Source: Gammaproteobacteria bacterium (GTDB taxonomy: Bacteria > Pseudomonadota > Gammaproteobacteria > Chromatiales > Chromatiaceae). Taken from it: 42,721 nt of DNA. Below the pieces are notes generated by a model. It was given only the letters and a program-made list of their open reading frames with translations. It ran no database searches and was not told where the DNA came from. Position numbers and translations under genes: made by a program. The DNA lies in contig WFXD01000036.1 of the NCBI GenBank assembly GCA_015490795.1, positions 1-42,721 on the forward strand, written 5' to 3'. Positions 1-42,721 of this stretch are shown in pieces; positions within the stretch are counted from its first letter, which is position 1, and every line of letters starts with the position of its first letter.

Positions 1-152
1 ACTTAGGTGGATTGTAGCGAGGGAGTGGGAGAGTGAGTGCAAATATTCCCGGTTTTGAGGCGCATAGTGGGCCTACGCAACGAAAAACCGGGGATATTTG
101 AGCCGCTCTCCCACTTCCGCAGCCAATTCATCCTAAGTCCGACAGGCTCCTA
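1..152 (-). repeat. Family 1 palindromic element, copy R1 (truncated by window edge)
   Basis: This is an imperfect palindrome of about 165 bp whose first ~12 bases fall outside the window. The right end reads CCTAAGTCCGACAGGCTCC, the complement of the 19 bp terminal repeat GGAGCCTGTCGGACTTAGG. Internal arms pair through GTGGGAGAG and the AAATAT(C/T)CCCGG tract. Other copies lie at 21056, 26658, 40340 and 42574. It encodes no protein and looks like a MITE- or REP-like element mobilised in trans. Confidence 0.9.
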
Positions 153-178
153 GGGGCATTATTGTGCCGGGTGCGGAG

Positions 179-778
179 CTAACCCACTCGCCCCAGCATG
201 CGTTTGCGGAACTTGGCGCCACATCGGATCGCCAGCTGCTCACATGCTTTGATATCCACACCGTCAAGCCCATCGAGGGCAGTAGCGGTAACATCGCCTA
301 TGTAACGGGGCGCCTGTTTTAAAAAGTCCAGCATGCTTTCATAAGAGTTGGGCAGGGCGGGCTGGCAGTGTTGGTCGTAGACGCTCTTGTTTTGGGCATT
401 CATTGAAACAGATATCGCATCTACACAGCGGCCTAGCTCGGGTAAAACATTCCGCTTGTGAACCAGATTGGCCAGGCCATCGGTATTTACCCTGACACGC
501 CCCCCTTCCGATTTAATAAAGGCTGCAACCTCAATCAATACCTTAAGGCGTATTGTAGGCTCGCCAAATCCGCAGAAGATGATTTCGGGGTAGTCCGCGG
601 GGTTGCCAATGGATTCAATGATTTCAACGGCAGAAGGGCGGTGTTCCATGGTGAGGTCGTATCCCTTTACCTCTGGGTGTCCCAGGGTTTTTGGGCAGAA
701 GTCGCATACCAGCGTGCAGCGGTTGGTAATGCTGAGATAGAGACGCCCCTCTATCGAATAGCTGATGGTCTGTGTCAC
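179..778 (-). CDS. Radical SAM protein, TatD-associated type
   Basis: A 199-residue protein whose N-terminus carries the motif CTLVCDFCPK (about residues 22-31), a CX3CX2C cluster-binding site for a [4Fe-4S] that cleaves S-adenosylmethionine. A glycine-rich strand (FCGFGEPT) that would bind the SAM amino group follows. Size and motif fit the short radical SAM family linked to TatD nucleases (TIGR04038-like, from memory). The substrate of that family is unknown. The start is GTG at 778, and it overlaps the TGA of a short open frame reading in from 868 (ending RRIFDELKQPHTGLP), which may be the remnant of an upstream cotranscribed gene. Downstream the gene runs to within 30 bp of repeat R1. The family call is good; the function is open. 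Confidence 0.8.
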   Translation of the reverse strand: MTQTISYSIEGRLYLSITNRCTLVCDFCPKTLGHPEVKGYDLTMEHRPSAVEIIESIGNPADYPEIIFCGFGEPTIRLKVLIEVAAFIKSEGGRVRVNTDGLANLVHKRNVLPELGRCVDAISVSMNAQNKSVYDQHCQPALPNSYESMLDFLKQAPRYIGDVTATALDGLDGVDIKACEQLAIRCGAKFRKRMLGRVG

Positions 779-1399
779 GGGAGGCCGGTGTGTGGTTGTT
801 TTAACTCATCGAAGATACGCCGGTAACGCTGCTTAAGGTGATGCTGCAGGTTTATTGACGGGTTTTACCAAAAAGTGCGCTATTCTCGATCAGGGTGGTT
901 TGGGGCGCAACCTCTTTTTTGGGTGCTATTTCAAACAAAGTGCGTGATTGTGCCGACATGGCGATAAACAATAGTTTTCTTCCCTAATATGGACTGTTCA
1001 GAGCCTGAATTGTAGAAAAACATTACTTGATACCGTAGAATCGCTGTAATGCTTTTGTACAGTATGAGCCGGCTGATCCAGGCAACCAATTGATAAGCAA
1101 GCTGTTTTATCTTGTCAATCCGCCAGGTTGGTCGGGGCAGGCAGGTTTACCCCAACTGTTTTAATCAAGTATATTGGATGGTAAGGGGGTTTTAGGGGGA
1201 ATTCCTCATAAATATACCGCCAATTGCAGATGATGGAAGCGGGTTACAATGTAAAGCCAAAGCCTGCTCCAGGACAGGGCGCATGCTGCACCCTGCAAAG
1301 ATTCAGATGCTTTTAGATGAGGGGTTGAATGCCTCATGCCCCTGAAGCATTATTTGCAAAAGCCCCGTCAGTGGCCTGCTGGAAAGGGCAGGTGATTAT
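779..1399. other. Gene-poor 620 bp spacer
   Basis: No convincing gene is seen. On the minus strand a 29-codon open frame between about 868 and 779 ends in the TGA that overlaps the radical SAM start; it has no start codon or clear homology and may be the tail of a lost gene. The rest probably holds the promoter and leader of the cytochrome gene at 1400. It was checked for a c-di-GMP (GEMM) riboswitch, because such cytochrome genes sometimes carry one, but no GEMM core was found. Confidence 0.5.
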
Positions 1400-2182
1400 T
1401 TGAGGTGGATTGTGGCAATAGGTTGCAAGCCGTTTGGCTGCTGTCTGAAGGTGATGCTATTCCTTGTGCTGGTCACTCAGAATGTGAGTGCGGCAGGCAC
1501 TATTGTGGGATCAAAGCATGATCTGAGCGCATCTTCTGCCACAAACAGTGGCAATGATGAGATCTGCGTCTTCTGCCACACCCCGCATGGTGCCAATATC
1601 GATCTTGATAATGATGGCCTCTATGATGCGGATCACGCCACCCGCCCTTCGGCACCGCTCTGGAATAGAATTATAAGCACCATGTCTGCGTTTACGATGT
1701 ACACAAGCGCGACCATGAATGCAGACTGCGATGCCACGCCAAGCCCCATCTCCCTGGTCTGCCTGAGCTGCCATGACTCGGCCAGCTCTGCCAGTATAGG
1801 ATTAGGTGTGGATGGTGCGGTAGCCAAAGCGGATACCCACTTCCTGGTGAATGAGCCCAATAGAGACGGTATCTTTAATCCTGCCAGAAGATGCGCGGTA
1901 GCATGTCACAGTGAAGAGTTTTCGACCGTTCTCCCAGAGTTTTGGGAGGTTGGCCCTGATCTGACAAACGACCATCCCATCTCCATGCCCTATCCCACGC
2001 CGGATATAGATCCTAACTTCTTTATTCCGCCCGATACGCAAAAAGGGTGGAGCGATGTGAAGCTGTTCAGAGGGAGGGTGGAGTGCCCCAGCTGCCATAA
2101 TCCACATGACCCGACCAATGAGCCTTTTTTGCGCAAAACAATGGCTGCCAGCGCACTTTGCACCACCTGCCACAATATATAA
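1400..2182 (+). CDS. Exported pentaheme c-type cytochrome, OmcE-like
   Basis: A 260-residue secreted protein. Residues 18-32 form a short hydrophobic signal segment ending SAA. Five covalent haem sites are visible: CVFCH (56), CLSCH (121), the longer CAVACH (165, CX3CH), CPSCH (229) and CTTCH (254), the last only two residues from the C-terminus. The contexts KHDLSA...CVFCHTPHGA, APLWN and TNDHPISM resemble the doubled-CXXCH and OmcE-type cytochromes of metal reducers, some of which polymerise into extracellular filaments. The filament idea is inference. The start is taken as TTG at 1400 with AGGTG upstream; an internal ATG at about codon 19 would give a shorter signal peptide. It is a single gene with long spacers on both sides, so the secretion and assembly partners are not in view. 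Confidence 0.8.
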   Translation: MRWIVAIGCKPFGCCLKVMLFLVLVTQNVSAAGTIVGSKHDLSASSATNSGNDEICVFCHTPHGANIDLDNDGLYDADHATRPSAPLWNRIISTMSAFTMYTSATMNADCDATPSPISLVCLSCHDSASSASIGLGVDGAVAKADTHFLVNEPNRDGIFNPARRCAVACHSEEFSTVLPEFWEVGPDLTNDHPISMPYPTPDIDPNFFIPPDTQKGWSDVKLFRGRVECPSCHNPHDPTNEPFLRKTMAASALCTTCHNI

Positions 2183-2395
2183 CGGCGCTGTTTTGTCCGG
2201 GTGAGCTGCCCTTGGCAACCCCCTTGCCATCTGTTTGACGCTTCCGCTGCATCCTGATTTGGCGGCCTGTAAAATAGCCGCAATGGCGGGCTGCCTGATC
2301 TATCTGCATCAACTCTCTTGCGCAGGTTTCTGACTCGGTTGCAGAGTGGTAGACTTCACCCCGATTAACCGAAGTATCCATAAAAGAGGGGCGTT

Positions 2396-3142
2396 ATGGC
2401 TGGACACAGCAAATGGGCGAATATCAAGCATCGCAAGGCGGCTCAGGATCAAAAGCGCGCGAAGGTCTGGACCAAGCTGATTCGTGAAATCACGGTAGCC
2501 GCGCGTGAGGCGGGCGGTGACCCCGACTCCAACCCGCGCCTGCGTCTGGCGATTGATAAGGGGACTGGCGCCAATATGCCAAAAGACACCATCGAACGCG
2601 CCATCAAGCGGGGTGCGGGTACGGCCGATGGTGATAACTATGACGAGATCCGTTACGAAGGCTATGGGCCGGGCGGGACGGCGATCATGGTAGATTGCAT
2701 GACCGACAACCGCAACCGTACCGCCTCTGAGGTTCGACACGCCTTTTCCAAACATGGTGGCAACCTGGGTACAGATGGCTCGGTGGCCTACCTCTTCAAC
2801 AAGCAGGGAGTTATCAGCTATGCGCCGGGGGTGGATGAAGAGGCGGTGATGGATGCCGCGCTGGAGGCGGGCGCCGAAGATGTCATCACCCATGATGATG
2901 GCTCCATTGATCTCTTGACCACGCCGGAAGATTTCTCTGACATCAAGGCGGCGATGGAGAGCGCCGGATTTGAGGCGGTGAATGCCGAGATAACCTACAA
3001 TGCCGGCACCAAGGCCGAGATGGATCGAGAGGGCGCTGAAAAGCTGATGCGAATGATCGACACGCTGGAGGATCTGGATGATGTGCAGGAGGTCTACTCC
3101 AATGCAGAGATCCCGGATGACATCCTGGAAGAGTTGGGTTAA
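2396..3142 (+). CDS. yebC: YebC/PmpR-family regulator
   Basis: A 248-residue protein of normal length for the YebC family, opening with the signature [18 protein letters not shown]. YebC proteins are cytoplasmic; they were described as DNA-binding regulators, and more recent work ties some members to translation of difficult (for example proline-rich) stretches. The acidic C-terminal domain ends [15 protein letters not shown]. It is preceded by GAGGGG seven bases before ATG. It lies just upstream of ruvCAB, its usual place in gammaproteobacteria, and is probably cotranscribed with ruvC across a 29 bp gap. Confidence 0.95.
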
Positions 3143-3171
3143 GTGGCGGCTGCCACTGCCCTTACATTCTG

Positions 3172-3684
3172 ATGATGCGCCGCATCCTGGGTATTGATCC
3201 CGGCTCACGCATAACCGGCTACGGGATTATCGAAAGCGATGGCAACCGCAGCGTGCATATTGTCAGCGGCTGCATCCGTCTGAAGCAGGATGACCTGCCG
3301 CAGCGGCTGGGCACCATCTTTCAAGAGATTGCTGACCTGATCAGGACCCACCACCCTGTCGAGATGGCCATCGAAGCGGTCTTTGTCTCCAAAAATGCCA
3401 GCTCGGCACTCAAGCTGGGGCAGGCACGGGGGGCAGCGATCTGCGCCGGGGTGGTGGCAAACCTGCCGATTGGCGAGTATGCGCCGCGCGCCATCAAGCA
3501 GGCCGTTGTCGGCACTGGAGGCGCGGATAAAGATCAGGTGCAGCAGATGGTCAAACGGCTGCTCAACCTCTCGTGTGAACTCTCTGTGGATCAATCCGAT
3601 GCACTGGCGGTTGCCTTGAGTCATGCCCATACAGATACAACCCTGAACCGTCTGGCCAGGGCCAGCGCGGGTGGCTGGCGGTGA
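3172..3684 (+). CDS. ruvC: Holliday junction resolvase RuvC
   Basis: RuvC cuts four-way DNA junctions symmetrically during recombinational repair, acting with the RuvAB motor. The 170-residue protein begins LGIDPGSRITGYG and shows the acidic catalytic set D9, E68, D140 and D143 (IEAVF and VDQSDALAVALSHAH). Two tandem ATGs (3172 and 3175) are possible starts. The gene overlaps ruvA by 4 bp, so translation is probably coupled. Length is normal. Confidence 0.97.
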   Translation: MMRRILGIDPGSRITGYGIIESDGNRSVHIVSGCIRLKQDDLPQRLGTIFQEIADLIRTHHPVEMAIEAVFVSKNASSALKLGQARGAAICAGVVANLPIGEYAPRAIKQAVVGTGGADKDQVQQMVKRLLNLSCELSVDQSDALAVALSHAHTDTTLNRLARASAGGWR

Positions 3685-4295
3685 TCGGGCGGCTGCGCGG
3701 AGAGATTGTCTACAAGCAGCCACCGTGTTTGATGGTGGATGTCAATGGCGTCGGCTACGAGCTGGATGTGCCGATGTCGACCTTTTATGGCCTGCCAGAG
3801 CCAGGGCAGCCTGTCACCCTCTTTACCCATCTGGCGATTCGTGATGATGCGCATGTGCTCTATGGTTTTGCCCGTGAATCGGAACGAACCCTGTTTCGAG
3901 CCCTGCTCAAGGTAAGCGGGGTTGGTGCAAAGGTGGCACTGGCCATACTCTCCGGCATGAGCGCCGATGAGTTCACCCGAGCTGTCCAGGCAGAGGATAT
4001 TGCCGCACTGGTTCGGCTGCCCGGTATCGGAAAAAAGACCGCCGAGCGGCTGATCATTGAGATGCGGGATCGACTGGATAGACTGGATATCGTCGCACCC
4101 ATCTCCTCCACGGGTGTCAGCTCCAGTCAGGTGATTGCCGCCACGGCCGATCCAGCAAGTGAAGCGGCAGATGCCCTGGTCGCACTGGGATACAAGCCGC
4201 AGGAGGCCGGCCGCATGGTGCGGGGCATCAAGGCCGAGGGGCTATCCAGTGAAGCGATTATCCGGGCCGCTCTTAAGGCGGCGGCAAGCCAATAG
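3681..4295 (+). CDS. ruvA: Holliday junction DNA helicase subunit RuvA
   Basis: RuvA binds the junction as a tetramer and loads the RuvB motor. The 204-residue protein starts MIGRLRGEIV from a GTG codon overlapping the ruvC stop. It shows the N-terminal OB fold, the helix-hairpin-helix motifs (VSGVGAKVALAIL and LPGIGKKTAERLI) and the small C-terminal RuvB-contacting domain (ASEAADALVALGYKPQEA). Everything matches the standard family architecture. Confidence 0.97.
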   Translation: MIGRLRGEIVYKQPPCLMVDVNGVGYELDVPMSTFYGLPEPGQPVTLFTHLAIRDDAHVLYGFARESERTLFRALLKVSGVGAKVALAILSGMSADEFTRAVQAEDIAALVRLPGIGKKTAERLIIEMRDRLDRLDIVAPISSTGVSSSQVIAATADPASEAADALVALGYKPQEAGRMVRGIKAEGLSSEAIIRAALKAAASQ

Positions 4296-4307
4296 TGGCT
4301 CCTCCCC

Positions 4308-5348
4308 ATGTCTGAGCGCCTGATCACCCCCGAAGCCGCACCGGGTGATGTCGCCGTGGACCAGGCGATTCGCCCCAGACTGCTGGCAGACTATGTGGGG
4401 CAACCCGCCATGCGGGAGCAGATGGAGGTCTTTATCCAAGCCGCGCGGGCGCGGCAGGAGTCGCTGGATCATCTGCTGATCTTCGGCCCCCCCGGCCTGG
4501 GCAAGACCACGCTGGCGCATATCATCGCGAATGAGATGGGGGTGAACCTGCGTCAAACCTCCGGCCCGGTGCTGGAGAAACAGGGTGACCTGGCCGCGCT
4601 GCTGACCAACCTGGAGCCACACGATGTGCTCTTTGTGGACGAGATCCACCGTCTCAGTCCGGTGGTGGAGGAGGTGCTCTACCCCGCCATGGAGGATTTC
4701 CAGCTGGATATCATGATTGGCGAGGGGCCGGCGGCGCGCTCCATCAAACTGGATCTCCCCCCCTTTACACTGATTGGCGCCACCACCCGCGCCGGGCTGC
4801 TGACCTCACCGCTGCGGGATCGCTTTGGCATTGTGCAGCGGCTGGAGTTCTACTCCACTGCGGATCTGGCCCATATTGTCGGGCGCTCGGCAAATATCCT
4901 CAATATCGAGACAGACAATATGGGCGCACAGGAGATCGCCTGCCGCTCCCGTGGCACACCACGTATCGCCAACCGCCTGCTGCGCCGGGTCAGGGACTAT
5001 GCCCAGGTAAAGGCGCAGGGGCACATCACGGCAGCGGTGGCAGACCGGGCGCTGACCATGCTCAAGGTCGACAACAACGGTTTTGACATCATGGATCGCA
5101 AGCTGCTGGAGGCGGTGATCCACAAGTTTGATGGCGGCCCGGTGGGCGTTGACAGCCTGGCTGCCGCCATTGGAGAGGAGCGGGGCACCATCGAAGATGT
5201 ACTGGAACCCTATCTGATCCAGCAGGGATTTCTGATGCGCACCCCGCGAGGCCGAACGGCCACCCAGGCGGCCTACCACCATTTTGGTCTGCGCCCAAAG
5301 CCGGAGGCGGGAGCGGCCCCTCAAACAGAGGATCTATTTGACCGATGA
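4308..5348 (+). CDS. ruvB: Holliday junction branch migration ATPase RuvB
   Basis: RuvB is the hexameric AAA+ motor that pumps DNA through the RuvA-bound junction. The 346-residue protein has Walker [10 protein letters not shown] (residues 60-68), Walker [10 protein letters not shown] (about 107-115), the [18 protein letters not shown] segment and a C-terminal winged helix ending in [11 protein letters not shown]. It follows ruvA after 12 bp and overlaps ybgC by 4 bp, forming one run of close genes to cpoB. Confidence 0.97.
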
Positions 5349-5752
5349 GTGAATTTATCTGGCCCGTGCGGGTCTACTACGAGGATACCGATTCGGGTGG
5401 TGTGGTCTATTATGCCAACTACCTCAAATTCATGGAGCGTGCGCGCACCGAGCTGCTGCGCAACTGTGGATTTGAACAGGATCAGTTGATTGAGGAGGAG
5501 GGGGTGCTGTTTGCGGTGCGACGTGTGGAGGTGGACTATCTGCGCCCGGCACGTTTCAACGATGCGCTGGCAGTGAGCGCCAGCGTGGCATCCCGCGGCA
5601 AGGTCAGTGTTACCTTCACCCAAGAGATCCGCCTGGCTGAAACCGGCCAGCTGTTATGCCGTGGCGAGGTGAAGGTGGTCTGCCTGGATGCGGCCCGTTT
5701 TCGCCCCCACCCCCTGCCAGAAAAATTATTGGCCGCATTGGCTGTGGAGTAA
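5345..5752 (+). CDS. ybgC: Tol-Pal-associated acyl-CoA thioesterase YbgC
   Basis: A 135-residue hot-dog-fold thioesterase. The signature [20 protein letters not shown] places the catalytic aspartate near residue 16. E. coli YbgC hydrolyses acyl-CoA or acyl-ACP and is linked to phospholipid enzymes at the membrane. The gene sits in the classical first position of the tol-pal operon, overlapping ruvB by 4 bp and lying 9 bp before tolQ. Confidence 0.95.
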
Positions 5753-5761
5753 TCCGGGTAT

Positions 5762-6436
5762 ATGACGAACGATCTCTCTTTCCTCAATCTGGTGCTGAGC
5801 GCCAGCCCGCTGGTGCAGCTGGTGATGGCGACACTGATCCTCGCCTCCATCATCTCCTGGAGCATGATTATTGATCGCGCCAGGGTATTGAAGAGCGCAC
5901 GCACGGCTGCGGATGATTTTGAGAGCCGCTTTTGGGCCGGCGGGGATCTGAATGACCTGTTCCGCGCAGTGGATCGGGATAGCGACAATATTAAGGGCAT
6001 GGCCTCCATCTTTCATGCCGGGTTCAGGGAGTTTGCCCGCCTGCGGCAAAGCCCGGAGATCGACCCCATGGCAGTTATCGAAGGCGCCCAGCGCTCCATG
6101 CGCGTGGCGCTGAGCCGCGAGATGGACTCACTTGAGACCCACCTCTCCTTCCTGGCAACAGTCGGCTCCACCAGCCCCTATATCGGGCTGTTTGGAACGG
6201 TGTGGGGCATCATGAACTCATTTCAGGCCCTGGGAAATGTCAAGCAGGCGACCCTCTCCCTGGTGGCCCCCGGTATTGCAGAGGCGCTGATCGCCACCGC
6301 AATGGGGCTGTTTGCGGCCATCCCCGCCGTGGTGGCCTACAACCGCTACGCCAATGATGTGGAGCGGCTGAACAACCGTTACCAGGATTTTCTGGATGAG
6401 TTCACCACCCTGCTGCAGCGCCAGGCACATGTATAA
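5762..6436 (+). CDS. tolQ: Tol-Pal proton channel subunit TolQ
   Basis: TolQ forms the inner-membrane pentamer that, with TolR, uses the proton gradient to energise TolA during outer-membrane constriction. The 224-residue protein has one N-terminal membrane segment (LVMATLILASIISWSMII, ~20-37), a large cytoplasmic loop, and two more segments around 134-158 and 167-190. The conserved stretch FLATVGSTSPYIGLFGTVWG marks the MotA/TolQ/ExbB family. Standard length and position. Confidence 0.96.
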   Translation: MTNDLSFLNLVLSASPLVQLVMATLILASIISWSMIIDRARVLKSARTAADDFESRFWAGGDLNDLFRAVDRDSDNIKGMASIFHAGFREFARLRQSPEIDPMAVIEGAQRSMRVALSREMDSLETHLSFLATVGSTSPYIGLFGTVWGIMNSFQALGNVKQATLSLVAPGIAEALIATAMGLFAAIPAVVAYNRYANDVERLNNRYQDFLDEFTTLLQRQAHV

Positions 6437-6481
6437 GCAGAGGTGTAAAATGGGCACGGTGGGCCAAAGGGATTACCGCCA

Positions 6482-6904
6482 ATGACCACGCAGAGACACC
6501 GCCGCCGGCCAATAGCAGAGATCAATGTGGTGCCCTACATCGATGTCATGCTGGTGCTGTTGGTGATCTTTATGATCACAGCACCATTGCTGACCCAGGG
6601 GGTTCGGGTGGAGCTGCCCCAGGCAGATGCCGAGCCACTGCCTGCCGAAGCGGATGACCCTGTCGTCGTCTCCATCAATGCAGCAGGAGAGCTCTTTATC
6701 GACATTGGTGACGACAAGGATCAGCCCATAGAGAGCGACATGCTGGTGACACGCATTGCAGCCGTGCTCAAATACAAACCCAAAACCCCCATCATGGTAA
6801 AGGGCGACAGGCATGTTGACTATGGCCGGGTGATGCAGGCCATGGTGCTTATTCAGGCGGGTGGCGCCCCCAATGTCGGTTTGATTGCCGAGCAGCCAGA
6901 GTAA
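6482..6904 (+). CDS. tolR: Tol-Pal subunit TolR
   Basis: A 140-residue ExbD/TolR protein. Its single membrane segment begins INVVPYIDVMLVLLVIFM and carries the conserved proton-handling aspartate (about D20). The periplasmic domain follows and ends GGAPNVGLIAEQ. A tiny open frame of 11 codons starting at 6450 ends in a TGA that overlaps the tolR ATG; it could couple translation but may be chance. The 45 bp gap after tolQ is the longest in the front half of the operon. Confidence 0.96.
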   Translation: MTTQRHRRRPIAEINVVPYIDVMLVLLVIFMITAPLLTQGVRVELPQADAEPLPAEADDPVVVSINAAGELFIDIGDDKDQPIESDMLVTRIAAVLKYKPKTPIMVKGDRHVDYGRVMQAMVLIQAGGAPNVGLIAEQPE

Positions 6905-6909
6905 CCCGC

Positions 6910-7926
6910 ATGTGGGAGATCATCAAACGTAACCCGCTGGCGGCGGTGATCTCAGTGGTGATGCATATTGCCATTATTGCATTCATGGTTATCGGTGCGG
7001 ACTGGCTGGAGACACCAGCCCCGCCCAGATCAAACATTGATATCGTGCAGGCAACAATCATTGATCAATCCAGGGTAGAGGCTGAAGTTAAGAAGCTGAA
7101 AAAAGCGGAAGCTGAAAAAATAGCCCAGGAGAAGAGGCGCCTGGCAGATATAAAACGCCAGCAGGAAAAAGAGAGGAAGAGGCTTGCTGAATTAGAAAGA
7201 AAACGCAAAGCCAAAGAGAAAAAGGCAAAGGCTGAGGCAAAAAAACGCGCCACGGCTGAGCAGAAGAGAAAGGCAGCAGCAGAAAAAAAGAGGATCGAGG
7301 CCAGAAAAAAAGCGGAAGCTGAAAAAAGACGCAAGGCCGCAGAGGCAAAGAAAAAGGCCGAGGCAGAAAAGAGACGCAAGGCCGCAGAGGCCAGAAAAAA
7401 AGCCGAAGCAGAGAAAAGACGCAAAGCCGCAGAGGCCAGGAAAAGGGCCGAAGCGGAGAAAAAGCGCAAAGCCGCAGAGGCCAGAAAAAAAGCCGAAGCG
7501 GAGAAAAGACGCAAGGCCGCAGAGGCCAGAAAAAAAGCCGAAGCGGAGAAAAAGCGCAAGGCCGCAGAGGCAGCGGCCCGCATGGCCGCAGAGCAAAAGG
7601 CGCTGGAGGAGGCGCTACAGGCCGAGCTTGAGGCAGAGCGAATGGCCACAGAGCGAGATCGGTTTGTTTTTGCCATCAAACAGAAGATAGAGAATAACTG
7701 GCTGCGCCCAACCACGGTAGGCGAAGGGCTGAGTTGTACATTGCGGGTGCGCCTGATACCGGGTGGCGGGGTTGTCTCAGTGAGTATTACGCGCAGTAGC
7801 GGGAACGGAGCCTTTGACCGATCAGTAGAAAAGGCGGTGTATAAAGCCGACCCGCTCCCAGTGCCAAAGGGTGCCGGCTTTGAGGCATTTCGTGATCTGA
7901 GTCTGAACTTTAACCCAACCAAATGA
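6910..7926 (+). CDS. tolA: Tol-Pal energy transducer TolA
   Basis: TolA links the TolQR motor to Pal and TolB across the periplasm. The 338-residue protein has a short cytoplasmic start, one membrane anchor (about residues 10-30), a very long charged Lys/Ala/Glu helix (about 55-240) and a C-terminal globular domain that includes [14 protein letters not shown] and ends LSLNFNPTK. The helix contains six nearly identical 15-residue units (see 7303-7572). Low-complexity coding like this creates long meaningless frames on the other strand. The stop overlaps the first possible tolB start. Confidence 0.95.
7303..7572 (+). repeat. Six tandem 45 bp units inside tolA
   Basis: Six in-frame copies of a 15-residue unit, consensus [15 protein letters not shown], form the central part of the TolA helix. 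The units differ by only one or two residues and share most codons, which points to recent tandem duplication. The copy number probably varies between strains and sets the length of the periplasmic rod. Confidence 0.9.
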
Positions 7927-7940
7927 TAATGATGAATGTC

Positions 7941-9233
7941 ATGAAAAAACTGCTGATAGTGGTGGCGATTTTGATCTGCCAGGTTGCCCACAGTGCGCCA
8001 CTGACCATTGAAATTACAGAGAGCGAGATAGGCGCCCTGCCCATCGCTGTAGTGCCATTTGGCTGGCAGGGGGCCGGGCGCGCGCCCAGCGAGGATCTTG
8101 CATCAATCGTGGATGCAGACCTGAAGCGCAGCGGGCGCTTCAAGACCATGCCTGCAAAGGATATGATTGCCCTCCCCCACACGGGTGCGGATGTGGATTT
8201 TCGTGACTGGAAGGTGCTGGGTATGGAGAGCCTGGTAGTGGGGCAGGTAAAGCCCAACGGCGTTGGTGGCTACCTGGTGCGCTTCCAGCTGTTCGATGTC
8301 TTCAAGGGTGAGCAGCTTGCGGGCTACAGCATCCCGACAACAGCGCGTGATCTGCGTGCGACCGCCCACCATATCAGTGATCTGATCTATGAAAAACTCA
8401 CCGGCCAGCGGGGTGCCTTTGCAACGCGTATCGCCTATATCACCTCTGTTGCCCAACCAACCGGCAAACGCAAAATCGTACTTCAGGTGGCAGATGCGGA
8501 TGGCCACCATCCACAAACCATTGTCACCTCGACCGAGCCGCTGATGTCACCCGCCTGGTCGCCGGATGGACTGAAGCTGGCCTATGTCTCCTTTGAAAAA
8601 GGCCGCCCCTCTGTTTTTGTGCAGGAGGTCTACACAGGGAAGCGTCAACGGGTAGCATCATTCAAAGGCATCAACGGTGCGCCCGCCTGGTCACCGGATG
8701 GGCGCAAGCTGGCATTGACATTATCCAAAGATGGCAACCCGGACATCTTTATTCTTGATCTGGCGAAGCGTACACTGCAACCCTTGACGCGACACTATGC
8801 TATTGATACCGAGCCTGCCTGGTCACCGGATGGCAGACATATCATATGGACCTCAGACCGGGGCGGCAGGCCACAAATCTATAGAATGCCCTCTGGAGGA
8901 GGAAAAGCCGAGCGCATCACCTTTGAAGGCAAATATAATGCGCGCGCCTCCTATTCACCGGATGGAAAACTTATCACCATGGTGACTCAGGTTGGATCAG
9001 ATTTTCGCATTGGCGTGCTGGATCTGGCATCATCCCAGCTACAGGTGTTGAGTGAAGGTGCTTTGGATGAATCCCCGAGTTTCGCCCCGAACGGCAGCAT
9101 GGTAATTTACGCAATTAAGGTAAGAGGGCAGGGTGAGCTGGCCGCAGTGTCGGTGGATGGTCGCGTTAAACAGCGACTGGCCTTGCAGGTGGGTGATGTG
9201 CGTGAGCCGGCATGGGCTCCATATAGTCAATGA
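7941..9233 (+). CDS. tolB: Tol-Pal periplasmic beta-propeller TolB
   Basis: TolB binds Pal and passes the TolA pull to the outer membrane. The start is placed at [19 protein letters not shown], a clear signal peptide; an earlier ATG at 7923 overlaps tolA and would add six residues. An N-terminal alpha/beta domain ([19 protein letters not shown]) is followed by five to six propeller blades marked by repeated AWSPDG or YSPDG turns. At 430 residues the length is typical. Confidence 0.96.
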
Positions 9234-9256
9234 CAGATAGAGAGGAAATGGCAATA

Positions 9257-9814
9257 ATGAAACACAAAATGATCAAATTCATCCCGTTAATACTGGCTGC
9301 CCTGCTGTTTATGGGTTGTAGCACGACTGAGAAAAAGGTGGAGGGCGATGCTGCACCCGTGAGCGAGACACCCGATAAAATGCACAAAGAGATGGATCAC
9401 TCCAGGCATGGCGGAGAGGCTTCACTGTCAGGTGCCGAGGCAGGCAGTGGCTGGACAGGGCATCCACTGGATGACCCATCAAAACTGACCTCGACCAGAG
9501 TGATCCATTTTGATTTCGACCGCAGCGAGATCAAGCCTGAATACAGGGACATTGTTGTTGCGCACGGTGAGTACCTGGCGCAAAACCCGAGTCAGACCGT
9601 CACGATTGAAGGCCATTGCGATGAGCGCGGGTCACGCGAATACAATATTGGCTTAGGTGAGCGTCGCGCCAATGCGGTGCGGAGCCTGCTGCTGGCTCAG
9701 GGCGCCATGCCGGGTCAGATCACCACGATCAGTTATGGTGAAGAGCAACCCGTTGCCCTGGGCTCCAATGAAGCAGCATGGAGCCAGAACCGCCGGGCAG
9801 TCTTTGTTTATTAG
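9257..9814 (+). CDS. pal: Peptidoglycan-associated lipoprotein Pal
   Basis: Pal anchors the outer membrane to peptidoglycan. The signal peptide ends in the lipobox LLFMGC, and the C-terminal OmpA-like domain shows VIHFDFDRSEIKPEY, IEGHCDERGSREYN and GERRANAVRSLL. ATGs at 9230, 9248 and 9257 are in frame; 9257 fits best behind AGAGGAA. Between lipid anchor and domain lies an unusual linker rich in Met and His (MHKEMDHSRHGG), which could bind metal. A 135 bp gap to cpoB holds a family 3 repeat. Confidence 0.95.
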   Translation: MKHKMIKFIPLILAALLFMGCSTTEKKVEGDAAPVSETPDKMHKEMDHSRHGGEASLSGAEAGSGWTGHPLDDPSKLTSTRVIHFDFDRSEIKPEYRDIVVAHGEYLAQNPSQTVTIEGHCDERGSREYNIGLGERRANAVRSLLLAQGAMPGQITTISYGEEQPVALGSNEAAWSQNRRAVFVY

Positions 9815-9848
9815 CAGCTGCTTCAGCTTATCCCTGAAATTAGCTGTT

Positions 9849-9911
9849 TATGCCCGCAATTTGGGTATTTATGCCCGTAATCTGGGTATTCATGCCCGCA
9901 ATCTGGGTATT
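9849..9911 (+). repeat. Family 3 element: three 21 bp tandem units
   Basis: Three units of TATGCCCGCAATTTGGGTAT plus one base (starts 9849, 9870, 9891) stand directly behind pal. The left flank AGCTTATCCCTGAAAT resembles the terminal repeat of the better-preserved copy at 16999-17109, which has the same units in the opposite orientation. No matching right end is seen here. It separates pal from cpoB without a coding role. Confidence 0.85.
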
Positions 9912-9949
9912 TCAGCAAATTGCATTAAGCGCAAAAGGGTCTTTAGAAG

Positions 9950-10885
9950 ATGAAATGGTCTACAGGTGCCGTGCCACTGTACGCACTGCTGGTAGCAATG
10001 CCTGCATTTGGGGCGGCGCCTATTGTGCGTTCCACTCTGCCGGTTTCACCTCAAACAGAGGTGAAACCGGCAGCACCCTCTATCGAAAATCGACTGCAAC
10101 TGGTAGAGCGCCGGATGCAGGCACTGACCGATATCCTCATGCGATTGGATCGTATCCAGCAGGAGATCCAGCAGCTGCGAGGCGATGTGGAGTTACAGGG
10201 CCATAACCTGGAGCTGCTAAAAAAACGCCAGCGGGATCTGTATGGCGATATAGACCGCCGCATGATGCAGCTGAGCGCCAAACAGCCTCCCGCTGTATCA
10301 CCTGGTGCTGTGGTTGCGCCTGAAGCGGCAGAACCACGCGCCCCTCTCGCCGCCCCACCTGCCACTGCGGCCTCACAACCCGCAAGCCAGATGGAGCCTC
10401 AAGAGGTGCCTGTGAAGGAGCTCTCCACGCCTTCACCAATGGCTGCTGCGTCAACAGTCACCTCTGCACCCGCTGCTGTTGCGCCACCTGTCGACCCGGC
10501 ATTGGAACAATCCCTCTACAAACAGGCCTTCGATCTACTGATGCAGCGGCGTTATGACGAGGCAAAACAGGCCTTTCGAACATTTTTGCAGCAGTATCCC
10601 AGTGGCCGCCTGGCGGCTAATGCACAGTATTGGGTGGGCGAAGCCAGCTATGTAACACGGGATTTTGCAACGGCTTTGGGTGAGTTTACAAAGGTGGTGC
10701 AGAACTACCCCGACAGCACCAAGGTGCCCGACTCATTGCTAAAGATCGCCTTTATTCAATATGAGCAGAAGGAGTGGGCAGAGGCGCGCAAGACCCTGGA
10801 GAGGGTGGTTGAACAGTATGGTTCAAGCACTGCGGCCCGTTTGGCGCTTAAGCGCCTGGAGCGGCTGCGCATCGAAGGAAATTAA
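9950..10885 (+). CDS. cpoB: Cell division coordinator CpoB (YbgF)
   Basis: CpoB couples Tol-Pal action to peptidoglycan synthesis at the septum. The 311-residue protein has a signal peptide (MKWSTGAVPLYALLVAMPAF), an N-terminal coiled coil (about 45-108), a Pro/Ala-rich linker (about 110-180) and C-terminal TPR repeats (LYKQAFDLLMQRRYDEAKQAF and following). The linker is longer than in E. coli. It is the last tol-pal gene and its 3' end overlaps hslR on the other strand by 4 bp. Confidence 0.93.
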   Translation: MKWSTGAVPLYALLVAMPAFGAAPIVRSTLPVSPQTEVKPAAPSIENRLQLVERRMQALTDILMRLDRIQQEIQQLRGDVELQGHNLELLKKRQRDLYGDIDRRMMQLSAKQPPAVSPGAVVAPEAAEPRAPLAAPPATAASQPASQMEPQEVPVKELSTPSPMAAASTVTSAPAAVAPPVDPALEQSLYKQAFDLLMQRRYDEAKQAFRTFLQQYPSGRLAANAQYWVGEASYVTRDFATALGEFTKVVQNYPDSTKVPDSLLKIAFIQYEQKEWAEARKTLERVVEQYGSSTAARLALKRLERLRIEGN

Positions 10886-11271
10886 TCTGACTTTTTGGTA
10901 AACCGATGAATCATGCGCCGGTTGCGCTTGCTGGGCTTCTCTGTCTGCCGTGGCCCCGCTGCAATACGCTGGTCGCGCAGCTCTGCTGAAATACGTTGGC
11001 GCTTGCTGATGCTCTCTTCATGCTCTTCATAAAAAAGAGCGGCTTCGGAGGCGGGGCGGCGCTGTTTGGGCAGCACCTTTACTTTAATCTTCCACTCCAG
11101 TGAGCCTTTGTGAATGCATAGCTGAGACCCGCACCGGATCTCTTTGCCCGGCTTCGTGCGCTGCCCATTCAGATGTACCTTGCCGCCATTGATCGCCTCA
11201 ACCGCCAGTTTTCTCGTTTTGAAAAAACGGGCCGCCCACAGCCATTTGTCCAGGCGCATCTGCTCAGCCAT
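10882..11271 (-). CDS. hslR: S4-domain heat-shock protein Hsp15
   Basis: Hsp15 rescues 50S subunits that carry a stalled nascent chain. The 129-residue protein starts MAEQMRLDKWLWAARFFKTR, the typical S4 RNA-binding opening, with the S4 domain over residues 5-70 and a basic tail (RNRRMIHRFTKKSD). It lies 10 bp downstream of grxC on the same strand, so the two are probably cotranscribed. Confidence 0.92.
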   Translation of the reverse strand: MAEQMRLDKWLWAARFFKTRKLAVEAINGGKVHLNGQRTKPGKEIRCGSQLCIHKGSLEWKIKVKVLPKQRRPASEAALFYEEHEESISKRQRISAELRDQRIAAGPRQTEKPSKRNRRMIHRFTKKSD

Positions 11272-11281
11272 TGTCTATATC

Positions 11282-11536
11282 TTATATTGCCAACAGCTCA
11301 TCCAGCTCCCCTTTGGCATCAAGATGGGCCAGATCGTCATAGCCCCCGATGGATTGCTCATTGATAAAGATTTGGGGTACGGTGCGGCGCTGGCTGCGCT
11401 CCATCATCTCCTGCATGAGACTGGGGTCATGGTCGACCATGATCTCCTGGTATGCAATACGTTTCCGCTCAAGCAGCTGTTTTGCTCTCACGCAGTAGGG
11501 GCAATATGTGGTGCTATAGACGATAATATCAGGCAT
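11282..11536 (-). CDS. grxC: Glutaredoxin 3
   Basis: An 84-residue glutaredoxin with the dithiol active site CPYC (residues 12-15) and the glutathione-binding segments TVPQIFIN and GGYDDL. It reduces protein disulfides or glutathione mixed disulfides in the cytoplasm. It forms a short minus-strand pair with hslR, convergent with the tol-pal operon. Confidence 0.94.
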   Translation of the reverse strand: MPDIIVYSTTYCPYCVRAKQLLERKRIAYQEIMVDHDPSLMQEMMERSQRRTVPQIFINEQSIGGYDDLAHLDAKGELDELLAI

Positions 11537-11578
11537 AAGATCTGTTTAACTTAGAGTTCTCAGTTGGACGGTGTACTA

Positions 11579-11603
11579 AGAGCCTGTCGGGCTTAGGATG
11601 AAC
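11579..11603 (+). repeat. Relic of a family 1 element end
   Basis: The bases AGAGCCTGTCGGGCTTAGGA followed by TGAAC match the left end of the family 1 palindrome with few changes, but the rest of the element is missing. It sits in the spacer between grxC and pepN and looks like an old insertion that decayed or a partial excision scar. Confidence 0.7.
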
Positions 11604-11637
11604 AGACACCTAGGTTTAATGAATAAGGAAAAACAAG

Positions 11638-14268
11638 ATGCTGCATGATACACCGAAAACCACCTATTTGAGGGAATACCAACCCCCAGAATTCCATATT
11701 GATCAGGTGGAGCTGTATGTTGATCTGAATGAGGAGTATACGTTGGTTCGGTCACTGCTCTATATGCGCCGGGATGTTGATGCAGAGGATGAGCCTTTGC
11801 GGCTGCACGGTGAGCAGCTGGAGCTGCTGTCGCTAAAGCTGGATGAGGAGCCATTGGATAGTGATGCCTATGCCCGGGATGATGAGAGCCTGACCATTTT
11901 CCAGCTGCCAGAGCAGTTTGTTCTGGAGAGCACAGTACGGATTTTTCCGCAAAACAATACTGCGCTGGAGGGGCTTTACCAGTCGGGTGGCATGTTTTGT
12001 ACCCAGTGTGAAGCGGAGGGATTTCGCCGCATCACCTGGTATCTTGACCGGCCGGATGTGATGGCCTGCTTTACCACCATCATCACAGCGGACAAGGTGA
12101 AATACCCGGTGCTGCTCTCTAATGGCAATCCGATTGAGAGCAGGGAGCTGCCCGATGGCAGGCACAGGATGTGCTGGCATGACCCATTCCCCAAGCCCTG
12201 CTACCTGTTTGCCCTGGTTGCGGGTGATCTATGCCATATAGAGAGCCGCTACACAACGGCTTCCGGGCGCAATGTGGCGCTACAGATCTATGTGGAGCCT
12301 GAGAATATCGATCGGTGTGACTATGCACTGCGCTCCCTGAAAAAGGCTATGGCCTGGGATGAGCAGAACTATGGCCGGGAGTATGACCTCGATATCTACA
12401 TGATTGTGGCGGTCAATGACTTCAATATGGGAGCGATGGAGAATAAAGGACTCAACATATTTAACTCAAAATATGTACTGGCCAGGGAGGATACGGCAAC
12501 GGATCAGGATTTCCAGGGCATTGAAGCGGTCATTGCCCATGAATATTTTCACAATTGGACAGGTAATCGCATAACCTGCCGGGACTGGTTTCAGCTGAGC
12601 CTGAAAGAGGGGTTGACCGTATTTCGGGATCAGGAGTTCTCGGCAGATATGGGCTCCCGTGGGGTTAAACGCATCGAGGATGTGCGGCTGTTGCGTACGC
12701 ACCAGTTTGCAGAGGATGCGGGGCCGATGGCGCACCCGATTCGACCTGACTCCTATATCGAGATCAACAATTTTTACACCGTAACCATCTATGAAAAAGG
12801 GGCAGAGGTGGTACGCATGCAGCATCAGCTGCTGGGGAGCGAGCCCTACCGGAGGGGGATGGATCTCTATTTTGAGCGCCATGACGGGCAGGCGGTGACA
12901 ACCGATGATTTCGTACAGTGCATGGAGGATGCCAGTGGGCTGGATCTGGAGCAGTTCCGAAACTGGTATCATCAGGCGGGGACACCCGAACTGCACATTA
13001 CCGGCGAATATGATGCAGCAAGCAGAGGCTTCAAACTTACAGTTCGGCAATCCTGCCCCTCCATGCCAGGGCAGAAGCAGAACGCACCATTCCACATCCC
13101 TCTGGCCATAGGGCTGCTGGATGGCGCGGGTGCCGAGCTGCCGGTTCAGCTGGCGGGTGAAGAGCAGCAAACCCCCGGCACAAGGCTTCTTGAGCTGCGC
13201 CAGCCGGTGGAAACGTTTCGTTTCACAGGCCTGAAAAAGTGCCCCATACCCTCACTGCTGCGAGGGTTCTCTGCGCCGGTTAAGGTCTGTTATGACTATA
13301 GCGATGAGGAGCTGATGTTTCTTATGGCGCACGATACAGATGACTTTAACCGCTGGGATGCTGCACAGGTGCTGAGCCAACGCATCATTTTGAACAGCGT
13401 GCAGTGCAAAACATTGAGCCTGCCATCCGGATATATTGCTGCGGTGCGCAAGGTGTTGAATGACGCGGCTACGGATCAGGCATTGCGAGCTGAAATACTA
13501 ACGCCTCCCTCAGAATCCTATCTTGGGGATCAGATGGATGAGGCGGATGTTGTGGGTATCCATACAGCAAGCGAGGCACTGAAAAAATATATAGCCGGGC
13601 AGCTGAAGAGTGACCTTTTAGAGACCTACCATGCCTGTAAGGAAGAGGGCGAGTACCGCCCCGATGCGGCCGATATTGGCCGGCGCCGTTTAAAGAATAT
13701 CTGTCTGGGTTATCTGATGCAGCTTGATGACCCGCAACTGCATGCGCTCTGTTTCCAGCAGTTTCAGGCGAGCCACAATATGACGGACGTGATGGCCTCA
13801 CTGGGCCTGCTGGCCAACCACGACGGCCCAGAGCGGGAGCAGGCATTGGCCGAGTTCCATGCAAAGTGGAGAGAGGATAGCCTGGTGCTGGATAAATGGT
13901 TTGCCATCCAGGCGACATCGAAACTGCCGGACACCCTGGCAAGAGTAAAGGCGCTGCGAGAGGATGCCGCCTTCTCCATTAAAAACCCCAATAAGGTGCG
14001 CAGTCTCATTGGTGCCTTCTGTAGCGCCAACCCCATCAGATTTCATGCGGCAGATGGATCGGGTTATGCCTTTCTGGCCGATGCAGTGCTTGAGCTGGAC
14101 AGCCTTAACCCACAGGTTGCATCACGGATGCTGCGCCTGATGTCGCGATGGCGGCGTTATGATGAATCCCGACGCAGATTGATGCAGTTTCAGCTACAGC
14201 GCATCCTGTCGGCAGAGGGTCTCTCCAAAGATGTTTATGAGATTGCCTCAAAAAGCCTGTCAGAGTGA
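11638..14268 (+). CDS. pepN: Aminopeptidase N (M1 family)
   Basis: A cytoplasmic zinc aminopeptidase that trims N-terminal residues from peptides. The 876-residue protein matches the E. coli type in length and layout: N-terminal beta domain, the substrate-binding GAMEN box at residues 265-269, the zinc site HEYFH at 301-305 with the third ligand E324 (LKEGLTVF), then a small beta domain and the helical C-terminal domain. The ATG at 11638 follows AAGGA. It stands alone, convergent with the cytochrome gene that ends 2 bp downstream. Confidence 0.96.
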   Translation: MLHDTPKTTYLREYQPPEFHIDQVELYVDLNEEYTLVRSLLYMRRDVDAEDEPLRLHGEQLELLSLKLDEEPLDSDAYARDDESLTIFQLPEQFVLESTVRIFPQNNTALEGLYQSGGMFCTQCEAEGFRRITWYLDRPDVMACFTTIITADKVKYPVLLSNGNPIESRELPDGRHRMCWHDPFPKPCYLFALVAGDLCHIESRYTTASGRNVALQIYVEPENIDRCDYALRSLKKAMAWDEQNYGREYDLDIYMIVAVNDFNMGAMENKGLNIFNSKYVLAREDTATDQDFQGIEAVIAHEYFHNWTGNRITCRDWFQLSLKEGLTVFRDQEFSADMGSRGVKRIEDVRLLRTHQFAEDAGPMAHPIRPDSYIEINNFYTVTIYEKGAEVVRMQHQLLGSEPYRRGMDLYFERHDGQAVTTDDFVQCMEDASGLDLEQFRNWYHQAGTPELHITGEYDAASRGFKLTVRQSCPSMPGQKQNAPFHIPLAIGLLDGAGAELPVQLAGEEQQTPGTRLLELRQPVETFRFTGLKKCPIPSLLRGFSAPVKVCYDYSDEELMFLMAHDTDDFNRWDAAQVLSQRIILNSVQCKTLSLPSGYIAAVRKVLNDAATDQALRAEILTPPSESYLGDQMDEADVVGIHTASEALKKYIAGQLKSDLLETYHACKEEGEYRPDAADIGRRRLKNICLGYLMQLDDPQLHALCFQQFQASHNMTDVMASLGLLANHDGPEREQALAEFHAKWREDSLVLDKWFAIQATSKLPDTLARVKALREDAAFSIKNPNKVRSLIGAFCSANPIRFHAADGSGYAFLADAVLELDSLNPQVASRMLRLMSRWRRYDESRRRLMQFQLQRILSAEGLSKDVYEIASKSLSE

Positions 14269-14269
14269 T

Positions 14270-15475
14270 TCATGGGGTTTTATTCAGTGGCGGCTGTGCA
14301 GGCCGCCTTAACGCATCGGTAGTGCGTGATTCATCCATGCTGAGTTTACCCGTTGTCTTTTTGTGGCACCTGAGACAGTCGGCAAAGGTGAATGAGACCT
14401 TTCCGTGGCAGCTCCCGCAATAGAACCCTTTTGACATATCGGTCATCTTCATCTTGTTGGCGCCAAGCTCATCCTTGAAAACAGCGGGATGGCAGGTTGC
14501 GCACTGAATCCAGTCGGAATGGATCTTATGGTCGAAGATGACATCACTGACAAAACCGCTTTGTGAGGCAAAAAGTATTCTGTTATCGCGGATCTCTTCC
14601 GTATGATTTTTGTCCAGTGATGCCACGGGCGTGAACACATCGTTCTCTTTCAGCTTCATCCAGTCGATAAATCGAAAACGATCCAAAGGGAGCCTGCCAT
14701 CGGGAAGATTTTCCGGACGCCACTGGGCGCCTATCTTCTCTGCCATCTCTTTAATGGCGGTCTGCTTGACCTTCTCCGGGTGGTGCAGATGTTCAGCGTT
14801 GGGTGAGCCGGCAATGTGGCAGCGGTTACAGTCAGATTTCTCATGCATTGCAAAGGCTGCCGTCCCATTGTGGCAGGTGCCACACAGCGCTCCCTTCTCC
14901 ATACTCTGGTGAGAGAGGTTGCCCTCCCAGCGCTTCATTTTGAATATATCGTTATGGCAGACCTTGCATTCATACAGGATGCGGTGCAGCCAGTGGGGGT
15001 AAAGCACCATAGAGAGGTTTTGCCGCACCATCTCATCTTCATGCTGTTTCATGACAAAGTTGCCAAGAAAGCGCTCCTCCTTCTTCCATTTCATTATTTC
15101 AGCAGTGCGTTTTTGCTCTTTCAACAGCTCTTTTTGAATGAGCGGAGCAACCAGTTTAATGAGGCTGTCATCCTGATGCCAGTGCAGGTACATATAGGCA
15201 ATGGCACTGGCAATGTTGAGCTGTCGCATACGATCTTCAAAGGCCTGTTTGTCACTCATGGCCTCTTTAACGAGATCCGCCACCGCACCGGGAATAATGG
15301 GCTTGTTGAGCCGCACAAGATCCAGCTGATCATTGAATTGTTGCTCTTCATAGTTGTATGTGAACTGTTGAAGAAAGGTTGCATTGTCCATGGCGCCTGA
15401 GCTGCCAGGCAGGGAGAAGAGCAGTACAAAGAGCCATATAAGCCGGCAGTTGATCTTGTAAACACATGAAATCAT
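14270..15475 (-). CDS. Hexaheme cytochrome with two c7-type triheme modules
   Basis: A 401-residue exported protein with an N-terminal hydrophobic signal (about 11-28) and a helical region (about 30-155) without haem. Six CXXCH sites follow in two sets of three: residues 170, 198, 216 and 325, 353, 367. The first set opens YPHWLHRILYECKVCH and resembles the whole protein at 15702. The second opens FDHKIHSDWIQCATCH, is preceded by a FIDWM segment, and resembles the proteins at 16101 and 17208. The gene therefore looks like a fusion of the two kinds of module found separately next door. The modules fit the c(7)-type triheme domain (TIGR04257-like). It is divergently transcribed from 15702, sharing a 226 bp promoter region. 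It is probably periplasmic or surface-exposed. Confidence 0.85.
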   Translation of the reverse strand: MISCVYKINCRLIWLFVLLFSLPGSSGAMDNATFLQQFTYNYEEQQFNDQLDLVRLNKPIIPGAVADLVKEAMSDKQAFEDRMRQLNIASAIAYMYLHWHQDDSLIKLVAPLIQKELLKEQKRTAEIMKWKKEERFLGNFVMKQHEDEMVRQNLSMVLYPHWLHRILYECKVCHNDIFKMKRWEGNLSHQSMEKGALCGTCHNGTAAFAMHEKSDCNRCHIAGSPNAEHLHHPEKVKQTAIKEMAEKIGAQWRPENLPDGRLPLDRFRFIDWMKLKENDVFTPVASLDKNHTEEIRDNRILFASQSGFVSDVIFDHKIHSDWIQCATCHPAVFKDELGANKMKMTDMSKGFYCGSCHGKVSFTFADCLRCHKKTTGKLSMDESRTTDALRRPAQPPLNKTP

Positions 15476-15615
15476 AACTAATTATCTTTTATGGCATTAA
15501 AGGTGCGATGTTGTGAGATGCCCGCTTAGTATAGTGCATTTGATGAGAGCGGAGCAGCCAGCGATGCCAGCTAGACAGCAAAATAGTTGACGCAGCAACC
15601 ATGCCGTGGTAAATA

Positions 15616-15629
15616 TTGACTTAAGTCAA
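15616..15629. promoter_or_regulatory. FNR/CRP-family operator candidate
   Basis: A perfect 14 bp palindrome TTGACTTAAGTCAA lies in the divergent spacer, 141 bp before the hexaheme gene start and 73 bp before the triheme gene start. Half-sites TTGAC/GTCAA separated by four bases fit the FNR/DNR/CRP superfamily pattern (FNR itself prefers TTGAT-N4-ATCAA). It would suit control by oxygen, nitric oxide or redox state. The regulator itself is not in the window. Confidence 0.55.
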
Positions 15630-15701
15630 AAAGCACAATGCGGTCCGGCCTATAGGGCAGAGTCCTATTCTGCTATTCTCAACTTGAGGCAAGGCACAAT
15701 A

Positions 15702-16088
15702 ATGAGGCAGATAATGATGACCCGTAAAACTCTATTAGCGACACTGCTGGTTATGGCGTTTGTTTTGGGAGGAGCGTCTACAGCTGTAGCCAGAGAATAT
15801 GCTGATATCTACATGGACTCTACCCGCAGCAGTATGGAAAAAGCGGATGTGAAGGCCGTCATCTTTCCCCACTGGTTTCACCGCATCAGATTCAAATGCA
15901 AAGTCTGCCATGAAAACATCTTTATCATGAAACGGGGGGCGAACAGTGTTTCCATGCGCCGCATTATGGAGGGCGAAGCCTGTGGTGTATGCCATAACGG
16001 GCAGATTGCATGGGAAGCGCTCTACTGTGAGCGCTGCCACACGGCAGAGTTTGAGCCAAAACAGACTGCTGATGCAGCAAAACAGTAG
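15702..16088 (+). CDS. Triheme c7-type cytochrome (single module)
   Basis: A 128-residue exported protein. The start is placed at ATG 15702 (further ATGs at 15714 and 15717), which gives a clean signal peptide ending STAVA. The mature part is one triheme module: FPHWFHRIRFKCKVCH (haem site at residue 66), CGVCH (94) and CERCH (109). The leading FPHxxH probably supplies a distal histidine ligand. It is the separate counterpart of the first module of the divergent hexaheme protein. It is followed after 12 bp by the lipoprotein gene, so the two form an operon. Confidence 0.87.
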   Translation: MRQIMMTRKTLLATLLVMAFVLGGASTAVAREYADIYMDSTRSSMEKADVKAVIFPHWFHRIRFKCKVCHENIFIMKRGANSVSMRRIMEGEACGVCHNGQIAWEALYCERCHTAEFEPKQTADAAKQ

Positions 16089-16100
16089 AAGGGAGGCCTT

Positions 16101-16976
16101 ATGAAAACGCCAGTCTCTGTCCCTAATGGTCTTGCATTGGCGGCCATATTACTGCCATTGCTGGTTCTAACTGGCTGTAAACAGGCAGATACCCATGCAT
16201 TACTGCAGAAACCTGATAAAAAGGCCATCGTGCCAGAGGCACCCGCCAACAAACCTGCTGTAGATGAAAAGGGAAAAAGCCTCGCCTCAGCAGCAACGCC
16301 AAAGCCCGCGCCAGCGCTAATTGCCCCTGCTGAAGCCGTAACCAAACAGCAGAAAAAAACGGCTGACCCTGTAAAAGGGATTAATGCGCTTCCAGCAACG
16401 GCAGCGGGCGCCAAGACCATGACGGAGAGTGCAGCTAAAAAGCCGGCACCACTCCCGAAATTTGGGCCGGATGACCCAAGAAGTGCAATCTACTTGAGTA
16501 TTACCGGAAAGATGGCAAGAATGGGCGACCCGTCAGGCACCGCATCAGACGCCTACAAGTATGGGAGAGGAAAACACCCGGAAGCACTGGCTGGAGTGGG
16601 GCTTCCAAAAGACAAGTTTGGCCTGATTGACTGGATGGCAATTGTTAATGAGGGGATCATAAAGCCGCGCGGCTCCATAAAGCCAGGCGCACCAGAACTG
16701 CCCCCTTTTGATATGGATGTGCTTATTACAGCCAAGGGTGATTTTGTAAATGATGTCATGTTCCCCCATAAGGCCCATAGCTATTGGCTAAAGTGCGAAA
16801 ATTGCCATACGGGCATATTCATTATGGCCAAAGGCCAGAACAAGATGACCATGCAGGGGATTGTTGAGGGAAAATGGTGTGGGCGCTGCCACGGAAAGGT
16901 TGCCTTTCCCTTGACAGATTGCAACCGCTGCCACCAAACACCAAAGCAAACAGTAGAAGTAACGGCGAAAAAATAG
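16101..16976 (+). CDS. Triheme c7-type cytochrome lipoprotein
   Basis: A 291-residue lipoprotein. The signal ends in the lipobox VLTGC (C26). Then comes a long Ala/Pro/Lys-rich tether (about 30-120), a segment with GLIDWMAIVNEGIIKPRG (174-191), and one triheme module with CENCH (232), CGRCH (260) and CNRCH (274). FPHKAH before the first haem probably gives a distal ligand. Membrane anchoring plus a long flexible tether suggests it reaches across the periplasm or shuttles electrons at the outer membrane. The module is close to that of the gene at 17208 (shared EGKWCG.CHGKVAFP). Confidence 0.87.
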   Translation: MKTPVSVPNGLALAAILLPLLVLTGCKQADTHALLQKPDKKAIVPEAPANKPAVDEKGKSLASAATPKPAPALIAPAEAVTKQQKKTADPVKGINALPATAAGAKTMTESAAKKPAPLPKFGPDDPRSAIYLSITGKMARMGDPSGTASDAYKYGRGKHPEALAGVGLPKDKFGLIDWMAIVNEGIIKPRGSIKPGAPELPPFDMDVLITAKGDFVNDVMFPHKAHSYWLKCENCHTGIFIMAKGQNKMTMQGIVEGKWCGRCHGKVAFPLTDCNRCHQTPKQTVEVTAKK

Positions 16977-16998
16977 TTACACTATAAGCAATTATTCA

Positions 16999-17109
16999 GC
17001 TCACCCCTAAAACTCATCAGCTCAAGGTGCAAAGCGCGGGCATAAATACCCAAAATGCGGGCATAAATACCCAAAACGCGGGCATAAATAGCCTGTTTTA
17101 GGGGTGAGC
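16999..17109 (-). repeat. Family 3 element with 15 bp inverted ends
   Basis: The ends GCTCACCCCTAAAAC (16999-17013) and its complement (17095-17109) enclose three 21 bp units beginning GCGGGCATAAATACCC at 17036, 17057 and 17078. The same units occur after pal at 9849 in the opposite orientation. Here the element separates two triheme cytochrome genes. It has no open frame and no spacers of different sequence, so it is not a CRISPR array. Confidence 0.85.
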
Positions 17110-17207
17110 AGAACAGTTACAGCGTTGAGCTAAAAAGTTAGATCTGTATAGAGGTGTTTTGCAAGTGCCCCTATAAACAATATTAACTTGCTGGAGTACC
17201 AGGTTGT

Positions 17208-17843
17208 ATGAAACATGTCTGTTCTCCACTTAAGATGCTGGTGTGGCTGCTGCTGGCCTGCGGCCAGGCATCCAGTGCTTTGGCAGAAGATGAATCCTTA
17301 CGCAAGTGCAAGGTGATTTTGGATTCATCCTGCAATATCTCGCAGGAAGAGATGTTAAAAGAGCTGCTCCAGGATATGGAATTCTTTGGCACTTTTGAAA
17401 AAATTGGCGGATCAGATGAACATCCGGTTCCCGCTTTTGAAATATTGCCAAAAGATCAACTTGGGATGATCAACTGGAACAAGGCAGTAACCGACGGCAC
17501 CATCCGTCCCAGAGGGACGCTGAACGACGAGGAGGAAGAGCCCCCCTATGAAGGTTTCCTTGACAATATTATCTTCTTCCAGGCCAAGGTTTATATGATG
17601 GCCGATGTGGCCTTTCCCCATGGAATTCACACCTATTGGTTAAGTTGCGACAGCTGCCACCCCGAACCCTTTAAAAAGCAGATCGGAGGAAATGCATTCA
17701 CCATGCAGGAGATCTTTGAGGGAAAGTGGTGTGGAAAATGCCATGGTAAAGTGGCTTTTCCAGCGAGTGGCTATGCAAATTGCAGGCGCTGCCATGTCCT
17801 CACCAAGAGTGATATTCTGGGCGTTGGGCATGATGAGAACTGA
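17208..17843 (+). CDS. Triheme c7-type cytochrome
   Basis: A 211-residue exported protein with signal peptide ending SALA (about residue 26). Two extra cysteines (C34, C42) may form a disulfide. The central segment QLGMINWNKAVTDGTIRPRG parallels the lipoprotein at 16101. Three haem sites follow: CDSCH (147), CGKCH (175) and CRRCH (192), preceded by FPHGIH. The start ATG lies eight bases after GGAG. A leader of 98 bp after the family 3 element suggests its own promoter. It is convergent with the minus-strand cytochrome b operon. Confidence 0.87.
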   Translation: MKHVCSPLKMLVWLLLACGQASSALAEDESLRKCKVILDSSCNISQEEMLKELLQDMEFFGTFEKIGGSDEHPVPAFEILPKDQLGMINWNKAVTDGTIRPRGTLNDEEEEPPYEGFLDNIIFFQAKVYMMADVAFPHGIHTYWLSCDSCHPEPFKKQIGGNAFTMQEIFEGKWCGKCHGKVAFPASGYANCRRCHVLTKSDILGVGHDEN

Positions 17844-17890
17844 TCCTGAAAGCAGCAGGGACATCAGCATTTCCCAATAGAGTGGTTAAA

Positions 17891-17991
17891 CCTGGAAAAA
17901 TCAGTTGAGCCTGCCCGGCAACTGCTCCTGCGTTGCTCTACCACCTGTATCCCTATAGACGCTCTCGCTACGGCCCAACTGATTTTTCAGG
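17891..17991 (+). repeat. Family 2 palindromic element, short copy
   Basis: The ends CCTGGAAAAATCAGTTGAGC and GGCCCAACTGATTTTTCAGG form a near-perfect inverted repeat around a ~60 bp centre. The longer relative at 22837-23013 shares the ends and the inner CGCTCTCGCTACGG-like motif but has a different centre. Placed between convergent genes, its strong stem followed by a T run on both strands could also act as a bidirectional terminator. Confidence 0.8.
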
Positions 17992-17999
17992 CTGCCTCC

Positions 18000-18959
18000 C
18001 TAATGTGCACTATGGTCATGCCCACCCGTCTCTTCTTTGGCTGGGTTGGGGGTGTCAGGATTCCACCCATCGCCGGGAAGAAGGAATTTAGGCATATAGA
18101 ACTCCTGGTATTTGGCAACCATGCCCGCCACCTCGGTTCCCACCAGATCCTGCTTGCGACGTTTGGGATAACCCAGGCTGTCAAAGGGCAGGTAAGGGGT
18201 TTTGTCATTATGGCAGCCGTCGCACATCAGCGGGTTTTCATCAATTCGTCTATGGATCACCTTCTTCATCTTTGACTGCTGGGTAGAGCCCAGGCGATCC
18301 TTCTCTTGCAGGTATTTCTCGACAAAGGCCCGCTCTTTTGCATCATTCAGAAACAGGAATTGGCCGCTGCTGCTGATTCTGCCCGGTGCAATCTTTGCAC
18401 CGTAGTTGCCATACATGGATTTGTCCAGCGAGGTCAGCCCCGGTGGGTTGCTGATGAGATCACCTGTTTTTTTATCATACCAGCGAAAGGCCCAGCTCCC
18501 GCCCTCTGTCTTGGGCTGGATATGGCAGGTTTCGCAAGCCAGGTAGAAGGCATGCATATTGAGAAAAGCGCGAATAGCCTTGGCCTTATCGTGGGGGATT
18601 GCACCGTGGCAGCGAATGCAGAGGCTGGTGTCATCAGGCTCGACCGTCATGCCCACATGGTGAAAGTGACCCTGCACATACTCCTCTTCCACCACCATGT
18701 AACCCAGGTTGGTGGTTGCTGTGCTGGTCTGCTCCTTCAATGCAGAGGCAAACTGCTCCTCCTGCATGTCTGCTTCATTCAATAGCGCTGCAATCTCTGC
18801 CTCTGCGCTGGCGTCGGCGGATGCAGCTACATCTACATCGTGATCGGCTCCGCCATGGCCCCATATGACGGGATATAGAAAAAACCCGTACCATACCGTG
18901 AAGCACATAAGAAATATGATATAGACCTTATTAATGATCGTTTTAATGAGGTGTAGCAT
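18000..18959 (-). CDS. Membrane-anchored triheme cytochrome c, third gene of the cytochrome b operon
   Basis: A 319-residue protein with one N-terminal membrane helix (about 8-33) that may stay uncleaved, then an Ala/Asp/Glu-rich stretch and a periplasmic domain with three haem sites: CIRCH (114), CETCH (142) and CDGCH (246). The C-terminus is histidine-rich (GGHDHSAH). It does not contain the c7-type module of the plus-strand genes. It is 18 bp downstream of the cytochrome b gene. It is likely a periplasmic subunit that accepts electrons from the cytochrome b/octaheme pair. Confidence 0.8.
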   Translation of the reverse strand: MLHLIKTIINKVYIIFLMCFTVWYGFFLYPVIWGHGGADHDVDVAASADASAEAEIAALLNEADMQEEQFASALKEQTSTATTNLGYMVVEEEYVQGHFHHVGMTVEPDDTSLCIRCHGAIPHDKAKAIRAFLNMHAFYLACETCHIQPKTEGGSWAFRWYDKKTGDLISNPPGLTSLDKSMYGNYGAKIAPGRISSSGQFLFLNDAKERAFVEKYLQEKDRLGSTQQSKMKKVIHRRIDENPLMCDGCHNDKTPYLPFDSLGYPKRRKQDLVGTEVAGMVAKYQEFYMPKFLLPGDGWNPDTPNPAKEETGGHDHSAH

Positions 18960-18977
18960 TCGTCTCTCCCGGCCTTA

Positions 18978-19784
18978 TCAATGGTGGCCCTGGGGCTTTA
19001 TTTCGTGTGCGAGGCCATGTTCGGTCATGGTTTCCACATACTCTGCGTAGTGCTCGTGGATCATGTCTGCTTCAGAGAGGTATCCGGTGAGAAATACGGT
19101 GCCTAAAGGGAACTTCTCAGGCGCATAGTGCACGTTGTACCAGTGGACGAAGAACAGGAACAACCCTGCCAACAGCGCCTCATCTGTATGCATGATGTAC
19201 AGGGCGTTCAACAGCCATCCAGGGAAGACCTGGGTAAATTCATCACGGAACCACAGTGCCAGACCGGCTGGGCCAAGGATGGGGATGCCCCAGTAGGGTG
19301 CGAAGTAGTCGAACTTCTCTTTCCAGCAGATACGATCATACTTTGGTGGATTTGGTGAGAGATAGAGCAGGTACTTGAACATCTGCACAATATCCCGGCC
19401 ATCCTTTCCATTGGGCATCATCTCCATAGAGAGGAATGCCTTGAAAAAAGTGACAGGCCCCAGGGTTTTCTCTTTAATCAGTGGCTTGAGCCTGTTTCTG
19501 TAAAACAGATACATCCAGTAGCCAGTGTGAAAGAGGAAAAGACAGAGCAGTACCAGACCGGCAGCACGATGGATCTGTGGCGCTATCTCAATGCCACCCA
19601 TGAAGGTAAAGAGCGGCTCTGCCCATGGTTCATTGTAATAGCGCTGCGGGAACCCGGTAAGCCCGAGGGTGATAACACATGAAAAGAGGATAACGTGCTG
19701 TACGCGCTGCATCAGAGAGAACCGGAAGAAGTAGCGCTTGCCGTTGCGATAATTTATTTTTGGGTATCTGTCTGACATGATCAT
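18978..19784 (-). CDS. Diheme cytochrome b, quinone-reactive membrane subunit
   Basis: A 268-residue inner-membrane protein with about four helices (30-47, 72-96, 165-180, 198-221). Histidines H30, H72, H86, H199 and H214 lie in or at the ends of helices, as in FdnI- and HydC-like di-haem cytochromes b that exchange electrons with quinones. The cytoplasmic loop between helices 2 and 3 is long. The start overlaps the octaheme stop in an ATGA, so translation is coupled. In Geobacter CbcL an octa- or nonaheme domain is fused to such a cytochrome b; here the two are separate adjacent genes. Confidence 0.82.
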   Translation of the reverse strand: MIMSDRYPKINYRNGKRYFFRFSLMQRVQHVILFSCVITLGLTGFPQRYYNEPWAEPLFTFMGGIEIAPQIHRAAGLVLLCLFLFHTGYWMYLFYRNRLKPLIKEKTLGPVTFFKAFLSMEMMPNGKDGRDIVQMFKYLLYLSPNPPKYDRICWKEKFDYFAPYWGIPILGPAGLALWFRDEFTQVFPGWLLNALYIMHTDEALLAGLFLFFVHWYNVHYAPEKFPLGTVFLTGYLSEADMIHEHYAEYVETMTEHGLAHEIKPQGHH

Positions 19785-20938
19785 ACACCTTTCTCAGCGC
19801 TGGAGTTTTGCAGCACTGATGTAGCATCGGTTGGTTTTTCCTTGATGAAACTAAAGTTGGGAAACAGGCGCCTCAGCAGCTCAAGAAAAATAATAATGAC
19901 GAAGAAGTAGAGCACCGCGGCCATCAGCCCTTGAAAAAACTTGAGCATGTAGTACTGCATGGGGTACTTCTCAGCATTACTATAGTCAGTATGCACTTGG
20001 TATGAAGCAATCCCTTCACCTGCGTTGACGTGACACTCTTCATTTCGACAGGTGGCTGCAATGTTGTTTTTATAGGTTGATGCGGTTGGCTCAGTGTGGC
20101 TTTCAATGGAGTGGACGCTCTCGCCATAGACAACATGACAGTCCAGGCAATCGGCCGTCTCATCAGAGCCGAAGGTTACCGCCTTGCCATGAAAGGTCTC
20201 TTTGTACGATGTGACCACATCATCCAGCTCATGTCGTTCCCGGAATGCAGGGTCGGCATGGCATTTGGCACAGACCTCGACAATCTCCCGTGATTCGCGG
20301 GTCTTCTGTAGACGGGATGTCACATGGCTGTAAAAATCCTCTGCAAAATCGCCTGTCTGGTGGCAGGTCTTGCAGCGACTCAGCCCACGGCGGGATATGC
20401 CGGCAGACTTGCCTTTGAAGAAGGAGAGGGGGCGATAAAGCGGTTGCTCATGGCAATCCTTACAGCCAGGGTAATCCTCCTGGTGATCCTTGAGGTTGCC
20501 CTCTTTATCGTATCTGCTGTGTACGCTGGCATCCAGGATCTCTTTCACAGGCGCGTGAGTGAAATTCTGTTTGCCCGAAGGCTCGGTCAGGTGGCACTCA
20601 ACGGTGCAGTCCACCTTCTCGGCAGGATCATGCGGGATCTTTTTGATGTCCCGATGGCAGTCCATGCACATGATGCGCTTGTGCGGCCCCTTCATAAACA
20701 GGTTTTCGTTGATGTAGAAGAGTCTGAAGCGACCATTCTCGTCAATCCTGCTCAGGCCGCGGAATTTGTGGCACAGCACACAGTTCAGTTCATCTTCAGC
20801 TTGAGCAGGAGGCGTCCATGCCAGACCACCAAGCATGACGATGACTAACAATGCGGCCAGCAATGCCGCAAAAGTCTCGGTAAGCCGTTGAGCGGTGCCA
20901 TGAAGCATCTTGTTTGGTAATACACCCATTATTCTCAC
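19781..20938 (-). CDS. Octaheme cytochrome c with C-terminal membrane anchor
   Basis: A 385-residue protein with an N-terminal signal or anchor (about 24-47) and a C-terminal membrane helix (about 332-356). Eight haem sites are seen: CVLCH 53, CMDCH 91, CTVECH 111 (CX3CH), CKDCH 159, CKTCH 189, CAKCH 223, CLDCH 264 and CRNEECH 297 (CX4CH). The layout fits the periplasmic subunit of a quinol:cytochrome c oxidoreductase. It is the first gene of a three-gene operon with the cytochrome b and triheme subunits. AGGTGAGAAT lies just before the start. The non-standard haem sites may need a dedicated lyase, which is not in the window. Confidence 0.85.
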   Translation of the reverse strand: MRIMGVLPNKMLHGTAQRLTETFAALLAALLVIVMLGGLAWTPPAQAEDELNCVLCHKFRGLSRIDENGRFRLFYINENLFMKGPHKRIMCMDCHRDIKKIPHDPAEKVDCTVECHLTEPSGKQNFTHAPVKEILDASVHSRYDKEGNLKDHQEDYPGCKDCHEQPLYRPLSFFKGKSAGISRRGLSRCKTCHQTGDFAEDFYSHVTSRLQKTRESREIVEVCAKCHADPAFRERHELDDVVTSYKETFHGKAVTFGSDETADCLDCHVVYGESVHSIESHTEPTASTYKNNIAATCRNEECHVNAGEGIASYQVHTDYSNAEKYPMQYYMLKFFQGLMAAVLYFFVIIIFLELLRRLFPNFSFIKEKPTDATSVLQNSSAEKGV

Positions 20939-21055
20939 CTTTTACAGGCCTGTCGGATTCGGTTATTTGTTAGGGCTAAAAAGCACGGGATCTCTAACAA
21001 CAGCTCAGATTCGGGGTAGATCCACAGAGGGACCCACCCTGAATATCACCCACCC

Positions 21056-21219
21056 AGGAGTCTGTCGGACTTAGGATGAACTGGCTGCGGAAGTGGGAGA
21101 GCGGCTCAAATATCCCCGGTTTTTCGTTGCGTAGGCCCACTATGCGCCTCAAAACCGGGAATATTTGCGCTCACTCTCCCACTCCCTCGCTGCAATCCAC
21201 CTAAGTCCGACAGACTCCT
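21056..21219 (+). repeat. Family 1 palindromic element, copy R2 (complete)
   Basis: A complete ~164 bp copy bounded by AGGAGTCTGTCGGACTTAGG and its complement, with the internal AAATATCCCCGG/CCGGGAATATTTG arms. It lies in the 500 bp spacer between the octaheme operon start and lepB. The bases before it (20939-21055) probably hold the octaheme promoter; in 21220-21441 only a small ACCCC-ATTAA-GGGGT stem (21378-21392) stands out. Confidence 0.92.
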
Positions 21220-21441
21220 AGTGGAGTTTTGAATAGCTGCTGACCCGGTTTGTTTTTTTCATTTATGCCGCCTGCCCAATAGAAGCAAGCACTCCGCCAA
21301 TATAACCTTGGCGTAGTTTGACAAAGCACAGGCAGGTCGATGCCGCCCAAATCAATGGGCGACGATCATAGCATAGAACCCCATTAAGGGGTATGGGAAA
21401 TTATCACCTAAGTGATATTACTTAAGGAGTAGTACTGCGGT

Positions 21442-22350
21442 CTATTTAAGGCTCAGCGCGGTTCGTTCCCATTTGAAGTGGCCCTCATCAAGGTTCCACG
21501 ACCAGAAGACCTTTGTCACTTTGCCACCAATTTTCTCTTTTGGAATAAAGCCCAGAATCCGGCTGTCAAAGCCATAGGTGCGGTTGTCAGCAAGGACAAA
21601 GTAGCTGTTGGTGGGCACCTGCGTCGGTTCAACATGGCTGGTCTCATCATAGAGCGCCCCGGTTCTTGTCGGCTCTACAAAGTTTGCATAGGGCTCAACA
21701 AGCTGCTTGCCGTTGACATAGACGCCATTGGCGTTGACCTCTACGATGTCTCCCGGAACGCCAATAATGCGCCCCAGAAGCTGGCCGCCACCCTCCAGGT
21801 TGGTAAGCTGCCTTTGATCGTCATCAGCAAACTCGATCAGGGCGATATCCTGTTTTTTTGGAAAGACCATCCTGTTAACCAGAATGATATCGTGAGAGAG
21901 GATGGTAGGATCCATGCTTGGCGAAGTGATGAAGTAGGCTCTGACGATCTGGCTGCCTGCCAGCTTGTCCATCAAGGGGTTGATGGTGACGGCAAGGGTC
22001 AGAAACACAGCTGTATAGATCCAGCCCCGATTGAACCATTGGAGCTTATAGTCAGCAGGTTGCCTCTTTGCCAGACGGTAGGCATCGAGCGCAATGAGTA
22101 CAATACCGACAAAGGGGGTTGCCAGAAAGATGACGCTGATGCGGCTGTCAATAAACATAAAGGCCGCAGCTGCACCCCATGAGGCGACAATCAGCAAAAT
22201 GTAAAAAAAGATGCCACGCCCCAGATAACCGGCATAGTGATGCCCCAGGCCGGGACACAAAGAGAGCGCCAGGGCCAGGAGAGGTTTTCTTGGCTTTATC
22301 TCATCTTCTGCATCTGAAACCTCGGTCTGGCTCAAAACATGTTCACTCAC
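21442..22350 (-). CDS. lepB: Signal peptidase I homologue with extra N-terminal membrane domain
   Basis: A 302-residue S26-family protein. Residues ~20-120 form an extra membrane domain that starts with LALSLCPGLGHHYAGYLGRG, a motif seen in small membrane proteins of unknown role. The peptidase part has the serine box ITSPSMDPTI, a box equivalent to RGD (KKQDIALIEF), GRIIGVPGDIVE and ADNRTYGFDSRILGFIP. In E. coli and Bacillus enzymes the general-base lysine stands directly before R in (K)R.(V/I)G.PGD; here that position is glycine. It may be a variant enzyme using another base, or an inactive paralogue. It is a single gene, and the last codons run SLSLK-like to the stop at 21442. Confidence 0.85.
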   Translation of the reverse strand: MSEHVLSQTEVSDAEDEIKPRKPLLALALSLCPGLGHHYAGYLGRGIFFYILLIVASWGAAAAFMFIDSRISVIFLATPFVGIVLIALDAYRLAKRQPADYKLQWFNRGWIYTAVFLTLAVTINPLMDKLAGSQIVRAYFITSPSMDPTILSHDIILVNRMVFPKKQDIALIEFADDDQRQLTNLEGGGQLLGRIIGVPGDIVEVNANGVYVNGKQLVEPYANFVEPTRTGALYDETSHVEPTQVPTNSYFVLADNRTYGFDSRILGFIPKEKIGGKVTKVFWSWNLDEGHFKWERTALSLK

Positions 22351-22473
22351 AATTTCCCCCTTACGATATTTAAAGAATTATTTAGGTACCACCTTCCTCA
22401 AGGCTCCATGATCAGAAAACCCTGGGCAAAATCAATGAGTGCTCATCTCCCTCTTTGAGGCTGAATCTGTTGA

Positions 22474-22677
22474 TCAGCAACAGGTAAGCCACTGCCACAC
22501 ATAACCTGTGGACTGTTTTGCGGCGCAATAATAGGCACCAGCAGCAATCACTGCAACCCCTGAAAAAGGGATGGAGAGAATAAAGAGAGATGGCCGCAGC
22601 GCAAACATGGGCCAGCGCGGGCCGATCTTGCCATCTGCACCTGTTTCGATGAGCTTGTGTGGTAGGGCCGCCAACAT
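22474..22677 (-). CDS. Possible small single-pass membrane protein
   Basis: A 67-residue frame with one likely membrane helix (SLFILSIPFSGVAVIAAGAY). No ribosome binding site is clear and no homologue is recognised. It is the only plausible gene in the 22351-22836 spacer, which otherwise shows nothing definite. It may be spurious. Confidence 0.25.
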   Translation of the reverse strand: MLAALPHKLIETGADGKIGPRWPMFALRPSLFILSIPFSGVAVIAAGAYYCAAKQSTGYVWQWLTCC

Positions 22678-22836
22678 AACTTACGAAGCAAAGGGTTATT
22701 ATAATACGTGAATAATCGTTTACCTGGCAGCCAATGTCCAGAGTAAAGTGCTGTGCAGTATTTTGCACAAGAGATGAGATAGAGAGAGATGTCAGAGCTT
22801 TTTGCTAAGGAAATGCACCGTATAATCAGATATTAT

Positions 22837-23013
22837 CCTAGAAAAATCAGTTGAGCCTACTGTGAACGTCTAATGCACTCAATCTACAGGATTTTCCCCC
22901 ACATTTTGAACTCACCGTATGGGTGATACGCAATCGTTCAAAATGTGGGGGAAAATCCTGTATCTTAAGCACCTTAGCCGCTCTCGCTACGGCTCAACTG
23001 ATTTTTCTAGGAT
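22837..23013 (+). repeat. Family 2 palindromic element, long copy with nested hairpins
   Basis: A 23 bp perfect terminal inverted repeat (22837-22859 and 22991-23013, core CCTAGAAAAATCAGTTGAGC) encloses a second perfect 27 bp inverted repeat (22885-22911 and 22936-22962). That in turn encloses a small TCACC/GGTGA stem. The whole could form a long nested cruciform or RNA hairpin. It ends about 105 bp before yhcC, so it may also affect that operon's promoter. Confidence 0.88.
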
Positions 23014-23063
23014 TATTGGCCACTGTTCTTGTTGGGATGTGGCGATTCGAATCGGCCTGTTTT

Positions 23064-23077
23064 ATGATAAATGTCAA
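23064..23077 (+). promoter_or_regulatory. FNR-like site before yhcC-ubiUV (weak)
   Basis: ATGATAAATGTCAA resembles the FNR consensus TTGAT-N4-ATCAA with two mismatches. It lies 42 bp before the yhcC start. In E. coli ubiUV is reported to be FNR-activated, which makes a site here reasonable, but one imperfect match of this length can occur by chance. Confidence 0.35.
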
Positions 23078-23118
23078 TCTTAACCCCGCTGTACCCTGCA
23101 ACCCCCACGAGTGAATGA

Positions 23119-24069
23119 ATGGCACTGTCGGATTACCTCAACACCTTCGGTCAGGATCTGCTGCGACGATACGGCCAGCGGGTGCACAAGCTGGCGATCA
23201 ATGCCGGCTTTACCTGCCCTAACCGTGATGGCAGCAAGGGGCGGGGTGGTTGCACCTTTTGCAACAATGCCTCCTTCAACCCAAGCGCCCGTGAATCCCC
23301 TTCGGTAGCGGTACAGATCGATGCCGGCCGCCATGTTTTGGCGCGCCGCACCGGAGCAAAAAAATTTATCGCCTATTTTCAGGCCTACACCAATACCTAC
23401 GCGGATGTTGAGTATCTGGCGCAGCTCTACGATGAGGCGGTGGCAGAACCCGATGTGGTGGGGCTGTCGGTGGGCACCCGGCCAGATTGTGTCCCAAGCC
23501 AGGTGCTGGATCTTTTGGCCGATTACCAGGCGCGCGGCTATGAGGTCTGGCTGGAGCTGGGGCTTCAATCCGCCTTTGATGAGGCGCTGGAACGGGTCAA
23601 CCGCGGCCACGGCTTTGCAGAGTACCGGCAGACCGTGCTGGCTGCACGCCAGCGCGGCCTGCCCGTCTGCACCCACCTTATTATAGGGATGCCGGGTGAA
23701 GATCGAAGCCATGCGCTGGAGAGCCTGGATCGCGTATTGGATCTGGGGGTCGACGGGCTCAAGCTGCATCCGCTGCATGTGGTAAAAGGCACTGCATTAG
23801 CCAGCCAATGGCGTCGTGGCGAGTACCAGACCCTCGAATATGAAGACTATCTCTCCATTGCAGCAGACCTGATCGAGCGCACCCCGCCCGAGGTGATATA
23901 CCACCGGGCAACCGGAACCTGTGCAACGGATATCCTGCTGGCCCCCAGTTGGTGTGCCAAAAAATGGGCGGTTTTGAATGGTATTGAAAACGAATTAAAA
24001 TCCCGCCACAGCCGTCAGGGGGCCGCTTTAGTGCGTTCTCCACTTGCCGTCGGGGAGACAACCCCGTAA
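23119..24069 (+). CDS. yhcC: Radical SAM protein, YhcC family
   Basis: A 316-residue radical SAM protein of the YhcC (TIGR01212) type. The cluster cysteines are in CPNRDGSKGRGGCTFC (about 33-48), a spacing wider than the usual CX3CX2C and typical of this family. LELGLQSAFDEALERVNRGH and HLIIGMPGEDRSHALESL are conserved core strands. The reaction is not established for the family. It opens a three-gene run with ubiU (36 bp) and ubiV, which suggests a link to anaerobic metabolism. Confidence 0.88.
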   Translation: MALSDYLNTFGQDLLRRYGQRVHKLAINAGFTCPNRDGSKGRGGCTFCNNASFNPSARESPSVAVQIDAGRHVLARRTGAKKFIAYFQAYTNTYADVEYLAQLYDEAVAEPDVVGLSVGTRPDCVPSQVLDLLADYQARGYEVWLELGLQSAFDEALERVNRGHGFAEYRQTVLAARQRGLPVCTHLIIGMPGEDRSHALESLDRVLDLGVDGLKLHPLHVVKGTALASQWRRGEYQTLEYEDYLSIAADLIERTPPEVIYHRATGTCATDILLAPSWCAKKWAVLNGIENELKSRHSRQGAALVRSPLAVGETTP

Positions 24070-24105
24070 TCTTGCAACCCTTTTTCAGAAATGTGTGTGT
24101 GAACT

Positions 24106-25101
24106 ATGGAACTCGTCTGTCCTGCTGGCAACCTGCCCTCCCTGAAGGCAGCCGTCGATAATGGCGCTGATGCGGTCTACTTCGGCTTTCGTGATGATAC
24201 CAATGCGCGGCACTTTGCCGGCCTGAACTTCAGCCCTGAAAAGATGGCCGAAGGCGTCCAGTACGCGCATGACAGAGGTGCGCGAGCCTTTCTGGCGCTC
24301 AATACCTTCCCCCAGCCCGAAGGTTGGGGCAGATGGCAGGATGCGGTGGATCGCGCCGCCGAGATGGACTTCGACGCCCTGATCGCAGCAGACATCGGCG
24401 TGCTGGACTATGCCTGCAACCGCTGGCCCGACCTGAACCTGCATCTCTCCGTACAGGGGTCGGCCACCAACTACGAGGCGATCCGCTTCTTTCACGAGAA
24501 CTTCGGCATCAGCCGCGTGGTTGTGCCGCGCGTGCTCTCCCTGCCGCAGGTAAAACATGTGGTGGAGAACAGCCCGGTATCCATTGAAGTGTTTGGTTTT
24601 GGCAGCCTCTGTGTGATGGTCGAGGGGCGCTGCCTGCTCTCATCATACGCGACTGGCGAATCCCCCAACACCTTTGGTGCCTGCTCCCCTGCCAGCGCCG
24701 TTGAGTGGCGCGAGACCGACAAAGGGCTGGAGACCCGCCTGGGCGGCATCCTGATCGAGACCGTGGGCAAAGGCGAAAATGCCGGCTACCCCACCATCTG
24801 CAAGGCGCGTTTCGAGGTGGGCGGCAACACCTTCCACGCCATCGAAGAGCCCACCAGCCTGAACACCATGGAGCTGCTGCCCGAGCTGCAAAAGGCGGGC
24901 ATTGCAGCGGTGAAGATCGAGGGGCGTCAACGCAGCCCCGCCTATGTGAAACAGGTGACCAAAGTATGGCGCGCGGCGCTGGATGCCTGCGCCAAAGACC
25001 CTGAGCACTTCAAGCCCAAAACCGAATGGCTGGCGGAGTTGGCCAAGGTCTCTGAAGGTTCACAGACCACCTTCGGCGCCTATCACCGCCCCTGGCAATA
25101 A
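24106..25101 (+). CDS. ubiU: O2-independent ubiquinone hydroxylation protein UbiU
   Basis: UbiU works with UbiV to hydroxylate the ubiquinone ring without oxygen. The 331-residue peptidase-U32-like protein begins MELVCPAGNLPSLKAAVDNG. The four cysteines that bind the [4Fe-4S] cluster are at C169, C176, C193 and C232, the same numbers as in E. coli UbiU. Length is normal. It is followed by ubiV after 18 bp. Confidence 0.96.
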   Translation: MELVCPAGNLPSLKAAVDNGADAVYFGFRDDTNARHFAGLNFSPEKMAEGVQYAHDRGARAFLALNTFPQPEGWGRWQDAVDRAAEMDFDALIAADIGVLDYACNRWPDLNLHLSVQGSATNYEAIRFFHENFGISRVVVPRVLSLPQVKHVVENSPVSIEVFGFGSLCVMVEGRCLLSSYATGESPNTFGACSPASAVEWRETDKGLETRLGGILIETVGKGENAGYPTICKARFEVGGNTFHAIEEPTSLNTMELLPELQKAGIAAVKIEGRQRSPAYVKQVTKVWRAALDACAKDPEHFKPKTEWLAELAKVSEGSQTTFGAYHRPWQ

Positions 25102-25119
25102 AACAACCCCTGAACACCT

Positions 25120-26031
25120 ATGAGCAATCAAATGAAACTATCACTTGGCCCCATCACCTACTTTTGGACCAAGGAGAAGACCCTGGAATTTTATGAGCAG
25201 GTGGCGAAATCGCCGGTGGATATCGTCTACCTGGGTGAAATTATCTGCTCCAAACGGGCCATAATACGCTTTAGCGACTGGATGGAGATTGGTGAACAGC
25301 TGGCCGCAGCAGGCAAAGAGGTGGTCATGTCAACCATGACCCTGCTGGAGGCAGAGTCAGAGCTGAAGATGATGCGCCGCATCTGCGAAAACGGCAAATT
25401 CCTGGTCGAGGCCAATGACATCGGCGCCATCCAGCTGATGAAAGGGCTCCCCTTTGTGACCGGCCCCAGCGTCAATGTCTACAACCAGCGCACCCTGGCC
25501 AGGCTGGCCAAAGCGGGGCTCTGCCGCTGGGTATTTCCGGTTGAACTGTCAGAAGAGACCTTTGCCGATATGCAGGAAGAGCGCCCGGAAGGGGTTGAAA
25601 GCGAGATCTTCGCCTACGGCCGTCTGCCGCTGGCCTACTCGGCACGCTGTTTCACCGCGCGCGCACACAACCTGCCAAAGGATGATTGCGACTACAAATG
25701 TGGCGAGTACCCTGATGGCATGACCCTTTCGGCACAGGACGAGACCCGCTTTCTGTCGCTCAATGGCATCCAGACCCAGTCTGCGCATACCTTCAATGTA
25801 CTGGCCGAACTGGATGAGCTGCGTTCACTGGGTGTCGATATCCTGCGGATCAGCCCCCAGTCTGAGCATACATTGGAGGTCATCGAGGCATTCCATAATG
25901 CTATGCAGGGAAAAGAGCCGGCAGAAGAGGCCGCAGCCCGGCTGAATGCGAATATGCCGACAGGCCCTTGCGATGGCTACTGGCACGGCAAGCCCGGTAT
26001 TGCAGATAGCGTATTGGATAACTACAAGTGA
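25120..26031 (+). CDS. ubiV: O2-independent ubiquinone hydroxylation protein UbiV
   Basis: Partner of UbiU, also an iron-sulfur U32-family protein. The conserved cysteines are in GEIICSKR and in ARCFTARAHNLPKDDCDYKC. If translation starts at the second ATG (25132, MKLSLGP), the first ligand is C39 as in E. coli, so 25132 is likely the true start; 25120 adds four residues. The C-terminus DGYWHGKPGI matches the family. It is the last gene of the yhcC-ubiUV run and is convergent with ubiT. Confidence 0.96.
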   Translation: MSNQMKLSLGPITYFWTKEKTLEFYEQVAKSPVDIVYLGEIICSKRAIIRFSDWMEIGEQLAAAGKEVVMSTMTLLEAESELKMMRRICENGKFLVEANDIGAIQLMKGLPFVTGPSVNVYNQRTLARLAKAGLCRWVFPVELSEETFADMQEERPEGVESEIFAYGRLPLAYSARCFTARAHNLPKDDCDYKCGEYPDGMTLSAQDETRFLSLNGIQTQSAHTFNVLAELDELRSLGVDILRISPQSEHTLEVIEAFHNAMQGKEPAEEAAARLNANMPTGPCDGYWHGKPGIADSVLDNYK

Positions 26032-26075
26032 TGCAGGAGCAAAGTCACTGAAGCCCTGCTTTTCCCGTCCGGAAG

Positions 26076-26091
26076 CGGGGCTTAAGCCCCG
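26076..26091. terminator. Possible bidirectional terminator stem
   Basis: The perfect palindrome CGGGGCTTAAGCCCCG sits between the convergent 3' ends of ubiV (26031) and ubiT (26099). No T tract follows on either strand, so an intrinsic terminator role is only possible. Confidence 0.4.
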
Positions 26092-26098
26092 TCAGATC

Positions 26099-26587
26099 TC
26101 AGCTGAAGCGGCCAATCGCCGATGTTGCCCCATCCAGCAGCCTGCTCAGCTTGCTGGCCCAGCGCCCCTCCAGCTCAAAGGCATCCAGAAAATTCTTCAT
26201 GTAGAGCCCCAGCTCAGTACTGCCGCCCAGCCTCAAGCGCCGGTTAAAGAACAGGGTATCGGCATCTTCACGACGACTGGCCAGCAGCAAAAAGTCATAG
26301 ATACTCCCCTCAATGCTCAAATCGTGCGCCCGGCGGTTTAGCACAGGCTTCAGCTTGCCGTTCGCCAGGGTGATGCGATAACGCAGCCCCGCATCCCGTA
26401 CCCGCACCAGCATAATCTTCCCCTCCAGAAAATCCATCTCACCCTCGCGCAGCGCCGAGGCAAAGACACGATTCAGAAAAGTCACCAGCACAGCGCTGTG
26501 TGCAGCCATGGGAAGAAGACCCAGTGGCCAGGCCAAAGGCCGGGGCAGAGTGGGCGCGGGCGGTATTGTCGGATTGCTGGTATTCAT
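26099..26587 (-). CDS. ubiT: Anaerobic ubiquinone accessory factor UbiT (SCP2 domain)
   Basis: UbiT is the SCP2-type lipid-binding protein needed with UbiUV for anaerobic ubiquinone synthesis, probably holding the polyprenyl precursors. The 162-residue protein has a Pro-rich start (NTSNPTIPPAPTLPRPLAWP) and an SCP2 body (DFLEGKIMLVRVRDAGLRYR, TLFFNRRLRLGGSTELGLYMKN). The start is placed at ATG 26587; a TTG at 26626 in the same frame is less likely. It faces the ubiUV operon instead of lying within it. Confidence 0.93.
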   Translation of the reverse strand: MNTSNPTIPPAPTLPRPLAWPLGLLPMAAHSAVLVTFLNRVFASALREGEMDFLEGKIMLVRVRDAGLRYRITLANGKLKPVLNRRAHDLSIEGSIYDFLLLASRREDADTLFFNRRLRLGGSTELGLYMKNFLDAFELEGRWASKLSRLLDGATSAIGRFS

Positions 26588-26657
26588 AGATGCGCGATTT
26601 TGGCACAGGTTGAATGCTAATATCAATGGTTGGCGCTGTCTGGCAAATAGCCGCCCA

Positions 26658-26820
26658 AGGAGCCTGTCGGACTTAGGATGAACTGGCTGCGGAAGCGGGA
26701 GAGCGGCTCAAATATCCCCGGTTTTTCGTTGCGTAGGCCCACTATGCGCCTCAAAACCGGGAATATTTGCGCTCACTCTCCCACTCCCTCGCTACAATCC
26801 ACCTAAGTCCGACAGGCTCC
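26658..26820 (+). repeat. Family 1 palindromic element, copy R3 (complete)
   Basis: A complete copy from AGGAGCCTGTCGGACTTAGG to its complement at 26820, nearly identical to R2. It lies between the ubiT start and the menC-menE 3' end. The bases 26821-27003 carry no convincing gene; frames that cross the repeat here are not coding. Confidence 0.92.
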
Positions 26821-27003
26821 AAGGCAGGCTCCTATTTGCCGAGAGGGTTGCATATTGTGATGTTCTCATCCTTTTTCACAAAAACCATCTCAAGCGCTTT
26901 TTTGTTTTATTGCAGGCAGCTGTATGGAGATGTCATTTTGTTTGCAATAACCCCGAAGCAGTGCTGCCACCTATTGGCAATGGAGCGGTTCTGGAGGCAT
27001 ATA

Positions 27004-28956
27004 TTACTCAATCTCGCCTCTGATAATCTTGCCGCTGCCTGTGCGGTTGAATTTATCAAGAAACCTGACCTCTCGTGGCTTTTCATATTTTGCCAGAGAG
27101 GCCCATATCTCCCGTGGGAGCGGGAAGGGTTCGCCTTCAATCAATAGCACCACCTTTTCTCCAAGCAGCTCGTCGGCGACGGCTGTGATATAAAACGGTC
27201 GTGTGGTGAGATGGCCCGCCAGTTTTTGTTCGATGAGTTCAGGGAAGAGCTTTACAGCGCCGCTATTGATGACATTGTCATAGCGACCCCGCCAGCGGAA
27301 GGCTCGATGATCCAGGAGCTCCACGACATCATTGGTGACAATGGCTTCGCCGCCAAGATGATCGGCCCGGACAATCAGGCAACCCCGTCCATCCTGTGAG
27401 AAACGGACACCGGGCAAGGCACTGAAGCAGTCCGATTTATTCACGCCGTTTAAGGGCCGGATGGCTACGTGGGAGGCGGTTTCGGTCATTCCCCAGGTTT
27501 CAAAGACACGGGTTTTCAGCGTATCAACCTGTTTGATGAGTGCCGGGGTGATTTGCGCCCCACCCACAAGGAGCGTTTTTACCATTTTCAGCCGCCCCCG
27601 TGCGATGCTTTGTGACAGTTGCAGAGGTGTCATGGCGGCAAAGTCAATCGCCCCCCGGAGCTCTGCAAGCGGGTCAGATGAGGGTTCGGCCACCTTCAGA
27701 TCCAGTCCCAGATGCATTGCACGAACCAGCATCATCCTGCCTGCTGTAAATTGCGGGGGCAGGCACAGCAGTGCGCGCTCTCCCCGCTTAAGGGCAAATG
27801 CCCCGGCAGTCAGTCGGGCGGAATTTTCCATCCAGCTTTTTTTCATGACGATCCTGCGAGGTGCGCCGGTGGAGCCGGATGTCTGCAAATCCACGGTCAG
27901 TGAAGGGTGAAGCCAGTCAACCATGAAGCGGTGTATCTCTTCCCAGACTGGGCTGGAGTGGCGGGTTAGTTTCCCGCTTTTAATCTGTGTGCCTAAAGGC
28001 GAGGGCAGGTTGTTACTGAACAATTGGCCGGTGCCCAAACCCTGAAAGCCTTCAGGCGAGAGCTTTTGCACCCATTGATAGATAGCGTCCAGACCGGCAT
28101 TGGATTCGAGGGCGGAGGTCACCCACCAACCAATGCCGCGCTCTTCGGCAAGCGTGATCCAGCGCTCGGCGGCGGTAAACCCGCCGAGCAGCCCCGGCTT
28201 GAGGACGAGATATTGCGGTGCCACCCGGTCGAGCATTTCGATCTGTTTTTCAGGCGAAATCAGCGGCAGCAACTCTTCATCCAGTGCAATCGGAATCGGT
28301 GAATCCCGGCAGATACCCGCCAGCAGATCCCATTGACCGGCCGCCACTGGTTGTTCAATGGAGTGGGGCTGGAACGCCGCCAGATCTTCCAGCCGCTGTC
28401 TGACGTTTTTGCGGGTAAAAGCGCCATTCGCATCCAGCCGAAGCTCCAGCTCATCAGCACCATACTGCCGCCGGATCTGTTGCAGAATCTCCAGCTCCCT
28501 GGCGAAATCCAGGGCACCGATTTTAATCTTGATGCATCGCCAGCCGTCGCTTAGCTTTTCATCGATCTGCGCGAGCATAAAATCGGGGTCGCCCATCCAG
28601 ACCAACCCGTTAATATCCAGCGCTGTTTCAGCCCTTGCAGGGAAGTAGCAGCCCCTCCCGCCGCTCTCAAGATCAAGCTGCGCCATCTCCAGCGCAAACC
28701 GCAGGCTGGGAAAATGCGCCAGTGATTCCGGGTTATCGATATACCTATCTGGGCAGGCGCAGAGCTGCTCCAGCCTGGTTTCAATCTCATCGATATTATC
28801 AAGACCCAGCCCCGGCAACGGCGCACACTCACCCATCCCGGTTACGCCATTTCGTGTCAGAAACAGAAACCAGACATCACGATGGCGCATGGTGCCACGG
28901 GAGGTGCGTGCCGGATGCCTGAATTCAAGCCTCTGTTTTTTCCAATGTGCCTGCAG
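27004..28956 (-). CDS. menC-menE: Fused o-succinylbenzoate synthase / o-succinylbenzoate-CoA ligase (MenC-MenE)
   Basis: One frame encodes two consecutive menaquinone enzymes. The MenC half (about the first 320 residues) has the enolase-superfamily set KIKIG, RLDANGAF, IEQPV, ALDEEL and LKPGLLGGF. The MenE half has the AMP-binding loop LQTSGSTGAPRRI, the hinge strand FRWRGRYDNVINSGAVKLFP and the catalytic lysine region RTGSGKIIRGEIE. Conserved MenC residues (WKKQRLEFRHPARTSRGT) continue upstream of the first ATG (28890). The best start is therefore CTG at 28956, eight bases after AGGAG, giving about 650 residues. A start at 28890 would lose the N-terminal strand. MenE is short, like Bacteroidetes forms. 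No other men gene is in the window, so possible horizontal origin. Confidence 0.88.
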   Translation of the reverse strand: MQAHWKKQRLEFRHPARTSRGTMRHRDVWFLFLTRNGVTGMGECAPLPGLGLDNIDEIETRLEQLCACPDRYIDNPESLAHFPSLRFALEMAQLDLESGGRGCYFPARAETALDINGLVWMGDPDFMLAQIDEKLSDGWRCIKIKIGALDFARELEILQQIRRQYGADELELRLDANGAFTRKNVRQRLEDLAAFQPHSIEQPVAAGQWDLLAGICRDSPIPIALDEELLPLISPEKQIEMLDRVAPQYLVLKPGLLGGFTAAERWITLAEERGIGWWVTSALESNAGLDAIYQWVQKLSPEGFQGLGTGQLFSNNLPSPLGTQIKSGKLTRHSSPVWEEIHRFMVDWLHPSLTVDLQTSGSTGAPRRIVMKKSWMENSARLTAGAFALKRGERALLCLPPQFTAGRMMLVRAMHLGLDLKVAEPSSDPLAELRGAIDFAAMTPLQLSQSIARGRLKMVKTLLVGGAQITPALIKQVDTLKTRVFETWGMTETASHVAIRPLNGVNKSDCFSALPGVRFSQDGRGCLIVRADHLGGEAIVTNDVVELLDHRAFRWRGRYDNVINSGAVKLFPELIEQKLAGHLTTRPFYITAVADELLGEKVVLLIEGEPFPLPREIWASLAKYEKPREVRFLDKFNRTGSGKIIRGEIE

Positions 28957-29134
28957 GGGAGGACTCCTGAGTGGGGATGGGGCGAATAAAATCTGATCAT
29001 CTCAAAGCGCGTGTTGCAATCCAAGCCTACCATCAGGGTGGACTCTGCATCTGCCAATATAACCTGGACGGTGTACCAGGCTGCCCGGTAGAATCCCTCT
29101 ACGCTTTCGCCACTATCGTGTACCGGGAAATCCG

Positions 29135-29740
29135 ATGAGAAACAAGATCAAGCTGACAGGCATACTCCTCCTTTTCGGATTTTCCACCCCTGGTGTCACC
29201 GCCGATGAGGCGCGCCATAACGATGGAGCCATACCCTTCCCCCAGGAGATCAAGGCATTGATCACTCAGGAGATGCAGGCGCTGCAACAAGGCATGCATG
29301 AGATCATTTCCGCTATTGCCTCCGGCAACTGGAGCCAACTGGAAAAGAGCGGAAAGCAGATGAGGGACAGCTATATCATGAAACAGAAGCTGACAAAGGA
29401 GCAGAAAGAGGCGCTTCACGCAACCCTCCCTGAGACATTCAAACAGCTGGATCAAGCGTTTCACCGCTCCGCAGGAATGCTCTCCCAGGCTGCCGAAAGG
29501 CGTAATATGGAGCAGGTACTCTTCCACTACTCAAAAATAACCACAGCGTGTGTGAACTGCCATTCACAGCATGCAAGGCACCGTTTTCCCGCACTGGCTG
29601 CCACACCACAAGTGCAGGAGAGCATGACGATGTCAGAATGCAGCTCAATGAATCAGCTAATGGTGGCGCTGACCGGAGGCGACATCTCCAGCAAATGCGG
29701 CGGCTCTTCCGATGAGGCAAATATAGAGGAGGAGTACTGA
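29135..29740 (+). CDS. Monoheme cytochrome c, cytochrome c'/c556-like
   Basis: A 201-residue exported protein with signal peptide ending GVTA. Helical segments around residues 35-135 and one haem site CVNCHSQHARHRFP (139-152) near the end of the fourth helix fit class II (four-helix) cytochromes c. Beyond that a ~50-residue tail with three extra Met/Cys-containing stretches (SMTMSECSSMNQLM) and an acidic end is unusual. The role is probably periplasmic electron transfer or gas binding. It stands alone, 178 bp downstream of and divergent from menC-menE. Confidence 0.75.
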   Translation: MRNKIKLTGILLLFGFSTPGVTADEARHNDGAIPFPQEIKALITQEMQALQQGMHEIISAIASGNWSQLEKSGKQMRDSYIMKQKLTKEQKEALHATLPETFKQLDQAFHRSAGMLSQAAERRNMEQVLFHYSKITTACVNCHSQHARHRFPALAATPQVQESMTMSECSSMNQLMVALTGGDISSKCGGSSDEANIEEEY

Positions 29741-29825
29741 TACAGCCCCCCCGCCTTGCCGGAACATAAGCTGTATCAGAAAGCAAAAAAACCGGCTGCA
29801 CATGATGGAAGAGAGAGGCCTCACT

Positions 29826-30929
29826 ATGGATAGATGCGCATGCAATCCGGCATCACAGGTGGGTAGTGATGCCTTTCAAATCTACACCGAGGGTGATCTG
29901 TTATTCGATGCCATGCTTGCCGCCATTGGCAGTGCAAAACAGAGGGTGTGGATGGAGAGCTACATCTTTGCCGATGATGAAGTGGGCCGCCGCTTTGCTC
30001 AAGCCCTGTCTGAAAGGGCAAGCGCAGGCGTGCAGGTGCGTCTGTTGGTGGATGCGCTTGGCTCGCTGTTTCAGTTTTACCGCTCACTGGGGCCTGAACT
30101 TGAACAATCAGGCGTGCAGGTACGGCACTTTCACCGCTGGTATTGGCGTGAGCCGTTTCGTTACAACCGGCGCGATCATCGCAAGTTGCTGGTGGTGGAT
30201 GACCGGAAAGCCTTTCTGGGTGGATTCAATATTCACCGGCAGAGTTCACAGCAGTACTTTGGCCCGCTGCGCTGGCGTGATACCCACGCCGCTTTTCAAG
30301 GGGGGCTGGCCCGGCAGGCGGCTGAATTGTTTGATGCATTTTGGCGTGGTGACCGGCGTTGGCTGCCTGAAGACAACAGACAGGCCAGCAGTGTGCTGGT
30401 GCCAAACCAGAGTCGCGTCTGCCGTCGGCGGCTTGCTTGTATCTATGCCGATTTTCTTGGCAGCGCCAAAGAGCAGATCTGTCTCACAACACCCTATTTT
30501 GTGCCGGATCATCGCACACAAAAGGCATTGCTGGCAGCGGTAAGACGAGGGGTCGAGGTACGCTTGCTGGTACCGCACACCAGCGATGTGCGTCTGGCTC
30601 GCTGGGCCGCCAATGCGGTCTATGCCCGGCTACTGGATGCCGGGGTTCAAATCTTTGAATACCTGCCCAGGATGTTGCATGCCAAGGTCGCCATTGCAGA
30701 TGGCAGCTGGGCAACGCTGGGGACGGCCAACCTTGATTACCGCAGCCTGTTTCAGAACTATGAATTGAATCTGGTCAGCCGGGACCCCGGCCTCTGTCAT
30801 CAATTGCAGATGCAGTTTGAGGCTGATTTGACAGAGGCTTCCGCAGTATGCGCCACGCGCTGGCGGCAACGCCGCTGGGTGCCCCGACTGGCCGAGCTGT
30901 TGGGCTGGAGTGTTCGGCGGTGGTTATAG
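29826..30929 (+). CDS. clsB: Cardiolipin synthase B-like phospholipase D family protein
   Basis: A 367-residue protein with two HKD motifs: NRRDHRKLLVVDDRKAFLGG and MLHAKVAIADGSWATLGTANLD, each with H-X-K-X4-D and the following Gly/Asn. It fits ClsB, which joins phospholipids to make cardiolipin at the inner membrane. The start at 29826 follows GAGAGG; ATG 29802 is also in frame. It has no N-terminal membrane helix, as in ClsB. The acetate kinase gene follows after 68 bp. Confidence 0.85.
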   Translation: MDRCACNPASQVGSDAFQIYTEGDLLFDAMLAAIGSAKQRVWMESYIFADDEVGRRFAQALSERASAGVQVRLLVDALGSLFQFYRSLGPELEQSGVQVRHFHRWYWREPFRYNRRDHRKLLVVDDRKAFLGGFNIHRQSSQQYFGPLRWRDTHAAFQGGLARQAAELFDAFWRGDRRWLPEDNRQASSVLVPNQSRVCRRRLACIYADFLGSAKEQICLTTPYFVPDHRTQKALLAAVRRGVEVRLLVPHTSDVRLARWAANAVYARLLDAGVQIFEYLPRMLHAKVAIADGSWATLGTANLDYRSLFQNYELNLVSRDPGLCHQLQMQFEADLTEASAVCATRWRQRRWVPRLAELLGWSVRRWL

Positions 30930-30997
30930 CCCCCGCGCCTGGAAAGGCCGTGACCAAATATATTACTGCTCTGCGGCGCAAACCAAGGGATGTTTAA

Positions 30998-32110
30998 GTG
31001 TCGCTTTTGACCATCAACGCGGGTAGCTCCTCTCTGCGCTTGAGTCTGTTCAAACAGACCCGTAACGGTTTGGTGCAACTGGCCAAGGTGCGCCACGACG
31101 GCATCGACAGGCATGAAGCATCGTTGCTGGACGAGTTCATCTCTTTGGTTGATGCCTCTGAGATCACGCTGGTCGTGCATCGGGTGGTTCACGGTGGCAG
31201 GCGGCTCACCACGCCACGTCTAATCAACGCCAGGGTGGAGACTGAGATCGAACGACTGATACCGCTGGCGCCACTGCATAACCCATCTGCCCTGGCCTGG
31301 ATTCGACTGGCCCGCCAGCTGCTGGGCGAACAGGTACCCCAGGCAGCGGTATTCGACACGGCGTTCTACCGATCATTACCAGAGGTCGCAGCCACTTATG
31401 CCCTGCCACGTAAACTATGCCAGGACTACGGCATTCACCGCTATGGATTTCACGGTATCGCCCATCGCGCCATCTGGAATCGTTGGCGGGAGATCAGGCC
31501 AGGGGTTCCGCATGGTGGCCGGATTATCTCTCTGCAGCTTGGGGCTGGCTGCTCCATCACGGCAATCGACCAGGGCACGCCTGTGGACACCTCCATGGGC
31601 TTCTCCCCGCTGGAAGGCCTGGTGATGGCGACCCGTTCGGGTGATCTCGACCCCACCCTCATCACCTATCTGCAACGACAGGCCGGGCTGGGCACAGAGG
31701 AGATAGAGCAGATATTGAACAGACAGAGCGGACTCCTCGGCCTGTCGGGCAATAGCAGTGACATGCGGGCTGTGCTGGATTCCGACACCCCGGACGCGCG
31801 GTTGGCGGTCGATCTCTATTGCTACCGGGTTCGTAAATATATCGGCGCCTACCTGGCCGTGCTTGGGGGTGCCGATGCCATCCTGTTTGGCGGCGGCGTG
31901 GGGGAGAACAGCCCACAGGTAAGGGCAAAAATCCTGCAAGGCATGGAGTGGCTGGGGGTGGAGCTGGATACGCTTCACAATAATGACAGCGTGGGAAAAG
32001 AGGCCTGCATCAGCACGGCAAAGAGCAGCATCGAAGCGTGGGTGATCACCGTGGATGAAGCCAGCGTTATGGCACACGAAGCGCTGGATAGCATGTCGAA
32101 TGATCATTGA
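30998..32110 (+). CDS. ackA: Acetate kinase
   Basis: Acetate kinase interconverts acetyl phosphate plus ADP and acetate plus ATP. The 370-residue protein begins LLTINAGSSSLRLSLF and has VHRVVHGG, AVFDTAFYRSLP, HRYGFHGIAH, LQLGAGCSITA and FGGGVGENSPQVR. It is about 30 residues shorter than the usual 400. The start is GTG at 30998 behind AAGGGA. No phosphotransacetylase or phosphoketolase gene is near. It overlaps the next gene by 11 bp, so the two are coupled. Confidence 0.92.
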   Translation: MSLLTINAGSSSLRLSLFKQTRNGLVQLAKVRHDGIDRHEASLLDEFISLVDASEITLVVHRVVHGGRRLTTPRLINARVETEIERLIPLAPLHNPSALAWIRLARQLLGEQVPQAAVFDTAFYRSLPEVAATYALPRKLCQDYGIHRYGFHGIAHRAIWNRWREIRPGVPHGGRIISLQLGAGCSITAIDQGTPVDTSMGFSPLEGLVMATRSGDLDPTLITYLQRQAGLGTEEIEQILNRQSGLLGLSGNSSDMRAVLDSDTPDARLAVDLYCYRVRKYIGAYLAVLGGADAILFGGGVGENSPQVRAKILQGMEWLGVELDTLHNNDSVGKEACISTAKSSIEAWVITVDEASVMAHEALDSMSNDH

Positions 32111-33311
32111 AAACGCCCTGTTGCTTGCCGTCGCCATCATTATTGTTGCCGTGCTGTTTCAACCGCGCCTGAGGCAGTCGCGTGACTGGCGGGCAACAGT
32201 TACCCCGCTGGCATCGATCATTGGCAGCGGTTTTTTGGTGGCGGCACCGCTGCTGGCCCATGCAGTTAACAGCTGGGCATTACTGGCAATGGCGGGGATC
32301 GTACTGGTGGCCTATGGCATTGGCGAGGTCATTCGCTACAACATCCGTTATGCCGAACCCATTTTGAACCGGGGCCAGGGACCCCATTCACTGCTGGTTA
32401 TTGAACACCTCTCTGCGCTGGTGCTGGGGCTTGCCTACGTCATCTCGGTGGCATTTTATCTGCGCCTGCTGGCTTCATTTGTGTTGCATGCCATGGAGGT
32501 GGAGAGCAACCTTCTGGCCAATATGATCACCACGGGGATACTTCTCTTTATTGCACTGACGGGGCGCTGGTGCGGGCTGGGCGGCCTGGAAAGACTGGAG
32601 GAGTCAGCAGTCAACATCAAGCTGGCAATCATTGCCGCACTGCTGGTTGGGCTGGCATGGTTTGATATGAACTGGCTGGCACAGGCCGGGGGCGAAATCA
32701 GCTATCGACCCGTGGAGGATTGGCCCTATGCGCTACGGCTGCTGGCGGGCATCCTGCTGATCGTTCAGGGCTTCGAGACCTCTCGCTATCTGGGTTCAGA
32801 CTATGATGCCGAGACACGCATCCGCACCATGCGTTATGCGCAGATCCTGTCGGGTGCAATCTACCTGCTGTTCATTGGCCTGTCACTGCCGCTACTGGGG
32901 GAGCTTCATGAGTCACGCGACGAGACGGCCATCATCACGCTTTCCGCCATGGTGGCTGCCATACTGCCCGCCATGTTGATTGTGGCAGCGGTGATGAGCC
33001 AGTTCAGCGCGGCCGTCGCTGATACTGCCGGTTCCGGGGGGTTGCTATCCGAAGTCAGCCGTCGCCGCCTGACCCCCGGCACTGGCTATATCCTGGTGGC
33101 CGTGGTGGCGATTGTTCTGGTCTGGTCGGCCAGCATCTTTGAAATCATCACCATCGCCTCGCGTGCCTTTGCACTCTATTACCTGTTGCAGTGCATAGTG
33201 GCATTGATTGTCTCCCGTGGGCGCAGAGATCTCCTGCGGCATGCCGGGTTTGTAGTGATTGCCAGCCTGTTGCTGCTGGTAGTGCTGTTTGCGATACCCG
33301 ATGGTGGGTAG
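32100..33311 (+). CDS. Polytopic membrane protein, permease-like
   Basis: A 403-residue protein with about eleven hydrophobic helices. The first (MIIENALLLAVAIIIVAVLF) is followed by SIIGSGFLVAAPLLAH, a glycine-rich helix break reminiscent of APC-superfamily transporters, and by ILLIVQGFETSRYLGSDYD. No closer family is recognised. The start ATG overlaps the end of ackA, so import or export of a small acid or amino acid tied to acetate metabolism is possible but unproven. Confidence 0.7.
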   Translation: MIIENALLLAVAIIIVAVLFQPRLRQSRDWRATVTPLASIIGSGFLVAAPLLAHAVNSWALLAMAGIVLVAYGIGEVIRYNIRYAEPILNRGQGPHSLLVIEHLSALVLGLAYVISVAFYLRLLASFVLHAMEVESNLLANMITTGILLFIALTGRWCGLGGLERLEESAVNIKLAIIAALLVGLAWFDMNWLAQAGGEISYRPVEDWPYALRLLAGILLIVQGFETSRYLGSDYDAETRIRTMRYAQILSGAIYLLFIGLSLPLLGELHESRDETAIITLSAMVAAILPAMLIVAAVMSQFSAAVADTAGSGGLLSEVSRRRLTPGTGYILVAVVAIVLVWSASIFEIITIASRAFALYYLLQCIVALIVSRGRRDLLRHAGFVVIASLLLLVVLFAIPDGG

Positions 33312-33365
33312 AAACCTGAGGGGCCTGTCAGAAAACAAGCTGATCATCTCTACCCCCATCCCAAC

Positions 33366-33386
33366 CTTTCCCCTTAAAGGGGGAAG
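33366..33386. terminator. Hairpin between convergent genes
   Basis: The bases CTTTCCCCTTAAAGGGGGAA, inside a C-rich context (CCCCCATCCCAACC), form a stem between the permease-like gene and the convergent DUF5658-like gene. It may terminate either transcript. Similar C-rich stems are common dispersed sequences in proteobacteria. Confidence 0.45.
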
Positions 33387-33430
33387 AGGCATGATGCTCC
33401 ACTCAATATGGCATGGGTCCAATCTGTCTC

Positions 33431-33880
33431 TTATGCCAGTGAGCGAAACATGCTCCATTGATAAAGGATCAGCGCAGCATAGCACAGTAGCGTGCCATAC
33501 AGGATAGAGCGCACCCTGATACCCATACCGATTTTGGCATTGTGATATGCCATCAGCATAATCATGCCAAGGCCAGTCAGCATCAGCTTGCAGACGATAA
33601 ACAGCTGGTGATCCTGCTGAATCAGCAGATCCATCAGCGGATTGATCTCCTCGGCTCCTCTTTGCAACAGATGCAGGGTATTGATTGCATCCATAAGGCA
33701 GAGCAACATGATCGACACAGCAATCGCCATGAACCGCTTTGGGTAGAGATCTGAGTGCTCCGCCACTGCATCCCCGCCGCTCTCTCTGCGTGACGCACGG
33801 CGCCTGCCCAGCAGCCGGTAGTGGCTAAAGGGGGATATATCCTGGGTACGCCGATCTGCAATGCGCCGGTTTTGCTGCAT
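33431..33880 (-). CDS. DUF5658-like membrane protein
   Basis: About 149 residues from ATG 33880 (an upstream ATG at 33943 adds 21). An arginine-rich cytoplasmic start (NRRIADRRTQ, LLGRRRASRRE) is followed by three membrane helices (~51-69, 91-110, 120-142). The LLCLMDAINTLHLLQRGAEEINPLMDLLI pattern, with Asp in the first helix and an E-x-NPLM turn, marks DUF5658. Function unknown. It is a single gene; 33881-34239 upstream of it and of coaBC holds no gene and probably two divergent promoters. Confidence 0.7.
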   Translation of the reverse strand: MQQNRRIADRRTQDISPFSHYRLLGRRRASRRESGGDAVAEHSDLYPKRFMAIAVSIMLLCLMDAINTLHLLQRGAEEINPLMDLLIQQDHQLFIVCKLMLTGLGMIMLMAYHNAKIGMGIRVRSILYGTLLCYAALILYQWSMFRSLA

Positions 33881-34239
33881 ATTTCTATTAACCTGTCTCA
33901 GGAGACCACACCGCCTGCGGCGTGGTGCATCCAATATAGTCAACAGAAACCACTTCGGTCAAATTCAACAGGCAATGCAGGGAAATAGGTTCCTGCCGGC
34001 TGGCTGCATTTGATTCATCCAGTAGTGCGGTCAGTCATCAGGGTTGAATAGTTGGCCAATACTGCGATAATGCGCCTCGTAAGCAACTCATTTCCCGATC
34101 TTTTTTGGTTTTTGTATGCAAGCAGGCTTTACTGCCAGAGAGGGCAGGGGCTCTCATTTATTAGCTGCAATGGCTAATGGATTTGCTTGATTGCTGCATT
34201 TTGCAACGGCCTTGTCTAATGAACTGTTTTTAGGATCAG

Positions 34240-35460
34240 ATGCTTGAATTGAAAGGAAAGCGCATCCTGCTGGGGATAACCGGCGGCATTGCTGCATATA
34301 AAGCAGCAGAGCTGGTGCGTCTGCTGCGCAGATCCAGTGCAGAGGTTCAGGTCGTTATGACCCGGACAGCGGCCGCATTCATCACCCCACTCACACTTCA
34401 GACACTGTCCGGGCGGACAGTGCGGCAGGATCTTTTTGACCTCAATGACGAAGCCACCATTGGCCACATAGATCTGGCGCGTTGGGCTGACCTGATCCTG
34501 ATTGCACCCGCTACCGCTGACTTTATGGCTCGCCTGGCACACGGGCGGGCCAACGACCTGCTCTCCACCCTCTGCCTGGCGACAACAGCCCCCATTGCAC
34601 TGGCCCCTGCCATGAACCGGCAGATGTGGCTAAACCCGGCGACACAGGCAAATGCCTCGCTATTGCAAGCACGCGGAATCACCCTGTGGGGCCCCGCTGA
34701 AGGTGAGCAGGCCTGCGGTGAAACAGGGCCCGGGCGAATGCTGGAGCCAGCAGAGCTGTTGTCACAAGCTGCAATGCAGTTCAACCCCCCGGCGCTGGCA
34801 GGCCAATCTGTGCTGCTCACAGCTGGGCCGACACAGGAGCCCATCGACCCGGTGCGTTTTATTGGCAACCGCAGCTCCGGCAAAATGGGCTTTGCCCTGG
34901 CGCAGGCCTTTGTCAAGGCGGGCGCCCAGGTTCAGCTGATTGCAGGCCCGGTAACCTTGGCAACACCCAGAGGTGTGAGCCGGATCGATGTTGGCACCGC
35001 ACTCGAGATGCAGCAGCAGGTTACAGCGCATATCAGCAGGTGTGACATCTTTGTTGCCTGCGCCGCCGTTGCCGACTACCGGCCTGAAACCGCTGCCACG
35101 CAGAAGATCAAAAAACGCTCTGAACAGCTGGAGCTAACGCTGATCAAAAACCCTGACATTCTGGCAGAGGCAGCCGCCAGAGCCGTGCCCCCCTTTACCG
35201 TTGGTTTTGCCGCTGAAACGGAGCAGCTTATCGGACATGCGCAGAAGAAGCGCCAGTTAAAGAGAGTGGATATGATTGCCGCCAACCTGGTAGGTGCCGA
35301 ACAAGGCGGTTTCGAGCGAGATGAAAATGCCTTGACCGTACTCTGGGAGGGTGGGAGCAAAAACCTCCCTATGGCCGGGAAAGAAAAGCTGGCACAATCA
35401 CTGGTTGCCACGATCACTGAGCGATATCATGCAAAAAAACATACAACTAAAAATTCTTGA
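34240..35460 (+). CDS. coaBC: Bifunctional phosphopantothenoylcysteine synthetase/decarboxylase
   Basis: CoaBC makes 4'-phosphopantetheine for coenzyme A. The 406-residue protein has the FMN-dependent CoaC half ([16 protein letters not shown], the active-site histidine in [15 protein letters not shown], and the cysteine in [15 protein letters not shown]159). The CoaB half has [24 protein letters not shown] and AAVADYRP. Length is standard. It starts a co-oriented run to slmA; dut begins inside its last 32 bases. Confidence 0.96.
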
Positions 35461-35887
35461 TTCACGCCTGGGGAGCGAATTTCCAATGCCTGGCTATGCC
35501 ACGGCAGGCTCTGCCGGGCTTGATCTGCGCGCCATGCTGGATGAGCCATTAGAGCTGGCGCCAAGGCAGACAGAGCTGATCCCTGCCGGCTTTTCCCTCC
35601 ATATCGCCGACCCCGCCCTGGGCGCCATGATTCTGCCGCGTTCCGGGCTGGGCCATAAGCATGGCATCGTACTGGGCAACCTGGTTGGATTGATTGATTC
35701 GGACTACCAGGGGCAGATATTTGTCTCTTGCTGGAATCGGGGAGAGGGCACATTTAAGATCGGGGTAGGCGAACGCATAGCGCAATTGGTTATTGTTCCA
35801 GTGGTGCAGGCCAGCTTTGAGATTGTGGATGAGTTTATCGAAAGTGACCGGGGCACAGGCGGCTTTGGCCATTCAGGACGTCACTGA
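35429..35887 (+). CDS. dut: dUTP diphosphatase
   Basis: Dut hydrolyses dUTP to dUMP, keeping uracil out of DNA. The 152-residue protein starts [15 protein letters not shown] at ATG 35429, overlapping coaBC by 32 bp. The five dUTPase motifs are present: [35 protein letters not shown] and GTGGFGHSG. Trimeric type, normal length. Confidence 0.96.
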
Positions 35888-35889
35888 CC

Positions 35890-39381
<3,492 letters not shown>

Positions 39382-39382
<1 letters not shown>

Positions 39383-39978
39383 TGGATAAAAAAATCCCGC
39401 GCAAACAGCAGATCCTCCAGGCACTGGCAGCCGAGCTGGAAAACAGCCCGGGGGAGCGCATCACCACAGCCACCCTCGCCCGCGCCGTGGGGGTGTCAGA
39501 GGCTGCACTCTACCGCCACTTTGCCAGCAAGGCCAAGATGTTCGAGGGGCTGATCGCCTTTGCTGAAGAGAGCATATTCACCCGCATCAACCAGATCATC
39601 GAAACAGAGCCGGACACCCGCCTCCGATGCGGTCGCATCCTCTATCTGTTACTCACCTTTGCCGACCGTAACCCAGGGATCACACGCATACTGCTGGGGG
39701 ATGCGCTGGTGGGAGAGACAGAACGCCTGCACACACGGGTAGGGCAGTTCTTTGCCAGAGTAGAGACACAATTCCGACAGATCTTGCGTGAGTCACGCCT
39801 GCGCGATGATATTGGCATCTCATCCAGCCCGGAGGTGGGTGCAGGGCTAATGCTGGCCCTGATAGAGGGACGCTTGCAGCAGTTTCTCCGCACCCGTTTC
39901 AAAGTCTCGCCCACCGCTCATTGGGAAGAGCAGTGGAAGGTATTGGAGGCGGGGTTATTTATAGCCCAACCTCAATAA
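39382..39978 (+). CDS. slmA: Nucleoid occlusion factor SlmA
   Basis: A TetR-family DNA-binding protein that blocks FtsZ assembly over the nucleoid. The 198-residue protein starts at ATG 39382 (a GTG three bases earlier is also in frame). The HTH is ITTATLARAVGVSEAALYRHFASKAKMFE, followed by the SlmA-type ILLGDALVGETERLHTRVGQF. It sits in its usual place at the end of the dut-algC-argB run. Confidence 0.95.
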
Positions 39979-40119
39979 GCCCAAACCGCCATTGACAATA
40001 ATGACTGATAAAACAATAGACTACAGCGCGCACCATGGTCGTTATGGCGCTACAGGTTTCCCATGTGATGGGAGGGGATTCAAGGGATACAATACATGTT
40101 TATGCATATGCTTTAGATA

Positions 40120-40362
40120 GTGGCAAGATTAGAAAGAGCTATATTACCCGGGTATCCTCATCATATTATTCAGCACGGCAATCATCGTCAGGAGGATTTC
40201 TTTTACAATGAAGACTACGAGATCTGTCTTGGCCTACTGAAAGAGTGGTGCAGAAAGGGGCAGGTGGCAATATGGGCCTACTGTCTGATGACAAAAAACC
40301 ATGCACATCTGATAGCGAAACAAGCGCATGAGCAGATGGGGAGTCTGTCGGACTTAGGATGA
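40120..40362 (+). pseudogene. Truncated REP-associated (Y1/HUH) transposase
   Basis: The first ~72 codons match the intact transposase at 42065 (LPGYPHHIIQHGNHRQEDFF; HUH-like HAH), and ~50 bp upstream are also shared. It begins with GTG. After the HUH strand the frame runs into family 1 copy R4 and stops, so the catalytic tyrosine and the C-terminal two thirds are missing. One extra lysine codon precedes the HUH motif. It is a dead copy unless used as a partial protein. Confidence 0.85.
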
Positions 40363-40448
40363 ACCGGCCACGGAAGTGGGAGAGCGGCTCAAATATCCCC
40401 GGTTTTTCGTTGCGCAGGCCCACTCTCTCGCTACAATCCACCGGCTCC
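40340..40448 (+). repeat. Family 1 element, copy R4 (internal deletion)
   Basis: The left end GGAGTCTGTCGGACTTAGGA and left arm are present, but about 50 bp of the right arm and the outer part of the right end are missing. The sequence jumps from GCAGGCCCACT to CTCGCTACAATCCACC. It abuts the broken transposase. Confidence 0.85.
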
Positions 40449-40514
40449 AGAGGTTGTGCAAGCATAGGGTTGCAGGGCAGCATTGAGAGCAAATAGCGAA
40501 AGATGGGGGCATAT

Positions 40515-41114
40515 ATGACCACGGCAAAAAAAAGTGCTGAGCAGCATACCTATTCAGACTACCTTAGCTGGCCAGATAATGAGAGATGGGAGATCATTAA
40601 TGGAGAAGCATATAACATGACCCCAGCTCCTGGCATTAGACACCAGAATGTTGCTGGTATGTTTTTCCGCATAATTGGAAACATGCTAGCGGGCAAGGCA
40701 TGCAGGCCATTTATAGCAGCAACGGATGTCGTTCTGTCTGAATGTGATGTTGTTCAGCCTGATGTAATAGTTGTCTGTGATGAGAAAAAGATCACGGAGG
40801 CCAACATACAAGGCCCCCCGGATCTTGTTGTAGAGGTACTCTCACCTTCCACAGCGCTCAAGGACAAGAGAGAGAAGAAAGCGCTATATGAGAAATCTGC
40901 TGTCAAAGAGTACATTATCATTGATCCCATTGAACTGTATGTGGAGAGATTTGTGCTCAGGGACAAGCGATACGGCGAGCCAGATATATTGGGTTCCCGG
41001 GAGGTGCTATCGCTTAACAGTCTTGAAGGGATAGAGTTTGCACTGTGGGAAGTTTTTGAGGTGAAAGCCCCGGATGCCACAGAGCAAAAGCCCCGGCCTG
41101 GCGAGGGGCGGTAA
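40515..41114 (+). CDS. Uma2-family (DUF820) PD-(D/E)XK nuclease-like protein
   Basis: A 199-residue protein starting MTTAKKSAEQHTYSDYLSWP (ATG 40515; 40503 also in frame). The Uma2 core is seen: RWEIINGEAYNMTPAPGIRHQ, VVQPDVIVVCD, and PPDLVVEVLSPSTALKDKREKK followed by YEKSAVKEYIIIDP. Together these give the PD...E.K pattern of a restriction-endonuclease fold. Such genes are common in mobile regions and their biological role is unclear. It lies between the two transposase copies. Confidence 0.85.
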   Translation: MTTAKKSAEQHTYSDYLSWPDNERWEIINGEAYNMTPAPGIRHQNVAGMFFRIIGNMLAGKACRPFIAATDVVLSECDVVQPDVIVVCDEKKITEANIQGPPDLVVEVLSPSTALKDKREKKALYEKSAVKEYIIIDPIELYVERFVLRDKRYGEPDILGSREVLSLNSLEGIEFALWEVFEVKAPDATEQKPRPGEGR

Positions 41115-41249
41115 TAGGGTAATAGCGGGAAAATGAGGCTCAGATCCCTTTTTCCTTCAGGGGCCACTGATTAGTTTTGGTGGCACAGTGAATAAATCGA
41201 GTCTGACCATATTTTTTCGACTTAACGAACAGCACGACAATACATAATC

Positions 41250-41669
41250 ATGTCAAATCAAGATATCCGCTGGCAGCAACGATACAGACAGTTTAAGAAG
41301 GCCTACGGTCAGCTGGACAGCGCAATGAAACTGATGGCCGAGCGAGAATTGACCCAGTTGGAAAAACAAGGCGTGATACAGGCTTTCGAATACACCTATG
41401 AGCTTGCCTGGAATTCACTGAAAGACTACCTGCTATGGCAAGGTGTTACCGACATCGTGGGCTCACGTGACACCATACGAGAAAGCTTCAGCAGAGGCCT
41501 GGTCGCAGATGGCGAAGGCTGGATGGAAATGTTAATTGACCGAAACAGAACCTCACATACCTACAATGAAGAAACGGCTGAATCGATATTGAGCAATATA
41601 CGAAATAGATACCACCAACTGTTCAGCAACCTGGATGAAAAGCTGAATCAGCTCGCTAAAGTGCTATGA
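41250..41669 (+). CDS. HEPN-domain protein of HEPN/MNT toxin-antitoxin pair (HI0074 type)
   Basis: A 139-residue helical protein of the nucleotidyltransferase substrate-binding (HI0074) family. The RX4H motif RNRTSH (98-103) sits in LIDRNRTSHTYNEETA; VIQAFEYTYELAWNSLKDYL is conserved. In active HEPN proteins this motif can cut RNA. It overlaps the MNT gene by 4 bp. Confidence 0.88.
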   Translation: MSNQDIRWQQRYRQFKKAYGQLDSAMKLMAERELTQLEKQGVIQAFEYTYELAWNSLKDYLLWQGVTDIVGSRDTIRESFSRGLVADGEGWMEMLIDRNRTSHTYNEETAESILSNIRNRYHQLFSNLDEKLNQLAKVL

Positions 41670-42001
41670 GCGCAGCCGCCCGAAAGGTAGAATCAGACTT
41701 TGGCTTGAGCAGCAAAGCCATCTCGAAAATTCGTGAGGTATTTTCAGAAAACCCAGCAGTAGAGCAAGTCATAATCTACGGCTCAAGAGCCAAAGGTGAT
41801 CACAGACCGGAGTCAGACATAGATCTAACCATAACAGGGTCAGCCGCCACATGGCACGATCTGCAAACAATCGAGCTAAAGATTGACGACTTGCTACTGC
41901 CCTATAAGGCAGACCTGTCATTGTATGACCATATCGATAACGAAAACCTGATTGACCACATAAAAAAGGTCGGGAAAGTATTCTATGAGAAAGCCAACTA
42001 A
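41666..42001 (+). CDS. MNT-type minimal nucleotidyltransferase
   Basis: A 111-residue protein with the nucleotidyltransferase signature YGSRAKGDHRPESDIDLTI (catalytic D51 and D53 after GS 39-40). It pairs with the preceding HEPN gene. In studied HEPN/MNT pairs the MNT enzyme silences the HEPN toxin by adding AMP to a tyrosine. Translation is probably coupled by the 4 bp overlap. Confidence 0.9.
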   Translation: MSAAARKVESDFGLSSKAISKIREVFSENPAVEQVIIYGSRAKGDHRPESDIDLTITGSAATWHDLQTIELKIDDLLLPYKADLSLYDHIDNENLIDHIKKVGKVFYEKAN

Positions 42002-42064
42002 AAGAGAGCAAAAATTCAAGCGAACTCAAGGAACACAATACATATTTATGCTGCTACTTCGATA

Positions 42065-42592
42065 ATGGCAAGATTAGCAAGAGTCATATTGCCCGGGTGT
42101 CCTCATCATATTGCTCAGCGCGGCAATCGCCGTCAGGAGGTTTTCTTTTGTGATGAAGACTACGAGATCTATCTTGGCCTATTGAAGGAGTGGTGTAGAA
42201 AGGAGCAGGTGGCAATATGGGCCTACTGTCTGATGACAAACCACATACATCTGATAGTGAAACTGAACAAGGGTTCCAATTTGAGTAAGGCCATTGCTGA
42301 AACGCACAGGCGGTACACGCGGATGATTAACTTTTGTGAAAATTGGCGAGGGTGCTTATGGCAGGGGCGATTTTCTTCCTTTCCGATGGACGAAAGCTGG
42401 TTGTTAAGGGCGGCGGCTTATGTTGAATTGAACCCTGTGAAGGCAGGAGTGGTAAAAGAACCTTGGGACTACAAGTGGAGCAGTGTTCATGCACATTTAT
42501 CAGGAAATGATAAGCAAGGAATTATAGAGGCCAAAGAGCTATTGGAGCTGGCTGGCGATTGGAAGCATTATCTAGGAGTCTGTCGGACTTAG
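42065..42592 (+). CDS. REP-associated tyrosine transposase (Y1/HUH, RAYT)
   Basis: A 175-residue single-domain transposase. It has the opening LPGCPHHIAQRGNRRQEVFF, the HUH metal site NHIHLIV, and the conserved tyrosine region AETHRRYTRMINF, followed by GCLWQGRFSS and AAAYVELNPVKAGVV. All parts expected of an active RAYT are present. The last codons (VCRT, stop TAG) come from the end of family 1 repeat R5, so gene and repeat are physically joined, as for RAYTs and their cognate palindromes. Confidence 0.92.
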   Translation: MARLARVILPGCPHHIAQRGNRRQEVFFCDEDYEIYLGLLKEWCRKEQVAIWAYCLMTNHIHLIVKLNKGSNLSKAIAETHRRYTRMINFCENWRGCLWQGRFSSFPMDESWLLRAAAYVELNPVKAGVVKEPWDYKWSSVHAHLSGNDKQGIIEAKELLELAGDWKHYLGVCRT

Positions 42593-42721
42593 GTGGATTG
42601 TAGCGAGGGAGTGGGAGAGTGAGCGCAAATATTCCCGGTTTTGAGGCGCATAGTGGGCCTACGCAACGAAAAACCGGGGATATTTGAGCCGCTCTCCCAC
42701 TTCCGCAGCCAGTTCATCCTA
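42574..42721 (-). repeat. Family 1 palindromic element, copy R5 (cut by window end)
   Basis: It begins AGGAGTCTGTCGGACTTAGG within the last codons of the transposase and is cut ~15 bp before its other end. It has the same orientation as R1; 42587-42721 match 1-135 with only two differences. Confidence 0.92.

Follow-up and report, generated by a model that had tools for sequence, protein, structure and literature searches.

Seven cytochrome genes of a Chromatiaceae bacterium form two separable modules, one of them a predicted quinone oxidoreductase

The seven adjacent cytochrome genes at positions 14270–20938 of the window (the whole analysed stretch of 42,721 nucleotides, contig WFXD01000036.1 of GenBank assembly GCA_015490795.1) were found to comprise two modules, a three-gene set G-F-E and a four-gene set A-D. 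The G-F-E set very probably encodes a quinone:multihaem cytochrome c oxidoreductase, as judged by homology, and its use in extracellular electron transfer is likely. In the preferred reading, with a probability of about 0.6, G-F-E would be the inner-membrane quinone oxidoreductase, and A-D would be periplasmic c7 relays feeding a separate outer-membrane conduit.

Composition of the seven-gene block

The seven open reading frames, the 26 covalent haem motifs, and the single cytochrome b of the original prediction were all confirmed. The genes are listed below with their window positions, strand, and the main basis of assignment.

14270–15475, minus strand: A, secreted hexahaem cytochrome with two c7-type trihaem domains (TIGR04257, PDB 3ov0)
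15702–16088, plus strand: B, small secreted trihaem c7 protein (TIGR04257, homologue in a Uet-like cluster)
16101–16976, plus strand: C, lipoprotein with a long spacer and a C-terminal trihaem c7 domain (lipobox LTGC, TIGR04257)
17208–17843, plus strand: D, secreted trihaem c7 protein (TIGR04257, paralogue on contig C12)
18000–18959, minus strand: E, membrane-anchored periplasmic trihaem cytochrome, third subunit (hydrophobic anchor, conserved haem sites)
18978–19784, minus strand: F, dihaem cytochrome b of the FdnI type, predicted quinone-site subunit (PF01292, 1kqf_C)
19781–20938, minus strand: G, octahaem cytochrome c with a C-terminal membrane anchor (8 conserved haem motifs, hydropathy)

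The haem motifs are distributed as 6 in A, 3 each in B, C, D, and E, and 8 in G, comprising 24 CXXCH, one CX3CH, and one CX4CH. The real count was far above chance, composition-preserving shuffled controls (n = 2000) having yielded a mean of 0.09 CXXCH and a maximum of 2. For B, the start at 15702 is the more likely one. The reading frames of F and G are joined by an ATGA overlap, so G-F-E is one candidate operon; the block contains at least three transcription units (A, minus; B-C-D, plus; G-F-E, minus). Between C and D, three tandem copies of a 21-bp repeat (window 16990–17118) lie within a 24-nt inverted repeat (88%), and the reverse complement of the 21-bp unit occurs in about three copies downstream of pal (window 9832–9912). 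A genome-wide search allowing up to 2 mismatches placed the repeat unit in these two regions exclusively. Near the contig start, the window also encodes a secreted 260-aa cytochrome with a doubled CXXCH domain (1400–2182).

The TIGR04257 search established c7 trihaem domains in A, B, C, and D, as had been proposed from the sequence. All four scored above the curated cut-off (>40 bits), with 124.7 bits for A (two stretches), 69.8 for B, 67.3 for C, and 59.5 for D, and all exceeded the PF14522 cut-off as well. Protein A matched PDB 3ov0, a dodecahaem c7 protein that we take to be GSU1996, with an E-value of 3.5e-38. The description of C as a lipoprotein with a long tether also held, since the LTGC lipobox is followed by a spacer of about 190 residues. 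The 2.76 Mb genome contains 28 matches to the c7 family; a paralogue of D (46% over 196 aa) lies on contig C12. Hexahaem c7 paralogues (of A, B, and C) on contig C5 (L009, 3–10446) adjoin a gene set for a TAT molybdoenzyme, an FeS protein, NrfD, a NapC/NirT-type pentahaem cytochrome, and a monohaem cytochrome. The best match of this Phs/Psr-like molybdoenzyme was the thiosulfate reductase PhsA, below the cut-off. This neighbourhood indicates that the partner of a c7 relay is not in every case a conduit to the cell surface.

Protein F was identified as an FdnI-type cytochrome b by its PF01292 score (34.8 vs. the Pfam cut-off of 30.1 bits), its fold, and its four haem-ligand histidines. A PDB search with F as a single sequence gave nothing useful; the family profile of F retrieved 1kqf_C (FdnI) with an E-value of 4.1e-13, and the predicted structure of F (pLDDT 88.2) matched the same chain with a Z-score of 15.6 over 207 residues. 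Five histidines of F (28, 70, 84, 197, and 212) are invariant in the family alignment (A2). FdnI residues H18, H57, H155, and H169, which we take to be its four haem ligands, align with H28, H70, H197, and H212 of F. In formate dehydrogenase-N, FdnI is the cytochrome b556 that reduces menaquinone. Because of this family membership, F may be expected to exchange electrons with quinone.

Protein G carries six CXXCH motifs together with CTVECH (CX3CH) and CRNEECH (CX4CH). Selection acts on the haem sites of both proteins: each of the eight sites of G (97 sequences) and each of the three of E (99 sequences) is kept in no fewer than 98% of the aligned rows, with nine further conserved histidines in G and four in E. 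The additional histidines would be enough for bis-His ligation throughout. An open catalytic haem in G or E is not indicated by the conservation pattern, which seems to favour electron transfer over catalysis. Hydropathy analysis showed N- and C-terminal hydrophobic segments in G (near 16–45 and 330–360) and an N-terminal hydrophobic anchor in E. No real match to G was obtained in the PDB, and none of the curated family models fits G or E. E is fused to F in two loci (L135 and L136), and G and F each match one-chain fusions of nine c haems and a b domain in relatives, which indicates that G, F, and E form one complex. These matches, together with the fold and ligands of F, support the original view, which saw in G-F-E a quinol:cytochrome c oxidoreductase built to a split CbcL plan.

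Gene order and genomic context

To compare gene order, 80 named loci were collected by means of F. The G-F-E set was contiguous in 75 of them, from Gammaproteobacteria, Nitrosomonadales, Desulfobacterota, Nitrospirota, and Verrucomicrobiota; the other five are the two F-E fusions, loci at contig ends, and L142. A-D adjoined G-F-E in only 3/80 loci, each in the genus of the window. Within this genus (six genomes), all seven genes occur together in the window, G002, G003, and G005. In G001 and G004, G-F-E stands beside LepB, and A-B-C-D follows PepN on another contig. The A-D set is intact in all six genus members, and B-C-D is kept together in G017, from another genus, where it is located next to LepB and G-F-E is absent. 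A single conserved seven-gene unit was thus rejected, A-D and G-F-E being linked within the window's genus only; the notion of one seven-gene chain found no support, and the tol-pal genes nearby were judged incidental. LepB-type signal-peptidase-like genes recur directly upstream of G (L041, L042, L043; L078–L080, L082), two of them in tandem upstream of G-F-E in G001, G004, and G005.

A connection of G-F-E with extracellular electron transfer, as proposed, is supported by its neighbours in other genomes. In 62 of the 80 loci, the available stretch contains at least one of three associated gene types, namely NHL proteins, second cytochrome b sets, and cytochromes with at least 14 haems; these loci include 37/38 outside Gammaproteobacteria and Nitrosomonadales and 25/37 of the gammaproteobacterial and Nitrosomonadales loci outside the window's genus. 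The remaining 12 of these 37 had none of the three, some of the available stretches being short. The typical order in Nitrospirota and Desulfobacterota is G-F-E-NHL followed by a cytochrome of 18 to 20 haems, and in several Gammaproteobacteria the neighbouring genes are G2-F2-E2, a second set, and an 18- to 24-haem cytochrome gene. Undecahaem and NHL genes are also present in L091, L099, L104, and L106, and the last three loci encode a barrel-like protein of 683–717 aa without transmembrane helices. The model of the L104 barrel, built from a five-row alignment, was all-beta and of low confidence (pLDDT 55.7); it matched outer-membrane barrels in general, including MtrB (6r2q_B), with low TM-scores. 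The window type of F was detected in 8 of 369 sampled genomes of the class, and a second free-standing F type in seven of those eight (Fisher p = 1.6e-12, uncorrected for phylogeny).

The window genome itself contains candidate conduit genes on two other contigs. Contig C90 encodes a 24-haem cytochrome, an NHL protein, E2, F2, G2, an octahaem cytochrome, a PQQ propeller, a barrel candidate, a tetrahaem cytochrome, and a second NHL protein; the barrel candidate (598 aa) carries a signal peptide, lacks transmembrane helices, and shows a barrel-like sequence pattern. An undecahaem-like gene, an NHL gene, and a pentahaem gene are located at the end of contig C104. Since their G002 counterparts, namely cytochrome, NHL, pentahaem, and 24-haem genes, are consecutive on one contig, C104 and C90 probably adjoin. 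No match to the MtrB/PioB porin (PF11854), the marker of an MtrCAB conduit, was detected in the whole genome. The earlier remark that no MtrCAB-type porin accompanies the block was therefore literally correct, but the porin-free route drawn from it was not supported, since a barrel candidate from a different family is encoded in a multihaem cluster together with a second G-F-E set. Among other large cytochromes of this genome are two giants of 1962 aa with at least 14 haems (L013, 1706–7594) and 1593 aa with 15 haems (L014, 1990–6771). A third protein, of 1225 aa with 28 haems (L010, 5685–9362), stands with an octahaem cytochrome, an NHL protein, and a PQQ-propeller protein.

RuBisCO, marking the sole CO2-fixation route looked for, was not found in the genome, and neither SoxB nor DsrA was detected there above the cut-off, so a sulfur-oxidation link through either was discarded. 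One region (G000:C119:20445-20837, L174), part of an 822-aa frame, matched DsrA with 57 bits (E-value 1e-15), far below the cut-off; the frame possibly encodes another sulfite/nitrite reductase-like protein.

Proposed role and alternatives

In the preferred reading, the two b haems of F would span the inner membrane and exchange electrons with the quinone pool, and E (trihaem, N-terminal anchor) and G (octahaem, C-terminal anchor) would carry electrons into the periplasm. The c7 proteins A-D, with C lipid-anchored, would then act as periplasmic relays bridging G-F-E to a trans-outer-membrane conduit. This conduit would most likely be the C90/C104 cluster with its undecahaem and 24-haem cytochromes, NHL and PQQ propellers, barrel candidate, and second G-F-E set. 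The partner proteins and the delivery to the surface are presumptive. This reading is favoured by the homologues of B and C that sit within a barrel/NHL/undecahaem cluster (L181) of G012, from another genus of the same family. There, the homologues of C (43% over 115 aa, E-value 6e-22) and B (34% over 111 aa, E-value 7e-21) are flanked by a tetrahaem gene on one side and a 681-aa barrel-like gene on the other, with NHL and undecahaem genes coming next. Against it, A-D and G-F-E are unlinked outside the genus, the window module is not adjacent to the conduit, c7 paralogues on C5 adjoin a molybdoenzyme, 12 of the 37 loci mentioned above lack all three associated gene types, and the barrel assignment rests on a sequence pattern and on the low-confidence model of a different barrel (L104).

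The same complex might run inward, with an extracellular donor (Fe(II), a mineral, or another cell) passing electrons through the conduit to reduce quinone. This direction was considered rather unlikely, even though Uet, the closest published cluster, was described in cathode-oxidising Tenderiales (PMC10734462, PMC12575090) and CbcL/MtoC homologues occur in Fe reducers and Fe oxidisers alike (PMC6295460). Also in its favour, the genome has haem-copper oxidase genes and several molybdoenzymes, one of them NarG-sized. With RuBisCO absent and neither SoxB nor DsrA above the cut-off, however, lithotrophy of the Calvin-cycle or Sox/rDsr type is not indicated, and outward flow (quinol oxidation) is therefore mildly preferred. 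It is less probable still that G-F-E and the c7 proteins form a periplasmic hub feeding soluble reductases, such as a Phs/Psr-like molybdoenzyme, and not the cell surface. The C5 arrangement of c7 paralogues beside a molybdoenzyme set speaks for such a hub; that set, however, comes with NrfD and NapC-type quinone partners of its own, and the recurrent neighbours of G-F-E are multihaem, NHL, and barrel-like genes, although, with part of the neighbours annotated, a rarer reductase could have been missed. A role of A-D mainly as an electron-storage pool (capacitor), placed beside G-F-E by chance, appears very improbable. The separability of A-D from G-F-E and the many c7 paralogues in the genome agree with it, but A-D is preserved across the genus, as B-C-D is in G017, C has a lipid anchor, and genes resembling C and B lie inside the conduit-like cluster of G012.

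A broader proposal, which is tentative, is that G-F-E, the NHL propeller, and the 18- to 24-haem partner may constitute an unnamed trans-envelope system shared across phyla, with up to three paralogous quinone-facing forms per genome, of which the window form would stand away from the conduit and would have gained a c7 relay cassette. If the assignments are right, the three-gene quinone oxidoreductase would provide sequence markers by which extracellular electron exchange could be recognised in marine bacteria resembling Sedimenticola and in Desulfobacterota and Nitrospirota lineages, where the usual conduit markers, MtrB among them, can be absent. The connection between the quinone pool and very large multihaem cytochromes would also become testable in these lineages.

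Comparison with known systems

Protein F shares its fold and four haem-ligand histidines with FdnI (1kqf_C); it differs in having multihaem cytochromes c as partners and no formate dehydrogenase subunits nearby. Tandem c7 trihaem domains, as in A, also build the dodecahaem wire GSU1996 (PDB 3ov0, 3oue, 3ouq); A has two such domains vs. four and, in addition, some 140 residues at its N terminus. Another c7-type dodecahaem protein is CbcC (OmcQ). The CbcBA and Cbc5 (cbcEDCBA) systems of Geobacter are quinone oxidoreductases of cytochrome b and multihaem cytochrome c clustered with further c cytochromes (PMC7726332, PMC11434368, PMC10553843), and the window block resembles them in gene content.

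CbcL of Geobacter sulfurreducens combines a periplasmic multihaem c part and a membrane dihaem b part (PMC9129911). CbcL/MtoC-type fusions of 660–730 aa carry nine haems and then a b domain homologous to F; G matches their haem part, and F matches their b part with an E-value of about 1e-40, all falling in one tree. These fusions, from the same family and genus, were likened to CbcL by architecture. Unlike CbcL, the window encodes the c part (G, eight haems) and the b part (F) as separate genes and adds a third, trihaem subunit (E); a single polypeptide with nine c haems and a b domain is thus replaced by three genes. A name for this three-gene set was not found in the literature searched, in which journal coverage was partial.

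The Uet cluster of Candidatus Tenderia and Gallionella comprises, as reported, trihaem UetDEG, the barrel UetC, NHL proteins UetHI, undecahaem UetJ, and tetrahaem UetA (PMC10734462). Compared with that description, the L181 cluster of G012 holds much of the Uet gene content, and its trihaem genes are the homologues of C and B. Of Uet-type genes, the window has the trihaem ones only, whereas undecahaem-like, NHL, tetrahaem, and barrel-candidate genes, likened to Uet by content, are found elsewhere in its genome on C104 and C90; the Uet descriptions consulted name no G-F-E set. G-F-E varies the CbcL/Cbc type of complex, its genes being split and a third subunit added, and it is locally joined with Uet-like relays.
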